Of a stretch of 64,000 nt of DNA, positions 1 through 64,000 are shown one piece after another. Every line of letters begins with the position of its first letter. The first letter of the stretch is position 1. This DNA comes from Paenibacillus lentus (lineage in GTDB: Bacteria; Bacillota; Bacilli; Paenibacillales; Paenibacillaceae): contig NZ_CP034248.1 in the NCBI RefSeq assembly GCF_003931855.1, forward strand, positions 1,178,001-1,242,000. Reading direction: 5' to 3'. Below the pieces are notes generated by a model. That model was not told where the DNA came from and made no database searches. It saw nothing but the letters and a program-made list of their open reading frames with translations. Both the position numbers and the translations under genes were made by a program.

Positions 1-604
1 CTGCCAGATAAATAATGGCGTTCCAGCCGGTCTCCTTCCAGACGTCGGCTGCTGTCACAATCCCCCAGAACAGATGCCCCTGGGACATAAACTGAATAGG
101 TTCATCAATGAGATTCAGACTCATTAAGACAGCGTTTACAGCTCCGCCATCTGTTGACAGCATCTTGGTGACAATCCCTGCTGCAACTACCCAAGATACA
201 AAGTGCGGCAGATAGGACACCGTCTGTACGAAGCGCTTCATGGCTTGAACCCGCACCTCGTTCAGCAATATTGCAAACAGTACCGGAAATACAAAGCCTG
301 CTACAAGACCCATAATACTCATAGCCATGGTATTTCTAAGCACCAAATAGAATTGATCATCACGGAACAGCATTTGGAAATGCTCTAGTCCAACCCATTT
401 CTGTTCAAAAAAGCCCTTGCCTGGCTTGTAGTTTTGAAAAGCCATCGTCCAGCCCCACAACGGCAGATACTGGAACACGAAAACCCAGATCACAAAAGGA
501 ATGGACATGAGGTAAAGATACTTCTGATTTTTAAACACTTTCCACCTTTGCGGCTTATTATTCAGCCCGCTGCTCGTTTGCTTCTCAAGTGTTATCGCTT
601 TCAT
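1..604 (-). CDS. Sugar ABC transporter permease, LplB type (partial)
   Basis: Inner-membrane permease of a carbohydrate ABC importer; 201 codons are visible and the C-terminus lies beyond the left edge. The reverse-strand protein starts MKAITLEKQ and has hydrophobic segments from about residue 28 (YLYLMSIPFVIWVFVFQYL), then WGWTMAFQNYK and LRNTMAMSI, all typical of the LplB family. It resembles the second permease in this window (22217-23176), which shares the WGWTMAFQ motif. The start at 604 has a G-rich ribosome site just upstream. It follows the alpha-galactosidase terminator and has its own promoter block at 636-729, shared with the mannanase, so it probably opens a transport operon for manno- or galacto-oligosaccharides (inference). 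Confidence 0.9.
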   Translation of the reverse strand, partial: MKAITLEKQTSSGLNNKPQRWKVFKNQKYLYLMSIPFVIWVFVFQYLPLWGWTMAFQNYKPGKGFFEQKWVGLEHFQMLFRDDQFYLVLRNTMAMSIMGLVAGFVFPVLFAILLNEVRVQAMKRFVQTVSYLPHFVSWVVAAGIVTKMLSTDGGAVNAVLMSLNLIDEPIQFMSQGHLFWGIVTAADVWKETGWNAIIYLA

Positions 605-635
605 CTCTCTGTCTCCCCCCTCTCTTTCCTTAAGC

Positions 636-729
636 ATAAAGCATAGGGGAGTTCGGAGACATATCGCAGATTTCGTATGATTTCATTCTATAATCTACAA
701 TAATTTCAGAAACAATCATTCGTTTTCAG
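636..729 (-). promoter_or_regulatory. Conserved promoter/operator block, copy B (permease)
   Basis: A 94-bp block aligns without gaps to 5521-5614, with about 73 identical positions by hand count. On the coding (minus) strand it contains TTTCTGAAA and ATGAAATCAT. Both copies end 32 bp before their start codons. Likely the promoter and binding site of the AraC-type regulator encoded at 5625-7181 (inference). Confidence 0.7.
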
Positions 730-780
730 GATGTGTGAATAAACTCCTGCTGATAGCCGATCCGAATCTAACTATAAATA

Positions 781-817
781 AAGGATGACTGCAAAGCAGC
801 AGCTTTGAGACATCCTT
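781..817 (-). terminator. Rho-independent terminator of the alpha-galactosidase gene
   Basis: AAGGATG and CATCCTT form the outer stem and CAAAGC/GCTTTG the inner stem; reading on the minus strand it is followed by TTTATTTAT. It separates the alpha-galactosidase from the downstream permease promoter. Confidence 0.75.
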
Positions 818-887
818 CATCTACGATACTGTTCAACTTTATTGGTTACAAGCTCTGATTATATACATTGGTCTTTGACCATGTGTT

Positions 888-3050
888 TTAATGTATCGAA
901 CTTAACTTAAACCAGGTGCTGGCATAATCGCCTGTAAGCTGGGGAATGATCAGACCGGCCTGCATTAAACGGTCGCCGCGGTAAGTTCCGATAGTACCGT
1001 CGTCTCCTTTAATTGTGTAGGTAAGGGATCCATCAAGTCCTTTTAGCCGTAGAATCCCAGATGTAGGGTTCGGTTTGGCAAGCACGCGGAAGAAGAACAC
1101 AAGGGCCTCAGTTTTATCCTCTGTCACAAACATCCAGGAGGTCTCATCGTCGACAAACGGACTTCTGAGCCGGAAAAGATCACCCTGCTGTACAAGAGAG
1201 CGTATCTCCTTATACATGGCGATCTGCTCCTTAACCAGAGCCTTTTCCGCCTCGCTGAATTTCGTCAGGTCAAGCTCGTAGCCGAAATTTCCGGACATCG
1301 CTACCTCACCACGCATTTTGAGCGGTGTTTCCCGGCTAACCTGATGATTAGGCACCGCAGATACGTGAGCTCCGATGGTACTTACCGGATAAATCAGACT
1401 GGTTCCATACTGAATTTTTAATCGCTCCACGGCATCGGTATTATCGCTTGTCCAGACCTGCGGCATGTAGTAGAGCATCCCAGGATCGAAACGACCGCCA
1501 CCACTGGCACAGCCTTCAAACAAAATTTCTGGAAATGCCGTGGTTAACCTCTCCAGCAAATCGTAAAGCCCAAGCATATAACGGTGCGCAATCTCCTGTT
1601 GATCCTCTGCCGAAGCTATGGCAGAACCGATCTCCGTCAGTGCGCGGTTCATGTCCCATTTGACATAAGCAATAGGAACGTCTGTGAAAATACGGGCTAA
1701 CGCATGATACAGGTAATCACATACCTCCGGCCGCGAAAGATCCAACACCAGCTGCCAGCGTGCTTCTGAGCGGCGCCGATCGGCAACGTGCAGACACCAG
1801 TCAGGATGAGCACGATATAGGTCGCTATCCGGCGATATCATCTCCGGCTCAAACCACAGACCGAACTTCAGCCCGTGCCTATTAATCCTTTCCGCCAGAT
1901 CACGAAGCCCGTTCGGCAGTTTACGGCGATCCTCGACCCAGTCCCCAAGGGAACTGTTGTCGCTGTCTCTTCTACCGAACCAACCATCATCAAGCACGAA
2001 AAGCTCGATCCCAAGCTCGGCTCCTGCCTCAGCGATCGTTTCGATTTTGTCCGCATTAAAGTTAAAATACGTCGCTTCCCAATTGTTGACGAGTATCGGA
2101 CGTTCCTGATCACGATGGACTCCGCGGCAGAGGCGTTTCCGATACAGACGATGATAGATTCTTGACATGCCTCCAAGCCCTTCAGCGGAATAAACCAATA
2201 CAGCCTCAGGCGTTTGAAAGGACTCCCCTGGCCGGAGCGTCCAGGCAAAGTCGAATGGGTTCAATCCAATCGCCATGCGTACGAGACCGAAGCCATCGAC
2301 CTCCGCCTCAGCATGGAAGTTGCCGCTGTACACCAGATTCATGGCATAAACCTCACCATGATCCTCGTCTGTACCAGGGCTGATCACGGCTGCAAACGGG
2401 TTATGCTGGTGGCTGCTCATGCCTCGCCGGCTGCCCAGATTCGTTCCTCCGGGGCCGAGCGGCCGGCGCTGAATATGAGCCTCCCGTGCCCAATGACCGG
2501 AGAGATATAGCAGCTCATGATCCGCTTTGCCATATAAGTCAACATTTGCACTTAAGGCACGCAACAGCCTCAGCTTCCCATTGCCCTTATTGATAAAGCG
2601 AGCCGATCGTGAAATCGCTCCTCCTGTAAACATGCTGTAGCTTAACAAGACAATCATCCCGGTGTATGCATCTTCAAGCTCCAATACCAGTGTATCAGCT
2701 TCGTCATCTGACTCTGTATATACATAAGGCAAACCTTCGAGAGCCGGTTTTCCAGCTGAAACAGAGTAGCCTTTATAACGAAGTTCTGTGATCCGACTGC
2801 CATCCTCAAGCTGCACCTGATAAGCAGGCGAACGAAAATCACCTGACCCATATTGCGGATACTCCTGAGGCATTGTATCTAAAAATGCATTGCTCGTAAC
2901 CGGCACAAGCCCCGCCAAATCGCCTTCTGCTTGAAGCTTTTGCCCCCAATAGGTATGCACAGGATAGCCGTCTATCACTTGAATAACATAACTGGTGTGA
3001 TCTGATTGCAAATGAAAGATCTTCTTTGACTCGTCTACATAAATGGCCAA
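888..3050 (-). CDS. Alpha-galactosidase, GH36
   Basis: Hydrolyses terminal alpha-1,6-galactose from galacto-oligosaccharides or galactomannan fragments; with no signal peptide it should be cytoplasmic. The 720 residues match the usual length of bacterial GH36 (RafA/AgaN-type). The N-terminal half is a beta-sandwich-type domain. The TIM-barrel carries FVLDDGWFGRRDSDNSSLGD near residue 355, the nucleophile Asp in YVKWDMNR (about 469), CASGGGRFD (about 520), and the acid/base Asp in WTSDNTDAVERL (about 535). The start has only a weak ribosome site. It lies downstream of the mannanase and is separated from it by a terminator hairpin. The gene order suggests side-chain removal after mannan cleavage. 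Confidence 0.95.
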   Translation of the reverse strand: MAIYVDESKKIFHLQSDHTSYVIQVIDGYPVHTYWGQKLQAEGDLAGLVPVTSNAFLDTMPQEYPQYGSGDFRSPAYQVQLEDGSRITELRYKGYSVSAGKPALEGLPYVYTESDDEADTLVLELEDAYTGMIVLLSYSMFTGGAISRSARFINKGNGKLRLLRALSANVDLYGKADHELLYLSGHWAREAHIQRRPLGPGGTNLGSRRGMSSHQHNPFAAVISPGTDEDHGEVYAMNLVYSGNFHAEAEVDGFGLVRMAIGLNPFDFAWTLRPGESFQTPEAVLVYSAEGLGGMSRIYHRLYRKRLCRGVHRDQERPILVNNWEATYFNFNADKIETIAEAGAELGIELFVLDDGWFGRRDSDNSSLGDWVEDRRKLPNGLRDLAERINRHGLKFGLWFEPEMISPDSDLYRAHPDWCLHVADRRRSEARWQLVLDLSRPEVCDYLYHALARIFTDVPIAYVKWDMNRALTEIGSAIASAEDQQEIAHRYMLGLYDLLERLTTAFPEILFEGCASGGGRFDPGMLYYMPQVWTSDNTDAVERLKIQYGTSLIYPVSTIGAHVSAVPNHQVSRETPLKMRGEVAMSGNFGYELDLTKFSEAEKALVKEQIAMYKEIRSLVQQGDLFRLRSPFVDDETSWMFVTEDKTEALVFFFRVLAKPNPTSGILRLKGLDGSLTYTIKGDDGTIGTYRGDRLMQAGLIIPQLTGDYASTWFKLSSIH

Positions 3051-3088
3051 TATATATTCACTCCATTATTAGATTATATTTTGTATTT

Positions 3089-3142
3089 AAAAGAAGACCG
3101 CTAGCCATTTGGTATAGGTAAACGGTTAGCTGATCTTCTTTT
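3089..3142 (-). terminator. Terminator between mannanase and alpha-galactosidase genes
   Basis: The outer arms AAAAGAAGA and TCTTCTTTT enclose a second stem, CTAGCC with GGTTAG. Reading on the minus strand it follows the mannanase stop and is followed by an A/T-rich run. Confidence 0.65.
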
Positions 3143-3155
3143 GGATTTTTAATGA

Positions 3156-5489
3156 TCAAGAATTCATGAGATTTAAATAAACCAGTAGACGCTTGATCAT
3201 GACGACAGCCTGCGCGCGATCCACCATCTCCTTTGGTGCAAATAAATCTGTCGATACTCCATGAATAAGTCCTGAGGCTAATACTTCATTTACATCGGCT
3301 GTTGCCCATGGACTGACAGATGAATTATCGGCGAATCGTGCTAGAGAATTGCCTGTCACTGCTGGGTTGTGACCTGTATAGGCCATCGTACGAGCGATCA
3401 ACACCGCCATTTGCTCACGTGTAACCTGAGCATTCGGCTGGAAAGTACCATCCGCATAGCCGCCAACAATCCCCGTTTCACTTACAGCTTCAATGGCACC
3501 TGCATACCAACTTGTTTTCGCGACATCGGAGAACCTGCCCGTAGCTGGTTGCGAGTCAAGACCAATTGCTCTGGCAATGAGCACAGAAATTTCGGCCCGC
3601 GTAATTGGATGATTCGGTGCAAATTGCCCGTTGCCAATGCCGAACACCACTTTTTGGTTCAGCATCAGTTCAATATCGCTCTTAGCCCAATGCCCTTCAA
3701 TATCCGTGAAGCTATTCTGTATCTCACTGCTGCTTCCATAACTGTCCCCTGCGTGCTCATTCTGCTCATTACCTTCAATTTCCCCAGTTGATTCGCGGTG
3801 GTCAGCCTTACCATCAAAATTGGAGTATAAGTTTGCTGGGAGCTCGTCGAGCGTGATGACGTAATCGTGTTGATATACCTTCTTTAAATGGTCTATCGTA
3901 TTTGTCTTGCCATCCCTGATGTATTCACCGGTCCAGGTACTAAAGAAGCTCCAGTCAGCGCCGTACTCCTGAAGAATATCCGGATCTGGAATAGGGCCGT
4001 TCTCCGCCAATGCAACTAATTTTTTGTTATTCACCAAAGATACAAGAGCCTCGTATTTTGCGATGCTCGGATTGTAGTCGCCTGCAGGATTGTAGATGTC
4101 AAGGCTTACTATATCCACGACATCATCACCCGGATACCAGTCCTTTCTCTCGGAGTTCCATACCCAAATGAGATTGTTGAGCTTGTGCTCATGGGTCAAT
4201 CGATCATACATCAGCCTATATAGCTGCTTCGTTGGCTCAGGCCCCTTGGCTCCCCACCAGAACCAGGCGCCCTCCGCCTCGTGCAGCGGTCTCCACAACA
4301 CAGGAACGTTCGCATCCTGTAGACGCTTCAATTGAACAGCGATGGCATCAATGTCCCGAATTAGGAGCTGGTAGTCCTCAGAATCCGGATGAGTAAGCGC
4401 ATATTCCACATCAAAGGTTGTAAAATCGGTGTAGAAGCCCCGCCACCACTCGTTGCCAGGCTCATTGCCGCCGATTCCCTTCGGGGCATTCCAGTGCCAG
4501 CATAATGACACGATACCACCGCGTTTAGACCATTCGATCATCTTTTCGACCTCCGTGGAGGAGGCTCCATTAGCGACGCGGGAAGGAGAGTAATCCATTA
4601 AATCTGTAGAGAAGATCGCTGGATACTTGCCCGTCTGCTCCTTGATCCACTCCACATCTTCAAGTGTCTGCTGCCCAGAGATAATCTTTTTTCCATACTG
4701 GCTGACCAAGTAGTCCATCAGCGCTCTGGCCTCAGCTGTTACTTCGGGATTGGTCAATGTGTCTGTCTTGTGCGCTTCGCCAGAGTATCCTCGTCCGGAG
4801 TTCCTTATTGAGTCTTCGCCTGACATGCTGCTATTCTCTGCTCCAAGCTTGTTACTGGATGCAGGTGCGTTAGCTGGTTCAAGCCTGATATGCTCAATGC
4901 CGTAGTAGCCCCACCCGCGCATAATCTGGATTGTATTGCTGCCGGCATCCAGCAGTACTTTACTGACCATTTTTTCAGCACGAACCGTGCCTGCTGCCGG
5001 CGCATCCAGGGTCAGCTCTCCGGTGCCTGCACCATTAATCTGGATACTGGTTACTTTGTCCCCATAGCCTTCGGGGATGTAGTAGCCTAAACTCAGTTCA
5101 TACAAGCCCGCTTCCGCAGCATCTACTGTAAATGTTGCACTGCCGATGGGTTCTGTAGCGTTTGCAATTTCGTCAAAAAAGTAAGAGATATAGCCTTCAC
5201 CGTCATACAAAGTATCTTCATCTTCGTTTATAGAACCGCGTTTCTCAACACCGTAACCTTCTAACACAGCCTTAGCATAAGTCACCGTTATGTTGTTAGT
5301 CGGATCGACAGATGGTGCATCCTCAATGTTAATGACAGCATCTGGTACGGTTGAAGAAGCATCAGCCACAACAGTAGCTGGATGAGCTGAACCCAACATC
5401 CCCATCAAGATAATCATGCATAACAAAACCACGAAGAATTTTCTCCTCGCCTGCGCAGCGTATATCATACAACTTGACATCGCTTTCAT
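3156..5489 (-). CDS. Secreted beta-mannanase, GH26, with N-terminal CBM-like domain and three SLH domains
   Basis: Endo-beta-1,4-mannanase anchored to the cell wall. The first 45 residues are a signal peptide with a hydrophobic core (FFVVLLCMIILMGMLGSAHPA). Residues of about 60-205 form a beta-rich module resembling a CBM35-type carbohydrate-binding module, ending WGYYGIEHIRLEPA. The GH26 barrel has its acid/base Glu in WRPLHEAEGAWFWWG (about 401) and the likely nucleophile in LVALAENGP (about 494). Three SLH repeats close the protein (from about 598, 655 and 720), each with the TRAE, TREQ or DRAQ signature. An ATG 63 bp further upstream is in frame, but only the start at 5489 has a G-rich ribosome site. 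It has its own conserved promoter block at 5521-5614. Confidence 0.93.
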   Translation of the reverse strand: MKAMSSCMIYAAQARRKFFVVLLCMIILMGMLGSAHPATVVADASSTVPDAVINIEDAPSVDPTNNITVTYAKAVLEGYGVEKRGSINEDEDTLYDGEGYISYFFDEIANATEPIGSATFTVDAAEAGLYELSLGYYIPEGYGDKVTSIQINGAGTGELTLDAPAAGTVRAEKMVSKVLLDAGSNTIQIMRGWGYYGIEHIRLEPANAPASSNKLGAENSSMSGEDSIRNSGRGYSGEAHKTDTLTNPEVTAEARALMDYLVSQYGKKIISGQQTLEDVEWIKEQTGKYPAIFSTDLMDYSPSRVANGASSTEVEKMIEWSKRGGIVSLCWHWNAPKGIGGNEPGNEWWRGFYTDFTTFDVEYALTHPDSEDYQLLIRDIDAIAVQLKRLQDANVPVLWRPLHEAEGAWFWWGAKGPEPTKQLYRLMYDRLTHEHKLNNLIWVWNSERKDWYPGDDVVDIVSLDIYNPAGDYNPSIAKYEALVSLVNNKKLVALAENGPIPDPDILQEYGADWSFFSTWTGEYIRDGKTNTIDHLKKVYQHDYVITLDELPANLYSNFDGKADHRESTGEIEGNEQNEHAGDSYGSSSEIQNSFTDIEGHWAKSDIELMLNQKVVFGIGNGQFAPNHPITRAEISVLIARAIGLDSQPATGRFSDVAKTSWYAGAIEAVSETGIVGGYADGTFQPNAQVTREQMAVLIARTMAYTGHNPAVTGNSLARFADNSSVSPWATADVNEVLASGLIHGVSTDLFAPKEMVDRAQAVVMIKRLLVYLNLMNS

Positions 5490-5520
5490 TTTTCTGCATT
5501 CCCCCTCTCGTGCTACCACT

Positions 5521-5614
5521 ATAAAGCATGCGGGGGGATGGAGACATATCACTAATTTCGCATGATTTCATGCAATAATCCACAGGGGTTTCAGAAACAA
5601 TCATAAATTTTCAT
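5521..5614 (-). promoter_or_regulatory. Conserved promoter/operator block, copy A (mannanase)
   Basis: Gap-free counterpart of 636-729, again 32 bp from the start codon. The minus strand shows GTTTCTGAAAC (inverted repeat) and GCATGAAATCATGC (inverted repeat), both partly kept in copy B. No good sigma-A -10/-35 pair is obvious, which suits activator dependence (inference). Confidence 0.7.
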
Positions 5615-5624
5615 CGGGGGTTTT

Positions 5625-7181
5625 TCATCTCTCGCATTTTTTCTGATACGCGGAGGGCGACTGACCCTCTAATTTTTTAAATTTATTGTGAAAGTAATTT
5701 GCGTTCGAATATCCTACCTTTTCTGCCACCTCATACACCTTCCACCCTTGGCTTAGCAGCTCCTTTGCCTTGCCAATCCGAACTCTGTCGAGATAGGCGT
5801 TGAAATATTCCCCCGTGTGGTTTTTGAAAAGCTGACCCAGATAGGAACTGCTGTAATTGAACAGTCCAGCCAGCCTTTCCAACCGCAGATTTTCGGGATG
5901 ATGTCGCTCAATGAAGTCCAGCAGGCGTTTCATTTCATTGTCTCGGCTAGTATAGTCTGCGCAGTGGGCCAGCCTTTCCATAACAGTGGTTACATAATCG
6001 ACAAGATCCCGGATAAAGCGCTGACTGTATATACCGGCCAAGAATTGAGCAGGTTCCCCCGGATAGATGGTTTCTGACCAGAGGCGAGGTGGAATTTTCC
6101 GCAGTGTTTCATTGGCCAAGTAGAAGAAGTGTTCTCGAATCTCCGTTTCTCCATTCCCGTTAACTGCCATTAGTCTAGCAACCTCGTCGAGCAAGGAATG
6201 GACAGCTTCTGCATTTCCGACATCAACCAAATAATAGAGGCGAAAGGCTACCGCTTCATCGTCCAGCAGGGATGTATCCTTAGAATTGGAGGCCGCCCGG
6301 CGATAGCTTTCTGGAGTTTCCAAGCTCAGCACCCTTCCTTTATCATAGAAAAAGCTGCGCTTGAGCAGTGAACGGGCAGTGTGAAATGAAGCTGGGATTT
6401 CATGCAGCTCCCGTACCGTTTCGCCTGCCGCCACCTCCATCTGGATCCGGATCTCTCCAGATAGCATCTGCAGTTCTCTGTATAGATTGGCCCGGCTTAA
6501 TTCGCCTTCTAGCGTATTTGCGAGAAGCAGTACCGTATAGGGAGCAAAGTAGAGAACAATGCCCTGACCATCCGCTGCATACGCTGTAATTAGCCGCTCC
6601 CGGAAGCTACGGATGCGCTCGTCCTCCTCCGGATGAAGGCCCGAAAAAGCGATCAGCACAATCTGATATTTCGGCCAATCCATATCTAACGATCCAGCAA
6701 GTTCATCGATGGAAGCGTTTGCTAAATTAGGTGAGCCAGACAGTAGGGAATACACCGCCCACTCCTGTGATTTTGCCTCCTGCTGCACCCGTTTCTCCAG
6801 CCGTTCAGCGGAAATCAGCTCGTGAATTTTCTGGAGCAGAGCTGTCAGCTCCGCTTTGTTAACTGGTTTAAGCAAATAGCCTTCAACACCGTATTCGAGC
6901 GCCTGGCGGGCGTACTCGAAATCGGCGTATCCACTTAGCACGATGGCATGTGTGCTCCAACCACGACGGCGCACTTCCTGGAGGAGCTGCAGCCCATCCA
7001 TGCCAGGCATACGGATATCGACCAGCATCACATCGGGAATCTGCTCCTCACCACTACGAAGCGCCTCATTTCCATTGGCCGCCGTTCCCATGATCTCGTA
7101 CCCTAATTCCTGCCAAGGTATCAAGGTTTGTAGTCCAAGACGCAGTTTCGGCTCGTCATCAACAATCATTACTGTAAACAT
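5625..7181 (-). CDS. Response regulator, YesN type (REC plus AraC HTH)
   Basis: Two-component response regulator of 518 aa. The N-terminal receiver domain starts MFTVMIVDDEP, with the phospho-acceptor Asp in LVDIRMPGMDG and the conserved Lys in LLKPVNK. A long middle region leads to two C-terminal AraC-type helix-turn-helix motifs (YSSSYLGQLFKNHTGEYFN and VAEKVGYSNANYFHNKFKKL). The start at 7181 is chosen because it begins the receiver domain and has GAGGGGG upstream; earlier in-frame ATGs lie inside the kinase gene. It overlaps the kinase gene by 23 bp, so the two are co-transcribed. The likely targets are the promoter blocks at 5521-5614 and 636-729 (inference). Confidence 0.95.
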   Translation of the reverse strand: MFTVMIVDDEPKLRLGLQTLIPWQELGYEIMGTAANGNEALRSGEEQIPDVMLVDIRMPGMDGLQLLQEVRRRGWSTHAIVLSGYADFEYARQALEYGVEGYLLKPVNKAELTALLQKIHELISAERLEKRVQQEAKSQEWAVYSLLSGSPNLANASIDELAGSLDMDWPKYQIVLIAFSGLHPEEDERIRSFRERLITAYAADGQGIVLYFAPYTVLLLANTLEGELSRANLYRELQMLSGEIRIQMEVAAGETVRELHEIPASFHTARSLLKRSFFYDKGRVLSLETPESYRRAASNSKDTSLLDDEAVAFRLYYLVDVGNAEAVHSLLDEVARLMAVNGNGETEIREHFFYLANETLRKIPPRLWSETIYPGEPAQFLAGIYSQRFIRDLVDYVTTVMERLAHCADYTSRDNEMKRLLDFIERHHPENLRLERLAGLFNYSSSYLGQLFKNHTGEYFNAYLDRVRIGKAKELLSQGWKVYEVAEKVGYSNANYFHNKFKKLEGQSPSAYQKKCER

Positions 7182-8973
7182 CGTTCTCGTTCCCCCTCGG
7201 TATGCAAAATGTAATTGTTGTTCCTTCGCCCTCATTACTCTCAATTGAAAGCCCCGAAGCCGTGCCATAGGTAAGCCGCAGGCGATCATGCACGTTGCGG
7301 AGCCCAATCCGCCCCTGGGCTTCCTCCGGTTCCTGTTTCTTCAACTGCCTTTGCAGTTCCTCCGTTTTCCATGTGGGGATTCCTGCTCCGTTATCCTGAA
7401 TCTTGACGTATACTTCGCCTTCCTCGCCAAGCTCCGTACGAATGATAATCAGCGTTGCCCCTTCCTCCTTGTGATCCAATCCATGGATAATCGAGTTTTC
7501 TACCAGTGGCTGGATCATTAGCGGCGGAAGTTCCATATTTTCAGTGCCTTGTGCAATTTCCAGTTTATATTGAAGTCTGTCCTCATACCGGAATTTTTGC
7601 AGTTCCAAGTAGCAGCGCACCATATTCAATTCCTCGGAAAGACGAATTTTGCCGTTACCAACCTCAAGACTATTACGAATCAGACTGCTAAGCTGCCATA
7701 CAGCCTCCGCCAAGTCCTCTTCGCCCCGGAGATGCGCCTCCATGCGAATCGATTCCAGCGTATTGAATAAGAAATGGGGATTGATTTGACTCGCCAGCAT
7801 TTTAAACTTGATCTCATTTTGCTTTTGCTCCAGCAGCCGTTTTTGACGATTGCTTTCTTCGACTTCCAGCATTAGCTGACTAATCCGTTGGACGAGAGCA
7901 TTAAATTGTCTGGAGAGCTGTCCGATTTCATCTTTGCCGTCTAAGTCAAGGTAAGTATCCCAGAATCCGGAACCTGTGCCTACTCTGGACATATGCTTAC
8001 TTAATCGCAGCATCCTGCTTGTAATTAGAGATGCCGAGGCATGGACAAGCATTACTGCAATAATCAGACAGCCTATAATAACGAGCGTGGCCAAGCGGAT
8101 GACTTCGTTCGCATCCCTAACGATATCCGACACTTTAAACGTAGAAATGATGCGCAGCCCATTCCAGCTACTCTCTGGAATCAGACTGGAGATTACGACT
8201 TTGGATCGTTCTCCATCCAGATCGACATCGAAGCTCCCATCGCTTTGTGTTAGGACACGATCTTCGCTATGCACTTCCGAAAGGTTCTTCCCGTATAAAA
8301 CTGGACGATTAGTTGCCACGATGTTATTATGGTCATCCACGATCATCGTAGCGAACGATTCTTGAGAGAGGATGGAATTGAGCAGTGCCGTATTAACGTT
8401 AATGACGAGTACACTTTCCTGACCAGGCTCGTTCAAATTGATTTTTCGTACTAGGCTTAAGTATTCCGTCTGATCCCGCTCATCCTCGACCAACCCCCAG
8501 CCGACGAGCCCCTTTTTCCCTAGCGCTGTCTTAAACCACTCTTCCTGCTCGATCTGTTCGTCGGGCTGCATAAATTCCCAGTTATTCAGCATAGTCGGGT
8601 TGGGCGTATATAGCCGGATGCCCTTAACCTCTTTATACAACCGAATATAATCCCGAATATCAGAATACTGACGGTAGGTCTGAATGACCTCGATATAGCT
8701 TTCATAGCTGCGGCTTGCCACGGATTTCATCCGGTTATCGTTGGAGAGCTGATAGGAAATGTCCAGCGGCACCTTGATGACTTCCTCCGTTCGCTTTCGG
8801 ACTCGTTCTACATTATCCGTAGCCTGTTTAAAGGTATCCGCAATCATAATTTCCCGCAGTTTACTGGTTAGGAAGATTCCGCTGATCAGAAGCGGGACTA
8901 CAGCGACGGTGATAAAGGTCAAAGACAGCTTTCTTCTAAGCTTTATGTCGTTCAGCAGTTTGATAAAATTCAT
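7159..8973 (-). CDS. Sensor histidine kinase, YesM type
   Basis: Membrane sensor kinase of 604 aa. There is a membrane segment at about 17-38 (LSLTFITVAVVPLLISGIFL), an extracellular Cache-like region to about 285, a second membrane segment (LVIIGCLIIAVMLVHA), then a HAMP linker. The phospho-acceptor His lies in the His_kinase motif INPHFLFNTLES, and the ATPase domain has the N box PLVENSIIHGLDH and the G boxes DNGAGIP and GRIGLRNVHDRL. The start at 8973 has AGAGGGGG upstream. It forms an operon with the regulator at 5625-7181. It probably senses mannan-derived sugar, directly or through a binding protein (inference). Confidence 0.95.
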   Translation of the reverse strand: MNFIKLLNDIKLRRKLSLTFITVAVVPLLISGIFLTSKLREIMIADTFKQATDNVERVRKRTEEVIKVPLDISYQLSNDNRMKSVASRSYESYIEVIQTYRQYSDIRDYIRLYKEVKGIRLYTPNPTMLNNWEFMQPDEQIEQEEWFKTALGKKGLVGWGLVEDERDQTEYLSLVRKINLNEPGQESVLVINVNTALLNSILSQESFATMIVDDHNNIVATNRPVLYGKNLSEVHSEDRVLTQSDGSFDVDLDGERSKVVISSLIPESSWNGLRIISTFKVSDIVRDANEVIRLATLVIIGCLIIAVMLVHASASLITSRMLRLSKHMSRVGTGSGFWDTYLDLDGKDEIGQLSRQFNALVQRISQLMLEVEESNRQKRLLEQKQNEIKFKMLASQINPHFLFNTLESIRMEAHLRGEEDLAEAVWQLSSLIRNSLEVGNGKIRLSEELNMVRCYLELQKFRYEDRLQYKLEIAQGTENMELPPLMIQPLVENSIIHGLDHKEEGATLIIIRTELGEEGEVYVKIQDNGAGIPTWKTEELQRQLKKQEPEEAQGRIGLRNVHDRLRLTYGTASGLSIESNEGEGTTITFCIPRGNENDVYSNDC

Positions 8974-8999
8974 ATATTCAGCCCCCTCTGGTCTCCTGT

Positions 9000-9340
9000 A
9001 GCCCCATAAAAACGCCCCCTTTAATGAAAAGGGTGCAGAAAATAACCGTGAAACGATATTATATTTGTTAGATTATTATATAACAATTTGTGAGTTCTGT
9101 TATTTTAATATAAAGATAATATCCTTCTCGATTTCATTCGTCAATGTAATAACATAATTCTACAATCTTTAATATATATTCGCCTTCTATCGGGGGCAGG
9201 AGAGTACGGAGGGGACTTAATCTGTTGTGGCGGTGAAGTAAATTTACATTGAAGTTCAGGAGAAAAATGGTAAAATAATTTAAACTTATTTCATTGCATC
9301 GATGAGCGGTAAGCTGCTTAAAAGCGGGAGGGGAAGCGGT
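9000..9340. other. Intergenic region with divergent promoters
   Basis: No gene seen. It is A/T-rich from 9050 to 9180. TTGAAG at 9249-9254, a 16-bp spacer and TAAAAT at 9271-9276 make a plausible sigma-A promoter for the plus-strand genes that follow. The kinase promoter must lie in the left part but I cannot place it. Confidence 0.5.
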
Positions 9341-9424
9341 ATGTTTGAGACAGTTGGCGCTGGGGATCGTGTTCTAAATGGCAAGCTGTTTTATGCGGAG
9401 GAGGTAGACGGCGACTCGCACTGA
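9341..9424 (+). CDS. Possible 27-aa ORF or leader peptide
   Basis: ATG with a strong ribosome site (GGGAGGGG, about 7 bp upstream) opens a 27-codon frame beginning MFETVGAGDRVLNGKLFY and ending DGDSH. It sits downstream of a good promoter and about 120 bp before the SRPBCC gene. I do not recognise it. It may be a small protein, a translated leader, or the remains of a longer gene. Confidence 0.35.
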   Translation: MFETVGAGDRVLNGKLFYAEEVDGDSH

Positions 9425-9547
9425 AGCGGTAACGATGATCCCGCGCTGCTGAAAAGACAATGAACCGAGCATAACAAGTGTGCTGCGTTACATAATATGG
9501 TTATTCCAAATGCGGCAAGCAGCGCCGCTTCATGAGGAGGAATTTCA

Positions 9548-10018
9548 TTGATAGCAGACATCCGGCAAGCCGATGAGGGCTATATTGCACGTTTTGAGCG
9601 GCGGCTTAAGCATCCCATCCAAGAAGTGTGGTCTTGGTTGACCGAGAACGACAAGCTGGCCGAATGGTTCCCGGAGCTTCGGATCGACGATATCCGCAAA
9701 GGAGGGGCCGTTATATTTGATATGCAGGACGGAACGTTCGAGGAGCTTCAGATTATGGAGCTCAAACCAAAATCCATATTGGAATATGCCTGGGGCGAGG
9801 ATCTTGTGCGTTTCGAGTTATTTCCTGAAGCCAGCGGGTGCCGTCTTGTCTTCATAGAGAAGATAACTCAGATTACGGATCATACTCCAAAGGATTTGGC
9901 CGGCTGGCATGTATGCCTGGACGTGATTCAGAGGCTAATGGACGGACAGAAGGTAGAAGAACGCCATGAGGAATGGAAAATATGGTACGAGAAATATACG
10001 CAGATTATTTTGAAATAG
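9548..10018 (+). CDS. SRPBCC/AHSA1-family protein
   Basis: 156-aa protein of the START/AHSA1 fold, which binds hydrophobic ligands or acts as an Aha1-like accessory protein. Its N-terminal pattern is typical: FERRLKHPIQEVWSWLTEND, then LAEWFPELRI and a central YAWGEDLVRFEL strand. The TTG start at 9548 is supported by GAGGAGG 7 bp upstream; no ATG start is available. It is followed by a terminator, so it ends its transcript. The specific ligand is unknown. Confidence 0.85.
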   Translation: MIADIRQADEGYIARFERRLKHPIQEVWSWLTENDKLAEWFPELRIDDIRKGGAVIFDMQDGTFEELQIMELKPKSILEYAWGEDLVRFELFPEASGCRLVFIEKITQITDHTPKDLAGWHVCLDVIQRLMDGQKVEERHEEWKIWYEKYTQIILK

Positions 10019-10045
10019 GAAGGGCTTGCCCTTCCTTTCTTTTTG
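10018..10045 (+). terminator. Terminator after the SRPBCC gene
   Basis: GGAAGGGC and GCCCTTCC form a perfect 8-bp stem with a 2-nt loop, followed by TTTCTTTTT. Confidence 0.9.
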
Positions 10046-10157
10046 TGTATTTAACAACTTTTCGAAAGTTAGTGAGGAACCGTTGTAAGTCTTGCGCTGG
10101 TTGAGTATGATGGGGGATCACAAGACTACAACAATTTAAAAAATGAGGAATTTATCT

Positions 10158-10772
10158 ATGGCTGAAAGAAAATACGATCAATCGCTGCGAATTAGAACGG
10201 TTGGCATGAGAGAGTGGCGGAACGGAACGGTGCTTTACCATCGTTACGAAGCAACGCCCTACAAGGCATTAGATAGGTTGTTTCAAGTGTATAAGTTGAA
10301 TAAGTCAGACAAAGTTGTGGATTTTGGGTGCGGACGGGGCCGGGTGTCCTTTTATATTCATCATCGATTCCAAATTCCCGTAACGGGCATTGAGGTTCAT
10401 GAGAAGACGTATGAAGAGGCTCTTCAAAATAAGGGGAGCTACAGGCAGCAGGCGGGGCATATCAGCGCTCCAATCCGTTTGAAGTATGGGCTTGCGGAGC
10501 AGTATGAAGTGAAGGAGACGGATAATACCTTCTATTTTTTCAACCCTTTTTCTATTGAAATCTTTAGAGAGGTTGTCCAGAATATTCTCCGATCTGTCCA
10601 GGAAAAGCCGCGCACGGTCGAGATCATCCTTTACTATCCTGTTGCGGCGTATAAACAGTATCTCCAGATGCACACGCCTTTCCAGCTCATCAATAAAGTG
10701 ACTATCCCTGGAGCAACCCAAAAGAAAGAGAAGTTTTTGATCTATCGTCTTAAAGACAAACCGACGGGCTAA
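10158..10772 (+). CDS. SAM-dependent methyltransferase (class I)
   Basis: 204-aa cytoplasmic protein with motif I VVDFGCGRGRVSFYI (SAM binding) at about residue 52 and a post-motif acidic strand VTGIEVHEKTYE. A later FYFFNPFS resembles motif IV. The substrate is unknown. An ATG at 10143 is in frame but has no ribosome site; the ATG at 10158 has TGAGGA about 9 bp upstream and is preferred. It is followed by its own terminator. Confidence 0.85.
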   Translation: MAERKYDQSLRIRTVGMREWRNGTVLYHRYEATPYKALDRLFQVYKLNKSDKVVDFGCGRGRVSFYIHHRFQIPVTGIEVHEKTYEEALQNKGSYRQQAGHISAPIRLKYGLAEQYEVKETDNTFYFFNPFSIEIFREVVQNILRSVQEKPRTVEIILYYPVAAYKQYLQMHTPFQLINKVTIPGATQKKEKFLIYRLKDKPTG

Positions 10773-10803
10773 GTTTCTGTTTAGCTCATTAGAAAAGATA
10801 GCA

Positions 10804-10832
10804 AATGACCCGTTAAGGGTCATTTTTGTGTT
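10804..10832 (+). terminator. Terminator after the methyltransferase gene
   Basis: ATGACCC and GGGTCAT form the stem, followed by TTTTTGTGTTT. Confidence 0.85.
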
Positions 10833-10976
10833 TCCAAGAGAGAGTACACCGAGAGCGAGCGGCATGTAGGTGACACATTTCACAATTTTTTTTGACGAAA
10901 CATTCTATCATTAAAAGTAAGCGGCGGCAGCAATTCGCCAGAAGTATGGGGTTAGCTACAGAGAGGAGGACAGCGT

Positions 10977-11783
10977 ATGAAATACTCTATTGGTGAGTTT
11001 GCTTCAATGGTAGGCGTGACAACCGATACGTTGAGGCTGTATGAGAGGCATGATATTATCCGTCCGCTGAAGAACAACCAGAACAACTATCGGTTCTTCC
11101 ATGATTTGGACGTTAGGGATTTGCTGATGAGCAGATTTTATCGCAGCATGCAAATTCCCCTGCACGAGGTCGCTTCCCTTATGAAGGAAGCCTCATCGGA
11201 TGAAATTATGGATAAGATAGGCGAAGCGCGGTATCAACTGGAGTTGGAGATTAAGAGGAGCACCATGCTCTTGCATAAAATGAATGAGATTCAAGAGGAG
11301 CTGGAACAGGCCAAAAAGTCGATGTATCAATGTCAAATTCGGAGATTGCCGGGTAGGTTCCGGATTAAGCAGACGCACAAGAATGACCTGCTGAAGAGGG
11401 AGGAATTGAAGTGTGTCGTGCAGGACTGGATGGAGAAGCTGCCCTACACCTACTATTCTTTCAAGATGGAGAATCAAGATCAGGCGATTGGACATGACGT
11501 TACGGACTACAGCTGGGGGCTCACCTTACTTGAAGAGGACAGCGTGCGGCTGAACGCAGTCATGAATGACAGTGTCGAGTACCTACCTCCGACAACCTGC
11601 GTAAGTGCAGTCATTGTTATCTCTCAGGAGGAATTTATAAGCTGCGATTCTTTTCAGTTCATGCTGGATTACATGGAGGAGCACGGCTATTCCATAGCTG
11701 GAGATATTACGGGCAAAATTTTGCTTACTGAGAAAATGGCTGATCATAGCCGAACGTATTTGGAAATCTATATTCCGATTTAG
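10977..11783 (+). CDS. MerR-family transcriptional regulator with C-terminal effector domain
   Basis: 268-aa regulator. The N-terminal MerR winged helix is clear (YSIGEFASMVGVTTDTLRLY, then the R-FF recognition wing), followed by a dimerisation coiled coil at about 75-120 (LELEIKRSTMLLHKMNEIQE) and a C-terminal GyrI-like region with acidic stretches, ending TYLEIYIPI. That ending is typical of ligand-binding effector domains. GAGAGGAGG lies just upstream of the ATG. The next promoter (11875-11905) has a MerR-type operator, so it probably controls the reductase lipoprotein at 11969-13936 (inference). Confidence 0.9.
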   Translation: MKYSIGEFASMVGVTTDTLRLYERHDIIRPLKNNQNNYRFFHDLDVRDLLMSRFYRSMQIPLHEVASLMKEASSDEIMDKIGEARYQLELEIKRSTMLLHKMNEIQEELEQAKKSMYQCQIRRLPGRFRIKQTHKNDLLKREELKCVVQDWMEKLPYTYYSFKMENQDQAIGHDVTDYSWGLTLLEEDSVRLNAVMNDSVEYLPPTTCVSAVIVISQEEFISCDSFQFMLDYMEEHGYSIAGDITGKILLTEKMADHSRTYLEIYIPI

Positions 11784-11874
11784 CGGCAAGGATCGGATGC
11801 CATTTATCATTGGTGAATATTTTTAAAAATTAGCGGATTCGCCGGACTTTGAGATTTTTTTCACATATTCTTCA

Positions 11875-11905
11875 TTGACCTTGGAGCAGCACCAATGTTT
11901 ACAGT
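11875..11905 (+). promoter_or_regulatory. Promoter with 19-bp spacer and dyad, MerR type
   Basis: TTGACC (11875-11880) and TACAGT (11900-11905) are separated by 19 bp, the over-long spacing characteristic of MerR-activated promoters. The spacer holds the imperfect palindrome TTGGAGCAGCACCAA at 11881-11895. Confidence 0.65.
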
Positions 11906-11968
11906 AAAGTTATATCTTGGTCCCCGAAGTCGGGAGAATGAACAGGATGAATAAGGGGGAGAACAGCA

Positions 11969-13936
11969 ATGCGTCAAAAGACAGTTCACAGCGTAACGAT
12001 CATTACGCTATGCTTCGTACTGCTGCTAACGATGTTAAGCGGGTGCAGCGGCAATAATGCAGCTAAGCCTGCGGAATCGGAACAGGCAAAACAGGAGCAG
12101 GAATCCACTGCACCGTCTGGCTCTTTTAAACCAGGAACGTATACGGCGGAGGCAGACGGAAAGGATGGGAAAATACAGGTTGAGGTTACCTTTGATGAGA
12201 CTGAGCAAATTACGGACATTCGCATCGTAAGCCAGACGGAAACGGCAGGAATCGGTGATACCGCAATTGAGAGAGTCAAGGAACAGATCATTGCCGGGCA
12301 AACCTTGGCAGTTGATGCGGTTAGCGGTGCCACCGAAACGAGCAACGCCCTGCTTGCTGCGGTAGAGAATGCTGTTAAGCAGGCGGGGGCTAATGTGGAA
12401 GCCTTCAAGGGAAGAGCGGTTCAAAAGGCCGGAGCTGGTCAGATTGAGAAGCTAACGGCGGATGTTGCCGTAGTGGGTGCTGGGGCTTCCGGGGTATCGG
12501 CAGCTGTGTCGGCAGCGGATCAAGGCGCGAAGGTCATCATTATCGAGAAGACGGCCACGATTGGCGGGGCGAGCAATTTATCCTGGGCCGGGAAGTTCTA
12601 TAACTCCTCAGCGGCCGTGGAGAGCGGGCTGAAGGTTAATGTGGAACAGGAAATTGCCGATTGGATCGTGAACAATCACTGGCGAGTCGATGCCGCAGCG
12701 ATCCGGCAATATGTAACGAAGTCGGGAGAAACGTATGATTGGCTGGCTGAAAAAGGATACAAAACGACCTTCCTGAACTTCGCCGGGGAACAACTTCATG
12801 TTCTGCCACCTTATGAGACGCGTCAGGAGACATTGCGAGCCATGCTGTCCGCATCGGTGGAGAAGCAAGGCGGACAGGTGATCACGGAGACGACCGCCAA
12901 GCAGCTCATGACGAATGACAGCGGAGATGTCGTTGGTGTGATCGCCGAGAAAGCGGATGGCACGACGCTGGAAATTAGCGCGAAGAGTGTCATTATGGCG
13001 ACGGGCGGTTATGCAGCGAATAAGGAAATGGTGAAGGAAAGCTTCGGCTTTGAAGGCGTGAACGGCGGCCTTGGTCAGAACATCGGGGAAGGTTTGAAGA
13101 TGGCATGGGAAGCGGGCGCGAAGGTACCGGATAATTTCGGTGGACAAATGCTGCACCAGACCTTGGCACGGGCAACGGACAAGCTAAAAACACAGTTCTC
13201 GCCTTATGAAGCCAGCTATCCGCTGATGCTCACTTATTTGCCTAACTTTATGAATGTAGGCCCTTCGGGGGCTAGATTCCGGGATGAGGCAGCAACGCTT
13301 ACGGCGGTGGCTGCAGCTAATACGAGCGCATTCAACGGTGCTTATCACCTCGTCATCGTCTCGAAGTCGCAGCTGGACGCGCTTATGGCCAAAGGGATGA
13401 ATGGTGTGAACGCGCCGAAACTGCCGGGTATGCCGCCGGAGTTCTACGCTGCATTCCAGGATCAGTTCACGCTGGACAATCCTTGGAACAATGCTGACGA
13501 GGTTTTCGAGGCGATGGTAAAGAACGGCGATGGTTATAAAGGGAATACAATAGAGGAATTGGCTCAGAACGCCGGAATGGACAAGGATGTTCTGCTGGAT
13601 GCGTTCCATAAATATGAGGAAGCAACGAAGACCGGGGTGGATACTGAGTTCGGCAAAGCCAAAGAGTATCTACTGCCAATGGGAGAAGGGCCTTACTACG
13701 CAATTATTGCGGAGATCAATAATCTAGGGTCTGTCGGCGGACTGCTCGTTAACACGAAGTTCGAGGTGCTGGACGACAAGCGTGTGCCGATCAAAGGTCT
13801 GTATGCGGTAGGCTTGGAGTCGGAGGGCGTGCTATTCAACGATACGTATGTCGGCAACGGAGTAGGTATCGGTTATTCATTCACCTCCGGAAGGCTCGGA
13901 GGGGAGAGCGCAGCGACTAGCGCGCTGTCCCAATAG
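11969..13936 (+). CDS. FMN-binding, FAD-dependent reductase lipoprotein (flavocytochrome c/urocanate reductase type)
   Basis: 655-aa exported lipoprotein. The signal peptide ends in the lipobox LSGC (about residues 23-26). An FMN_bind domain at about 55-140 carries the SGAT motif (DAVSGATETS), whose Thr takes covalent FMN. The FAD_binding_2 domain starts VAVVGAGASGVSAA (about 165) and continues to the C-terminal FAD motif YVGNGVGIGYSFTSGRLGG. This layout matches extracellular fumarate- or urocanate-type reductases that take electrons from membrane flavin-based electron transfer; the substrate here is unknown. GGGGGAGA is the ribosome site. Control by the upstream MerR protein is likely. Confidence 0.9.
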   Translation: MRQKTVHSVTIITLCFVLLLTMLSGCSGNNAAKPAESEQAKQEQESTAPSGSFKPGTYTAEADGKDGKIQVEVTFDETEQITDIRIVSQTETAGIGDTAIERVKEQIIAGQTLAVDAVSGATETSNALLAAVENAVKQAGANVEAFKGRAVQKAGAGQIEKLTADVAVVGAGASGVSAAVSAADQGAKVIIIEKTATIGGASNLSWAGKFYNSSAAVESGLKVNVEQEIADWIVNNHWRVDAAAIRQYVTKSGETYDWLAEKGYKTTFLNFAGEQLHVLPPYETRQETLRAMLSASVEKQGGQVITETTAKQLMTNDSGDVVGVIAEKADGTTLEISAKSVIMATGGYAANKEMVKESFGFEGVNGGLGQNIGEGLKMAWEAGAKVPDNFGGQMLHQTLARATDKLKTQFSPYEASYPLMLTYLPNFMNVGPSGARFRDEAATLTAVAAANTSAFNGAYHLVIVSKSQLDALMAKGMNGVNAPKLPGMPPEFYAAFQDQFTLDNPWNNADEVFEAMVKNGDGYKGNTIEELAQNAGMDKDVLLDAFHKYEEATKTGVDTEFGKAKEYLLPMGEGPYYAIIAEINNLGSVGGLLVNTKFEVLDDKRVPIKGLYAVGLESEGVLFNDTYVGNGVGIGYSFTSGRLGGESAATSALSQ

Positions 13937-13946
13937 AAATAAAATG

Positions 13947-13979
13947 AAAGGGAGCTGTGTCTATTGCAGCTCCCTTTTA
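13947..13979 (+). terminator. Terminator after the reductase gene
   Basis: AAAGGGAGCTG and CAGCTCCCTTT form an 11-bp perfect stem with a 9-nt loop and a trailing TT. Confidence 0.85.
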
Positions 13980-14579
13980 ATCGTTGCCACGCAACTTTTT
14001 TGCTGTGGCAAAGTTGGATTTTCTTCAATGATTGAGCTTTCAATAAATATTCCTGAATTCTGACCTGCCTTTTATTAATCGATGATTCATGGCATAGCCC
14101 CCTATTATTAGTTAAACGATTCATCGTGTATTTGTTTAAATTGTAATGAGTGTCTATAATTATGTATCTTCGCACGTTTAAATATTGGAGGATTCTGTTA
14201 TTAAATAGTCTGCCGTTCTATCTGAACGGCAGACCTTTGTCGATAGTTAACTCATTGTGCAATCGTTTGCCTTTTTGCGCATAGAAAATTATTCCGTTTC
14301 TTAAGCGCAGCCGTGTTGGATGAAAGGATTTCGCTTAGAAGTGTGTATACAGTGTTTGAAAGTAGACAAATCGTTTGACTGACTAACGACTATTAATGCA
14401 ATCGTTTGCCCAAAGGGGTGTAAGAGCCTAATATGAAATGTGGCGAGTGTTCTATTATTGTGAGGATATACCTAATTTATCCATATCATATTATTAAAGT
14501 ATTTTTTGTCAAATATTATTTTATATATTACTCCTGTGATTATGAACTCGACTGAAAGTTAGTGTCTCTGCACGATTCG
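13980..14579. other. 600-bp gene-free region with hairpin and LacI-like boxes
   Basis: No credible gene. A perfect 11-bp stem (GTCTGCCGTTC/GAACGGCAGAC) occupies 14208-14234. The word GCAATCGTTTGC occurs at 14259-14270 and 14399-14410, and a related AAATCGTTTGA at 14369-14379; these resemble LacI-family operators. The right part (14460-14540) is very A/T-rich. Confidence 0.5.
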
Positions 14580-15218
14580 TTAAGCCTTGTTCCTGGCGGA
14601 TAACTTAATGAGTTCACTAACGGTGACCAGGCTGTAGCCCTCGGCAATCAGCTCTCTGACAAGAATCTGCACAGCCTCGACTGTTTGTGAGCGGTCGCCG
14701 AAGCCGTCGTGGAAGAGCAGCACGCTGCCGGGGGACAAGGTTTCCTTCGTCTTTTCAACAATATGGCGTACACCTGGCTGCTCCCAATCCATTGCTGCCC
14801 CGTTCATCGCCCCAATTAGGGTATAGCCCCGACTGGCGACAACCCCCTCAACCTGCTCGTTAATGTCAAAATACGGCGGACGGAAGGTTAGCGGCTTCAT
14901 GCCAATCGTCTCCTGAATCAGTTTCTCCGTCCGGATGACTTCATCCGCGCATTCCTGCTTGGTGAGCTTTGACAAAAAAGGATGCGTATAAGTATGGTTG
15001 CCGATTTCATGCCCTTCGTTATACACGGTCTGTGCAAGTTCGGGATGCTGCTCAATCTGGTTTCCGATCATGTAGAAGGTCGCCTTTGCTGTAGGGCTGG
15101 CTTGCCGGAAGATCTCCAGGATTTGCGGGGTATATACAGGGTTGGGTCCGTCATCGAAGGTAAATGCTACTACCTTCTCTTTGATATCGATTTTATGAAT
15201 TACTGCCGAGTTTGACAT
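14580..15218 (-). CDS. Polysaccharide deacetylase family protein (NodB domain)
   Basis: 212-aa CE4-type deacetylase. All family motifs are present: TFDDGP (motif 1, catalytic and metal Asp), HTYTHP (motif 2, metal His), RPPYFD (motif 3), AMDWEQP (motif 4) and LLFHDG (motif 5, catalytic His). There is no signal peptide or membrane segment, so it either acts inside the cell on soluble chito- or peptidoglycan fragments or is exported by another route. AAGGAGG precedes the ATG. It stands alone between plus-strand genes. Confidence 0.92.
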   Translation of the reverse strand: MSNSAVIHKIDIKEKVVAFTFDDGPNPVYTPQILEIFRQASPTAKATFYMIGNQIEQHPELAQTVYNEGHEIGNHTYTHPFLSKLTKQECADEVIRTEKLIQETIGMKPLTFRPPYFDINEQVEGVVASRGYTLIGAMNGAAMDWEQPGVRHIVEKTKETLSPGSVLLFHDGFGDRSQTVEAVQILVRELIAEGYSLVTVSELIKLSARNKA

Positions 15219-15401
15219 GTTGGGGGCCTCCTTGTTCTATATATACGAATGAGTGATATTTATTAATTCTGGATGTTTCTTTTTTATTCCTCCTTTGATA
15301 GAATCAGGCTTACTTAAGTATCCTTTCTTTCACCGGTATAAAAGCATTAATGTATGCGCTTTCATAAAGCGTGGCGAATAGAACCAAGGAGGCGGTTTAG
15401 C

Positions 15402-16970
15402 ATGCTGAATGTATTGCTGGTAGATGACGAACCCTGGGTGCTTGAAGGGTTGAGGACAATGATAGCTTGGGAAAAATACGGATTTCACGTTTGCGGAGAA
15501 GCTTTAAGCGGGAGCGAGGCGTTTCGGATGATAGAAAATCAACGGCCCGAGCTGGTGATTACAGATATCAATATGCCCAATTTAAATGGCCTTGAACTGA
15601 TCGAACAGTGTAATCGATTGCTTCCGAAGCCGCCTAAATTCGTCGTGCTTAGCGGCTACGATGATTTTACTTATGCTCGATCGGCGATGCGGCAGAAGGT
15701 GGCAGAATATTTGCTTAAGCCCGTGGACGATGACGACATGAACACTTTGCTAACCAGGCTGAATGCAAGCATTCAGGAGGATAGGGATTTGGAGCAAAAA
15801 CGGATGAAGCAGCAGCTGTTTGTCATAAACCATATGATCAATCGTTTCATCCAAGGCGAGTCTGGCGAGCGGTTGAGACAGGAGGCGGCGCAAGCCATGA
15901 AGCTTCAGGAGCCGTCCGAGTTGCAGTGTATTCTGCTGGATGTTTTGTCCTCTTCTGCGGATTTGGACGAGTGGGCCAGGGCGTATTTTCCCCCGGACAC
16001 CGTTCACTCCTTTCAGGATTCCTCAGGCAGAACAGGCTTGCTCATTCATTCGAAATCCTGCCTGGACGGCAGGGTCGGTGAGGCTGCTATAGAGCTGCAC
16101 AAACAGCTATCCGCCCACGCTGAGCATCCCATCACAGTGGCCGTCAGCGGTAAAGGTCGCGGAATCATTACGATCAGAGAGCTGTATCGGCAAGCTGATG
16201 AAGTGCTTAGAGCAAAGCGCAGCCAGGGAAGATGCGGACTGTTCTACTTTTGCGGCGAACGTCAGAGGCAGTCGACGCATGAGGCGCATAAGGAGAAACT
16301 CGACCAGCTGTTTAATGCGATAACAGGGGAAGGTCTGATGTCTATTGAGGAATGTGTAAAGGAATTTATCGCTTCGTTTGCTGGTCGTGTGTCCGAAATC
16401 GAGGCGGCGAAGTCTCACGTTGTGAATTTGGAATGGATGCTCTGCGAACGCATTTCTGAACTCGGCGGAGATCCGGATAGGCTCATGTCCGAGCTGCAAC
16501 TAGAGCACGGGGGATTGGGCGAACTGGCGGATTATTGCTTGATCGGGCGATACGTGCAGCAGCTTTGCATGCAGGGAGCATCCAAGTTAAGCGAATTGAA
16601 ACGGGAGAATGAGAGCAACACCATATTTCATGTCATTCAGTACGTGGATCGGGAGTTTCGCAGCAAGCTGCAGCTTCAGGAGCTGGCTCGGCAGTTTCAC
16701 ATGAATGCAACTTATTTGGGGCAATTATTCAAGAAAAATACGGGGCAATCCTTCAACGCCTATTTGAACGGCAAGCGGATTGAGGAAGCTAAAAAATTGC
16801 TAAAGCGAACCCAGATGAAAATTTCCGAGGTTGCTCTGCAGGTCGGTTACCCGAATACGGACTATTTTATAAATAAATTTAAGTTGAGTACGGGAATGCT
16901 GCCTTCGGCATACAGGCAGGAGGCTGAAATAAAAGCAGCTGCCGAACCAGGGGGAGTCATAGATGCCTGA
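15402..16970 (+). CDS. Response regulator 1 of the xylan locus, YesN type
   Basis: 522-aa receiver plus AraC regulator. The receiver starts MLNVLLVDDEP, with the phospho-Asp in ITDINMPNLNG and Lys in LLKPVDD. The C-terminal AraC HTH pair is FHMNATYLGQLFKKNTGQ and VALQVGYPNTDYFINKF. The ATG at 15402 has AAGGAGGCGG upstream; an earlier ATG at 15354 has none. It overlaps the kinase gene by 8 bp. It is paralogous to the regulator at 18777-20327 on the other side of the same kinase. Confidence 0.95.
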   Translation: MLNVLLVDDEPWVLEGLRTMIAWEKYGFHVCGEALSGSEAFRMIENQRPELVITDINMPNLNGLELIEQCNRLLPKPPKFVVLSGYDDFTYARSAMRQKVAEYLLKPVDDDDMNTLLTRLNASIQEDRDLEQKRMKQQLFVINHMINRFIQGESGERLRQEAAQAMKLQEPSELQCILLDVLSSSADLDEWARAYFPPDTVHSFQDSSGRTGLLIHSKSCLDGRVGEAAIELHKQLSAHAEHPITVAVSGKGRGIITIRELYRQADEVLRAKRSQGRCGLFYFCGERQRQSTHEAHKEKLDQLFNAITGEGLMSIEECVKEFIASFAGRVSEIEAAKSHVVNLEWMLCERISELGGDPDRLMSELQLEHGGLGELADYCLIGRYVQQLCMQGASKLSELKRENESNTIFHVIQYVDREFRSKLQLQELARQFHMNATYLGQLFKKNTGQSFNAYLNGKRIEEAKKLLKRTQMKISEVALQVGYPNTDYFINKFKLSTGMLPSAYRQEAEIKAAAEPGGVIDA

Positions 16971-18759
16971 GAGACTATCCAAGCTTAGAAGAATCGTGAA
17001 TGATATTCCGTTAAATTATAAGTTTTTGCTTGTGTTCTTTATTGGCGTCCTACTTCCCATCATCCTCATGAATCTTTTATTTATGAATCGGATGTCTTAT
17101 TTGATCATGTCAAGGGAGGAGCAAAACCTGGAGATTTCGCTAGAACGGGCCAGGAAGGATATTCACGATTATCTTGATGGGGGCATGGCGGTCAGCCATG
17201 CCCTGAGCCGGGATCGGACGCTGTATGAGATGCTGGATCAGGTGTACGAGGATCAGTTGGATTTTTACGTTGCCTTCGATGAGCAGCTTCGTCACCGGGT
17301 AACCAGCTACATGCCGGTGAACAACCAAATTCAACGCATCACTATTTTTACGGATAATTCATCCATTGTTAGCGGAGGAAACTATCAGGTGATTAACGAG
17401 GAAGTGATGAACAGCGACTGGTATAAGCTGTGGAAAACATCGGATGAGCGCGTGATGGTGGCGGCGTACCAGGCAACGGACAGCAGTGACAAGTCTTATA
17501 CCTCCCCCTATTTGAGCGTTATTGAGAAGATGGATTATATTGATCATTTCGATAGCTATGAGAAGCTGCTAAGAATCGATATTGATCTGAGTAAAATTTA
17601 CGATGTGATCGTGCGGGAAAAGGACTATTTGAATCTCTACCTGGTCAATGAGCATAATCAAATTATTATGTCGTCGGATACCGGTTACCAGAGAGGCAGA
17701 CTGGAGCCGTATCCTGTCTTTGAAATGCCGAGGCAGTATAACGAAGAGGATATACATATGGTTTCGATCGGTACGGCTAAATATGTGAAAGGCTGGCGGC
17801 TGATCGGGCTCGCGGAGGGTACGCGAATTACGAAGGCGATGCTCGATATGCGACTGTTCATCGGCATGATGGCTGCCGCTGTAACTTTGACGGCTACGCT
17901 GTTTATTTATGTCATGCTGAGATCCTATAACTATCGGGTCAAACGGTTATCCCGGCACATGCAGAAGGTGTCGAATGAGAAATTTGATTTGATTCGAATC
18001 GATGAGGGGCGTGACGAAATCGGCGGATTGATTCGCAATTTCAATAGGATGACTACGAAGATCAATTCCCTGATTAATAACGTCTACAAGCTGGAGATCC
18101 AGAAGAAAAACCTAGAGATGGAGCGCGTCCGTGCAGAGCTTAATTTTATGCAGAGCCAAATGAACCCCCATTTTCTATTCAACACACTGAACGCTATTTT
18201 GGTCGTTTGTACCAAGAACAACTATTCGGACGTGACCGACATTATCAAAAGCTTGTCCAAACTGTTGCGAAGACTGCTCAGCTGGAAGGAAGACGTTGTA
18301 ACGCTTGAGGAAGAAATAACGTTTATAGAAATGTATTTGAAAATTGAGAAATTCCGCTTCCGAGAAAAATTTGACTATCAATTTAAAATCGAGGAGGAGG
18401 CACTTCCGTATAAAATTCCGAAGATGAGCATTCAGCCGCTGGTTGAGAATGCCTGTAAGCATGGCATCCAGATGATCGACGGACTGGGCCTTGTGCGGAT
18501 TAGCGCCAAAGTAAGGGAAGGGCGCCTGCGTATTGTGATTGCGGATAACGGCAAGGGGATGGAGGCCGCTAAGCTTCGGGAGGTTATTCTCGCTGTGCGG
18601 AATGAGAACTCCTCGGGCACGAGTATCGGCATCCGCAATGTGTATCGCCGGCTAGTGCTGTATTATGATGATCAGGTTCGCTTTGATATCGTTAGCCAAC
18701 CTGGGCTGGGGACGGAGATTAGTTATGAAATCCCGCTGAAGCTTCTTGAACGTATATAG
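16963..18759 (+). CDS. Sensor histidine kinase, YesM type
   Basis: 598-aa membrane kinase. Membrane segment at about 20-42 (FLLVFFIGVLLPIILMNLLF), extracellular sensor region to about 295, second membrane segment (FIGMMAAAVTLTATLFIYVM), HAMP, then the phospho-His motif MNPHFLFNTLNAI and ATPase boxes PLVENACKHGIQ, DNGKGM and GIRNVYRRL. It overlaps the upstream regulator by 8 bp and is 17 bp from the downstream regulator, so all three are one transcript. In Paenibacillus xylan loci such YesM/YesN pairs control aldouronate or xylo-oligosaccharide uptake (known for related clusters); the signal here is inferred. Confidence 0.95.
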   Translation: MPERLSKLRRIVNDIPLNYKFLLVFFIGVLLPIILMNLLFMNRMSYLIMSREEQNLEISLERARKDIHDYLDGGMAVSHALSRDRTLYEMLDQVYEDQLDFYVAFDEQLRHRVTSYMPVNNQIQRITIFTDNSSIVSGGNYQVINEEVMNSDWYKLWKTSDERVMVAAYQATDSSDKSYTSPYLSVIEKMDYIDHFDSYEKLLRIDIDLSKIYDVIVREKDYLNLYLVNEHNQIIMSSDTGYQRGRLEPYPVFEMPRQYNEEDIHMVSIGTAKYVKGWRLIGLAEGTRITKAMLDMRLFIGMMAAAVTLTATLFIYVMLRSYNYRVKRLSRHMQKVSNEKFDLIRIDEGRDEIGGLIRNFNRMTTKINSLINNVYKLEIQKKNLEMERVRAELNFMQSQMNPHFLFNTLNAILVVCTKNNYSDVTDIIKSLSKLLRRLLSWKEDVVTLEEEITFIEMYLKIEKFRFREKFDYQFKIEEEALPYKIPKMSIQPLVENACKHGIQMIDGLGLVRISAKVREGRLRIVIADNGKGMEAAKLREVILAVRNENSSGTSIGIRNVYRRLVLYYDDQVRFDIVSQPGLGTEISYEIPLKLLERI

Positions 18760-18776
18760 CCAAGGAGGCAGAGGAA

Positions 18777-20327
18777 ATGACGACTTTTAAAGTACTCTTG
18801 ATTGACGATGAGCCCGCCGCGTTGGAGGGAATGCAGCTGTGGATCGATTGGGAGAGAATCGGATTTACAATATGCGGAATTGGGAGCAATGGAGTAGAAG
18901 GGCTGCGAATGATCGAGGAGCTGCAGCCCGATTTGGTCGTTACGGATGTCAACATGCCGCTTATGGATGGGCTAGAAATGATTGCGGTTTGGCAGGCAGA
19001 GCATGGCCATAGCGTGCGGTTTGTTATTCTCAGCGGATATAGTGAATTTGAATATGCTCAAAGAGCGCTTCGTTATGGTGTGAACAACTATCTACTGAAG
19101 CCGATCATTCCAGAAGAGGCTGAGGAGGAATTGGCCGAGATCTATGAGGAGCTTGTGCAGGAGATGGAGAAGCGGAGCTTCACTCAAATCGCCTCTTATG
19201 AGGAGATTGTCTCGCGGATCAAGGATATTCTGCAAGGGCTTCCGTTGGATCAGGCAGCCGCGAGGGTTCTTAACCGAGTATCGCAGCTTCGGGAAATTTG
19301 GAATTTCTGCCTTGTCCAGACGGAGGGAGTCTCTTTTGCCGAGCTGCGGGGGAAGGCCGCTGCCTTGCTGTACGAAGAAGAGGCGATGTACTTGATTGAT
19401 TTAGAGATGAACCGCTTCGGCATCGTATACGGCTATGCTCCGAGCCAGGGATTGGGACTGTTGGAGCAATCTTCCTGCCGAATGATTCAAGAACTGGTGC
19501 GGCAATATGCCGGGACACGTGTGTTTATGGCTGTCGGGATCGAATCCGGTACCCTGTTCCAAATCGGAGACAGCTATCGAACGGCGAAGGAAGCGGCGGT
19601 TTATAAATTTTATGACTCGGGATATGACCATATCTTACGTTATGAACAGATTTCAAAGCGCCCTTTGAATTATCACTATGATCAACTACAGCTGCTAGAG
19701 AGAATCCTTGGGGCGATTACGCTTCTGGATCAGGCCGCCTTCCAGGAGGCGATAGATACGGCTGCCCGCAGCTTTCGCGAGCTATTTGTTGCACCGGAAG
19801 TCGTCAAAAAGGTCGTCATTCATATCATGTGCAAAATCATGGAGTATTTGCAGGAGACGAGCGAATCGAAGGCTGAGCTGCTGCTTGAGAAATACGAGCT
19901 CCCTGGGCTATCGGACTCTGTATTTATTATGGATGATCTGATGAAGCTGCTTCGAACATGCGGCATGGACGGGATTGAGCTATTAATGATGGAACAATCC
20001 AGACAGTCGCAAGGCATCGTGAACGAAATTAATGATTATATTCGCGAGCATTACCACGAGCGTCTTACGCTGAAAAAGCTGGGTGAAATTTTCTATATGC
20101 ATCCGGCCTATTTGGGACAGCTGCTTCAGAAGAAGAATGGGATTAGCTTTAATGAGCTTCTACATAATTTAAGGATTGAGGAAGCGGTGCATCTGCTTAG
20201 CCAAAGTCAGCTGAAGAACAGTGAAATAGCGGAGCTTGTCGGTTACAGTCATTACGGCCAGTTTTTTAAGCAATTCGAAATTCGGATGCGAATGTCGCCT
20301 AATGAGTATAAAAACACCATGATCTAA
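18777..20327 (+). CDS. Response regulator 2 of the xylan locus, YesN type
   Basis: 516-aa regulator. The receiver starts FKVLLIDDEP, with the phospho-Asp in VTDVNMPLMDG and Lys in LLKPIIPEE. The C-terminal HTH pair is FYMHPAYLGQLLQKKNGI and IAELVGYSHYGQFFKQFEI. AAGGAGGCAGAGG is the ribosome site. It lies 17 bp after the kinase and upstream of the transport genes. Which of the two regulators the kinase phosphorylates cannot be told from the sequence. Confidence 0.95.
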   Translation: MTTFKVLLIDDEPAALEGMQLWIDWERIGFTICGIGSNGVEGLRMIEELQPDLVVTDVNMPLMDGLEMIAVWQAEHGHSVRFVILSGYSEFEYAQRALRYGVNNYLLKPIIPEEAEEELAEIYEELVQEMEKRSFTQIASYEEIVSRIKDILQGLPLDQAAARVLNRVSQLREIWNFCLVQTEGVSFAELRGKAAALLYEEEAMYLIDLEMNRFGIVYGYAPSQGLGLLEQSSCRMIQELVRQYAGTRVFMAVGIESGTLFQIGDSYRTAKEAAVYKFYDSGYDHILRYEQISKRPLNYHYDQLQLLERILGAITLLDQAAFQEAIDTAARSFRELFVAPEVVKKVVIHIMCKIMEYLQETSESKAELLLEKYELPGLSDSVFIMDDLMKLLRTCGMDGIELLMMEQSRQSQGIVNEINDYIREHYHERLTLKKLGEIFYMHPAYLGQLLQKKNGISFNELLHNLRIEEAVHLLSQSQLKNSEIAELVGYSHYGQFFKQFEIRMRMSPNEYKNTMI

Positions 20328-20368
20328 TATTTTTAGGGTTAATCCTTTAATTGTGCTATAGTTCGCCG

Positions 20369-20415
20369 TTATCAGCGCTTCTAAAATAAAGGTAAGATAC
20401 ATGAAAGGGCTTACA
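20369..20415 (+). promoter_or_regulatory. Promoter with cre-like site upstream of the solute-binding protein
   Basis: TTATCA (20369-20374), an 18-bp spacer and TAAGAT (20393-20398) form a possible promoter. TGAAAGGGCTTACA at 20402-20415 lies over the expected start of transcription; it fits the CcpA cre pattern except for G in place of C in the central CG. Catabolite repression of the transport operon is a reasonable inference. Confidence 0.5.
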
Positions 20416-20460
20416 AACCTCTTGTGTAGCTAATACCTTTTTATGGAGGTGCTTTTTGTA

Positions 20461-22146
20461 ATGGGGGTTATGTCTAAATCATTGCTTCGGCTGGGCACGA
20501 TCCTACTGTTGTCGCTCAGCGTCATTCTGGCGGGATGCGGTGGCGGGGATGCCAAATCGAATGGAAACAAAAAGCCGGAACAGACAGCAACCGGGAATAG
20601 TGACGGCAAAGTAGAGCCATTTGAAATTAGTATCTTTATCGGGGAAGCTGGTCAACAGCCGACGCCGGACAATAAAGTGTACAAAAAAATTAAAGATGAG
20701 CTGGGTGCCACAATGAATTTCGAGTTCCTAGCGGGGGACATTGACCAAAAGCTTGGTGTCATGATCGCCGGATCAGATTATCCAGATATGATGACCGGGA
20801 ACACGAAGCTGACGGCCGCTGGCGCCTATATACCGTTGGAGGATCTGATCGAGGAGCATGCTCCGAATTTGAAGAAGCATTATGAGGAATATTGGAACAT
20901 GATGAAAGATCCGAATGATGGGCACATCTATATCCTGCCTAACTACGGGGTATTTAACGGTAAATTGAACAGCAGCTGGTATGCCGGGCCGGCCTTCTGG
21001 ATTCAAAAGGCGGTGCTAGAGGAATTCGGTTATCCGCAAGTGAAAACACTGGATGAATATTTCGATTTGATCGCGAAGTACAAGGAGAAGTACCCGACGA
21101 TTGATGGGAGTCCAACGATCGGTTTTGAAATATTGAACTATGACTGGAGAAACTGGGGATTATTAAATGCTCCGCAGCACTTAATCGGTCATCCGAACGA
21201 TGGCGGAGTTGTTGTGAAAGACGGGGTAGCAGAGTTATTCGCGGATAAGGATTATGCGAAGCAGTATTACAAGAAGCTGAATGAAATAAACAGCTTGGGA
21301 TTGCTGGATAAAGAAGCTTTTGTACAAAATTATGATCAGTACATGGCGAAGCTGTCCAATGGCACGGTACTCGGAATGTTCGACCAGCACTGGAATTTCC
21401 AGACTGCAGAGGACTCGCTGACCACACAAGGGAAGCTGGAAAGAACCTATGTTGGTCTGCCTCTAGTATATGACGAGAATATAAGGGATCATTACCGTGA
21501 CCGCGCGCCACTGAACTTGAACAACGGGTTTGGAATCAGCGTCAACGCCAAGGACCCTGTTAGAATCCTTAAATTGCTCGATACGCTCATTACGGAAGAT
21601 TGGCAGAAGATTCTTTCCTGGGGCTTCGAGGGAGAAGATTACATCGTCAACGAAGAAGGCCGTTTTATGAAAACGCAAGAGCAGCGGGATAATTTTACGG
21701 ATGGCACCTGGAAGCTGGCTAACAAGGCCGACACCTTCTTTAAATTCGCTCCGAAGATTGAGGGCAGCTTCAGCGATGGTAATGCTACCGATGCGGCTGC
21801 TCAGCCTGAAGAATATAAGGCAGGCTTCAAAGAATACGACCGGAAGTTCCTGGAGGCTTATGGCTACGACTCTTATGTTGATTTCTTCAGTGAGCCGCCT
21901 GAGAATGCTGTATCCTATCCGGCTTGGACCATCGATCTTGTAGAAGGCTCTGAAGCTAAAGTCGTAAATACGAAGCTGAATGATTTGTCGACCAAATATT
22001 TGCCTCGGGCGATTCTGGCTAAGCCAAGCGATTTTGAGGCGGTATGGAACGAATATACATCAGAGATCGGTAAGGTCAACGTGAAAGCCTATGAAGACCG
22101 AATCAATGAACAAATCAAGTGGAGAATCGACAACTGGAGCAAATAA
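20461..22146 (+). CDS. Extracellular solute-binding lipoprotein, LplA type
   Basis: 561-aa family 1-like binding protein of a CUT1 sugar importer. Lipoprotein signal with lipobox LAGC (residues about 22-25) and a Gly/Ser/Asn-rich linker, then a domain typical of LplA/YtcQ proteins (KKIKDELGATMNFEFLAGD, TVLGMFDQHWNFQ). An ATG at 20443 is in frame, but GGAGG lies inside that frame and serves the ATG at 20461. It is followed by a strong stem-loop (22159-22189) and two permeases. By analogy with Paenibacillus xylan clusters the cargo is probably xylo- or aldouronate oligosaccharide (inference). Confidence 0.92.
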   Translation: MGVMSKSLLRLGTILLLSLSVILAGCGGGDAKSNGNKKPEQTATGNSDGKVEPFEISIFIGEAGQQPTPDNKVYKKIKDELGATMNFEFLAGDIDQKLGVMIAGSDYPDMMTGNTKLTAAGAYIPLEDLIEEHAPNLKKHYEEYWNMMKDPNDGHIYILPNYGVFNGKLNSSWYAGPAFWIQKAVLEEFGYPQVKTLDEYFDLIAKYKEKYPTIDGSPTIGFEILNYDWRNWGLLNAPQHLIGHPNDGGVVVKDGVAELFADKDYAKQYYKKLNEINSLGLLDKEAFVQNYDQYMAKLSNGTVLGMFDQHWNFQTAEDSLTTQGKLERTYVGLPLVYDENIRDHYRDRAPLNLNNGFGISVNAKDPVRILKLLDTLITEDWQKILSWGFEGEDYIVNEEGRFMKTQEQRDNFTDGTWKLANKADTFFKFAPKIEGSFSDGNATDAAAQPEEYKAGFKEYDRKFLEAYGYDSYVDFFSEPPENAVSYPAWTIDLVEGSEAKVVNTKLNDLSTKYLPRAILAKPSDFEAVWNEYTSEIGKVNVKAYEDRINEQIKWRIDNWSK

Positions 22147-22158
22147 GGTGTTCTTATC

Positions 22159-22189
22159 AGAAGTGGAAGCGCTCGCTTCCTGCTTTCTG
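22159..22189 (+). other. Intercistronic stem-loop after the binding-protein gene
   Basis: CAGAA, GGAAGCG, a 2-nt loop, CGCTTCC and TTCTG form an extended hairpin with no U-run. It probably stabilises the binding-protein message and lowers downstream expression. Confidence 0.65.
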
Positions 22190-22216
22190 AAATAGCTTGT
22201 GGGGAGAGCAGCTAGT

Positions 22217-23176
22217 ATGGATGAGACCTTATCGAAAAAGAGAGCCGTCCGAAAGCAGAAGAAAAAAACGCCGATGACCTGGTCGCTGATTAAGAGTCAG
22301 CAGCAGCTAATATGGATGTCCGTCCCGTTAATGCTATACATTATTCTGTTCGCCTATGTGCCAGTATGGGGCTGGACGATGGCATTCCAAGACTATAAGC
22401 CGGCGCGCAGCTTTAGCGAACAGACTTGGGTGGGCTTTAAGCATTTTAAGTTTCTATTTACGGACGATAGCTTCCTCAGAGTACTGCGAAATACGCTTGG
22501 GATGAGTATTATCAACCTCATCTTGGGCTTTACGACCGCGATTATTCTGGCATTGCTGCTGAATGAGATCAAGAAGGTGTTATGGAAAAGAACCGTGCAG
22601 ACGATTTCGTATCTGCCGCATTTCTTATCCTGGATCATCGTGACGGGGATTGTCGCCACTTCCCTGGCTTCGGACGGGATCGTGAACGATATATTGATGC
22701 GACTGCATATCATTGACGAACCGATCCTGTGGCTCAGTGAAGGGAAGTATTTCTGGGGTGTCGTTGGCGCCTCGCATGTGTGGAAGGAAGTCGGATGGAA
22801 TACGATTATATATTTGGCCGCCATGGCATCCATTGACCCTGCGCTCTATGAAGCATCGGAAATTGACGGGGCAAACCGCTATCAGAAGATGCGTCATATC
22901 ACGATTCCGGGAATCAAAGCAACCATTGTCATCCTGCTGATCATGAGCGTCGGGCACATTTTGGAGGCCGGATTTGAAGTACAATATTTGCTTGGAAATG
23001 GGCTTATCGTGGATTGGTCGGAGACTATTGATATATTTGTATTGAAATACGGTTTGGCACAAGGAAACTATTCCTTAGCTACCGCCGGGGGAATCTTTAA
23101 AACGGTCGTCAGCGTAACCATGCTGTTCATAGCGAATTGGACAGCCAAGCGACTAGGGGAAGAGAGGCTGATATAA
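22217..23176 (+). CDS. Sugar ABC transporter permease, LplB type
   Basis: 319-aa permease with six predicted membrane segments, beginning LIWMSVPLMLYIILFAYVPV after a Lys/Arg-rich N-terminus. The cytoplasmic EAA loop, which contacts the ATPase, is ASEIDGANRYQKMRHITIPG. The ATG at 22217 is preferred over a GTG at 22199 because GGGGAG lies about 10 bp before it. No ATPase gene is nearby; such systems usually share an MsmX-type ATPase encoded elsewhere (known for CUT1 transporters in Bacillota). Confidence 0.93.
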   Translation: MDETLSKKRAVRKQKKKTPMTWSLIKSQQQLIWMSVPLMLYIILFAYVPVWGWTMAFQDYKPARSFSEQTWVGFKHFKFLFTDDSFLRVLRNTLGMSIINLILGFTTAIILALLLNEIKKVLWKRTVQTISYLPHFLSWIIVTGIVATSLASDGIVNDILMRLHIIDEPILWLSEGKYFWGVVGASHVWKEVGWNTIIYLAAMASIDPALYEASEIDGANRYQKMRHITIPGIKATIVILLIMSVGHILEAGFEVQYLLGNGLIVDWSETIDIFVLKYGLAQGNYSLATAGGIFKTVVSVTMLFIANWTAKRLGEERLI

Positions 23177-23178
23177 GT

Positions 23179-24138
23179 ATGAGAAATCAACAGATCAGCC
23201 CGCAGCGCATGACAGGTGTACCTAGAAGGAAAGGCTTTGGATTGGGGCGAGTTGAGCCGATTTTATTTAATACCTTCAATACGATTTTTATGATTTGTCT
23301 CGTCATCGTGACCTTATATCCCTTCCTGAATACGATTGTGGTTTCGCTTAATGCGGGGAATGATACGATTCGAGGCGGAATCTACTTATGGCCTAGGGAA
23401 TGGACGTTGCAGAACTATAAGGCGGTATTTGCTTCGGGGACGATTTATAATGCATTTTGGGTATCGGTAGCAAGAACCGTACTATCGACGCTGCTCAATA
23501 TATTTCTGACAACGATGCTGTCTTATACGCTGAGTCGACGGGAGTACGTTTTTCGCAAGCCGATTACGCTGGTATTTATTCTTACGATGTATTTTAGCGC
23601 TGGACTTATTCCCGGATACTTCCTCATCAAAGAGCTGCACTTGCTAAACAGCTTCTGGGTATATATCCTCCCGTCGATGATCAGTGCGTTCAACATGATC
23701 GTGATTCGCACCTACATCGGGACGATTCCAGAGAGCTTGATCGAATCGGCAAGGATTGACGGGGCTGGCGATTTTAAAATCTTTATTCGAATTATTTTTC
23801 CGTTGTGTAAGCCTGTGCTAGCGACCATTGCCCTCTTCGTAGCGGTGGGTGCTTGGAACTCTTGGTTTGACGCATTTATTTACACCTCTTCCAAGCAAGA
23901 GCTGAGTACGCTGCAATATGAGTTGATGAAGCTGCTGTCCTCTAGCATGAACTCCAATAACAACCCTAACGTGGCAGCAGGGGCAGGAATGACACAGGAC
24001 ACGGCGAAATCTTTGGTCACTCCTTTGTCGATTCGTGCTGCGGTGACCGTCGTGGCATCCGTGCCAATACTGGTGGTGTATCCGTTTATGCAGAAGTACT
24101 TTGTCGTCGGATTGAACGTAGGAAGTGTAAAGGAGTAG
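23179..24138 (+). CDS. Sugar ABC transporter permease, YtcP type
   Basis: 319-aa second permease of the importer. Membrane segments start at about residue 35 (FMICLVIVTLYPFLNTIVVS), and the EAA loop is SARIDGAGDFKIFIRIIFPL. The C-terminal VVGLNVGSVKE is typical of the YtcP family. The ATG at 23179 lies just after the stop of the first permease and is preferred to an earlier in-frame ATG inside that gene. A GGGGAAGAGAGG stretch provides the ribosome site. The next gene follows after 56 bp. Confidence 0.93.
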   Translation: MRNQQISPQRMTGVPRRKGFGLGRVEPILFNTFNTIFMICLVIVTLYPFLNTIVVSLNAGNDTIRGGIYLWPREWTLQNYKAVFASGTIYNAFWVSVARTVLSTLLNIFLTTMLSYTLSRREYVFRKPITLVFILTMYFSAGLIPGYFLIKELHLLNSFWVYILPSMISAFNMIVIRTYIGTIPESLIESARIDGAGDFKIFIRIIFPLCKPVLATIALFVAVGAWNSWFDAFIYTSSKQELSTLQYELMKLLSSSMNSNNNPNVAAGAGMTQDTAKSLVTPLSIRAAVTVVASVPILVVYPFMQKYFVVGLNVGSVKE

Positions 24139-24194
24139 GCTAGCGGAACAAGGAATAGATGACCTGGATCGGACCAGTCAGGAGGAATTTTAAA

Positions 24195-25211
24195 TTGGAT
24201 AAGAGGCGTACGCGCGCGGAGGCAGCGCTGAAGGATGTTTTTGCAGATGATTTTTGGATTGGAGCTGCTGTGAACCCCCTGACCATACGGACGCAGGAGG
24301 AACTGCTTACCTATCATTTCAATAGCCTTACGGCTGAGAATGAAATGAAGTTCGCCAGCTTGCAGCCGGAAGAGGGAGCGTATTCATTCGATGCAGCGGA
24401 CCAGTTGGTGGCATTCGCCCGAAGGCACGGTATGGCGATGCGGGGGCATACCTTGGTATGGCATAACCAGTCTACGGGCTGGCTGTTTGAAGACGGAGAT
24501 GGCAATCCGGTGGATAAAGTAACCTTGCTCGGAAGGATTAAGTCGCATATCCATACGGTTGTAGGGCGGTATAAAGATGATATTTATGCTTGGGATGTCG
24601 TCAATGAGGTCATTGCGGATGAGGGTGATTGTCTGCTGCGGCGCTCAAAATGGCTGGATATCGTTGGCCCGGACTTTATTGCTCGGACGTTTGAATATGC
24701 GCATGAAGCTGATCCGAATGCATTACTCTTCTATAACGATTACAACGAGTCGCATCCTGGAAAACGGGATAAAATCTATACTCTAGTGAAGTTGCTGCTG
24801 GAGCAGGGCGTGCCGATTCATGGCATTGGCCTTCAAGCCCATTGGAATCTGTTCGACCCCTCCCTGGATGACATTCGTGCGGCAATAGAGAAGTACGCTT
24901 CTCTTGGCTTACAACTGCAGCTTACGGAGCTGGATGTATCGATGTTCCGCTTTGATGATAAGCGTACGGACTTAGCAGATCCCACGGAAGAAATGCTTGA
25001 GCAGCAGGCAGAACGCTACGGAGCTATCTTCAAACTGCTGCAGGAATATCGTGGGGTAATTAGCTCGGTCACCTTCTGGGGAGCGGCGGATGATTATACT
25101 TGGCTAGACGATTTTCCGGTACGCGGACGTAAAAACTGGCCATTTCTGTTTGATGGGCAGCATCATCCCAAACCAGCCTTCGACCGGGTTGTCGAGCTTG
25201 CTTCCAAGTGA
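24195..25211 (+). CDS. Intracellular endo-beta-1,4-xylanase, GH10
   Basis: 338-aa GH10 enzyme without a signal peptide, so it should act on imported xylo-oligosaccharides. The acid/base Glu lies in WDVVNEVIADEG and the nucleophile Glu in LQLTELDVSMF; GHTLVWHNQ and SVTFWGAADDYTWL are also diagnostic. TTG at 24195 is chosen because GGAGG lies 9 bp upstream; the in-frame ATG at 24159 has no such site. Short, signal-less GH10 xylanases sit next to lplA-lplB-ytcP in characterised Paenibacillus xylan clusters (for example strain JDR-2, xynA2), and the layout here matches. Confidence 0.93.
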   Translation: MDKRRTRAEAALKDVFADDFWIGAAVNPLTIRTQEELLTYHFNSLTAENEMKFASLQPEEGAYSFDAADQLVAFARRHGMAMRGHTLVWHNQSTGWLFEDGDGNPVDKVTLLGRIKSHIHTVVGRYKDDIYAWDVVNEVIADEGDCLLRRSKWLDIVGPDFIARTFEYAHEADPNALLFYNDYNESHPGKRDKIYTLVKLLLEQGVPIHGIGLQAHWNLFDPSLDDIRAAIEKYASLGLQLQLTELDVSMFRFDDKRTDLADPTEEMLEQQAERYGAIFKLLQEYRGVISSVTFWGAADDYTWLDDFPVRGRKNWPFLFDGQHHPKPAFDRVVELASK

Positions 25212-25273
25212 TTTTATGCTAGGGATGAACTAACATCATTGTAACTGATCAGCTGGATCGAAAAGGTAAATTA

Positions 25274-25328
25274 GAAAAGGGGCGTCTCCTGGTCATTTTG
25301 ATGACTGCTGTGAGATGGCCCCTTTTTG
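25274..25328 (+). terminator. Terminator of the xylan operon
   Basis: AAAAGGGGC pairs with GCCCCTTTT, with an inner CTC/GAG match and a trailing T-run. Confidence 0.8.
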
Positions 25329-25370
25329 CTGTATCGCCGATGACATTAAATCCAAGGCGTAATTAGGATT

Positions 25371-25438
25371 AGGAGCAGTAAGCACTATAAAGTGCTATAG
25401 ATTGTACTATAGGCACTTTTGAGCTCTTTGAGCTCCTA
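25371..25438 (+). other. Overlapping inverted repeats, possible structured leader
   Basis: AGCACT...AGTGCT (25381-25396) is one hairpin. AAAGTGC (25390-25396) can instead pair with GCACTTT (25413-25419). AGGAGC (25371-25376) can pair with GCTCCT near 25433-25438. The two middle pairings exclude each other. Confidence 0.4.
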
Positions 25439-25539
25439 TGGGGTGTGCTTATGAAATGGAGTACCCAGGCATTACGATTGTATTGGCAGCACGTGCATGA
25501 TATCGTGAAAGTGGAATGAACATTTTGCGGAGGTGGCAT

Positions 25540-26559
25540 ATGAGAGTACTATTTATTGGCGGAACGGGAACGATCAGCTCGGCAATTACGAAGCAATTGG
25601 CGGAAGCAGGCTGCGAGCTTTATTTATTGAATCGGGGTACAAGAAATAGCGGCTTGCCGGCCGGAGTTAGCGTCCTGCAAGCGGACATCAATGATGAAGA
25701 TAAAGTGTCCAGGCTGCTTGAAAATATGACCTTTGATGTCGTTGCCGATTTTATCGCCTTCCATCCGGAACAGTTAGAGAGAGATTACCGGCTGTTCAGT
25801 GGGAAAACAAAGCAGTTTATGTTCATCAGTTCAGCTTCTGCATACCAGACTCCTTTATCCGATTATAGAGTTACCGAGGGTACGCCATTATCTAACCCTT
25901 ATTGGGAATATTCCAGAAACAAAATCGCTTGTGAGGAATATCTGATGAAGCAGTACCGGGAGCACGGGTTCCCGATTACGATTGTAAGGCCAAGCCACAC
26001 GTACTCCGAGCGATCTATACCTCTGGGCGTGCATGGCAGTAAGGGAAGCTGGCAGGTGGCTAAGCGGATGCTGGAGAACAGGCCTGTCATCATCCATGGC
26101 GATGGCACCTCCCTGTGGACAATGACGCATAATAGCGATTTTGCTAAGGGCTTCATCGGCTTGATGGGCAACATTCATGCGATCGGCGAGTCCGTCCATA
26201 TTACGTCCGATGAGACGGTGACCTGGAATCAAATCTATGAAATAATTGCGGATGCTTTGGGCGTGAAGCTGAATGCCGTGCATGTGTCCTCCGAGTTTTT
26301 GGCGGCTTGCGGCTCGGATGATTTGCGGGGTGGCCTACTGGGGGACAAAGCGAACTCGGTTGTGTTCGACAACTCCAAGCTGAAGCGGCTTGTTCCGGAG
26401 TTTGTTGCTACCACTCGGCTTGATCAAGGGATAAAGCAAACCGTCAAGCATATACTCGCACATCCCGAGCTCCAGGTCGAGGATCCAGAATTTGATGCAT
26501 GGTGCGATAAGGTGATCGGTGCGTTGGAAAACGCGGCGAAGGCAGTGATGGAGCAATAG
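25540..26559 (+). CDS. NAD-dependent epimerase/dehydratase family protein (SDR)
   Basis: 339-aa extended short-chain dehydrogenase-like protein. The Rossmann motif GGTGTISSAIT near the N-terminus binds NAD(P). The YxxxK dyad appears as YSRNK, after a Ser-rich strand FISSASAY. The substrate is unknown; similar proteins act on nucleotide sugars or are related to isoflavone-reductase-like enzymes. The ATG at 25540 has GGAGG upstream; an ATG at 25516 has none. A terminator follows, so it is a single-gene unit. Confidence 0.88.
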   Translation: MRVLFIGGTGTISSAITKQLAEAGCELYLLNRGTRNSGLPAGVSVLQADINDEDKVSRLLENMTFDVVADFIAFHPEQLERDYRLFSGKTKQFMFISSASAYQTPLSDYRVTEGTPLSNPYWEYSRNKIACEEYLMKQYREHGFPITIVRPSHTYSERSIPLGVHGSKGSWQVAKRMLENRPVIIHGDGTSLWTMTHNSDFAKGFIGLMGNIHAIGESVHITSDETVTWNQIYEIIADALGVKLNAVHVSSEFLAACGSDDLRGGLLGDKANSVVFDNSKLKRLVPEFVATTRLDQGIKQTVKHILAHPELQVEDPEFDAWCDKVIGALENAAKAVMEQ

Positions 26560-26595
26560 CGTAAAAGTGCAATAGAGCAAAAGCCTGCAACAGGT

Positions 26596-26638
26596 AAGCC
26601 CCCAAGCGGAAGGACCAATCTTCTACCTGGGGGCTTTC
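26596..26638 (+). terminator. Terminator after the epimerase-like gene
   Basis: AAGCCCCCA and TGGGGGCTT form a 9-bp stem, followed by TCAG; the U-run is short. It could also serve the minus strand. Confidence 0.65.
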
Positions 26639-26656
26639 AGCATGTGGATCAGTTTT

Positions 26657-26731
26657 TTAACAGCAAATATACAAAGCAGGGGTGCCGATTAAGGCGGCCA
26701 TGATGCCCGCCGGAATGCCGTCTTCAATAAC
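26657..26731 (-). pseudogene. C-terminal relic of a FecCD-family siderophore permease
   Basis: The minus strand reads VIEDGIPAGIMAALIGTPAL followed by YICC and a stop. This closely follows the conserved C-terminus of iron-siderophore ABC permeases (the P-G-I/V-x-T/A-A-x-x-G-x-P pattern). Nothing upstream continues the frame: the sequence passes straight into the Fur box and promoter of the divergent gene. I read it as the leftover of a deleted iron-uptake gene. Confidence 0.65.
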
Positions 26732-26741
26732 TCCTTTAATA

Positions 26742-26770
26742 TTGATAATGATTCTCAATTTCAGTATAAT
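26742..26770 (+). promoter_or_regulatory. Promoter overlapped by a Fur box
   Basis: TTGATA (26742-26747), a 17-bp spacer and TATAAT (26765-26770) form a near-consensus sigma-A promoter. GATAATGATTCTCAATTTC at 26744-26762 agrees with the 19-bp Fur consensus at 15 positions by hand count. Iron repression of the reductase gene is expected. Confidence 0.8.
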
Positions 26771-26842
26771 TACTATAAATTGGCTTGTTAACGTTGCTAG
26801 CCGTTATCAGGTCTTTATTTTTGGGGTGAGGAGTGAGTGGAT

Positions 26843-27898
26843 GTGGTGGAGCAAAGGCAGGAAATATTTGATGTAACTATAATTGGCGGGGGGCCTGCAG
26901 GGCTTTACTCCGCTTTTTACAGCGGGCTTAGGGAGATGAAAACCAAGCTTATAGAATACCAGCCGCGGTTGGGCGGGAAGATACATGTCTATCCCGAGAA
27001 GATGATCTGGGATGTCGGAGGTCTAACGCCGATTTCGGGCGAGAAGTTAATTGAACAGCTCGTAGAACAGGGGCTAACCTTTGACCCAGAGATCGTGTTA
27101 AATGAAAAGGTCGAGTCGATTTCCCGTGATGAAGCAGGGATTTTCGTATTGCGGGCTGCCACAGGGCAGAAACACTATTCCAAGACAGTAATTGTCGCTG
27201 TAGGCGGCGGTATCTTGAATCCTCAAAAGCTAGAGATTGAAGGTGCAGAACGATTTGAAGTATCCAACCTAAATTATACGGTAAAATCACTCCAGCGCTT
27301 TAAGGGCAAGACCGTGATTATTTCCGGCGGCGGCAACTCCGCAATTGATTGGGCGAATGAATTGGAGCCGATTGCAGAGCAGGTCTACCTGACTTATCGA
27401 AAAGAAGCGTTGTCCGGGCATGAAGCGCAAGCGACCCAGCTTATGAACAGCTCGGCTATTTGCTACTTCAATACGTCGATTACGAAGCTCATTGCTGGAG
27501 AGAACCAAGAAACGATTGATCGTGTTGAACTGACGAATCATGAGACGGGAGAGGTTACTCGCTTGGCTATTGATGAAGTGATTATCAATCACGGCTATGA
27601 ACGCGACACGACCTTGCTTGAGAATAGCGAATTAAAAATTGATATTGCGGATAATTATTATATTGCCGGCAGCGCTGGGAGCGAGTCTTCCATAGAGGGG
27701 CTGTATGCCGCGGGGGACATATTGAAGCATGACGGGAAATTGCATCTTATTGCAGGTGCTTTCCAGGATGCGGCCAATGCGGTAAATCGGGCGAAGCAAT
27801 ATATCCAGCCGGACGCTCATAAGAGCGGGATGGTATCCTCCCATAACGAAGTGTTTAAGGAGCGCAATCGTGAACTGATCAGGCAAATGATTAAGTAG
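26843..27898 (+). CDS. Ferredoxin/flavodoxin-NADP reductase, YcgT/YumC type
   Basis: 351-aa thioredoxin-reductase-like flavoprotein that passes electrons between NADPH and ferredoxin or flavodoxin. FAD motif IIGGGPAGLYSAFYSGL at the N-terminus, NADPH motif VIISGGGNSAIDWANEL at about 155, and the second FAD motif YAAGDI near 290. There is no CxxC redox pair, as expected for this group. GTG at 26843 has GAGGAG 9 bp upstream; a GTG at 26837 is an alternative. The Fur box supports a role in iron limitation, and the B. subtilis homologue ycgT is a known Fur target. Confidence 0.93.
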   Translation: MVEQRQEIFDVTIIGGGPAGLYSAFYSGLREMKTKLIEYQPRLGGKIHVYPEKMIWDVGGLTPISGEKLIEQLVEQGLTFDPEIVLNEKVESISRDEAGIFVLRAATGQKHYSKTVIVAVGGGILNPQKLEIEGAERFEVSNLNYTVKSLQRFKGKTVIISGGGNSAIDWANELEPIAEQVYLTYRKEALSGHEAQATQLMNSSAICYFNTSITKLIAGENQETIDRVELTNHETGEVTRLAIDEVIINHGYERDTTLLENSELKIDIADNYYIAGSAGSESSIEGLYAAGDILKHDGKLHLIAGAFQDAANAVNRAKQYIQPDAHKSGMVSSHNEVFKERNRELIRQMIK

Positions 27899-27967
27899 CA
27901 GGGGCGACCTAAGAATGATAGTAAAGCCAGGTGAACACTTTGATCAAGTCACAGTAATGGCATAGAA

Positions 27968-28049
27968 GTATGCTCCCAAAAATGGGCCATACCCCTAAAT
28001 ATAAAAGGACTACCCGATAGCGGTACAAGCTGCTTTTCAGGTAGTCCTC
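27968..28049. terminator. Convergent terminators between the reductase and deoD genes
   Basis: 27968-27992 has a GTATG...CATAC hairpin with a TCCCA/TGGGC inner stem (plus strand, weaker). AGGACTACC (about 28007) and GGTAGTCCT (to 28049) form a longer hairpin that should terminate the minus-strand deoD transcript. Confidence 0.65.
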
Positions 28050-28097
28050 TTCGTTGTTTGTGATGGGTTTGACTTATTTAAAGGCTCAGGTTTAAGC

Positions 28098-28802
28098 CTA
28101 CTTCGAAACTGTTTCTAGGGCAACTTCGATCATGTCGTTGAACGTCGTTTGTCTTTCTTGAGCGGTTGTTTGCTCTCCAGTCAGGATATGATCGCTTACC
28201 GTGAGAAGACTTAAGCCTTTGACGCCGAACTTGTTGGCTAGGAAGTACAGTGCTGCTGTTTCCATCTCTACGGCCAATACGCCGTGTTTGCCGAGCTTGC
28301 TGAATTCATCACTGCTGTCCGTGTAGAACAGGTCGGAAGAGAGGACGTTACCGACACGCAGATTCAGCCCTTTGCTGACACCGATTTCAAAAGCAGTCTT
28401 AATGGAGTCAAAATTCCCGATTTGCGGGAAGTCGTATCCAGGGAACTGGTTACGAATGATCGCGGAGTTAGTCGCTGCCGCTTGAGCGACAATGACATCA
28501 CGGATTTTGACGTCGTGCTGAATAGCGCCGCATGTTCCGATACGCACGAGATGCTTGGCGCCGTAGTCGTTAATCAATTCATGGATGTAGATGGAGGCGG
28601 AAGGCATTCCCATGCCAGTCCCTTGAATCGATACGCGTTTGCCCTTGTAAGTACCTGTAAAACCAAGCATACCACGCACCTGGTTGTAGCATACGGCATC
28701 CTCTAAGAACGTCTCGGCAATATATTTTGCGCGCAGCGGATCGCCGGGCAGCAAAACGGATTCAGCAACTTCGCCAACTTTAGCTTCAATGTGAAAGCTC
28801 AT
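28098..28802 (-). CDS. deoD: Purine-nucleoside phosphorylase DeoD
   Basis: 234-aa hexameric (E. coli type) purine-nucleoside phosphorylase. It splits (deoxy)inosine, guanosine and adenosine with phosphate, giving base and ribose-1-phosphate. The N-terminus [20 protein letters not shown] is nearly that of B. subtilis DeoD. The phosphate-binding GTCGAI and the active-site ME-Glu stretch [10 protein letters not shown] are present, with Asp in [10 protein letters not shown]. The start at 28802 has GGAGGG 8 bp upstream; an ATG 18 bp earlier is less likely. Its neighbours import nucleosides and purines, so this is a salvage cluster. Confidence 0.96.
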
Positions 28803-28883
28803 GTAAAATCCCTCCAGCATAGTTATATTGTGCCTTTTGAAACATTACACGAAAAGCATAGCACAATGCAAGCTGTATGGACT

Positions 28884-28960
28884 GTTAAGGGGTTAACCCC
28901 ATTTTTGTGAATTGGTTAACAAAATAATCGTTACGCCGTTAACGGAATTAAAACGCTATC
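28884..28960 (-). promoter_or_regulatory. Upstream region of deoD with GTTAA cluster and cre-like site
   Basis: GTTAA-containing words occur at 28884, 28892 (within the palindrome GGGGTTAACCCC), 28915 and 28938. AAACGCTATCA near 28950 is cre-like with one mismatch. A promoter TTGCAT, 16 bp, TGTAAT can be read on the minus strand at about 28873-28846. Confidence 0.4.
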
Positions 28961-28989
28961 ATTTGATATATTGAAGGCATCAGGCACGC

Positions 28990-29706
28990 TTAATTGTTAT
29001 ACCACTTGCGAAGCGTAGGGAACTCTTCCGTCTCATGACAAATAGATTCTAACAGTTTCATATCAAGGAGGTATAGGTACTTGCCGCGAATATCGATGAG
29101 TCCTTCGGCTTGAAAGTCGCCTAGCGTCTTGGAAATGGACTCTCTGGTAATTCCGATCATATTGGCCAGCAAGGATTGGTTAATTCTCAGATCAATTTTG
29201 TAAACGCTATCACGACTCGTGCCAAAGTTATAATAAAGATCCATGATTAGGTTAGCGACTTTACCGCGAACGTCATAGAAGGTTAGATATCGAATCATGC
29301 GATTGAGCATCCGGGTGCGTTCGACGAGAATTTTGTAGGCGTTTTTAAGGACAATGGGATATTTATCGACGATATGCAGAAAGTCTTGGCTGGAAATTTG
29401 CCAGACAGAGACATTTTCGAGCGCCTCGATCGATGAAATTCGATGGTAGCTGTTCGATAGTGATTCGAGCTCGCCGATGATGTCACCGGGCATAGTAATG
29501 CTTAGAACCACTTCTTTGCCTTCATACATGCGATAAATTTTAACCATGCCTGAGCGAAGCAGGTAAATCTCATCACTCTCGTCATTCTCAAACATAAGAA
29601 TATGGTTCTTCTTGAATTGCCGTTCCTTGAGAAATGGGACAATATATTGTAAATCCTCTTCAGGAAGCCCCGAGAAAATGTGAATGTCTGAGAGGTTATC
29701 GATCAT
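28990..29706 (-). CDS. Crp/Fnr-family transcriptional regulator
   Basis: 238-aa regulator with an N-terminal cyclic-nucleotide-binding-like beta-barrel (about 10-120, with PGDIIGELE in the phosphate-cassette position) and a C-terminal Crp-type winged helix (SLLANMIGITRESISKTLGD at about 180). There is no N-terminal Cys cluster, so it is not an oxygen-sensing Fnr. Arg and Ser of a true cAMP pocket are not evident, so the ligand is unknown. The recognition helix ITRESISKTLG is typical of this branch. It is divergent from the nucleoside transporter operon. Confidence 0.92.
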   Translation of the reverse strand: MIDNLSDIHIFSGLPEEDLQYIVPFLKERQFKKNHILMFENDESDEIYLLRSGMVKIYRMYEGKEVVLSITMPGDIIGELESLSNSYHRISSIEALENVSVWQISSQDFLHIVDKYPIVLKNAYKILVERTRMLNRMIRYLTFYDVRGKVANLIMDLYYNFGTSRDSVYKIDLRINQSLLANMIGITRESISKTLGDFQAEGLIDIRGKYLYLLDMKLLESICHETEEFPTLRKWYNN

Positions 29707-30210
29707 GAATTCTACGTCCTTTCAGTTACGTGATGTGAACAACTGTTGGTCATGAGATTGTAAGTCAGCCCTACCGTTTATTGTAACATGATTTAAGCAA
29801 AACATAGCATGGTAGCTTTTTGTTATGCAGAAGCGAGGTTATGGGACGAAATACGAACGGGTATACTTCATTTTCTTGGACGGTGTAGGGGGTGGAACTT
29901 GCTGACAATAATAGATTTTATCTCTGTTGGTAAAAATTATGATATATTTACAGGACAAGGAATAAAGGGCTCCATCCCAACAAAGAATAATTTAGATGGT
30001 ATTGAAATAGCGACCCGGCTGTTGCGGCGTCCGGCGATTACGTTAGCCGGTTACTTCGCGGTAAATAAGTTGGTGTTGGGGGATAGTTTCTTGGGTAGTT
30101 AGGCAGTCATGCAACAGTAGCCAAGCAGCTTCTAGCGAGCTTCTTACCGGCTGCGGAGCAATTATCAAAGTAAAATCCAAAGACAAATGAACATTAGGGA
30201 GGAACATCAA
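29707..30210. other. 500-bp intergenic region between regulator and transporter operon
   Basis: An open frame at 29809-30102 lacks a ribosome site and family resemblance and is not called. No purine-riboswitch core was found by eye. The promoter of the binding-protein operon must lie in the right half. Confidence 0.5.
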
Positions 30211-31260
30211 ATGAAAAAGACAATGAAAACTGTATTACCTCTTCTGCTGGTATTTATGCTGGTTCTCACGGCATGTGGACAGAAGGGGACGAATCAGAAT
30301 GCCGGGAATGCGAATACGCCTGCTGGCGACGGTAATCAGCAAGAGATCAAGAAGCTTAAAGTAGGTATGGTGACTGACCTTGGAAGTGTCAATGATAAAT
30401 CTTTCAACCAAAGTGCATGGGAAGCACTTCAACAATTGAAGAAGGACTATGGTTTTGAAGTAAAATACCTGGAGCCGAAAACCGACGCTGATGTTGTGCC
30501 GAACCTGAATCAATTCGTCAAAGCGAATTACGACCTGACATGGGCCACCGCATATACATTGGCGGATGCCGTAACTCAGCTGGCTAATGAGAATCCGGAT
30601 TCGATGTTTGGGATTGTGGATTCCGACCTGACTTTGCCTAACGTGGCGTCGGTATCCTTCAAAGAGCAGGAAGGTTCATTCCTGGTAGGGGTTATCGCCG
30701 GTCTTACTACCAAGACGAACAAAATCGGATTTGTTGGCGGCATGGAAATTCCGGTTATTAAGCGCTTCGAAGTCGGTTTCCGCGAGGGGATTAAAGCGGT
30801 TAATCCAGATGCCAAGTTGACCGTTAACTATACAGGCTTATTCAACCGGGTGGATATGGGGAAATCAGCAGCTTCCACAATCTATAACGATGGTGCGGAT
30901 ATTATTTTCCACGCAGCGGGTTTGACGGGTAATGGTGTATTTAATGAAGCGAAGGAGCGTAACAGTAAGGGTGGAAAAGTGTGGGTGATCGGGGTCGATA
31001 AAGACCAATCCTTGATCTTCGGCGATGATGTAACATTGACTTCTATGGTGAAAAAAGTAGACGAAGCCGTTTATCAAATTTCCAAGAGCTTAGCGGAAGG
31101 TAACTTCCCGGCAGGTCAAGTGACGCTGATGGGTCTGAAGGAGAATGGCGTCGATATTGCTCCAACCTCCGATAAGAATGTAGATCCTGAAGTGCTGGCT
31201 AAAGTCGAAGAGTATCGTCAAAAGATTATTAACGGTGAAATTGTTGTACCTGTAGAATAA
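30211..31260 (+). CDS. BMP-family nucleoside-binding lipoprotein
   Basis: 349-aa lipoprotein that binds purine nucleosides for an ABC importer (BmpA/NupN family). The signal peptide ends in lipobox LTAC; the mature part starts LKVGMVTDLGSVNDKSFNQS, the family signature, and continues with GFVGGMEIPVIKRFEVGF. GGGAGGA is the ribosome site for the ATG at 30211; an upstream ATG at 30187 has none. It leads the operon and is followed by an 11-bp stem-loop before the ATPase gene. Confidence 0.95.
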   Translation: MKKTMKTVLPLLLVFMLVLTACGQKGTNQNAGNANTPAGDGNQQEIKKLKVGMVTDLGSVNDKSFNQSAWEALQQLKKDYGFEVKYLEPKTDADVVPNLNQFVKANYDLTWATAYTLADAVTQLANENPDSMFGIVDSDLTLPNVASVSFKEQEGSFLVGVIAGLTTKTNKIGFVGGMEIPVIKRFEVGFREGIKAVNPDAKLTVNYTGLFNRVDMGKSAASTIYNDGADIIFHAAGLTGNGVFNEAKERNSKGGKVWVIGVDKDQSLIFGDDVTLTSMVKKVDEAVYQISKSLAEGNFPAGQVTLMGLKENGVDIAPTSDKNVDPEVLAKVEEYRQKIINGEIVVPVE

Positions 31261-31267
31261 TAAAATT

Positions 31268-31299
31268 CGTCCCCTGTCGCCTTGGTGTGACAGGGGACG
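31268..31299 (+). other. Intercistronic stem-loop after the nucleoside-binding gene
   Basis: CGTCCCCTGTC and GACAGGGGACG form a perfect 11-bp stem with a 10-nt loop and no U-run. A probable mRNA stabiliser or partial terminator that lifts binding-protein expression above that of the membrane parts. Confidence 0.75.
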
Positions 31300-31323
31300 G
31301 AAACTTTGATGGAGGGGTCTACT

Positions 31324-32859
31324 TTGACTAAGGCGGATATTGCATTAGAGCTGAAAGGAATCACGAAGAGATTCCCCGGAGTAGTGGCCAACGATTCGAT
31401 TAGCTTTCAATTGAAACGCGGAGAAATCCATGCTTTGCTTGGGGAGAATGGTGCCGGTAAATCGACCTTGATGAGCATTGTATTTGGGCTATATCAGCCC
31501 GATGAAGGCGAAATTTACGTCAATGGGCAAAAGGAAGTGATCGACAGCCCGAATAAAGCGATTGATCTCGGCATTGGGATGGTGCACCAGCATTTTAAGT
31601 TGGTCGAGCCCTTTACGGTAACGGAGAATATCATTCTTGGCATGGAGCCGAAGAAGGGGATGAAGATCGATATCAAGGGGGCCAGCGCGCAGGTCAAAAA
31701 GCTGTCCGAGCAATATAAGCTGGATGTTGATCCGATGGCTACGATCGAATCGATCAGCGTTGGCATGCAGCAGCGGGTAGAAATTATCAAGACGCTCTAT
31801 CGGGGCGCGGACATCCTAATTTTTGACGAGCCAACGGCCGTGCTAACGCCTCAAGAGATAAGAGAGCTGCTTGAAATCATGCGGCGTCTAGTTGCCGAGG
31901 GCAAATCAATCGTTTTGATTACGCACAAGCTGAAAGAAATTATGGAAATTGCGGATACTTGTACGATTATTCGTCGGGGCAAGGTTATTGAGAGCGTGGA
32001 AGTCGCTAAGACGAACCCGCAGGAACTGGCGGAGAAGATGGTGGGCAAGGCAGTTAATTTTAAGACAGAGAAGAAGTCGGCCAAGCCTGGAGACACATTG
32101 CTCGAAGTAAAGGATCTCATCGTTGAAGGCGGAAAAGGAAAAAATGCGGTAGATGGACTGTCCTTTTCTGTTCGCGGAGGCGAAATCGTTGGCATTGCCG
32201 GGGTGGATGGCAACGGTCAGACGGAATTGATCGAAGCCATTACAGGAATGCGCAGTATTAAATCAGGGGATGTTCTGCTGCAGGGGAAGAGCGTCACCAA
32301 TCAATCCCCGCGTGTCATCTCAGAAAGCGGGCTATCACATATTCCGCAGGATCGGCATAAACATGGACTCGTTCTGGACTTTACAGTCAGTGAAAATATC
32401 ATTTTGCAAACCTATGATCAGCCGGAGCTTAACCAACGCGGCTTCATTAATGAGAAATCGAGGGATACGGTGGCCGAGCGCCTCGTCAAGGAGTTTGACG
32501 TGCGCACGCCAGGCATCGATACGAAGGTTCGTTCTATGTCTGGAGGAAACCAGCAGAAAATTATTATCGCCCGCGAAATTGACAAGAAGCCTCAGGTTCT
32601 TATCGCGGCTCAGCCAACACGGGGACTTGACGTAGGTGCAATCGAGTTTGTGCATCAGCAGCTCATTGCCCAGCGGGATCAAGGAAAGGCCGTCCTTCTC
32701 ATCTCCTTTGAGCTGGAGGAAATATTGAACGTGGCTGATCGTATTCTCGTCCTGTTCGGGGGACAGATTGTCGGTGAGACGACGCCGGAATCGACGAATG
32801 ATCAGCAGCTTGGGTTGATGATGGCAGGTAAGCATGAAGGAGATGGCACACATGAATAA
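31324..32859 (+). CDS. nupO: Nucleoside ABC transporter ATPase (two ATPase domains), NupO type
   Basis: 511-aa double ATPase. Domain 1: Walker A GENGAGKS, signature VGMQQRVEI and Walker B ILIFDEPTAVL. Domain 2: modified Walker A GVDGNGQTEL and signature MSGGNQQK, with a degenerate Walker B (LIAAQPTRGLD), as usual for the BmpA/NupABC and RbsA groups. TTG at 31324 has GGAGGGG 8 bp upstream; the ATG at 31309 overlaps that site. B. subtilis NupO has nearly the same length. It overlaps the next gene by 8 bp. Confidence 0.94.
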   Translation: MTKADIALELKGITKRFPGVVANDSISFQLKRGEIHALLGENGAGKSTLMSIVFGLYQPDEGEIYVNGQKEVIDSPNKAIDLGIGMVHQHFKLVEPFTVTENIILGMEPKKGMKIDIKGASAQVKKLSEQYKLDVDPMATIESISVGMQQRVEIIKTLYRGADILIFDEPTAVLTPQEIRELLEIMRRLVAEGKSIVLITHKLKEIMEIADTCTIIRRGKVIESVEVAKTNPQELAEKMVGKAVNFKTEKKSAKPGDTLLEVKDLIVEGGKGKNAVDGLSFSVRGGEIVGIAGVDGNGQTELIEAITGMRSIKSGDVLLQGKSVTNQSPRVISESGLSHIPQDRHKHGLVLDFTVSENIILQTYDQPELNQRGFINEKSRDTVAERLVKEFDVRTPGIDTKVRSMSGGNQQKIIIAREIDKKPQVLIAAQPTRGLDVGAIEFVHQQLIAQRDQGKAVLLISFELEEILNVADRILVLFGGQIVGETTPESTNDQQLGLMMAGKHEGDGTHE

Positions 32860-33922
32860 ATTTATGAGTATTTTCAGACGTGAATCTGCTGTTATTCCTG
32901 TTGTCTCTATTATCATTGGTTTGTTACTGGGTGCGCTAATTATGTTGATCGGCGGGTATGATCCGCTGCTCGCTTATGAATCTCTTGTGATAAAAATTTT
33001 CGGTAGCAGTTATGACTTCGGTGAAGCGCTCCGTTCGATTGTTCCTCTGGTCATGTGCGGTCTGGCGGTAGGCATTGCTTTCCGCGCGGGACTGTTCAAC
33101 ATCGGGGTCGATGGGCAGATTATAATGGGCTCACTTGGTGCGCTTATTGTCGGGACTAAGCTAAGCCTGCCTCCACTGCTGCATGCGATCGTCGCTGTCA
33201 TATTCGGTGCAATCCTCGGGGGATTGTGGGGTGCGCTTGTGGGGTATATTAAGGCTAAACGAGGCATCAATGAAGTTATTACCAGTATTATGTTTAACTT
33301 TATTGCACTGTATTTTAGCCATTACATGATTCGTACATTCATGCCGCAAGCAGGTACACAGCGGTCTGCGATGATCGAAGAATCGGCTAGCATTCAGATT
33401 GGCTGGCTCACACAGTTGATGGGTGGTGCGCGTATTCACTGGGGATTCCTGCTTACTATCCTTGCCGTGATTTTCTATCACATTTATTTGAACAGAACCA
33501 AATGGGGCTATGAGCTGCGCGCTGTCGGTCTAAATCCGGATGCAGCCGAGTATGCAGGGATGAAGGTATCAAACGTTATGGTACGTACGATGTTTATTTC
33601 CGGCGTGTTTGGCGGCTTGGTCGGTACATTTGAGGTGCTTGGCGTATTCAAATATATCGCTATTAACTCGGTGACCTCCGGCCTTGGCTTTGATGGAATC
33701 GCGGTAGCGCTGCTTGGCGGAAATACAGCCCTTGGCGTGCTTCTTTCCGGGATGCTGATCGGCGCGCTAACTTACGGCTCGCAAGGGATGAGCTTTGGTG
33801 CGGAAGTGCCGGGCGAGATCATTCGGATGGTTATTGGCTTCATTATCTTTTTCGTTGCCGCACCGGGTATTGTGAAGCTCTTCTTCCGTCCGCTTACTAA
33901 TAAAATGAAGAAGAAGGTGTAA
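32852..33922 (+). CDS. nupP: Nucleoside ABC transporter permease, NupP type
   Basis: 356-aa permease of the BPD_transp_2 family, with about nine membrane segments, starting VIPVVSIIIGLLLGALIMLI. Conserved stretches include GLFNIGVDGQI and YAGMKVSNVMVRTMFISG. The ATG at 32852 has AAGGAG upstream and overlaps the ATPase stop by 8 bp. It pairs with the next permease to form the channel. Confidence 0.93.
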   Translation: MNKFMSIFRRESAVIPVVSIIIGLLLGALIMLIGGYDPLLAYESLVIKIFGSSYDFGEALRSIVPLVMCGLAVGIAFRAGLFNIGVDGQIIMGSLGALIVGTKLSLPPLLHAIVAVIFGAILGGLWGALVGYIKAKRGINEVITSIMFNFIALYFSHYMIRTFMPQAGTQRSAMIEESASIQIGWLTQLMGGARIHWGFLLTILAVIFYHIYLNRTKWGYELRAVGLNPDAAEYAGMKVSNVMVRTMFISGVFGGLVGTFEVLGVFKYIAINSVTSGLGFDGIAVALLGGNTALGVLLSGMLIGALTYGSQGMSFGAEVPGEIIRMVIGFIIFFVAAPGIVKLFFRPLTNKMKKKV

Positions 33923-33925
33923 GTG

Positions 33926-34879
33926 ATGGACATTATCAGCAATCTCATTAATGGGACGCTCGTATTCTCCACGGCCTTTATCTTTGCGGCTCTCGGTGGT
34001 CTTATATCCGAACGTTCGGGCGTTATTAATATTGGGCTGGAAGGCTTTATGGTGTCTGGTGCTTTCTTCTCCGCGATCATTGCTTACTATGCTGAGACGG
34101 CAGGGTTAGGAGGGTTGTCACCATGGCTCGGGGTGATTGGAGCCTTCGTGTTCACGGCGATATTTTCCAGTATTCATGCCGTAGCTACGATCAGGTTCAA
34201 GGCCAACCAGGTGGTTAGCGGGGTTGTTATCAATATTCTCGCGGCGAGCTCGACGTTTTTTCTGGTGAAATTGATCTTTGAAGGGTCCGCGGAAAGCCCG
34301 TTGTTGACGACGGTATTCCATAAATTCAGAATTCCGTTTCTAAGCGATATTCCGTTCATTGGGAATGCGTTCTTCAACAACTATCCGACGACATATATCG
34401 CTATCGCCTTTGTGATTGTAATTTACTTCATTATTTATAGAACCGCTGTTGGGCTCAGGCTGCGTGCAGTCGGCGAGCATCCGGGCGCCGCAGATACCGT
34501 AGGGGTTAAGGTCAACCGGATGCGTTACATGGCCGTTATTCTCAGCGGCTCGATTGCCGCTCTGGGTGGAGCGACGATTGTACTGACTTCGAATGGCAAT
34601 TTCGCGTTCAACACGATCTCCGGACAAGGTTATATTGCGTTGGCGGCGGTCATTTTCGGCAAATGGAATCCGATTGGCGCCATGTTAGCCTCCTTATTCT
34701 TCGGCTTGGCACAAGCGGTCAAAGATCAGCTGCAGATCTTCGAATTTGCCGCCCGTATTCCAAATGAATTTTTCTACATGCTGCCGTATGTCCTGACCAT
34801 GCTCGTCTTGATTGGCGCAGTAGGTAAAGCCCGCGCGCCGAAGGCGTTAGGGGAACCATATGAGGTGGGCAAGCGTTAG
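33926..34879 (+). CDS. nupQ: Nucleoside ABC transporter permease, NupQ type
   Basis: 317-aa second permease of the BPD_transp_2 family. Signature SERSGVINIGLEGFMVSGAF near the N-terminus and GVKVNRMRYMAVILSGSIA after the middle. It starts 3 bp after the previous stop; the ATG at 33926 follows a GTG that could also start it. It is the last gene of the operon, and a terminator stands 130 bp downstream. Confidence 0.93.
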   Translation: MDIISNLINGTLVFSTAFIFAALGGLISERSGVINIGLEGFMVSGAFFSAIIAYYAETAGLGGLSPWLGVIGAFVFTAIFSSIHAVATIRFKANQVVSGVVINILAASSTFFLVKLIFEGSAESPLLTTVFHKFRIPFLSDIPFIGNAFFNNYPTTYIAIAFVIVIYFIIYRTAVGLRLRAVGEHPGAADTVGVKVNRMRYMAVILSGSIAALGGATIVLTSNGNFAFNTISGQGYIALAAVIFGKWNPIGAMLASLFFGLAQAVKDQLQIFEFAARIPNEFFYMLPYVLTMLVLIGAVGKARAPKALGEPYEVGKR

Positions 34880-35212
34880 GGCAGCTTGTGCGGGTGCTTA
34901 ATCCAGCTCTAGGCAAGTGCTAGGGATAAGTAAATTGCATATTGCAAAGTAACAAGATCTTGTAAAGTCGCAGTTAATCCGTGTAGTGTAGGGTATCATA
35001 GTAAGGACGAGGGGCTGGAGTCGTTATAGACCTTCAGCTCCTTTTTTTAAATCATTATGATGAATATGGCACGTAGAGGGTAGAGGGCCTTGCAACTTGT
35101 AAGCTGGCTGAAATCCGCGGCTAGGGCGGGCAGGTAGGCACAATCCACTCGACAGGTTCATGCCGGAGGACTAAAGTAGAAGGTTGTAGTGTTAATAAAG
35201 AGGTGTTCTGAC
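34880..35212. other. Intergenic region with terminator, upstream of the purine permease gene
   Basis: A terminator is at 35010-35047. No purine- or tetrahydrofolate-riboswitch core was found by eye in 35048-35212. The leader is G-rich. Confidence 0.55.
35010..35047 (+). terminator. Terminator of the nucleoside transporter operon
   Basis: GGGGCTG...CAGCTCC forms the stem, with further pairing inside, followed by TTTTTTT. Confidence 0.8.
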
Positions 35213-36499
35213 TTGGATAGCAGATTGGAAAGATGGTTTCATCTTCAAGAGGAAAAAACAACGATACGCACAGAAATCGTCGCGGGATTAACTACGTTTA
35301 TGACGGTGGCCTATATTATTGCCGTGAATGGCACTATTCTGAGCATGGTTGGGATGCCGTATGAAGCGGCTACGATTGTGACGGTCATATGCTCCTTCAT
35401 CGGCTGTATGCTGATGGCGCTGTGGGCAAACTCGCCCCTGATTCTTGTTCCGGGGATGGGGGATAATGCTTTTTTTGTATTCACGCTCGTATTTTCATTA
35501 GGATTAACTTGGCAGCAAGCATTAGCTGCGGTCTTTGTCGCGGGTCTTGTGTTTATGGTCACCTCGGTGACGAAGTGGGCCGATTATTTATCCCGTTCGA
35601 TTCCGAAGTCGATGATTCATGCGATGACGGCAGGAATCGGTTTTTTTATTGCCTTTTTAGGCTTGAAAAACGGTGGACTGATCGTGGCGAACGAAAGTAC
35701 CTTTGTGAGCTTGGCTAATCTTAGTGAGCCTCATGCGTTGACGACAATTTTAACCTTGGTCATCGCGCTGCCATTATTTTTGCGAAATGTAAAGGGGAAT
35801 TTCCTGATTGCGATCATCGCTGGAACGGGGATTGGTGCGGCGTTAGGCATTGTTGACTTTTCAGTGCTTCGGGACTTTAGTATTTCTTTTAGCGGGTACG
35901 GTGAGCTTTTTCTGGCTTTGGATTTCAGCGCAATTGGCACGTTCCAATTTTGGACGGCGGTGTTCTCGTTATCAATGGTCATTATATTTCAAAATATGGG
36001 GACCCAGTTGGGCATGCTCCCGAATAAGTCGAAGTTCCGACGATCATTTCAGGCGAACTCTCTGTCGGTGATCAGCGCTGGGCTGCTCGGTTGCAGTCCG
36101 ATGACGACGGCCGCGGAAGGAGCGACTGGGATTGCATCCGGTGGAAGAACCGGGCTTACCTCGCTCACCGCAGGACTGCTATTCATTCCGGCTTTGTTTC
36201 TCGTACCCTTGTTCAAAGTCATCCCGACCAGCGCCATTGCGCCGGTGTTAATCATCGTGGGATGCCTAATGATCATGTCGATTAAGGAAGTGCCTTTTGA
36301 CGACTTCACTGAGGCGTTTCCGGCTTATATGATGCTGGCGATCATGCCTTTATCCTTCAGTATCGCTAACGGTATTGCGTTTGGGTTCATTGCCTACCCG
36401 ATCGTGAAGTGGGTGACGGGACGCCGGGCGGAGGTATCGATGACGATGTATATGATCGCCGTTTTCTTCCTACTCTATTTCATCTTAGGTTCGATTTAG
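35213..36499 (+). CDS. Purine permease, AzgA-like NCS2 family
   Basis: 428-aa proton-coupled importer of hypoxanthine, guanine or adenine, with about 12-13 membrane segments. AzgA-type features are RTEIVAGLTTFMTVAYIIAV at the start, the GMGDNAFFVF motif and the TTAAEGATGIASGGRTGLT stretch. TTG at 35213 has AAGAGGTG about 7 bp upstream and is preferred to a GTG at 35189. The position fits with deoD and the nucleoside importer. Exact base specificity cannot be told. Confidence 0.9.
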   Translation: MDSRLERWFHLQEEKTTIRTEIVAGLTTFMTVAYIIAVNGTILSMVGMPYEAATIVTVICSFIGCMLMALWANSPLILVPGMGDNAFFVFTLVFSLGLTWQQALAAVFVAGLVFMVTSVTKWADYLSRSIPKSMIHAMTAGIGFFIAFLGLKNGGLIVANESTFVSLANLSEPHALTTILTLVIALPLFLRNVKGNFLIAIIAGTGIGAALGIVDFSVLRDFSISFSGYGELFLALDFSAIGTFQFWTAVFSLSMVIIFQNMGTQLGMLPNKSKFRRSFQANSLSVISAGLLGCSPMTTAAEGATGIASGGRTGLTSLTAGLLFIPALFLVPLFKVIPTSAIAPVLIIVGCLMIMSIKEVPFDDFTEAFPAYMMLAIMPLSFSIANGIAFGFIAYPIVKWVTGRRAEVSMTMYMIAVFFLLYFILGSI

Positions 36500-36573
36500 G
36501 TAACAGTGTGGTCGATGAAACGTGGTCGTGTATAGTGTGTTTTTGAGCGACTAGACGGCTTTTTTAATCTTCA

Positions 36574-36618
36574 CTCCGGGGAGCATTACATGGTTGTTAA
36601 AGGGGATACTCCCTGGAG
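36574..36618 (+). other. Stem-loop after the purine permease gene
   Basis: CTCCGGGGAG and CTCCCTGGAG pair at 9 of 10 positions across a 25-nt loop. It lacks a clear U-run; it may be a weak terminator for the permease gene. Confidence 0.45.
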
Positions 36619-36734
36619 CTTAGTATTAAGCTGTCGGCTTCCTAATCTCTGGTTGGCGATGTGGATTATTCGAGACGTTCTTAGACGCAAATGGTATTAC
36701 CGGGCGCCATAAAAAATTAGTTCACGTCATCATC

Positions 36735-37430
36735 TCACACATAAGTCATGAATCGTTTATGCAGCTCATCCATGCTTAGCATGCGGATATGATCAGGCAA
36801 GCGATCATGCATGGCGCAAACGGACAGCTTGTATGCGGAATCGATGTCATATTGCCTGAATGAGCAGCAGTTGAGTTCGTTGCGGGTATTCAGCTCGATC
36901 CGCTCCGGGCTGACGCGAATAGAGAAAGAATCGAGCGGCAGGGATAGCCCCATGCCCGCTGCTTTAATGTAGCTCTCTTTTAACGTCCATAAATCAAAAA
37001 AGTAACTTAATCTGTTGTCATCCTGCAGCCTATGAAGATCAATGCACTCTTGTTTGGAGAAAAAGCGCTCGGCGAGGCCAAGATCTATCTCCTTTACCTC
37101 TTCCACATCAATGCCGACAGGTGCTTCGTCTATGGCGCAAACTACCCATTTGCCTGAGTGAGAGTTGTTGAAATGCAGGCCGTAGTCTTCCTTTAATAAC
37201 GGCTTGCCGTATGCATTTTGAATCAGGCATATATCCCTGTTCTTCATGTTAAGCCTGCTGCAGATGAGCAGTCTAGAGAGGATATCGGCTGTCAATGTTC
37301 TTAGCGCGTCTTCTTTACGTATAAATCTATGAATTCGTTCCTGTCTCTCCAAGGGGAGTACTTCGATAAGGCTCCATATGGAGAGCGAAGTTATATTTGG
37401 TTCTAGCTGAACACCGTAAATTTCCATCAT
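36735..37430 (-). CDS. sfp: 4'-phosphopantetheinyl transferase, Sfp type
   Basis: 231-aa Sfp-type enzyme that attaches phosphopantetheine from CoA to carrier proteins of non-ribosomal peptide and polyketide synthases. The family motifs are present: KEDALRTLTADILSR, HFNNSHSGKWVV, VGIDVEEVK (Mg-binding Asp/Glu) and FFDLWTLKESYIKAAGMGLS (Glu and Lys of WxxKEs). The start at 37430 is chosen because MMEIYGVQL matches the beginning of B. subtilis Sfp; an upstream ATG at 37478 has no ribosome site. Its presence suggests NRPS/PKS products elsewhere in the genome (inference). Confidence 0.92.
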   Translation of the reverse strand: MMEIYGVQLEPNITSLSIWSLIEVLPLERQERIHRFIRKEDALRTLTADILSRLLICSRLNMKNRDICLIQNAYGKPLLKEDYGLHFNNSHSGKWVVCAIDEAPVGIDVEEVKEIDLGLAERFFSKQECIDLHRLQDDNRLSYFFDLWTLKESYIKAAGMGLSLPLDSFSIRVSPERIELNTRNELNCCSFRQYDIDSAYKLSVCAMHDRLPDHIRMLSMDELHKRFMTYV

Positions 37431-37662
37431 ATTTGCTCTCACCCATTCTATTCTATCAATAGTTACACCAACTTCCATTATAAGGGTATGAACACATAGA
37501 GCAAATGTAATATGCCTGCAAATCCAAATGACACAGGAATCACATGCTGCTTCAACATTCCATTATCTTACTCGGAAGTCATTCCTCCCCTTAATGCTCC
37601 GTGATAAGATATAGTTGATCTAACGAAAGAGATTAAATTGCTGTGAAGAGTGGGGGAAAAGT

Positions 37663-39774
37663 TTGAAGAAGAGAAGCATCGTCTGGATTTGTATCTTTAT
37701 GGTTCTTATTTGCACGTTGAGCATGTTGAGCGGGTGTACTCGGCTGTCCGCTTACAGAGGTTCTGAGGACTGGGGGAAAATGATAAGAAATAATGCAACA
37801 GGGCATCGATTAGTGGATAAGGGGGAATATGATAAGGCGATCGAGTACTTGGAGAGGGCGATTGAATATGCTTATAAAATGGAGCCGGCTCTCGTCGACT
37901 TGGATCGTGAAATTAAGTTAAATGAGTATATGGGAGCTCCGTTTAACAATCTTGGCTGGGCCTATAATGAGTTGGAGGATTATGACAAGGGCCTGGAGTA
38001 CATGGAGAAGTCGCTCCTCATTTTGCCGAATGGGGATTGGGAGTATGTGAATAAAGGAAATGCCTTATACGGTTTGAATGAATTTGAAGCAGCTTTGGAG
38101 AGCTATGATCAGGCTCTGTCGATGGGAAACGAGAAGTTTGCTCATTATGGCAAAGGCAGAACACTGTTTGACTTGGAGCGGTATGAAGAAGCATTGGAGC
38201 AATTTGATATTTATCTGAGTATGGATGAGACCGATTTGGATGGGTTCGAAGGAAAAATATACACCCTCCTCCAGCTGGGCCGGTATGAGGAAGCCAATCA
38301 TTTGGCAAATGATCTCATTCAACAGGGACCGGATAATTATGAAGCATATCGCATAAAGGCTGACGTAATTGAAGATATGGGAGATCTAAGTCTTCTAGAA
38401 GAGCATTATAGGAGAATGATCGAAAGATTTCCTGGCCATACTGAAGTTTATGCGCAAATGATAGCATCTTACAGCATGCTGGGAGACATTGAACAGGTGA
38501 AGAGCAGCTATGATGCAGCCATTCAGAAGGATGATTCTAATGTGGATATACATATAGCCATGGGAGACGCTCATATGGGCAGGGCCATGTACGTCCAAGC
38601 GGCAAAATACTACGACCAGGCCGTACAGCTCCAGCCTCAGCATGAAGAGAGCAGTATCAATAAGTTAAGGGCATTGTACCATGGCCGCAGGAACTATCAG
38701 TGCATCGCCTTTGGCGAGGAAGCGGGAAAGCAAGAGGTGGCTTCTTCCCTTATTCCATGGTTCACGGGGCAATGCCACTTTGATTTAGAACATTATGCCG
38801 AGGCAATCCAGGCTATGGAGCGAGTGATTGAGCTGGACCCGAGTGATGACGAAGCCTATGCCACGATAGCGTATTCCTATTTTATGCTGGAGGAATACGA
38901 CAGGGCGGAGGAGTATTGCGCGAAGAGTTTGGATTTATACTCCGGCAATTCCATGGCTTTATATATTCAAGACTTGTTGCAAGATAGCAGGAGTCCGCTT
39001 GGCGAGCGGGTTAAACATTTTTTCCAAGATAATTATTTGTACATAACTAGTAATTCTGACGTGGATAAGATCTTGTCCAAACTGGATAAGCCGGATTTGA
39101 CGACGGCGGAAATAGCTGCGGTCATCGAGCGCGCGAGGTATCCGCGGGATATGTTCACTTCCGTAATCTACGGGGATGAATACGACAGGTTAACCGAGGG
39201 CCAAGAACAGGATGTAATTTATGAAGACCAAGGGACTATCGCTTATTTTCGCATTTACGAATTCAATTCCAATACGGACGACAGGTTCATTGAGTACCTT
39301 GATCAAATCCCAAATCCCGGGTCAAAAAAATTAGTCATTGATCTGCGGGGGAATACGGGCGGTAATATGGACAGCGCGAATAATATTTTGGATGCGCTGC
39401 TGCCCGAATGCGTGACAAGTATGCTGATCGAGCGGGATGGTTATGCGGACAGCTATTACTCGAATGCAGATTATGTAGCCTTCCAAAGAATATACGTTCT
39501 AGTGGATGGGGATACCGCGAGCGCCTCCGAATTATTGACGATGGGCTTGAGTACTTATTTGCCTGTTGTGACGGTTATAGGCCAAGACACTTACGGTAAA
39601 GGCGTCGGACAACGCGTGTTTGAGGATAAGACGAACAAAATTATGGTCATCGCAGTAAATCACTATTGGAACGTGAGACAGAAGAACATTATGAATTCTC
39701 ACATCAGTCCTGACATTTATGTCAAGAGCTCCAAACTGGAGGACTATCTGAAGGTAGTTAAAGCGGGACATTAG
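37663..39774 (+). CDS. Lipoprotein with TPR array and C-terminal S41 (tail-specific) protease domain
   Basis: 703-aa exported lipoprotein. The lipobox is LSGC (about 22-25). From about 45 to 440 there are ten or so TPR-like helical repeats (for example DYDKGLEYMEKSLLILPNGD and DRAEEYCAKSLDLY). From about 520 an S41 peptidase domain follows: LVIDLRGNTGGNMDSA, then VDGDTASASELL with the catalytic Ser (about 620) and GQDTYGKGVG with the Lys (about 645). No PDZ domain is evident. TTG start with GTGGGGGA upstream. The TPRs probably select protein substrates at the membrane surface (inference); no partner gene is adjacent. Confidence 0.85.
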   Translation: MKKRSIVWICIFMVLICTLSMLSGCTRLSAYRGSEDWGKMIRNNATGHRLVDKGEYDKAIEYLERAIEYAYKMEPALVDLDREIKLNEYMGAPFNNLGWAYNELEDYDKGLEYMEKSLLILPNGDWEYVNKGNALYGLNEFEAALESYDQALSMGNEKFAHYGKGRTLFDLERYEEALEQFDIYLSMDETDLDGFEGKIYTLLQLGRYEEANHLANDLIQQGPDNYEAYRIKADVIEDMGDLSLLEEHYRRMIERFPGHTEVYAQMIASYSMLGDIEQVKSSYDAAIQKDDSNVDIHIAMGDAHMGRAMYVQAAKYYDQAVQLQPQHEESSINKLRALYHGRRNYQCIAFGEEAGKQEVASSLIPWFTGQCHFDLEHYAEAIQAMERVIELDPSDDEAYATIAYSYFMLEEYDRAEEYCAKSLDLYSGNSMALYIQDLLQDSRSPLGERVKHFFQDNYLYITSNSDVDKILSKLDKPDLTTAEIAAVIERARYPRDMFTSVIYGDEYDRLTEGQEQDVIYEDQGTIAYFRIYEFNSNTDDRFIEYLDQIPNPGSKKLVIDLRGNTGGNMDSANNILDALLPECVTSMLIERDGYADSYYSNADYVAFQRIYVLVDGDTASASELLTMGLSTYLPVVTVIGQDTYGKGVGQRVFEDKTNKIMVIAVNHYWNVRQKNIMNSHISPDIYVKSSKLEDYLKVVKAGH

Positions 39775-39902
39775 AGGCATATGATCTATGATCCGTTCTC
39801 AGCCGGGAGGGTGCGCCGGATGGAAAGCTGGAGGCTTACTGTACGGTAAATTCATGATTGTGATAAAGTACAAGTAAAGAATGGTATGAGGAGGGTAACG
39901 AT

Positions 39903-40253
39903 ATGCAAAATCACGCGGAACACGATGCATTGCCACCTAAGACATGTTCTATCGAACGGTTAGTCACTCTTCCAGCGGATGTGGAGAAGGTATTGGCAGG
40001 CCAGAAAACAGCAACCCGCCGTAACGGTCGGTATGCCGATGTTGGAGAAGTGATGACGCTGAAAGGTCAGGATTTTGTAGTTGAACAGGTCTATACCCAA
40101 ACTCTGGGCGAACTAACGGAAGAGCATGCCAAACAGGAGGGATACGCCAGCCTGGAAGAATACAAGCAGTCGATCCTCTCCATTCATCCCGGGATGCCTT
40201 GGGTACCGACCATGCGCGTTTGGGTTCATGAGTTCAACCTTGTGCAGAAATAG
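39903..40253 (+). CDS. ASCH-domain protein
   Basis: 116-aa cytoplasmic protein. The core VLAGQKTATRRNGRYADVGE (about residues 36-55) and FVVEQVYTQTLGELTEEHAKQ follow the ASCH fold, related to PUA RNA-binding domains and to small amidohydrolases. It ends with MRVWVHEFNLV, typical of the last strand. AGGAGGG is the ribosome site. Function unknown, possibly RNA or modified-nucleoside binding. Single gene followed by a terminator. Confidence 0.8.
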   Translation: MQNHAEHDALPPKTCSIERLVTLPADVEKVLAGQKTATRRNGRYADVGEVMTLKGQDFVVEQVYTQTLGELTEEHAKQEGYASLEEYKQSILSIHPGMPWVPTMRVWVHEFNLVQK

Positions 40254-40313
40254 GTGGATGTGAAGGAACTGCGTATCCTGCTTTTGTACAATACGGAGGA
40301 TAGTATTTCAATG

Positions 40314-40361
40314 AATCGCCCTACATCAATGCGATTAGCAGATGAAGGGCGATTTCTTTTT
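40314..40361 (+). terminator. Terminator after the ASCH gene
   Basis: AATCGCCCT and AGGGCGATT form a 9-bp stem, followed by TCTTTTTCT. Confidence 0.8.
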
Positions 40362-40400
40362 CTAGGCGTGGTCGCCTGCATTCACTTTATCATTCGACTT

Positions 40401-40428
40401 ATTCAACTTATACAGATGGATTTATAGT
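40401..40428 (+). repeat. Dispersed intergenic repeat, short copy
   Basis: Contains TTCAACTTATACAGATGG and GGATTTATAGT, matching parts of the copies at 57440-57640 and 45600-45744. Confidence 0.6.
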
Positions 40429-40458
40429 CGATACATAAAATTCACTTAATTTTGAAAA

Positions 40459-41271
40459 TTATTTCTCCCTCCGATGCGTTTCCATCCATTGAACCGCCCA
40501 GTCTACGAGCTGTCTTTGTCTCAGAAAGCGGACTTCTGCCTCTCCAACCTTGTAAATCGTCACATTGTGAGCTCGATCATAATGCTGACCCAATTCGATG
40601 AAATCCCCGTCATCTACAGCTTGCGTTCGGTAGGTCACCCATTTTCTCTTTCCGTCGATCATGATCGCACTGCTTTCTTCTGTAAACCGTTTTGTGGGAA
40701 AATTAGCTCTCGTCTCTGCTAAATGCAACGAGGTGTTTTTGTCGTATCCGACTCCAATGAGCAGGATGTGCCCGTCAAGCTCATACAACTTATCAACTGG
40801 TGAGCCTTTGCCGAAAATCTGAGCTAAATCATGCTCCTTCGTAAGGTACTCCGCATGCCTGCCTACGGCAGCTACGGATCTAGCTGGATGGTCGGATCTA
40901 ACAGCTCCGGGCCATTTCCGGAACATCTCCGCCACAACGCCCATGCCGATGGCTGGCGTAATTTCTTTATCGTAGGCGGGCCAGTGCTTGCGAATGATGG
41001 GCCAATGTTCGGGAGACACCTCCCAATGGACACCTGTAGCGGGGTCAAGGTTCTTCCAGGTTTGAGAGGGCATCATTAATGTCCCCTCCTCGCCGACAAT
41101 TTCAAGTAAAGCGCGAATTAAGATCTCAGCTCCGCCAACCACGAACCCGATCTTGCTTAACGAAGTGTGCACGAATATCGTTTGTCCGCTTGACAGGCCG
41201 CAACGGCAGAATTGCTCCTTCAGTGCCTCTTTGGTCAAGATCGGTTTTTGCGCATAACATGGGTCTGTCAC
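40459..41271 (-). CDS. Aminoglycoside N(3)-acetyltransferase family protein
   Basis: 270-aa member of the AAC(3)/YokD family, which acetylates the 3-amino group of 2-deoxystreptamine drugs; some members use other amines. Family motifs: QTIFVHTSLSKIGFVVGG, TLMMPSQTWKNLDP, RKWPGAVRSDHPARSVAAVG (catalytic His region) and ILLIGVGYDKNTSLHLAE. GTG at 41271 has AAGGAGGAATTTCA directly upstream and is preferred over an ATG at 41328 that lies inside the leader hairpin. The leader holds a strong terminator (see separate entry). Resistance is plausible but not shown. Confidence 0.9.
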   Translation of the reverse strand: MTDPCYAQKPILTKEALKEQFCRCGLSSGQTIFVHTSLSKIGFVVGGAEILIRALLEIVGEEGTLMMPSQTWKNLDPATGVHWEVSPEHWPIIRKHWPAYDKEITPAIGMGVVAEMFRKWPGAVRSDHPARSVAAVGRHAEYLTKEHDLAQIFGKGSPVDKLYELDGHILLIGVGYDKNTSLHLAETRANFPTKRFTEESSAIMIDGKRKWVTYRTQAVDDGDFIELGQHYDRAHNVTIYKVGEAEVRFLRQRQLVDWAVQWMETHRREK

Positions 41272-41306
41272 TGAAATTCCTCCTTGTTCATCCTCCAAAT
41301 TTTGTG

Positions 41307-41347
41307 AAAAAAAGAGACAGCCCCTCATTAGCCGAGGGGTTGTCTCT
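41307..41347 (-). terminator. Terminator within the leader of the AAC(3) gene (candidate attenuator)
   Basis: On the minus strand AGAGACAACCCCTC (41347-41334) pairs with GAGGGGCTGTCTCT (41326-41313), then seven T (41313-41307). It lies between the promoter at 41392-41419 and the GTG start at 41271. No minus-strand gene lies upstream that it could end. Confidence 0.8.
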
Positions 41348-41391
41348 GGTACTGCCAGAAAGCATGGCCCTTAAATTGTATGATATCTTAC

Positions 41392-41444
41392 ATTATATTG
41401 AAAAAGACCAGGATTTCAATAATTTGAGCTTGGTTTGAGCTCGG
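41392..41444 (-). promoter_or_regulatory. Promoter of the AAC(3) gene with upstream 11-bp tandem repeat
   Basis: On the minus strand TTGAAA (41419-41414), a 16-bp spacer and TATAAT (41397-41392). Two tandem 11-bp units, TTTGAGCTTGG and TTTGAGCTCGG (plus-strand reading), at 41423-41444 end 3 bp before the -35. Confidence 0.65.
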
Positions 41445-41587
41445 TTTTTATCAAGCAGTTTCATACATTAAGTTCTACATATTGTTCGACTTTTCTTCGT
41501 TGAATTGATCAAACATGGCTTGTTGTTCCAGGCAGGACAGGTATAATGGTGATGAATCATTTAATTACCAACAGTTGGAGGTTTATC

Positions 41588-42349
41588 ATGCACACGAAGA
41601 AAAGTCTGATGGATCAGCTTGAAAGCGCTGGCATTAACCGGCATGGAACCGTGCTGATGCATTCATCTATGAAAAGTATTGGCGAAGTAGAGGGAGGGGC
41701 GGACACGGTTCTGGATGCCCTTTCGGAATATATGAAAGATGGGCTCTTAGTTTTGCCTACGCATACTTGGTCTTATATCAATGCGGATAATCCGAAATTT
41801 TATGTCGCGACATCAGAAGTATGTGTCGGTATCCTGCCGGAATTGTTCCGTAAACGACCAGGCGTTATCCGTTCCCTCCATCCTACGCATTCCGTAGCGG
41901 CTCTCGGGAAGGATGCGGCTGAGTTCACGGCTGGGGATGAGCGTTGGGATACGCCATGCCACCGGGAATCGGCTTGGGGCCGCCTGCTGGATCGAAAGGC
42001 GACCATTCTGCTCGTAGGCGTTGACCTGCGCAGAAATACGTTCATTCACGGAATCGAGGAATGGGTTGATATTCCAGGAAGAATGACGGATGAGCATGAG
42101 CAGCTGTATACAGTGCTTCCCGACGGCAGAGAGGTATTGGTTCCATCCCGTCGCCACTGCGGCTTGCCTTGGTCGGAGCATTTCTGGAAGGTTGAGCATG
42201 TACTCGAAGAACAGGGAGCGCTGTATCGCGCACGTCTAGGCGATGCCGAGGTGTTGGTTTGCGATACGGTGAAAACGACGGAAATTCTTACGGATATGCT
42301 GCTGAAGAATCCAGATTTGTTCTCGGATAACGAGCCTTTGGCTGAATAA
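41588..42349 (+). CDS. Aminoglycoside N(3)-acetyltransferase family protein (second copy)
   Basis: 253-aa AAC(3)/YokD-family protein, divergent from the first. Motifs: GTVLMHSSMKSIGEVEGGAD, LLVLPTHTWSYINADNPKFY, FRKRPGVIRSLHPTHSVAALG and ILLVGVDLRRNTFIHGIEEW. The ATG at 41588 has GGAGG 6 bp upstream; the ATG at 41546 has no site. The promoter is probably TTGTTG, 16 bp, TATAAT just before 41546. The moderate similarity between the copies suggests different substrates rather than a recent duplication. Confidence 0.9.
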   Translation: MHTKKSLMDQLESAGINRHGTVLMHSSMKSIGEVEGGADTVLDALSEYMKDGLLVLPTHTWSYINADNPKFYVATSEVCVGILPELFRKRPGVIRSLHPTHSVAALGKDAAEFTAGDERWDTPCHRESAWGRLLDRKATILLVGVDLRRNTFIHGIEEWVDIPGRMTDEHEQLYTVLPDGREVLVPSRRHCGLPWSEHFWKVEHVLEEQGALYRARLGDAEVLVCDTVKTTEILTDMLLKNPDLFSDNEPLAE

Positions 42350-42406
42350 GGTCAAGGGGACTCAATAGGATTCAAGGTGATTCAAGGCGTCCCCAAGCAT
42401 GAATAA

Positions 42407-42441
42407 GCCGACTGCGTTAGGCAGTCGGCCTTGTGCTGTCA
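42407..42441 (+). terminator. Terminator between convergent AAC(3) and AraC genes
   Basis: GCCGACTGC and GCAGTCGGC form a perfect 9-bp stem, followed after a short gap by TTTTTT. Confidence 0.8.
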
Positions 42442-43296
42442 TTTTTTGATAATAGGAATCCAGACTTCACATAGATAGTCTTCAGCTGACGTATCACCCG
42501 GGGAGTAGATCTCCAATTCAGGCGCATTCGCGACCTCATAGCCGGTAGCCGGGAACCATTCCTGGAATATCCGCTCAAACACATTTTGAATGGCATACGG
42601 AACGGGGCCGACTGCGTTGAAGACCGCCCAAGTGGAACGAGGAATGGTGGTTAGAGTAATTCCCTCAGCAGAAGTATTTAGATCAGTAGGGGCAGCGATC
42701 ATATAGGTAAAATCCCCACTTTCCGGCTGCATGTTCATGCACGCTCCGATAAAATTACCGCCGTTACTCAAGGATCTGAGCCTTTCTATCACACCATTCT
42801 GATGGCACTCCTGCCAGAAGCTTGAAATCCGTCCTTTGTCATTACATTTTACTTCAATCGACTTGCCTATGACATTAAAAGCTTCCTTGTCCAGGATTTT
42901 GTATTCCATATCTTGATCTCCCTTCAGTGATAGGTGGAAGGAAATGCGCGGAAAGGCTTTTAGGCTGACACCTGGATTACGAGCCTCCGAGGGCGGAACG
43001 CCATGAATTTTACGAAATGCTTTAGTAAAGGACTCGGGAGAATCGTAGCCATACTTCAGTGCCACATCAATGACCTTTGAAGAAGTCATTGCCAGCTCCT
43101 GTGCGGCTAAGGTCAGTTTGCGTTTGCGTGTATATTCGGCTACGGTCATGCCGGTCAATATGAGGAACACGCGTTGAAAATGAAATGGAGATACGCAGGC
43201 TGCTTTAGCAATTTCCTCAATATTCAGCCGCCCCTCTAGTTTCTGCTCAATCCGCTCCAAAGCATCCTTCATCCGTAATAACCCTTCCAATTGCAT
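42439..43296 (-). CDS. AraC-family regulator with GyrI-like effector-binding domain
   Basis: 285-aa regulator. Two AraC helix-turn-helix motifs are N-terminal (IEEIAKAACVSPFHFQRVF and VIDVALKYGYDSPESFTKAF), followed from about residue 130 by a GyrI-like/BmrR-type ligand domain ending EDYLCEVWIPI. The start at 43296 has AAGGAGG only 2 bp away; the ATG at 43272 has GAAGGG at better spacing and may be the real start. It is divergent from a stand-alone GyrI-like protein. The ligand is unknown, probably a small amphipathic or cationic compound. Confidence 0.9.
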   Translation of the reverse strand: MQLEGLLRMKDALERIEQKLEGRLNIEEIAKAACVSPFHFQRVFLILTGMTVAEYTRKRKLTLAAQELAMTSSKVIDVALKYGYDSPESFTKAFRKIHGVPPSEARNPGVSLKAFPRISFHLSLKGDQDMEYKILDKEAFNVIGKSIEVKCNDKGRISSFWQECHQNGVIERLRSLSNGGNFIGACMNMQPESGDFTYMIAAPTDLNTSAEGITLTTIPRSTWAVFNAVGPVPYAIQNVFERIFQEWFPATGYEVANAPELEIYSPGDTSAEDYLCEVWIPIIKK

Positions 43297-43380
43297 AACC
43301 TCCTTGTGCGTATCATCGTATCATTGTGATGGATCGAATCTCCTGTCTTTTTGTGCTTTTTGCGAACAGGTACTTACAGC

Positions 43381-43392
43381 TAGGGTACCCTA
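43381..43392. promoter_or_regulatory. 12-bp perfect palindrome in the divergent promoter region
   Basis: TAGGGTACCCTA lies between the AraC-type regulator and the GyrI-like gene. A candidate operator; AraC proteins more often bind direct repeats, so another regulator is possible. Confidence 0.3.
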
Positions 43393-43560
43393 AATGAATA
43401 TGCATGAGAATAGAATCATGCAATACAAATGGCAAGTTTGATTCTACGGCGTTTTTAAGGGAATGAACAGAAATAAATACAGATATTGTAAGATTGTTGT
43501 AGTAAAATAGTAACCGAGTACCTACAGCAACGATACTTTTGGTGATAGGGAGAGGTGGCT

Positions 43561-44061
43561 ATGGAGCAGGTAAATGAAGCAGCAGTTGTTACAAAACAGG
43601 CTTTTTACGCGATTGGATTGCGTTGGGAGGGTACGTTTGTCCAAGCGGGCGAGGGGAGTATACGGGTAATTCATCAGGAGCTGCAGCGGCGACGCGGCGA
43701 GATCTCCGGCATCGTAGATTCTAGCGGTTACTACGGCTTATCTTATCATGCTTATCCGGGGGGAAGCCGGTTTGTGCATTATGCGGTATTTGAAGTCTCC
43801 GATTCCGGTAGAGATCGGGTTCCGGACGGCATGGTCATCGTAGAAGTTCCGACAATGAAATATGTCAAATGTGAACATCGTGCAGAGCAAGACGTCAGCC
43901 AATCCTACAGCAATATCTATACGTGGATCGAGGAGCAAGGACATAAGACGCCCCCGGAGGAAGGCAAGGAGCTCACGCATTTTGAAATATACCCGGGTAA
44001 CCAGGATCCTTATAGCGCGCATCCCGAATTTACAATTATGATCCCTATTATGGACGAATAG
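43561..44061 (+). CDS. GyrI-like/effector-binding domain protein
   Basis: 166-aa stand-alone effector-binding-domain protein. Typical strands are FYAIGLRWEGTF, YYGLSYHAYPGGSRFVHYAV and the closing EFTIMIPIMDE. Such proteins bind drugs or hydrophobic amines, or act like the DNA-gyrase inhibitor GyrI. The ATG at 43561 has GGGAGAGG upstream; a GTG 6 bp earlier is less likely. It is divergent from an AraC regulator with the same kind of domain, which suggests related ligands. Confidence 0.82.
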   Translation: MEQVNEAAVVTKQAFYAIGLRWEGTFVQAGEGSIRVIHQELQRRRGEISGIVDSSGYYGLSYHAYPGGSRFVHYAVFEVSDSGRDRVPDGMVIVEVPTMKYVKCEHRAEQDVSQSYSNIYTWIEEQGHKTPPEEGKELTHFEIYPGNQDPYSAHPEFTIMIPIMDE

Positions 44062-44069
44062 CTGCCGCA

Positions 44070-44250
44070 TGTACTAAGTTGTTGTATACCAGGCTGTGTG
44101 CACACTAAGTGACTGTATACTCAGCTGTTGTACACCCCAGGTGGGCTATACACTAAGCTGTTGCACACCAAGCTGTGAACACCCCAAGTGGTTCTACACT
44201 AAGTTGTGCATACTAAGTGGTTCTGCAACTAAGAGGTTGTGTACTAAATG
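44070..44250 (+). repeat. Degenerate tandem array of ~16-bp units
   Basis: About 12 imperfect units of 14-18 bp with the recurring word ACTAAG followed by variants of TGGTTGTACAC. ACTAAG occurs at least six times in the span. There is no coding potential and no hairpin pattern. Confidence 0.7.
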
Positions 44251-44256
44251 GAGTTT

Positions 44257-44316
44257 ATGCAGCTAATTATGGTCTAAACGAAAATTTCAGGGGATTAGAT
44301 GGATTTCTGGACTTCT
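44257..44316 (-). repeat. Dispersed repeat, left part, cut off by the IS3 element
   Basis: 44272-44314 matches the reverse complement of about 57597-57640 at some 39 of 43 positions by hand count (shared words GGGGATTAGATGGATT and CTAAACGAA). The remainder of the same repeat continues beyond the insertion sequence at 45598. Confidence 0.7.
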
Positions 44317-44348
44317 GTCAAGAAAGTGGACACCTATTAAGTGAAAGT

Positions 44349-45179
44349 TTACGCCGTCTCCTTCTTGAATTGCGCAGCAAATTGAACCGGCGACACATAG
44401 CCGATTGAACTGTGGATTCGTTTGCGGTTGTAGAAAAATTCAATGTACCTGTAAATGGTCTCGTAAGCCTGTTGTTTGGTCTTGAACTTCGTTCTGTAGA
44501 TGAGTTCTTTTTTCAAGATGCTGTGAAATGACTCGATACAAGCGTTATCGTAGCAATTCCCTTTACGACTCATGCTAACCTTCATGGAATACGATTCCAG
44601 CTTGTCACGGTACTCCTTCGATGCGTACTGTGAACCGCGATCGGAATGGTGAAGCAATCCCTTACCTGGTTTTTTCGCATCATATGCGGCCTCTAGAGCA
44701 TCTAAGACAAGTTCTGTTGTCATCCGGCCGTAAAGACGCCAACCCACGATCTCGCGTGTGCACAGATCCATCAGACTAGCCAAGTACAGCCGTCCTTCTC
44801 GGCAGGGGATGTAGGTAATATCTGCAACCCACACTTTGTTCGGTTCAGATACGGCAAAGTTCTGGTTCAACTCATTGGGAGCAATGGGTGAGTCATGATT
44901 GGAATCGGTCGTCTGCACCTTAAATTTACGGGAGACACAAGAACGCAACCCCAGTTCTTTCATGTAGATGCTAACTGTGCGCTCCGCGACCTGGATACGC
45001 TCTTTCCACAGCATTCGGGTAATCTTAGGACTGCCGTAGCGTTCCCCGGAGTCATGAAAATGATACTTGACTCTCTCCAGAACCTTCGCCTTTCGAAGTT
45101 TCTGCTCGCTAGGCAATGCCTTTTGCCACTTGTAGAAGCCACTCCGAGACACTTGTAAAACCTTGCACATCTTCTCCAC
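44349..45179 (-). CDS. IS3-family transposase OrfB (DDE integrase)
   Basis: 276 aa from the first ATG; translation normally reaches it by -1 frameshifting from orfA, and the frame is open back to the slippery site at 45251. HTH_21-like N-terminus, then the rve integrase core with the full DDE triad: WVADITYIPC, LLHHSDRGSQYAS and DNACIESFHSILKKEL. No stops or deletions, so the element looks functional. Expression as an OrfAB fusion is the family norm. Confidence 0.95.
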   Translation of the reverse strand: MEKMCKVLQVSRSGFYKWQKALPSEQKLRKAKVLERVKYHFHDSGERYGSPKITRMLWKERIQVAERTVSIYMKELGLRSCVSRKFKVQTTDSNHDSPIAPNELNQNFAVSEPNKVWVADITYIPCREGRLYLASLMDLCTREIVGWRLYGRMTTELVLDALEAAYDAKKPGKGLLHHSDRGSQYASKEYRDKLESYSMKVSMSRKGNCYDNACIESFHSILKKELIYRTKFKTKQQAYETIYRYIEFFYNRKRIHSSIGYVSPVQFAAQFKKETA

Positions 45180-45217
45180 CGAAAACTCGGAGCGATGTTC
45201 TTCAATGAATTGGAACC

Positions 45218-45532
45218 TCAGTTCCTTTCTTTGCTGAAGATGTGCAGCGCCTTTTTTAATATAGCGAGTTCTTCCTGGAGATCTTGATTTTCCCGCTCCT
45301 TCTCTTGATTCTCCAGTTCCTTTTTACGCAGTTGTTGTTCGAGTTGACGCACTCTCTCCGGTGTGACTAAAGATTCCAGCTGGATTTCATCGCGGTAAAG
45401 TGCTTTCCAGTTGTGCAACACACCGGCAGATATACCGAGTTCTTCGGCCAACTGCGGCATGGACTTACTTTGCTCTAAAATATACTTCACTGTCTGCTTC
45501 TTAAACTCTTCACTGTAACTATTACGTTCCAT
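45218..45532 (-). CDS. IS3-family OrfA (HTH protein)
   Basis: 104-aa protein with an N-terminal helix-turn-helix (YSEEFKKQTVKYILEQSKSM, LAEELGISAGVLHNW) and a C-terminal leucine-zipper coiled coil (VRQLEQQLRKKELENQEKER). It binds the IS ends. The slippery heptamer AAAAAAG lies at 45251-45257 on the minus strand, 11 codons before its stop. Shifting -1 there reads KKGAAHLQQRKELRFQF into orfB. Confidence 0.93.
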   Translation of the reverse strand: MERNSYSEEFKKQTVKYILEQSKSMPQLAEELGISAGVLHNWKALYRDEIQLESLVTPERVRQLEQQLRKKELENQEKERENQDLQEELAILKKALHIFSKERN

Positions 45533-45597
45533 CCGGACATCTCTCCCTTAAGGATTATTATCTAGGTTCACTTAAGGACTGTCCACTTTTTATTCTA

Positions 45598-45744
45598 GTT
45601 GCATTCATGTACCTAAAATCGAGATTCATGCCTATAATGGGTATTTCCTTTCTTCTAACGACATGTAATCCATTTAGATCCCCTTTCCTTTTTTTTCGCA
45701 GGAACTAACTACTATAAATCCATTTATTAAGTTGAACTATAGAT
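45598..45744 (-). repeat. Dispersed intergenic repeat, right part beyond the IS3 element
   Basis: The reverse complement aligns with about 57460-57597: shared words include GGATTTATAGTAGTTAG, TCTAAATGGATTACATGTC (variant in the other copy), TTAGAAG and ATTTTAGGT. With 44257-44316 it formed one element before IS3 insertion. Confidence 0.7.
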
Positions 45745-45849
45745 ATTTTATGTTGAATTACTATAACGGATGTGGGGAAGTATGTGAAAATGTCCCATAT
45801 TCCTAGGATTGCGTTTTTTAAAGTATACATGTTCATAGGAGGCAGAAAT

Positions 45850-46113
45850 TTGCTACTCGTGAAGGCAACTCAAGGCGCCAAAGCTGCCAGAGGTCAGCCC
45901 CAGGCAACCCAAGGCGCCAAAGCCGCCAGAGGTCGGCCCAAGCCAGCCCCCAGAGCCCATGCTCCCGAAGTAACTTTCCTTCAGAATAAACGGGAACGGG
46001 AATTACAGCAGTCGACTTTTAACATTTTGGGACTGCCCATGCCGTTTCTCCGAATCATTGCGAATCATTTTGCTCCCATGCCCCCATTCCACTTTTTGGT
46101 TTATACTATATAG
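45850..46113 (+). CDS. Small basic protein with two 13-aa repeats (hypothetical)
   Basis: 87-aa frame from a TTG with AGGAGG 7 bp upstream. The N-terminal part holds two 39-bp tandem repeats (about 45867-45944) encoding ATQGAKAARGQPQ and ATQGAKAARGRPK, then a Pro/Ala/Arg stretch, a charged NKRERELQQS and a hydrophobic tail. I recognise no family. Without the ribosome site I would not call it; codon use in the tail looks non-coding. It lies between an IS element and an ABC exporter. Confidence 0.35.
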   Translation: MLLVKATQGAKAARGQPQATQGAKAARGRPKPAPRAHAPEVTFLQNKRERELQQSTFNILGLPMPFLRIIANHFAPMPPFHFLVYTI

Positions 46114-46205
46114 TTAATCTTTTAATGTAGAGGTTTTGAAGGTAGTAATTTATAATAGGAGCTTGAGATAAGACATCAAGATAGCCTAAGTGAGGTAGGT
46201 GTAAA

Positions 46206-47258
46206 ATGAACGCGATTGAAGTGCAGGATTTGCGTAAAGCTTTCAAGATACAAAAAAACCGCGAAGGCCTCAAAGGGGCCTTCGCTGATTTATTCAAACG
46301 GCAATATCAGGAAGTCATTGCCGTTAAAGATATTACGTTTGCCATTCCGCAAGGCGAAATTTGCGGCTATATCGGAGAGAACGGTGCAGGCAAATCAACG
46401 ACGATCAAAATGTTGACCGGCATATTGGTGCCTACTTCCGGGAATCTCAAGGTTGGGGGCTACGTTCCTTATGAGGAGCGGGAGCGCTTCGTGCAGAATA
46501 TCGGTGTTGTATTCGGCCAGCGCAGTCAGCTATGGTGGGACATCGGTGTGATCGAGTCGTTCCAGCTGCTGCGGAAGGTGTATCGGGTCTCGGAGCAGGA
46601 CTTTAAGAAGCGGCTGGACGAGCTCGTCGAACGCCTGAAGCTCCAGGATCTGCTGAATCGCCCGGTGCGCAAGCTCAGTCTGGGACAGCGCATGCGCTGC
46701 GAACTGGTGGCTGCGCTGCTGCATAACCCGTCGATCCTGTTTCTCGATGAGCCGACGATCGGGCTCGACATCGTGGTGAAGTCGGAAATACGCGATTTCC
46801 TCAAGGATATGAACCGTGAACACGGAACAACGATCCTGTTAACGACGCACGACCTGCAGGACATTGAGGCCCTCTGCTCTCGCGTCATCATGCTGGATGA
46901 TGGCCGAATTATTTACGACGGCGGGTTGGAGGAGCTTAAGCAGCGCTGGGGAACGGGACGTGAGGTGTTGTTCCAATTTGGAAGAGCGACCAAGCTGGAG
47001 ACATTAAGGCAATGGACTACGGGACTGTCCGTGGAATGGTCAGCCGAGAATGATCTGAATGCCAAGGTCTGGATTCCACTGGAGCTCAACGTATCCGACG
47101 TACTCGGACGCGTTGTGGGACAAGCCGATATTACGGATATCAAAATCATCGAGACGAACACCGACGAAATTGTCCGCAGCATCTATCAGTCCGGGTCAGC
47201 CGAGAAGACGGAAGGTGCAGGGAGCTCAATAACGGATGGAGAGATCAGTCATGTCTAA
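46206..47258 (+). CDS. ABC-2 exporter ATPase (COG4586 type)
   Basis: 350-aa ATPase. Walker A GENGAGKSTT (about residue 60), Q-loop GVVFGQRSQLWW, signature KLSLGQRMRCEL, Walker B SILFLDEPTIGLD and H-loop LLTTHD, plus a C-terminal extension of about 100 aa typical of this group. The LWW after the Q-loop is distinctive. AGTGAGGTAGG lies upstream of the ATG. It overlaps the next gene by 8 bp. The two partner permeases follow; the substrate is unknown, and related systems export peptides or confer antibiotic tolerance. Confidence 0.93.
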   Translation: MNAIEVQDLRKAFKIQKNREGLKGAFADLFKRQYQEVIAVKDITFAIPQGEICGYIGENGAGKSTTIKMLTGILVPTSGNLKVGGYVPYEERERFVQNIGVVFGQRSQLWWDIGVIESFQLLRKVYRVSEQDFKKRLDELVERLKLQDLLNRPVRKLSLGQRMRCELVAALLHNPSILFLDEPTIGLDIVVKSEIRDFLKDMNREHGTTILLTTHDLQDIEALCSRVIMLDDGRIIYDGGLEELKQRWGTGREVLFQFGRATKLETLRQWTTGLSVEWSAENDLNAKVWIPLELNVSDVLGRVVGQADITDIKIIETNTDEIVRSIYQSGSAEKTEGAGSSITDGEISHV

Positions 47259-48132
47259 ACGTCTCACCACAGCATTCTCGGCATCCAAATCGAACAATCC
47301 GGGCGGACGAAAGTCGCCTGCTGGCGGAAGACGCTTGCTATTGGGCGCTTACTTGGATTTTATCCGTATCCGGTTCTTGACCATGCTTGCTTATCGAGTT
47401 AACTATTATACCGGCATTCTGATCTACACCCTCAATATCGGGGTCAATTATTTCACCTGGAAGGCCATTTATGGCGAAGGGGATTCCCTGGGCGGCTTTA
47501 CCGCCGTGCAGATGACGACGTACGTCGCAGTGTCCTGGATGGCGAGGGCATTCTATTTCAACAATCTGGATCGGGAAATATCGACCGATATTCGGGACGG
47601 CAGCATTGCCATTCAATTTATACGTCCTTATAACTATGTGTTCGTCAAAATGATGCAGGGACTTGGGGAGGGCATGTTCCGCTTCCTGTTGTTCATGATT
47701 CCCGGCATGGCGATTGCCATGCTGCTGTTTCCGGTACAGCTGCCAACCGCTCCGTCGGCATGGGCAGGCTTTCTTGTCATGCTGATCTTCAGCTTCCTGA
47801 TCAACTCGCAGATTAATGTCATTACGGGACTCTCGGCTTTCTTCATTGAGAATAACGAAGGCGTTATGCGGATGAAGCGTGTCCTGGTTGATCTCTTCTC
47901 TGGACTCATTGTACCGATCAGCTTGTTCCCGGGCTGGTTGTCCAAAGTGCTTGAGGTGCTGCCCTTTCAGGCGATCACCTATTTGCCGGGCTCCGTCTTT
48001 ACGGGGAGGGTGCAGGGCGTCGGCATTTGGAACGTGCTGGGTATCCAGGTATTTTGGTTCGTGGCCTTGATCATCCCGATGATCCTGTTATACCGGGCGG
48101 CGCGTCAGCGACTGTTCGTGCAAGGAGGTTAA
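47251..48132 (+). CDS. ABC-2 exporter permease (COG4587 type)
   Basis: 293-aa membrane protein with six predicted segments after a basic, Gly/Ser-rich N-terminus of about 35 residues. Hallmarks are LTMLAYRVNYYTGILIYTLN, AFYFNNLDREISTDIRDGSI and the late PFQAITYLPGSVFTG. The ATG at 47251 has GGAGAG 8 bp upstream; an ATG at 47236 is less likely. It works with the ATPase before it and the permease after it. Confidence 0.9.
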   Translation: MSKRLTTAFSASKSNNPGGRKSPAGGRRLLLGAYLDFIRIRFLTMLAYRVNYYTGILIYTLNIGVNYFTWKAIYGEGDSLGGFTAVQMTTYVAVSWMARAFYFNNLDREISTDIRDGSIAIQFIRPYNYVFVKMMQGLGEGMFRFLLFMIPGMAIAMLLFPVQLPTAPSAWAGFLVMLIFSFLINSQINVITGLSAFFIENNEGVMRMKRVLVDLFSGLIVPISLFPGWLSKVLEVLPFQAITYLPGSVFTGRVQGVGIWNVLGIQVFWFVALIIPMILLYRAARQRLFVQGG

Positions 48133-48140
48133 CAAGAGGC

Positions 48141-48938
48141 ATGACAAGGATATTTTATTATTTAGGATTAATTGTGGAATATTTTAAAAATTACATGAAA
48201 ACCCGGCTCACCTATCGTGCCGACTTCTGGGTTGAGGTTATATCGGATCTGCTGTTCCAGGCGACGAACTTTATTTTTATATTAGTCGTGTTTATGCATA
48301 CAGACAGCCTTGGGGGCTGGAGCCAAAACGAGGTTATATTCGTCTACGGCTTCTTCATGGTACCGTATGCCGTCTTCAGCTGCTTCGTCAACATGTGGAA
48401 TTTCAGCGAGCGCTACATCGTCAAGGGAGAGATGGATCGCGTACTGACGCGTCCGGCGCATCATTTATTTCAAATTTTCTTGGAAAATATCGATCCGCCC
48501 GCGCTGATTGGCGCTGTCGTAGGTATGGTCATCATGGTGATCAGCGGCGGGCAGCTCGGACTGCCGTTCGAATGGTGGACGATCCCGGCGCTTATTGTTC
48601 TTACGCTTAGCGCGGTAGCGATTTATACAGGCATCTACACCGCGCTGACCTCGTTGTCATTCTATTCGGACGCACCGACTGGGATTCTTCCGCTCATGTT
48701 CAACATACAGAACTATGGGCGCTATCCGGTGACGATTTATAACCGGACGATTCAGATTCTTCTAACATGGGTCATCCCCTTCGCGTTTGTTGGCATCTAC
48801 CCGGCTGCACTGTTCCTGCAGCGGGAAGAGATGACGAGCATGGCCCTGCTTACTCCGGTGATGGGGGCAATCTTCCTCACCATCGGCCTGTTGGCTTGGA
48901 ACATGGGGGTTAGACGTTATAAAGGGGCAGGCTCCTAG
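48141..48938 (+). CDS. ABC-2 exporter permease (COG3694 type)
   Basis: 265-aa membrane protein with six segments. The N-terminus YFKNYMKTRLTYRADFWVEV and ERYIVKGEMDRVLTRPAHHL are typical of this half-transporter. The start at 48141 lies 8 bp after the previous stop, with AAGGAGG upstream. It forms the second channel subunit of the exporter. No regulator is adjacent. Confidence 0.9.
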   Translation: MTRIFYYLGLIVEYFKNYMKTRLTYRADFWVEVISDLLFQATNFIFILVVFMHTDSLGGWSQNEVIFVYGFFMVPYAVFSCFVNMWNFSERYIVKGEMDRVLTRPAHHLFQIFLENIDPPALIGAVVGMVIMVISGGQLGLPFEWWTIPALIVLTLSAVAIYTGIYTALTSLSFYSDAPTGILPLMFNIQNYGRYPVTIYNRTIQILLTWVIPFAFVGIYPAALFLQREEMTSMALLTPVMGAIFLTIGLLAWNMGVRRYKGAGS

Positions 48939-49389
48939 GAGAGGGGCTAGTTAGTTTTAACAACATATAATATACGAATAGGGACTTGTCCAATTACGAT
49001 AAAAACCGTTTCTTTCTTAAAGTGTTGGTGTGGTCGGGGGCATAAGCTTGTGTTCGCCTTTGTGACCGGGATTTCTGCCTCTTATGGACCTTATCATCCA
49101 AGAAATCTGGGAACAATAGCGATTGTAGAAACATTTTACGTGCTTGCCTCACATCCATTTCAATAGTTTAACTTATACAGGTCAATCTGTTATTAAGCCA
49201 TAGCGTTTTCCACAATTATACGGACTTAACTGATATACGGGAATAACTGATGAACCCTTAATCTCACCTTGATTCTGATCAAATCTCAATGCTATACTCA
49301 AGTCAACGGTCATGAAGCATATGCCGCTTTGATACTTATAAGTATCGAAGCGGCATTTTTATTTCGTTCAGAAAAAGGGGGTGGGTTTT
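48939..49389. other. 450-bp intergenic region with repeat fragment, promoter and terminator
   Basis: No gene. Contains a core of the dispersed repeat (AGTTTAACTTATACAGG near 49165-49181), a promoter (TTGATT near 49271, 18 bp, TATACT near 49295) and a strong terminator at 49321-49362, right before the next ORF. Confidence 0.55.
49321..49362 (+). terminator. Strong terminator directly upstream of the 121-aa ORF
   Basis: ATGCCGCTT and AAGCGGCAT, with inner ATACTT/AAGTAT, form a nearly continuous stem followed by TTTTTATTT. It lies between a good promoter and the ORF at 49390. Confidence 0.85.
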
Positions 49390-49755
49390 ATGTTCAAGAA
49401 ACAATATGAGATGTGGATGCAGAAACAAATTGAACAGGAGAAGAACCATCGAAGACGTGAGTTGTTACAAAAAGGACTTAGCCATGGAACCGTGCAGTTG
49501 TTGCATTCGATATGGTATCCGGTTGTCGGTAACTTCGATCATTTGTATCCGGAATGGGAGGTTCGTGATTTTAATAACGGATACCGGTATCTTGATTTGG
49601 CTTTTTTGCCGGGTTGTGCGAAAGGAGATATAGAGATTCAAGATTACCGATCGCATGCTAGAGATTTGGATACACGTCGTTTCAAAGACTTATGTCGCAG
49701 ACAAAGTTTGTTGTCGCTCGACGATTGGATCTTCCTGCCGATTGCGTATCTGTAG
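49390..49755 (+). CDS. Conserved hypothetical protein, PD-(D/E)XK nuclease-like, probably C-terminally shortened
   Basis: 121 aa from an ATG with AAAGGGGGTGGG upstream. A charged helix at residues 1-30 is followed by GNFDHLYPEWEVRDFNNGYR, YLDLAFLPG, GDIEIQDYR and RRFKDLCRRQSLL. The spacing D-x(n)-EIQ plus a following basic helix resembles the PD-(D/E)XK fold with Q in place of K. It stops right after FLPIAYL, where I would expect a further domain, so it may be truncated. The family name is not certain. A strong terminator stands immediately upstream. Confidence 0.6.
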   Translation: MFKKQYEMWMQKQIEQEKNHRRRELLQKGLSHGTVQLLHSIWYPVVGNFDHLYPEWEVRDFNNGYRYLDLAFLPGCAKGDIEIQDYRSHARDLDTRRFKDLCRRQSLLSLDDWIFLPIAYL

Positions 49756-49818
49756 CCCCTATTAGCTTTCCTTTTTATTGATTACAGTATTGGGCTGCAT
49801 ACCAGCGCGCGGTTGACC

Positions 49819-50829
49819 TCATCTTATTTCAAGGCTGGCGCGATCTCGAGGCTGGTGCGATCTTAAGGCTGGTGCGATCCGATCAATTCTGTTCGTCCAG
49901 ATCCCGCCGGTATAGCCTTTGGGAAGCCTTGTTAAATCCTCTGCGGCATCAAATCCTTCCGACCACTCTCCGCTGCCTGCGACGATAATGACCCGAGTGT
50001 TGACGCTATCCATGCGATTCAGAAATTTATTCGGCCATCCCCATAACCACGGGACGAACTTCTCGGGAATATGCAGCTGCGTATTCTTGCAGGCCGACGG
50101 CAAATAACCGCTCCAACCGATCCCCTCGTAGGACAGGAGGCAGCTCTTAAGCGTAGCCTTCGACATCACTCTCAGCCCAGGCAGCTCTTCCTGTAAAGCA
50201 GCTATAGGGGCGTCTCCTCCATAAACAGCTAGCTGCTCTAGGCGTGCTTCCGGCAGATCTGCAAGAAATTTCGCAAGCTGACGGCCTTCAGCGACATCGT
50301 TGCTTTTGATATGAAGGAGGAAGGAGCCACTCGGAAAATAGGACAGCACCTCATCCAGCGAAGGCATCAGTCCGATCCCTTTACCGCGGAAAGGGTACGT
50401 ATCGCCATCATCCGCTGTATAACCGTATCCAATATCGATCTCCTTGAGCTCAGTCATCGTATAATCGCTGACCATGCCCTGTACATTTGTTCGGCAGTCC
50501 ATCGTCCAATCATGAAAAACAGCAAACTGTCCGTCCTTCGTAGGCTTAATATCCAGCTCAACAATTTCTGCCCCGGCCTCAAATGCGGCCTCCATCGAGG
50601 GAATCGTATTCTCCAGATAAGGATGCTCAGGCTCGTAAATTCGCGTAGCTGTGCAAGTGTCTCCTTCGATTCCTTCCATGCTGAATGTCTGGGCCAGACC
50701 GCGATGCGCCAGCAGATAGGGGGCTCCATCGCGCCCCTTCGTCAGCAGAGAGGAGTTATTTAAAAAGAGAAAGGCAGATATAATGAGCAGAAAAATGACT
50801 ACGCGTCTTAATTCTTTTTTGAATTTCAT
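49819..50829 (-). CDS. Glycerophosphodiester phosphodiesterase family protein
   Basis: 336-aa membrane-anchored or secreted enzyme (N-terminal hydrophobic segment VVIFLLIISAFLFL at 10-23) that cleaves glycerophosphodiesters to glycerol-3-phosphate. GDPD motifs: YLLAHRGLAQ, LENTIPSMEAAFEAGAE, VELDIKPTKDGQFAVFHDWT. The last codons run into a 17-bp direct repeat (about 49830-49880), so the C-terminus may have been altered. It starts 11 bp after the epimerase gene stop, probably in the same transcript. Confidence 0.9.
   Translation of the reverse strand: MKFKKELRRVVIFLLIISAFLFLNNSSLLTKGRDGAPYLLAHRGLAQTFSMEGIEGDTCTATRIYEPEHPYLENTIPSMEAAFEAGAEIVELDIKPTKDGQFAVFHDWTMDCRTNVQGMVSDYTMTELKEIDIGYGYTADDGDTYPFRGKGIGLMPSLDEVLSYFPSGSFLLHIKSNDVAEGRQLAKFLADLPEARLEQLAVYGGDAPIAALQEELPGLRVMSKATLKSCLLSYEGIGWSGYLPSACKNTQLHIPEKFVPWLWGWPNKFLNRMDSVNTRVIIVAGSGEWSEGFDAAEDLTRLPKGYTGGIWTNRIDRIAPALRSHQPRDRASLEIR
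49830..49880. repeat. Three tandem 17-bp units at the 3' end of the phosphodiesterase gene
   Basis: Variants of AAGGCTGGTGCGATCT three times in a row, covering the last codons of the minus-strand gene. Confidence 0.7.
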
Positions 50830-50840
50830 TTTCCACTCTC

Positions 50841-51731
50841 CTATCCATGCAAAATATGACGAAGCGTCTGATCCAGCTCTGGAAACTTAAACTTGTAGCC
50901 TTCCTGCATCAAGCGCTCGGGAATTACCCAGCGACTTTTTAGAATCAGTTCTGTCTCCGTTTGAATCATCACGGCACCGAGCTCTAGCAGCCACTTCGGT
51001 GAAGGCAGGCCGAACTTGCGATTCATCGCTTGCCGCAGCTGGCTCATCAGCTCGCGGTTCGTGACAGGGTTCGGGGAAGCGCAATTGAACACGCCGCTCA
51101 GATCCTTCCTAGCCTCCAGGAAAGTAATAATTCCATAAATGTCCTCGACATGGATCCAGCTAAATCGCTGGGTTCCTGGTCCTTGGACACCGCCAAGCCC
51201 AAAGCGAACGAGGTTTTTGTACGGAATCATCACGCCCCCATGTTCTCCAAGAACAATAGAAATGCGGAGCGCCGCTTGTCTCGTTGCCGGCAATTTAAAG
51301 GAGAAAAAGGCTTGCTCCCATGCCTGAGCGACCTCGACGGAAAAGCCGGCTCCGATCTCGCCGCCAGCCTCTGTCATAGGGCGATCTTCGGCATGCCTGT
51401 AAATCGTGGCTGTGCTGGAGTTGATCCAAAGCGGAGGCGGCTGCTTGCAAGCAAGCACCGCGGCGCCTAACAGCTGTGTCGTCTCTGTACGGGAATCCAT
51501 GATGGCTTTTCTGTTCTTCTGAGTATAGCGACAATCGACGGATTTGCCCGCCAGGTTAATCAGTATGCTCGCTTGTTCTAATGCTTGAACGATGCCTTTG
51601 TGATTCTGCCATGAGATATGATCAGGCTGTCTTGAGATATGTACGATTTCATAACCATGCTCCTGAAATTTTTTACTTAGGTAGGTGCCGATGAATCCAG
51701 TTCCTCCAGCCAACACGATTTTTCCAGTCAT
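50841..51731 (-). CDS. TIGR01777-family NAD(P)-dependent epimerase
   Basis: 296-aa SDR-like protein of the YfhF/YfcH group. NAD(P) motif IVLAGGTGFIGTYLSKKF at the N-terminus, LINLAGKSVDCRYT, WINSSTATIY and GVMIPYKNLVRFGLGGVQGP are diagnostic, as is the C-terminal DUF1731 region from about 245 (SPKWLLELGAVMIQTETELI). The physiological substrate of the family is unknown. Upstream gene of a pair with the phosphodiesterase. Confidence 0.92.
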   Translation of the reverse strand: MTGKIVLAGGTGFIGTYLSKKFQEHGYEIVHISRQPDHISWQNHKGIVQALEQASILINLAGKSVDCRYTQKNRKAIMDSRTETTQLLGAAVLACKQPPPLWINSSTATIYRHAEDRPMTEAGGEIGAGFSVEVAQAWEQAFFSFKLPATRQAALRISIVLGEHGGVMIPYKNLVRFGLGGVQGPGTQRFSWIHVEDIYGIITFLEARKDLSGVFNCASPNPVTNRELMSQLRQAMNRKFGLPSPKWLLELGAVMIQTETELILKSRWVIPERLMQEGYKFKFPELDQTLRHILHG

Positions 51732-51922
51732 AAGCGCAACAACTCCATTTCTGCGACATGATCACTACTGTTATTTCTTCGCCCATTTAATGTTGTAGAC
51801 GTAGATAGGAGCACAAAGTTACACTTTCGGTACTATTTCTCAATAATAGAGCCTTGTTTTAATAAAAAAGATTTGGGACAATAATAAACAGAATTTTAAG
51901 TTCTGAAAAGAGGATAAAATAT

Positions 51923-52993
51923 ATGAATATATCATCCATTTATGGATTAACGCTAAATCAGCTCATTGCCTGGCTGGAGGAGCGGGGTCACAAGAAATCG
52001 CGTGCACTCCAGGTATGGGATTGGCTATATCGTAGGCGGGTACGCAGATTTGCCGATATGAGCGATGTCAAACCGGAGGTGCTGGCGCTGCTGGAGGAGC
52101 ATTTTGCGCTGGAAACGCTGGTGGAGGAGGTCAAACAGCAGTCGGCGGACGGAACGATCAAGTTCCTCTTTAAACTGGCGGATGGCAACCTGATCGAGAC
52201 TGTTCTGATGAGGCATAAGTTCGGTCTTTCCGTCTGTGTTACCACTCAGGTAGGCTGCAATATCGGCTGCAGCTTCTGCGCAAGCGGGTTGCTTAAGAAG
52301 AGTCGTGACTTAACGAGCGCCGAAATCGTCGAACAAATTATGAAGGTGCAGTTCCATCTGGATCAAGTCGGACAGGAGGAACGGGTCAGTCACATTGTAG
52401 TCATGGGAATCGGCGAGCCATTTGACAACTTCACGAACGTATCCAATTTCATACGGACAGTGAAGGATCATAAGGGGCTGGCTATCGGGCCAAGACGGAT
52501 TACCGTATCGACAAGCGGCCTGGCGGATAAAATCATCGAATTCGCCGACTCTGATCTCAAGGTGAACTTGGCCATTTCCCTGCATGCTCCCAATAATGAG
52601 CTGCGGACGCGCATCATGAAGATCAACCGGGCGGTTCCGATTGAGCGATTGATGGAAGCTATAGACTACTATCTGGAAAAATCGAATCGCAAGGTTACCT
52701 TGGAATATATTTTGCTCAGAGATGTTAACGACGGCCAAGAGCACGCGCTAGAGCTTGCCGAGCTGATCGGCGACCGCCGGAGCGGGGTTACCGTCAACCT
52801 CATTCCGTATAACCCGGTGGATGAACATGGTCAGTACCAGAGAAGCCGCAAGGAGTCGATCTTGGCCTTCTACGATGTTATGAAGAAGCAGCAAATCAAT
52901 TGTAGCGTTCGTCTGGAGCACGGTACGGATATCGATGCTGCCTGCGGACAATTGCGGAGCAAACAGATTAAGAAGGACAAGAGAATATCCTAA
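51923..52993 (+). CDS. RlmN/Cfr-family radical SAM methyltransferase
   Basis: 356-aa enzyme that methylates A2503 of 23S rRNA (C2 in RlmN, C8 in Cfr) or a tRNA adenine. The radical SAM CxxxCxxC is CNIGCSFC (about residue 114). The conserved Cys in [10 protein letters not shown] and the methyl-carrying Cys in DIDAACGQL are present. The text after the cluster ([16 protein letters not shown]) departs from the usual RlmN ASTLGGLKR, and the C-terminal [11 protein letters not shown] also differs from RxxxGxDIDAA. It may be an RlmN paralogue rather than the housekeeping copy. AGAGGA is the ribosome site. Confidence 0.9.
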
Positions 52994-53103
52994 AAAAATC
53001 CGCGGCGTGAACAAATAGTGTTGTCATCCATAGACCTGTGCCGTTACCGTCCCTCATCCTTCTCATAGACTAATATGTAATATGATAAAGGAGGATGAGG
53101 ATA

Positions 53104-53334
53104 TTGGTTGAAGCCTATTATAATTGCCTGCATTGCAAAAATAAACGGGTTCGCATTTTGACCAGGGACGGTCGGCAATATACGGGAACAATTATGGACG
53201 TGGACTATAACAACGTTTATTTGCGTCCCGATGCCAGAGGGACTGTCAAAACCTCGGCATTCTATCCAGGGTTTTATGGGGGCGATATTTTAACGTTAAG
53301 CCTGTTTACGCTGTTGGCGATTGCTTTAATCTAA
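53104..53334 (+). CDS. Small Sm-like protein with a CxxC pair
   Basis: 76-aa protein from a TTG start with AAAGGAGG 9 bp upstream (an ATG at 53095 overlaps that site). The stretch RVRILTRDGRQYTGTIMDVD followed by YNNVYLRPDA resembles an Sm/LSm strand pattern. CLHC lies near the N-terminus and the C-terminus is a hydrophobic helix (LTLSLFTLLAIALI). It is probably membrane-associated. Function unknown; similar small proteins occur in other Bacillaceae. Followed by a terminator. Confidence 0.7.
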   Translation: MVEAYYNCLHCKNKRVRILTRDGRQYTGTIMDVDYNNVYLRPDARGTVKTSAFYPGFYGGDILTLSLFTLLAIALI

Positions 53335-53350
53335 AAAATATAACGATGAC

Positions 53351-53378
53351 ATAACTCTCCTTTAAAGGGGAGTTTTTG
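53351..53378 (+). terminator. Terminator after the Sm-like gene
   Basis: AACTCTCC and GGGGAGTT form the stem, then TTTGTT. Confidence 0.8.
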
Positions 53379-53425
53379 TTATCCAGAAGGGCTTGTTGAT
53401 AAGATGAACCTAAAGAATAATTTGA

Positions 53426-53446
53426 ATAGTTTAACTTATATAGGTT
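53426..53446 (+). repeat. Dispersed repeat core, short copy
   Basis: AATAGTTTAACTTATATAGG matches the start of the repeat seen at 49162 and 57437. Confidence 0.5.
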
Positions 53447-53586
53447 TCTTATACAGGTTTCGTTAGAATTACTTTCAGCGTGTTTAGTAATATATATAAT
53501 AGAATGATTACGGAAAGCCAGAAATGGGGTCGCTCGTCGCTAACAAATGAATAAAGGATTTAATATCCAATAAGGAAAAGGTGAGA

Positions 53587-54708
53587 ATGATGCCGGTATG
53601 GCGTAATAGCTGCAAAAATCTGCTGATCATTTCGACGATCATCCTATCGACGATCATCCTATTAGGATGTTCTATTGCCGTAAGTACGTATTCCGGGGAG
53701 GCTGCTGTGAAGAACGAAAGGCCCTATACGGAGAAATTTATTACGAAGCATATGACGAATACGAACGGAACATTAGCGACATATTTGAAGCCTGCTATCT
53801 CAACGTACCCGGATATTGTTGCGGGCCGTGAGGCATTGTCCGAATCCTTAGGATTCTGGATGCAATATGCCGTTATGAGGCAGGACCATGCCTTGTTTGA
53901 CCGTAGCTACCAAGTATTGAAAGACAAATTTCTAACCCCGGAGAAATATATCGTATGGAAGCTGGAGCCGGATGGCCGGATTAAGGTAAACACGAATGCG
54001 CTTGGCGACGATCTCCGCATTATCGGCAGTTTGTTGGAAGCGTCAGAGCTTTGGAAGAAGGATGAATATTTAACCACAGCGAAGGAAATATCGGATACTT
54101 TGCAGAGGTATGTACAGAAAGAAGGTTATTTCGTAGACTTTCATGACTTTGCGAGACATGAGTCACCATCGACGCTTAGCTTGGTTTATGTAGATATCGG
54201 AGTGCTCAAATTAATGAGGGATAGGCAGCTTGTTGATTCGGGCGTATACGAGCAATATGCGCAGGTACTCTCCAACATGCCGGATGACGGCATATTCTAC
54301 CCAAAAACCTTTGATGTCCAGCAATTACAATATACTTTTGATGACCATGTGAATTTGATCGATCAATTGATTGTGGGCATTCACCTCGCGGCGATGGATG
54401 AGCCACCGACCGCTTTGATATCTTTTCTAAAACAAGAATTTCGTCAGTATAAAACCATTAAGGGACGCTACAACCGGGTAACCCGGACTGCGGAGGTCTC
54501 GTACGAATCACCTTCCGTCTATGGCTTGGCCATATTGCTTGCATTGGAATCGGAGGATAAGGAATGGGCAAAACAATTGCATAAACATATGATAACTCTA
54601 AAAAATAGGGACGCTTCCTACTCTGGCGGGTATGTATTCAACAAAAATACTCATTTCTTCGACAATGTTCTCCCACTACTTGCTGAAACGGCTTTGCAAA
54701 ATCCATAA
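53587..54708 (+). CDS. GH8-like lipoprotein of the exopolysaccharide operon (YdaJ-like)
   Basis: 373-aa exported protein with an (alpha/alpha) barrel pattern of the GH8/BcsZ-like type. Hydrophobic signal (NLLIISTIILSTIILLGC) ending in lipobox LLGC. Barrel features: ESLGFWMQYAVMRQDHALFD and INTNALGDDLRIIGSLLEAS-like helices, with Glu in SESLGF as possible general acid. In B. subtilis ydaJ heads the ydaJKLMN exopolysaccharide operon, and the downstream GGDEF and GT2 genes match that arrangement. It probably trims the nascent polymer (inference). Start chosen at ATG 53587; a GTG 6 bp earlier and an ATG 3 bp later are possible. Confidence 0.82.
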   Translation: MMPVWRNSCKNLLIISTIILSTIILLGCSIAVSTYSGEAAVKNERPYTEKFITKHMTNTNGTLATYLKPAISTYPDIVAGREALSESLGFWMQYAVMRQDHALFDRSYQVLKDKFLTPEKYIVWKLEPDGRIKVNTNALGDDLRIIGSLLEASELWKKDEYLTTAKEISDTLQRYVQKEGYFVDFHDFARHESPSTLSLVYVDIGVLKLMRDRQLVDSGVYEQYAQVLSNMPDDGIFYPKTFDVQQLQYTFDDHVNLIDQLIVGIHLAAMDEPPTALISFLKQEFRQYKTIKGRYNRVTRTAEVSYESPSVYGLAILLALESEDKEWAKQLHKHMITLKNRDASYSGGYVFNKNTHFFDNVLPLLAETALQNP

Positions 54709-54769
54709 TTTAGGGCGATTGTTTAGAAAGTGTATAGATTCATGCTGTAGAATTAAGTCATACAGGCTC

Positions 54770-54915
54770 GAAACTTCCGTTTATTTTATATTTTATGGCG
54801 GTGTGCCGCGGCACTTCTCGTATGGGCTTTTATATGGGAGTGCTTATTTTTTTACATCCATGTACAGTCTGCTAGACCCTCGTGGGCTGATGATGATAGA
54901 GAAGGAAGGTTGATT
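54770..54915 (+). other. Unassigned 200-bp gap with a possible coding remnant
   Basis: Between the GH8-like and GGDEF-like genes. One frame reads FYGGVPRHFSYGLLYGSAYF, then FTSMYSLLDPRG, up to a stop at 54911. It looks like the C-terminal tail of a membrane protein rather than random sequence, but has no start of its own and I cannot name it. It may be the remains of a deleted operon gene. Confidence 0.25.
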
Positions 54916-55791
54916 ATGAGGGGTAGAGTACCGACACATCGTATTACATCAGGCTATTTGATTCTTATTTTTATCGCGATGCTAGAGCAGTTTCTCCTCT
55001 TTCTTCATGTTTACCTTGAGCAAAGCTATACTGGGGCGGAGTTTGCCTTCAGCATCGTGGCTTTAGCGGCGCTTCTAATCGGGCTAGTGCTCCCTTTGGG
55101 GTTGTCCGTAGTTGGGGCGTTTGTGTTTTTGGTTAGCTATTTTGTCTGGCTGTCGACTTATGCGGAGCCGGATATTTTGGCATTCTCTTGGATTGTAGTC
55201 GTGCCGGCTAATCTCGCTATTGCCGCTTTAATCAAAACCGCTTTGATTCGCAGTAAAATTATCATAGAGCGCATGGAAGAGCTGCAGTATCGGGCTCCTC
55301 AAGTTGATCTCAATACGACGCTCGGTAATAAAGAGGCTTTGGCTGAGATCGTAGTGAAGCAAACCAATTTAGCCAAAAGATACTCTGAGCAATATAGCTT
55401 CTGCATGGCGATGTTCAAGATTGATTTCCTTCCCTTAGTGCAGGAATCGCTTGGTTCTCAGCGCTATGCTCAACTTCTAATGGAGTTGTCGAGCATCATT
55501 CAGCAGCAGATTCGGTATGAGGATTATAAATTTTCTTTAGATCGGGGACGCTTCATTATCCTCTGCCCAATGGCTAACCATGAATTTCTGCAGGCTTTAA
55601 CCGAGCGAATTAAGCAGGCCTTGTTGAACATACATTTTCTAGATAAAAAGGGTCAGCCCCTCAAGCTCGTTATTCGTGCGGGGGCCGTCGTGTTTCATAA
55701 GGAGCAATTCAGCAAATATAAGGATATCGATGCAGTCATTGCTGCGCTAGAAAGACATACGGAGACAGACCTTATCGGAGAATACATTTGA
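54916..55791 (+). CDS. Membrane protein with degenerate GGDEF domain and intact c-di-GMP I-site (YdaK-like)
   Basis: 291 aa. Four or so membrane segments at about 12-110 (LILIFIAMLEQFLLFLHVYL, VALAALLIGLVLPLGLSVVG), then a GGDEF-fold domain from about 135. The GGDEF signature is replaced by DRGRF (209-213), so no cyclase activity is expected. RYED at 200-203 is an RxxD I-site exactly five residues before it, as in c-di-GMP-binding GGDEF domains. In B. subtilis YdaK is a known c-di-GMP receptor that controls the EPS synthase. The ATG at 54916 has GAAGGAAGG upstream. Confidence 0.88.
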   Translation: MRGRVPTHRITSGYLILIFIAMLEQFLLFLHVYLEQSYTGAEFAFSIVALAALLIGLVLPLGLSVVGAFVFLVSYFVWLSTYAEPDILAFSWIVVVPANLAIAALIKTALIRSKIIIERMEELQYRAPQVDLNTTLGNKEALAEIVVKQTNLAKRYSEQYSFCMAMFKIDFLPLVQESLGSQRYAQLLMELSSIIQQQIRYEDYKFSLDRGRFIILCPMANHEFLQALTERIKQALLNIHFLDKKGQPLKLVIRAGAVVFHKEQFSKYKDIDAVIAALERHTETDLIGEYI

Positions 55792-55855
55792 TAGGATTTG
55801 CAGTTTGGGCAGGCAATGAATGGCCCTGGTTTTGCCGGAGGGAGGTGGCTGGATC

Positions 55856-56008
55856 TTGCTTATGACGGCGTATACAAGCTGGTTCATTCCACTGTGCATT
55901 GGAGTCAGCTTCATATTTGCAGTAACCGTGGTTATTCTGACGATTGCCATCCTTGCCTTTCGAGCCAGAGTAACCAAAAAGTATGATCGGGGGAATCTCA
56001 GTGGCTGA
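55856..56008 (+). CDS. Small membrane protein of the EPS operon
   Basis: 50-aa single-pass or re-entrant membrane protein from a TTG with GGAGGTGG 7 bp upstream; an ATG two codons later is possible. The hydrophobic helix is FIPLCIGVSFIFAVTVVILT, followed by IAILAF and a basic tail RARVTKKYDRGNLSG. Its stop overlaps the GTG start of the synthase gene, implying translational coupling and perhaps a small subunit of the synthase. No family recognised. Confidence 0.6.
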   Translation: MLMTAYTSWFIPLCIGVSFIFAVTVVILTIAILAFRARVTKKYDRGNLSG

Positions 56009-57296
56009 TTTTTTGTTGGTTTTTTGTATAATTAGCATCTGGATCGCTGTATTCCAATCGATCATCATGATGATCGGGGCCATCCGCTTCGTCTGGCGGC
56101 AAAGCCAAACACCGCTCGTGCTGCCTGCGGATATGGAGGATTTCCCTACGGTGACGGTAATCGTTCCGGCTCATAATGAAGAGCTCGTTATTGCAGCTAC
56201 AGCGAGACATGTCCTGCATTTGAATTACCCGGCGCATAAAATACAGTTTATCGTTGTCGCGGATAATTGCACGGATGATACAGCTGGCCGCCTCAAGGCG
56301 CTCAAGGCTCAGCCAGAGTACTGGCATCGGGATTTTTTCATTATGGAGCGCACAGGAACTGGCGGAAAATCGGGAGCGCTGAACGATGCGCTGAAGCATG
56401 CTGCCGGGGAATGGGTGTGCATCTTTGATGCCGATGCTGCACCGGAGAAAAATTCGCTGTTATTTCTTGTGCAAAAGGCGATGGAGGAACCGGAATTGTA
56501 TGGCGCGGTGTTCGGCCGCAACAAAGCGCGAAACCGGGAGCAGAACTTTCTCTCTCGGTGTATTAACCTGGAATTGGTGACCATGCAGCGTGTGCTTCAT
56601 ACCGGGATGTGGGAGCTGTTCAAGCTGGGGACGATTCCCGGAACAAATTTTATCATTAAGACGTCGCTAATCAAAGAAATCGGTGGCTGGGACGAGCAGG
56701 CGTTGACGGAGGATACAGCAATTTCTTTTGAAATCCTTTCCAGAGGCCAGCTTATCGCGCTTGCCTCGCAAGCTGAGGCTTACCAGCAGGAGCCGGAGCA
56801 GCTTTCGGTATATATGAAGCAGCGCGAACGCTGGGCCAAAGGCAATTACCAGGTGGTTCTGGATAATTTCCATCACTTGTTCAGGCCCTCCAGCTGGCGG
56901 ATCAAGCTGCATTTACTCTATTTTATGGCCAGTTACTTTTGGTTTTTGGTCACGATTGTGATTTCCGATCTGATCATTATGGTTAATGTCATTTATTGGG
57001 TTATGGCGTTATTTAAGCCCGAATTGACGTCACCTTTCCATTTTGCGGGAGATGTATATGTTTATCTCATCATAGCTTGGGCGCTGATGTATTACTTGTA
57101 TGTGCTGCAGATCAATCTGGCACTCGCTTCGGATATCGGACAGAGCAACATTCGGAATTTTATTTTGTCCTGTATCACTTATTTTACTTATGCGCAGTTA
57201 TTCCTCGTGATTTCAGTCCGCGCGTCTTACAATATGATCATGGACAAAATTATGCATCGGGAGAGCAAATGGTATAAGACGCAGCGATTTGATTAG
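56001..57296 (+). CDS. Processive family 2 glycosyltransferase, polysaccharide synthase (YdaM-like)
   Basis: 431-aa membrane synthase. N-terminal membrane helix, then the GT2 domain: TVTVIVPAHNEELVI, VVADNCTDDT, CIFDADAAPEKN (DxD, UDP and metal), EDTAISFEILSRG (catalytic Asp) and QRERWAKGNY (the Q-x-x-RW motif of processive synthases). Three or four C-terminal membrane segments follow (VTIVISDLIIMVNVIYWVMA, IIAWALMYYLYVL). No PilZ domain, so c-di-GMP control would come from the GGDEF-like neighbour. GTG at 56001 has GGGGGA upstream. Last gene of the operon. Confidence 0.92.
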   Translation: MADFLLVFCIISIWIAVFQSIIMMIGAIRFVWRQSQTPLVLPADMEDFPTVTVIVPAHNEELVIAATARHVLHLNYPAHKIQFIVVADNCTDDTAGRLKALKAQPEYWHRDFFIMERTGTGGKSGALNDALKHAAGEWVCIFDADAAPEKNSLLFLVQKAMEEPELYGAVFGRNKARNREQNFLSRCINLELVTMQRVLHTGMWELFKLGTIPGTNFIIKTSLIKEIGGWDEQALTEDTAISFEILSRGQLIALASQAEAYQQEPEQLSVYMKQRERWAKGNYQVVLDNFHHLFRPSSWRIKLHLLYFMASYFWFLVTIVISDLIIMVNVIYWVMALFKPELTSPFHFAGDVYVYLIIAWALMYYLYVLQINLALASDIGQSNIRNFILSCITYFTYAQLFLVISVRASYNMIMDKIMHRESKWYKTQRFD

Positions 57297-57436
57297 TTCG
57301 ATCAGTCTGGTTGGAAGGATATGATTTACTTAACGTGAAATGGAATACTCGCCTATGTATCGGAAACCTTCATGGTCTCTCAATCGCAAACCTAGCATGA
57401 AAATGAACAAGACGGAAGAAACCCCATCCTCATTTT

Positions 57437-57640
57437 AATAGTTCAACTTGTAATTTTAACAGTCCAACTTATATAAATGGATTTATAGTAGTTAGGTTCG
57501 GCGGTAAGGTAGGAAAAGTAGATTTAAATGTATTCCGTGTCATTAGAAGTAGGGATATGGCCAATCAAGGGGATGATTCATAATTTTAGGTGCATCCAAT
57601 CCATCTAATCCCCTGTAACCTTCGTTTAGAGCATAATTAG
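57437..57640 (+). repeat. Dispersed intergenic repeat, full-length copy
   Basis: Contains two copies of the GTTCAACTT/GTCCAACTT core, GGATTTATAGTAGTTAG, GTAGATTTAAATG, ATTTTAGGT and CCATCTAATCCCCTG. The other copies are at 40401, 44257/45598 (split by IS3), 49162 and 53426. Confidence 0.7.
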
Positions 57641-57688
57641 ATATGTCACTGTCTAGAAAGTCCGTTTTGAGTTAATTTAACCCAAAGC

Positions 57689-57737
57689 AAACGCCGAGGA
57701 ATGCCGTATAACCAGCATTCTTAGGCGTTTGTTTTTT
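57689..57737 (+). terminator. Terminator after the EPS operon
   Basis: AACGCC and GGCGTT, plus GAATGC/GCATTC, form a two-part stem (57690-57730) followed by TGTTTTTT. Confidence 0.8.
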
Positions 57738-57777
57738 CAGGGAGGGTATTAATTATTTACTTTTCGGACAGCCCCCA

Positions 57778-58140
57778 TCAGATCACCGCGATTGCCATAA
57801 GAACCCAGCCGACCAGGAATGCCACGCCGCCCAGCGGCGTAATTGCACCGAGTTTGCGGATGCCTGATAGGCTCAGGGCGTATAAACTACCGGAGAAGAG
57901 GATAATTCCTGTGAAGAGGAACCAGCCGGCAAGCATAATCAGGGAAGACGATTCGATTTGCACAGAAATTAAGCCTAATAGCAGCAAACCCAGCGCATGG
58001 GCAATGTGGTACTGAATTCCGGTTTGGTAAATTTTCATCATGTCCTCGGAGAGCTTATTCTTTAAAGCATGAGCTCCGAAAGCTCCTAAGGCTACGGCAA
58101 GAAACATCATGCACGCTCCGAGAAGTAATAGTGTTGTCAT
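57778..58140 (-). CDS. DUF423 family membrane protein
   Basis: 120-aa integral membrane protein with four segments. The family pattern AVALGAFGAHALKNKLSEDM, TGIQYHIAHALGLLLLGLIS and the final PLGGVAFLVGWVLMAIAV are all present. The start at 58140 has GGAGGTG 8 bp upstream; open frame further upstream is ignored. The family is conserved in bacteria but its function is not known. Confidence 0.9.
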   Translation of the reverse strand: MTTLLLLGACMMFLAVALGAFGAHALKNKLSEDMMKIYQTGIQYHIAHALGLLLLGLISVQIESSSLIMLAGWFLFTGIILFSGSLYALSLSGIRKLGAITPLGGVAFLVGWVLMAIAVI

Positions 58141-58330
58141 CGATGGAACACCTCCATTCCAAATAGTAGCCATAACAGGCATTTGCGTCAATTCGGTTCC
58201 GAGATGATTAAAAACCCAGAGTGTCACAAAATCGGGCATTCTTGGTATAGGTGAGATCTTCAGTGTCTTGCTCATGCTATTTTTGTGAGGAAAATGGTAG
58301 CTGTTCCCTTCCTTTCGGATAAGTTAAACA

Positions 58331-58370
58331 AGAAGAGCACCCAGGTGGAGATATCCCACTTGGGTGCTTT
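58331..58370. terminator. Terminator between the phn operon and the DUF423 gene
   Basis: AGCACCCA...TGGGTGCT, with an inner GTGG/CCAC pairing, forms a strong stem. It follows the minus-strand phn transcript. Confidence 0.7.
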
Positions 58371-58470
58371 CCTCTATTGCTGAACCAAGGAGCGTTTAAT
58401 AAGTTCCGTGTCTGTCGCGAGGAATCGACTGGTGTACTCTCTGGTGATACGGCAGACAGCTGGTGGGAAA

Positions 58471-59274
58471 CTACACCAGCCTCTTGCGGATCGAGCCGGA
58501 GATCATGTCAATGATCGTAATCATGATAATGATCCCGAGCAGAATAATGCCGACTCGCTCCCAATTGCGGGAGCTTAAAGCAAAAATGAGCGGGGTTCCT
58601 ATCCCACCAGCGCCGATGATGCCGAGAATCGTCGCGGAGCGAACATTAATCTCGAACCGGTACAAGGTATAGGAGAGGAAGCCAGGAAGCACCTGGGGAA
58701 TTACAGCAAACCACATGATTTGCAAGCGGCTTGCCCCTGTAGCAATTAACGCTTCAATTGGGCCTTTGTCCAGGTTCTCCACCTCATCGGCGAACAGCTT
58801 GCCCAGCATGCCGACGGAGTGCAGCCCAAGCGCTAGCACCCCGGCGAAGGAGCCCGGGCCGACGGCCTTAATGAACAGAATGGCCATAATGATTTCCGGA
58901 AAGGTGCGAATGAAGCTTAGTAACATTTTTCCCGAACCGGACACCCATTTGGAGGAGCTCATATTGGTAGCCGCCCAGAAGGCAAAGGGAATGCAGACTA
59001 CAGTTGATATAAAGGTGCCGAGCATGGATATCGCCAGCGTATCCAGCAGCCCTCGAAGTAAATCTTCGCCGTCGGGTAAGTAGACATAATCCCAGTCTGG
59101 CGAGAAGATTCCGGCCAGGATTGCTTTGGAGATTTGTCCGGCCGTTTCTTTAATGCCTGTATAAGGTATACCGGCGAAAGCCCAAATATAGACGATGGCA
59201 AGCGCTGCGTAAATGAGCCAGCGATAAGCTGGTTTTTTCGGCTTGCGCATGATTTTGTTTCCTGATTTTGTCAT
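58471..59274 (-). CDS. phnE: Phosphonate/phosphite ABC transporter permease (second PhnE)
   Basis: 267-aa permease with five or six membrane segments. It carries the EAA loop ASRLQIMWFAVIPQVLPGF and the PhnE-type VGPGSFAGVLALGLHSVGML and IGAGGIGTPLIFALSS. It overlaps the first permease gene by 4 bp (ATGA). With the other permease it probably makes a heterodimeric channel. Last gene of the operon. Confidence 0.93.
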   Translation of the reverse strand: MTKSGNKIMRKPKKPAYRWLIYAALAIVYIWAFAGIPYTGIKETAGQISKAILAGIFSPDWDYVYLPDGEDLLRGLLDTLAISMLGTFISTVVCIPFAFWAATNMSSSKWVSGSGKMLLSFIRTFPEIIMAILFIKAVGPGSFAGVLALGLHSVGMLGKLFADEVENLDKGPIEALIATGASRLQIMWFAVIPQVLPGFLSYTLYRFEINVRSATILGIIGAGGIGTPLIFALSSRNWERVGIILLGIIIMITIIDMISGSIRKRLV

Positions 59275-60071
59275 AACAGCTTCTCCCGCAGCTTCATGCT
59301 TACATAATCAATCACAAGCACGATAGCCAATGTAAAAATAATAATAACGCTAGTCTTGTCATACTCCAGAAAACCTAAAGTTACCTCGTAATAATGCCCG
59401 ATACCACCGGCACCGACCAGGCCGAGAATGGCCGCCGCACGCACGTTGATTTCGAAGGTATACAGCACGTAGGAGGCAAAATGCGCTTGAATCTGCGGAA
59501 TGACGGCGTATGAGATCCGCTGCAGTGGATTTGCGCCGACGGAGGTCATCGCTTCCAGCGGCCCGTGATCGATCGTCTCTAATGCCTCGTAGGTCAGCTT
59601 GGCGATCAGGCCCATGGAGAAGACTGCCAGAGCGAATATGCCGGGCAGCGGCCCAAGCCCAAAAATAGCGACAAACAGGGCAGCCAGCAACAGATCCGGG
59701 ATGGTGCGCACAAGGTTAAGCAGGAAACGAACTGGATAGTAAATCCAGCCGGATCTTGTCAAATTGCTGGCGCACAGCAGGGCGACCGGAATGGCGCCGA
59801 GCGCTCCAAGCGTCGTTCCTACGAGGGCCATACGAATCGTCTCCAGCATCGCGTCTGTAATATTGTTGATATAGCTCCACTTCGGGGGAAACATCTCCCG
59901 TAGCAGATCGAGCATATTAGGAATGCCGGCCACGAGTTCACCGATTGTTGACTCCGTCTGAACCGCGCTGCCCCAGAGCAGAAGCAGGATAATGACGACG
60001 GTCAGACCATGCTTCAACCGACTGGGGGCCTTTGGGCGGGCGTGAATAGGGAGGCTCGGCTTCGCATTCAT
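59271..60071 (-). CDS. phnE: Phosphonate/phosphite ABC transporter permease (first PhnE)
   Basis: 266-aa permease similar in layout to the next. Signatures [40 protein letters not shown] (EAA loop) and [20 protein letters not shown]. It overlaps the ATPase gene by 4 bp (ATGA). The ATPase and binding protein lie upstream. Confidence 0.93.
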
Positions 60072-60841
60072 ACAACCCGCTCCTCCAGCAGCTCATCCTG
60101 TTCAATCGGCCGTCCATATATTGAGGCAAATACGTTGTCGGTTGCCTCTGACACCGGACCGTCAAAAACCACCTCTCCCGCTCGGAGCCCGATAATCCGC
60201 GTAGCGTATGCTCTTGCCAGATCGATGAAGTGCAGGTTGACGATCGTCGTAATGCCGAGTTCCTGATTAATCCGCTTCAGATCGTCCATGACCTGTTTGG
60301 TCGTCAGAGGATCGAGAGAGGCCACTGGTTCATCCGCGAGGATGATTTTGGCTTCCTGAGCAAGCACGCGCGCAATGGCGACCCGTTGCTGCTGCCCGCC
60401 AGACAGCTGGTCGGCCCGGATATAGGCTTTATCGGCAATATTAACGCGGCGCAGCGCTTCAAAGGCGATGTCGGTGTCCTCCTTGGGGAATAGCCCAAGC
60501 AAGGTTCTTAATGTGGAATGGTAACCGACTCTTCCGGCCATGACATTGCGCAGCACGGTAGAGCGCTTGACCAGATTGAAGCTTTGAAAGATCATGCCAA
60601 TATCACGGCGGATGGTGCGAAGCTGTTGTCCCGAAGCTTGCGTAATCGATTTTCCGCCAATGCGGATATCTCCTTCGGTAATGTCGTGCAGTCGGTTCAT
60701 CGAACGAAGCAACGTGGATTTTCCCGCTCCCGACAAGCCAACGATGACGACGAATTCGCCCTGGGAAATAGACAGATTAATTTGGTTTAGACCCTTGGTG
60801 CCATTGGGATAGGTTTTGGATACATTCGTCAGTTCTATCAC
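60068..60841 (-). CDS. phnC: Phosphonate/phosphite ABC transporter ATPase PhnC
   Basis: 257-aa ATPase. Walker [18 protein letters not shown]-loop [16 protein letters not shown], signature [14 protein letters not shown], Walker [15 protein letters not shown] and H-loop [12 protein letters not shown] at 60841 has AAGGAA upstream at good spacing; the ATG 12 bp earlier sits on that site. In the PhnC family the region after the Q-loop ([20 protein letters not shown]) is characteristic. Confidence 0.93.
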
Positions 60842-60908
60842 GTATATGATCATTCCTTATTATTGTTTTATCGCGCAATTCTGCTTAACATCTCTAATAA
60901 CAAGCACA

Positions 60909-60942
60909 GCCAGTCATAGTGCGGCAGCACTCCAACTGGCTT
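60909..60942 (-). other. Intercistronic stem-loop between phnD and phnC
   Basis: AGCCAGT and ACTGGCT form the outer stem, with a GC-rich middle and no U-run. It probably tunes binding-protein against ATPase expression. Confidence 0.55.
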
Positions 60943-60991
60943 GCTCATTTCACGTACGGTGTTCCAGAGGTTCCAATTCCAAATGATCCGC

Positions 60992-61981
60992 TTACTCTGT
61001 TTTTACTTTCTCCCCGTATTCACGCACGATATCGAAGGTGCTGTCTTGCGATTTCACGTAGCCTTCGTGCGAGTAAATTTCTTGAATGATCGCTCGGCCA
61101 GCTTCATCCTTGCCAATATCGATGAAGGCGCTAGCGATCTTCTCGCTCCACTCCGCGTTCATGTCCGTACGCACGGTGACTGTATCGTTCGGGATTGGCT
61201 CGGTGAACGTCAGAACTTCTGTGTCCTCAAATACTGTCGGATAATCGCCTTTCACGATATTTCGTGCATCCTGGAAAATCGCCGCTGCATCGACATCGTC
61301 GTTCAATACGGCGAGCACGCCTTGGTCATGTCCCTTTACCGTAATGGCTTGAACGTCCTTGAGCGGGTCAAGTCCAGCTTCCAAAAGCTTGCCTGCGGGC
61401 CATACGAACCCTGCGGAGGATGTTACGTTCTGATACGCGATACGTTTGCCCTTCAAATCGCTGACGGATTGAATGTCGGAATCCTTCTTGACGATGATCA
61501 TCGCCTTGTAGAAATCGACAAGCTCTTCAGTAGGAGCACCCGTATCATCCTGTACTCCGAAGCGTTGAGCTTGCAGAATAACATCGGCAGCGCCCTTCTC
61601 TTTGGCTAAGACATAAGCGGTTGGGGGCAGGAAGCCGACATCTACCTTTTTGGAGGCCATTGCCTCAATAATTGTGTTGTAGTCGGTGGATACGCTGACT
61701 TTGACCGGAATGCCCAGACGATCTGTCAGCAGTTTTTCAAGCGGCTTGGCTTTCGCTTCGAGCGTGTCTGCATTTTGAGATGGGACGAATTGAACAGTTA
61801 ACGTTTCCGGTACATATCCAGTAGCTTCTGGTGTATTTGCAGGCTGGTTCTCCTGTTGATTAGCGGGTTGGTTCGCCGCTGCATCCTTGCCGGTATTGCT
61901 TACCGTGGCATTGGAATTGCAAGCGCTAAGGAAGGCGACGGATAAGAACAATGGCAGAATGAATCGGGTTATTTTTCTCAA
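60992..61981 (-). CDS. phnD: Phosphonate/phosphite-binding lipoprotein PhnD
   Basis: 329-aa lipoprotein. Signal peptide with lipobox LSAC; the mature part starts LTVQFVPSQNADTLEAKAKP, the typical PhnD beginning, and continues with VSVSTDYNTIIEAMASKKVD and GFLPPTAYVLA. The C-terminal part (VWPAGKLLEAGLDPLKDVQ) also fits. TTG at 61981 has GGAGG 8 bp upstream and is preferred to the ATG at 61999. First gene of the operon; a PHO-box-like repeat lies about 60 bp upstream. Confidence 0.94.
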   Translation of the reverse strand: MRKITRFILPLFLSVAFLSACNSNATVSNTGKDAAANQPANQQENQPANTPEATGYVPETLTVQFVPSQNADTLEAKAKPLEKLLTDRLGIPVKVSVSTDYNTIIEAMASKKVDVGFLPPTAYVLAKEKGAADVILQAQRFGVQDDTGAPTEELVDFYKAMIIVKKDSDIQSVSDLKGKRIAYQNVTSSAGFVWPAGKLLEAGLDPLKDVQAITVKGHDQGVLAVLNDDVDAAAIFQDARNIVKGDYPTVFEDTEVLTFTEPIPNDTVTVRTDMNAEWSEKIASAFIDIGKDEAGRAIIQEIYSHEGYVKSQDSTFDIVREYGEKVKTE

Positions 61982-62037
61982 ACGGTATGACCTCCACAAA
62001 TCTTTTTTGAATTGCTCATTTAACTATAAAAGAGGTT

Positions 62038-62054
62038 TATTAACGGCTTGTTAG
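62038..62054 (-). promoter_or_regulatory. PHO-box-like direct repeat upstream of phnD
   Basis: On the minus strand CTAACA and TTAATA are spaced 11 bp apart (5-bp gap), matching the Bacillus PhoP pattern TT(A/C/T)A(C/T)A with at most one mismatch. The orientation is right for phnD. Confidence 0.4.
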
Positions 62055-62203
62055 CAGAAATCTATCTTTATGTAAAAAAATGCATTTTTTACCCAGGCCC
62101 ATTTAATATAAAACATGATTTCACTTGATAGACTAAGTGGAGATGCGGCGGATCTAGTACGATGGCGTAATTTTGATATACAAGGAGTAAGGAGACGAGG
62201 ACG

Positions 62204-63814
62204 ATGACAATGGACAAAACAGCCGTATGCGAAATACTCGTGACGAGTGACATTCATGGACATATTTACCCGACCGATTACAGAACGGCAGAGGAAAGAA
62301 ATCTAGGTTTGGCAAAAATAGCTTCGCTAATTGAGCGAGAACGGCAGCGTGCTCCCGACTTGCTTCTGCTAGACAACGGCGATTTGATCCAAGGTTCGCC
62401 GTTGACCTCGTATTTCATCAAGCAGCAAGCCAGCAAGCTTCACCCCATGGTTGCTGTGTTGAACAAGCTGGATTATGATGCTGCCGTGCCGGGGAATCAT
62501 GAGTTTAACTATGGTCAGGATATACTGAATGGGGTCATGGAAGAATCATCTTTCCCTTGGTTGTCGGCAGGAATTGTCGATCTGAAGACGGGAAATCCCG
62601 CGTTTGGAAGACCCTATATTGTCAAAAAAATAGGCCCTTCTACGGATCCGGTTAAGGTAGTGATTCTTGGAGTAACGACGCACTATATCCCCAACTGGGA
62701 GAATCCACAGCATCTGGAGGGGTTAGAGTTTCGCGATGCATTGGAAACGACGAAGGCATGGGTGGCCCATATTCGGGAGCAGGAGTGCCCCGATCTGCTT
62801 GTCGTCTCTTATCATGGCGGGTTCGAGCGCGATCTGGATAGCGGCGAGGCTACGGAGAAGCTGAGTGGAGAGAACCAGGGATATGCGATCTGCCGGGAGG
62901 TCGAAGGGATTGACGTGCTGATTACCGGGCACCAGCATCGTTTCCTGGCAACACAATTGGGGGACGTAACCGTTATTCAGCCCGGGTGCCATGGACAAGC
63001 CTTGGGCAAAATTATGGTGGACTTGGAGATGCAGGGGGGGCGGTGGCGAGTCCGTCAGAAGTCCGCTGAGCTGCTGAGGGTAGATGAATCGGTGAGCGCG
63101 GATAGAACGATTTTGGCTATGCTCTCTGACTTGGAGGCTAAGACGCAAAGCTGGCTGGATCAGCCGATTGGACAGGTGGAGGGGGATATGCGTATCCATA
63201 GCTCGTTCATCTGCCGGACGGAGGATCATGCGTTTATGGAATTCGTGAATAAGGTACAGATGGAGGTCACCGGAGCCCAGGTATCCTGCGCCGCCTTGTT
63301 GAGTGAAGAATCTCGGGGCTTCGGATCAACGATCACTATGCGGGATGTGTTGAGTAATTTTATGTATCCTAACACTTTGACTGTACTTCGCCTTCAGGGG
63401 AGGGATATCCGGGCTGCATTAGAGCAGACTGCCGCATATTTTGTCGTCAGTTCGGACGGGAACCTTGCGGTCAATCCGGCTTACGTCCGGCCCAAAGCCC
63501 AGCATTACAATTACGATATGTGGGAGGGCATCTGCTATGAGTTTGATATCGCCAGGCCGCTGGGGCAGCGGGTAGTCAAACTGACCGATCTCGACGGCGT
63601 GAATATCGAGGAAGAGATGAAGTTCGAGGTAGTTATGAACAGCTACCGGGCCGGTGGCGGGGGAGATTACGAGATGTTCAAGGGGAAGCCGGTCGTGCGG
63701 GAGATCGGAGCTGATATGGCTGAGTTGATCGCAGAATATATTCAGCAGCACCGGACGATTAAAGCAGGCTGCGACCATAATTGGAGGGTTATTGTGGGCG
63801 GAACGGAGGAATGA
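62204..63814 (+). CDS. 5'-nucleotidase/2',3'-cyclic-nucleotide phosphodiesterase family protein
   Basis: 536-aa metallophosphoesterase plus C-terminal 5'-nucleotidase domain. Metal motifs: VTSDIHGHIYP (DxH), LLLDNGDLIQGSP (GDxxQG), VPGNHEFNYG (GNHE), VVSYHGGFERD (H) and ITGHQHRFLA (GHxH). The C-terminal domain has MRDVLSNFMYPNTLTVLRLQ. No signal peptide, so it acts in the cytoplasm, unlike most secreted members. GGAGACGAGG is the ribosome site. Divergent from phnD. Confidence 0.93.
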   Translation: MTMDKTAVCEILVTSDIHGHIYPTDYRTAEERNLGLAKIASLIERERQRAPDLLLLDNGDLIQGSPLTSYFIKQQASKLHPMVAVLNKLDYDAAVPGNHEFNYGQDILNGVMEESSFPWLSAGIVDLKTGNPAFGRPYIVKKIGPSTDPVKVVILGVTTHYIPNWENPQHLEGLEFRDALETTKAWVAHIREQECPDLLVVSYHGGFERDLDSGEATEKLSGENQGYAICREVEGIDVLITGHQHRFLATQLGDVTVIQPGCHGQALGKIMVDLEMQGGRWRVRQKSAELLRVDESVSADRTILAMLSDLEAKTQSWLDQPIGQVEGDMRIHSSFICRTEDHAFMEFVNKVQMEVTGAQVSCAALLSEESRGFGSTITMRDVLSNFMYPNTLTVLRLQGRDIRAALEQTAAYFVVSSDGNLAVNPAYVRPKAQHYNYDMWEGICYEFDIARPLGQRVVKLTDLDGVNIEEEMKFEVVMNSYRAGGGGDYEMFKGKPVVREIGADMAELIAEYIQQHRTIKAGCDHNWRVIVGGTEE

Positions 63815-63959
63815 CGATAACCGCTCTAGGAAAAGGCGCTATTTATCGAATATTATCCTATGGTACAATGACAAACATTAGGGCAAGCTAGAAGCTGTAC
63901 AAGACCTTCCGGTGGAGCCCATAACCCATAACCTACCGTCAAAAAGGAGCTGACTATTT

Positions 63960-64000
63960 ATGAGTGAACAAATCAATGAGCAAGAGCTGATCCAATACAT
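63960..64000 (+). CDS. Start of a gene cut off by the window end
   Basis: ATG with AAAAAGGAG 9 bp upstream opens a frame reading MSEQINEQELIQY that continues off the edge. Too short to identify. It follows a plausible promoter region at 63840-63890 (TATCCTATGGTACAATG). Confidence 0.6.
   Translation, partial: MSEQINEQELIQY

Follow-up and report, generated by a model that had tools for sequence, protein, structure and literature searches.

A compact Paenibacillus operon encoding a probable c-di-GMP-gated polysaccharide synthase with a conserved single-helix membrane protein

Four adjacent genes of Paenibacillus lentus, encoding a GH8 glycoside hydrolase, a membrane protein with a degenerate GGDEF domain, a single-helix protein of about 50 residues, and a GT2 synthase, make up a single operon. 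This operon probably specifies a compact, c-di-GMP-gated polysaccharide synthase, composed of the GT2 with a small membrane subunit, a YdaK-like receptor, and the GH8 enzyme. In the scheme that we infer, from ligand binding and activation to the subunit role of the small protein and the polymer itself, the GT2, working at the membrane's inner face, would polymerise a sugar nucleotide and export the chain. The single-helix protein of about 47 to 50 residues would be co-translated with the GT2 and act as a membrane subunit of the synthase, filling whatever scaffold role in the membrane YdaL and YdaN (BcsB) have in larger systems. c-di-GMP made by the cell's other GGDEF proteins would bind the I-site of the receptor and switch the synthase on, and GH8 would trim or free the polymer outside the cell.

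The operon lies on the plus strand of the window, the 64,000-nucleotide stretch of DNA that was analysed. All four open reading frames (ORFs) of the original prediction are present at the place it gave, with matches to PF01270, PF00990, and PF13641. A terminator-like stem (53353 to 53374, plus strand; consensus scan only) follows the preceding 79-residue ORF and precedes the operon. A promoter scan gave no more sites than shuffled sequences, and no promoter was resolved. No Rfam family matched the whole window at the gathering threshold; thus, no c-di-GMP riboswitch was seen there. The grouping is not due to chance: among relatives, the GGDEF gene, small ORF, and GT2 gene occur together in 16/16 of a first set, with GH8 as well in 12 of the 16; the flanks retrieved for L024, L025, L030, and L033 showed no GH8. 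All four genes are present in 18/18 loci of a second set (including L039, which has the same GGDEF core as L022 and is probably from the same contig). Four genomes in the sample that carry the same genus code lack the operon, which is thus accessory.

The first gene (53587 to 54708, plus strand; alternative start GTG 53581) encodes a protein that matches PF01270 with 37.8 bits (cut-off 24) and, by phmmer, 3ren (E 6.6e-26) and 6r2m (E 9e-22). Residues E88 and D261, which we take to be catalytic, are invariant in all 13 sequences aligned (alignment A4). The protein had been called a lipoprotein, and the P. lentus sequence indeed has an N-terminal signal and the lipobox LLGC. However, this canonical lipobox occurs in the window sequence only among those 13, so being a lipoprotein is not a trait of the family. 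By analogy with PssZ and BcsZ, the enzyme may be involved in the trimming or release of polymer outside the cell.

The putative receptor (54916 to 55791, plus strand) matches PF00990 with 44.8 bits (cut-off 23.8). Its start in the ORF list is TTG 54910, but ATG 54916 is a better fit to the AGGAAGG site. An AlphaFold2 model (pLDDT 62) has four N-terminal helices and a domain for which Foldseek returns GGDEF structures; searching PDB with the sequence gave no match at E 0.001. As originally predicted, DRGRF (55540 to 55554, plus strand) occupies the GGDEF position, and RYED (55513 to 55524, plus strand; R202 to D205 when numbered from TTG 54910) lies exactly five residues ahead of it. The RxxD of the I-site is found in 35/35 receptors of the compact type, window counted (32 distinct cores, since the pairs L022/L039, L043/L044, and L049/L051, which share cores, were left in the count), and in 21/21 of the yda type. 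A GG[DE]EF motif is found in 0/35 compact, 0/21 yda-type, and 0/21 streptococcus-like rows. By analogy with YdaK and PssE, a protein that would bind c-di-GMP without making it appears to be the right prediction. Exopolysaccharide of B. subtilis is reported to be abolished by the YdaK changes R202A and D205A (PMC5422440), and Listeria PssE is reported to bind c-di-GMP with a Kd of 0.79 uM (PMC4125290). A source of the ligand is plausible, because 7 of the 8 other GGDEF proteins of the genome have a near-canonical motif (GGDEF, GGEEF, SGDEF, or GGEEL).

Alternatively, the GGDEF-like protein could be mainly a structural subunit or a sensor of another ligand, so that in Paenibacillus, too, the physiological switch would be something other than c-di-GMP. 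Lactobacillales-like relatives, which keep the pseudo-GGDEF protein, the small protein, and the GT2, speak for this idea: the canonical I-site is present in 0/23 (0/21 streptococcus-like and 0/2 further loci), and 19 of 20 Lactobacillales-like genomes tested have no PF00990 match, the exception being G424. Pfam gives no match at E 0.01 for either of the two streptococcus-like pseudo-GGDEF proteins tested. Persistence of the protein without an I-site in the streptococcus-like branch indicates a function beyond ligand binding. Against the idea stand the invariance of RxxD in the compact sequences even though their catalytic motif is gone, and the near-canonical GGDEF proteins of the P. lentus genome itself. 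Furthermore, loss of the I-site accompanies the lack of detectable cyclases in those same 19 of 20 genomes, and in L120, one of the two further loci, an RxxD is present at a spacing that differs by one residue from the usual. A mainly structural or otherwise liganded receptor in Paenibacillus is therefore unlikely; the synthase is most likely gated by c-di-GMP in Paenibacillus and ungated by it in the Lactobacillales-like relatives.

Counterparts of ydaL and ydaN had been noted as missing, and a search for them elsewhere had been suggested. Profiles of YdaL and YdaN find neither, in the locus or anywhere in the 5.29-Mb genome. PF03170 (BcsB) has no match in this genome, and PF10096 (YdaL), which also misses the L055 protein, has none over its cut-off. 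In 398 genomes of Bacilli, the GT2 sequences form two groups, with 28 genomes of the compact type (five of them, G062, G135, G199, G146, and G252, classed by GT2 score only) and 43 of the yda/pss type. PF03170 alone proved too weak, missing four yda-type genomes (G097, G173, G239, and G248) that do have BcsB by a local profile, and so the absence of BcsB was retested with the local profile. BcsB is present in 43/43 yda/pss-type genomes. Among the 28 compact-type genomes, the BcsB/YdaN profile (A5) matches none, the one exception being 34 residues of the BcsB tail in G134 at 17 bits, and the YdaL profile (A6) finds 0 of 28. Both profiles matched 4/4 controls with at least 663 bits, the sequences of two controls being in the profiles. 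These results support the idea of a minimal variant of ydaJKLMN, which shares the GH8, receptor, and GT2 logic, lacks YdaL and YdaN, and has its own type of GT2 in many genomes.

The small ORF (55856 to 56008, plus strand; start TTG 55856 or ATG 55862), which encodes 50 residues, is found in 35/35 compact loci read, window counted. Residues W, F, P, F, L, L, R, K, Y, and R are invariant among 17 sequences (alignment A1), and 31/31 distinct sequences have one hydrophobic span whose more positive side is C-terminal, from which an N-out/C-in topology is predicted. The next gene most likely starts at GTG 56001, giving an 8-base overlap that recurs in 13/17 loci compared. Its ribosome-binding site, the GGGGG of GATCGGGGGAA (55989 to 55993, plus strand; by inspection, with a similar site in relatives), falls within the KKYDRG codons of the small ORF. 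Such an arrangement is what would be expected if the ORF were only a leader, its translation coupled to GT2 expression and its peptide functionless, and conservation of KKYDRG may partly reflect the ribosome-binding site. However, the core before KKYDRG has a mean dN/dS of 0.16, with 0/48 usable pairs at or above 1 (window plus L019 to L034; 88 of 136 pairs have unusable dS), and its differences by codon position number 1391/708/2680. Purifying selection thus acts on the small ORF. The ribosome-binding site does not cover the codons of the invariant W, F, and P, and the streptococcus-like homologue has a different C-terminus. A leader without a functional product is therefore very improbable.

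Comparison of this protein with its positional equivalent in the streptococcus-like loci gives a probability of 97% (E 1.2e-10, 43 columns) and a score of 47.1, against shuffle maxima of 17.8 (200 full-column) and 29.5 (200 helix-only); judged by these profiles, the two are homologous. Searches of Pfam, NCBIfam, and PDB give no convincing match, the lowest Pfam E being 0.0006 for DUF6724, in 2 of 17 members. Descent from the YdaL tail, the BcsB tail, or IcaD was considered, and the resemblance is weak in each case: 28% over 26 columns with the C-terminal end of YdaL, 66% with that of BcsB but over 14 basic columns only, and 7% over 27 columns with IcaD (hhalign). Against class-preserving shuffles, with the compact profile, the YdaL and BcsB tails score above all 150 and IcaD above 149 of 150. 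A feature common to all, a helix with basic residues after it, accounts for these scores, and none of the three is favoured. The position of the small protein in the operon slot of YdaL is suggestive only.

The GT2 (56001 to 57296, plus strand) matches PF13641 with 92.4 bits (cut-off 27) and has the motifs DAD, TED, and QRERW; DAD/TED/QxxRW are found in 34/34 compact rows. A model (pLDDT 64) shows a single helix at the N-terminus, a GT-A-like domain, and long helices at the C-terminus, with Foldseek matches to PcManGT, BcsA, and hyaluronan synthases. In a GT2 tree, 25 yda-type rows fall on one side of a branch (99/96) and 34 compact rows on one side of another (92/92); compact plus streptococcus-like versus yda-type plus IcaA forms a single split. 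The tree leaves out C_L042 (a core duplicate), L094 (a broken GT2), and L108 (one of seven IcaA rows), as well as L119 to L126, which were added later. That the operon is instead an ica/pga-type PNAG synthase, with IcaA/PgaC as the GT2 and a shortened IcaD/PgaD as the small protein, is very improbable: TIGR03937 (PgaC_IcaA) is the best NCBIfam match and the pairing with a small membrane partner resembles PgaCD, whose activity is reported to depend on PgaD (PMC8461298), but the 147.7 bits fall far below the cut-off of 422.3, the one yda-type GT2 tested scores higher on that model (185.4 bits), mean identity of the compact rows is 22% to IcaA rows versus 35% to yda-type rows, the IcaD comparison is poor as given above, and TIGR03932 (IcaD/PgaD) has no match in the genome at E 0.01.

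As a guess, the polymer is a HexNAc chain, possibly of ManNAc. A UDP-GlcNAc 2-epimerase gene adjoins 20/21 streptococcus-like loci, hinting at ManNAc there; this adjacency was seen in streptococcus-like loci only, none being found at L119 and L120. An epimerase somewhere in the genome (19/19 compact-type genomes tested) decides nothing, because such enzymes are common.

Beyond the original prediction, the 50-residue protein is conserved and under selection, and related operons without the I-site occur in Lactobacillales-like genomes. There is about an even chance that these operons constitute an undescribed lineage among the synthase-dependent exopolysaccharide systems, found in Paenibacillaceae, in a further family of Bacilli, and in several families of Lactobacillales-like genomes, with a single-helix protein of about 47 residues as an essential synthase subunit replacing YdaL and YdaN. 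Such a lineage would have two branches, one gated by c-di-GMP and a streptococcus-like one in which the receptor's ligand site was lost along with the cyclases, leaving the receptor as a permanent structural part of a synthase with another gate or none. The compact operon suggests that a c-di-GMP-gated Gram-positive synthase has at its core a receptor, a GT2, and a single membrane helix. Should the small protein be enough to stand in for BcsB/YdaN and YdaL, the operon would be a small target for reconstituting GT2 activation by a degenerate GGDEF protein. The branches with and without the I-site would be a natural experiment on what gating contributes, and a candidate polysaccharide locus would be added to streptococcus-like genomes, one that family libraries cover poorly, the small proteins having no convincing family.

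Among known systems, B. subtilis ydaJKLMN and Listeria pssA-E with PssZ share with the compact operon GH8, a GT2 of the same superfamily, and a multi-helix receptor in which RxxD stands five residues ahead of a degenerate GGDEF. Unlike them, the compact operon has no detected YdaL (DUF2334) or YdaN/PssD (BcsB), and has an extra membrane protein of about 50 residues and a separate group of GT2. PgaC-PgaD and IcaA-IcaD likewise combine a GT2 with a small membrane partner, but the compact GT2 is under the family cut-off, its partner has one helix rather than two and no convincing likeness to IcaD, and the receptor is a separate protein. BcsA-BcsB cellulose synthase also pairs a processive GT2 containing QxxRW with a membrane partner; in contrast, a Pfam scan of the window GT2 reveals no PilZ domain, and no BcsB was found. 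In L. acidophilus, gtsA-gtsB-pdeB is reported to be one operon encoding a GT2, a small partner with two transmembrane segments, and, as receptor, a degenerate protein of c-di-GMP turnover (PMC6123363); that receptor is a degenerate EAL rather than a GGDEF protein, and the comparison is of the operons as described. Finally, Gram-positive pelDEADAFG, which has a different synthase, is reported to have a receptor with a degenerate GGDEF and RxxD, with streptococcal copies adapted to the absence of c-di-GMP (PMC7112168). According to that report, the pel streptococci have lost the GGDEF domain of PelD, whereas the streptococcus-like relatives of the compact operon keep the domain and lose the I-site.

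The compact operon of P. lentus represents a new version of an already known type of system and includes one unnamed protein family. The original prediction of a minimal operon held and proved understated: the small gene is conserved, the GT2 belongs to a separate group, and there is a related branch without the I-site. Judged by title and the opening of the abstract, no paper in the literature searched deals with this operon type, with the small protein, or with the streptococcus-like form described below; most subscription journals lay outside the search.

The genome is a single contig of 5.29 Mb that holds the window. The four predicted genes are all read on the + strand from 53587 to 57296: GH8 (53587-54708, by Pfam scan and ORF reading), a membrane protein with a degenerate GGDEF domain (54916-55791), a small ORF of about 50 residues (55856-56008), and GT2 (56001-57296). 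In 13 of 17 loci, GT2 begins inside the small ORF with an eight-base overlap, and the GT2 ribosome-binding site lies within DRG codons of the small ORF; the overlap is four bases in L029, and in L022, L031, and L032 the two genes are one to four bases apart. Four other compact operons (L024, L025, L030, and L033) have no GH8 match within the fetched flanks. The operon is flanked on one side by a 79-residue LSM-like ORF and on the other by an ORF that is presumably DUF423-like. The LSM-like ORF (53095-53334) has a C-terminal hydrophobic stretch, scores 20.8 bits with PF01423, under the cut-off of 23.4, and adjoins the operon only in L019-L021, the three closest among loci L019-L052. Further along, on the - strand (58471-61999), two permeases, an ABC ATPase, and a substrate-binding protein resemble a phosphonate/phosphite (PhnCDE-type) transporter, a label taken from the translations alone.

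The small ORF is a real gene. It is present in all 16 named relatives of the locus (15 Paenibacillus and one Fontibacillus) and in all 18 further loci, one of which, L039, is probably the same contig as L022. Ten residues (W, F, P, F, L, L, R, K, Y, and R) are invariant in an alignment of 17 sequences. In the core, defined as the part ahead of the GT2 ribosome-binding site, the mean dN/dS is 0.16 and the highest 0.51 (dS was usable in 48 of 136 pairs), and differences at the three codon positions number 1391, 708, and 2680. NCBIfam yields no match for the protein; the three Pfam matches are weak, and none of them occurs in more than two of 17 members. All 31 distinct small proteins contain a single hydrophobic span whose C-terminal side is more positive; thus, the positive-inside rule predicts an N-out/C-in topology. 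The protein occupies the slot that YdaL has in the yda gene order, and it consists of a helix and a basic end, as do many tails of YdaL and BcsB in the loci read. The membrane anchor of BcsB is the part required for BcsA activity. The small protein is taken as a putative membrane subunit of the synthase.

The absence of obvious ydaL and ydaN counterparts, already noted for the locus, was borne out there and genome-wide, and the proposed search for homologues elsewhere in the P. lentus genome found neither. PF03170 (BcsB) had no match there, with a B. subtilis positive control that matched, and PF10096 (YdaL) gave sub-cut-off matches only. As PF03170 turned out to lack sensitivity, local BcsB and YdaL sequences were used to make dedicated profiles. 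In 28 compact-type genomes, P. lentus included, these found neither protein, except for a match of 34 residues and 17 bits to the tail of BcsB in genome G134; all four controls, two of which contributed sequences to the profiles, scored at least 663 bits.

A GT2 profile search of 398 Bacilli genomes matched 71 at E 1e-70, and these fall into two separate groups. The compact group comprises 28 genomes (best E ≤7.4e-165), none matched by PF03170. The second, yda-type group comprises 43 (best E 2.2e-101 to 1.0e-85), all with BcsB, 39 by PF03170 and the other four by the local profile; genome G110 carries BcsB but lacks this GT2. All 20 BcsB loci read (L055-L074) contain GH8, GGDEF, and GT2, with no small-protein match better than E 0.1 between operon genes on the operon strand. 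Directly upstream of GT2 in 24 of 25 yda-type loci (none at L060) lies an ORF of 472-603 residues with a C-terminal hydrophobic stretch; of two checked against Pfam, one matched DUF2334 and the other had no match. In L055-L059 and L112, which belong to genomes of a different genus code within the same family and to one genome of the same order, GH8, GT2, and BcsB are present and the GGDEF gene comes last, the gene order of Listeria pssA-E. A second, yda-type GT2 copy in genome G335 (L125) adjoins a YdaL-like ORF, and the 15 kb fetched around it contain neither BcsB nor a receptor nor GH8. The distribution of the system is patchy: genus code g26 (family f23) has two genomes of the compact type and six of the BcsB type, and neither receptor nor GT2 occurs in the four congeners of P. 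lentus that were sampled.

In a tree of 85 GT2 rows, each group lies on one side of a branch, with support of 92/92 for compact (34 rows), 100/99 for streptococcus-like (20), 99/96 for yda-type (25), and 100/100 for IcaA (6). One split separates compact and streptococcus-like from yda-type and IcaA; the position of the root is less certain than the groups, since the outgroup sits on a very long branch and the program cautions that long branches meet. Compact rows average 49% identity to streptococcus-like, 35% to yda-type, and 22% to IcaA.

The streptococcus-like family of a Lactobacillales-like branch, host labels that we infer, was reached through one match of the first scan, genome G297 (locus L054); 38 of its 196 genomes match this GT2 at E 1e-80. 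All 20 loci fetched (L075-L094) contain pseudo-GGDEF, small ORF (matched at E 2e-7 to 6e-4), and GT2, which is broken in L094; GH8 is found in 19 by a weak profile match that Pfam confirms in both cases checked. Profile comparison shows the small proteins of this branch to be homologous to those of the compact branch, aligning over 43 columns (97% probability, E 1.2e-10) with a score of 47.1 versus at most 17.8 in 200 full-column and 29.5 in 200 helix-only shuffles. GT2 copies are broken or stop-interrupted in L094 and in genomes G062 and G504, which suggests decay of the operon in some genomes of this family. Two loci from two more family codes, L119 and L120, contain receptor, small ORF, GT2, and GH8, the small ORF of L120 matching weakly (E 0.0014) and with the streptococcus-like profile only.

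The window GH8 matches structures 3ren and 6r2m, the latter of which we take to be PssZ; for the one streptococcus-like GH8 checked, the nearest structures are glucanase/chitosanase. A UDP-GlcNAc 2-epimerase-like gene (521 bits with the wecB model in the single copy checked) adjoins the operon in 20 of 21 streptococcus-like loci, L054 counted. It is split over two frames in L075 and lies on the GH8 side in L078; none is seen in L094, near a contig end, or in the fetched stretches of L119 and L120. Listeria Pss is a ManNAc chain with galactose (PMC5422440), and the epimerase linkage points to ManNAc too, in the streptococcus-like loci only.

In the window receptor, RYED lies exactly five residues ahead of DRGRF, as originally noted. 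All 35 compact receptors, which represent 32 distinct cores, carry RxxD, and so do all 21 yda-type receptors at the aligned place; GG[DE]EF occurs in 0 of 35 and 0 of 21, respectively. None of 21 streptococcus-like receptors has RxxD at the aligned place, and it is absent from the usual place in L119 and L120, L120 holding an RxxD one residue off. Among the eight other GGDEF proteins of P. lentus, seven have a GGDEF, GGEEF, SGDEF, or GGEEL motif, and the eighth (L007) has no motif match. PF00990 finds no match in 19 of 20 streptococcus-like genomes; since it also misses the operon's own pseudo-GGDEF protein, a degenerate GGDEF elsewhere could go unseen. The sole match (G424:C1:191142-191606, 105.5 bits) is in a genome whose operon receptor (L076) lacks the I-site.

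The structure models are of modest confidence and were read for helices and fold matches only. The GT2 model (pLDDT 64) consists of a single helix at the N-terminus, a mixed domain, and long helices toward the C-terminus, and Foldseek matches it to PcManGT, BcsA, and hyaluronan synthases; the receptor model (pLDDT 62) combines four helices with a domain that matches diguanylate cyclases. EPS production through YdaK requires its I-site and a cyclase (PMC5422440), and PssE, required for EPS, binds c-di-GMP with a Kd of 0.79 uM (PMC4125290). By analogy with YdaK and PssE, c-di-GMP would most likely bind the compact receptor and GT2 would be switched on. The small protein would act as a membrane subunit of the synthase. 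The pair of branches, one with and one without the ligand site, makes this mechanism testable. The pel loci of streptococci, which are not known to use c-di-GMP, are reported to be without the GGDEF domain of PelD (PMC7112168). Unlike these, the streptococcus-like operons keep the domain and lose only the I-site, which argues that the GGDEF domain may also play a structural part in the synthase.
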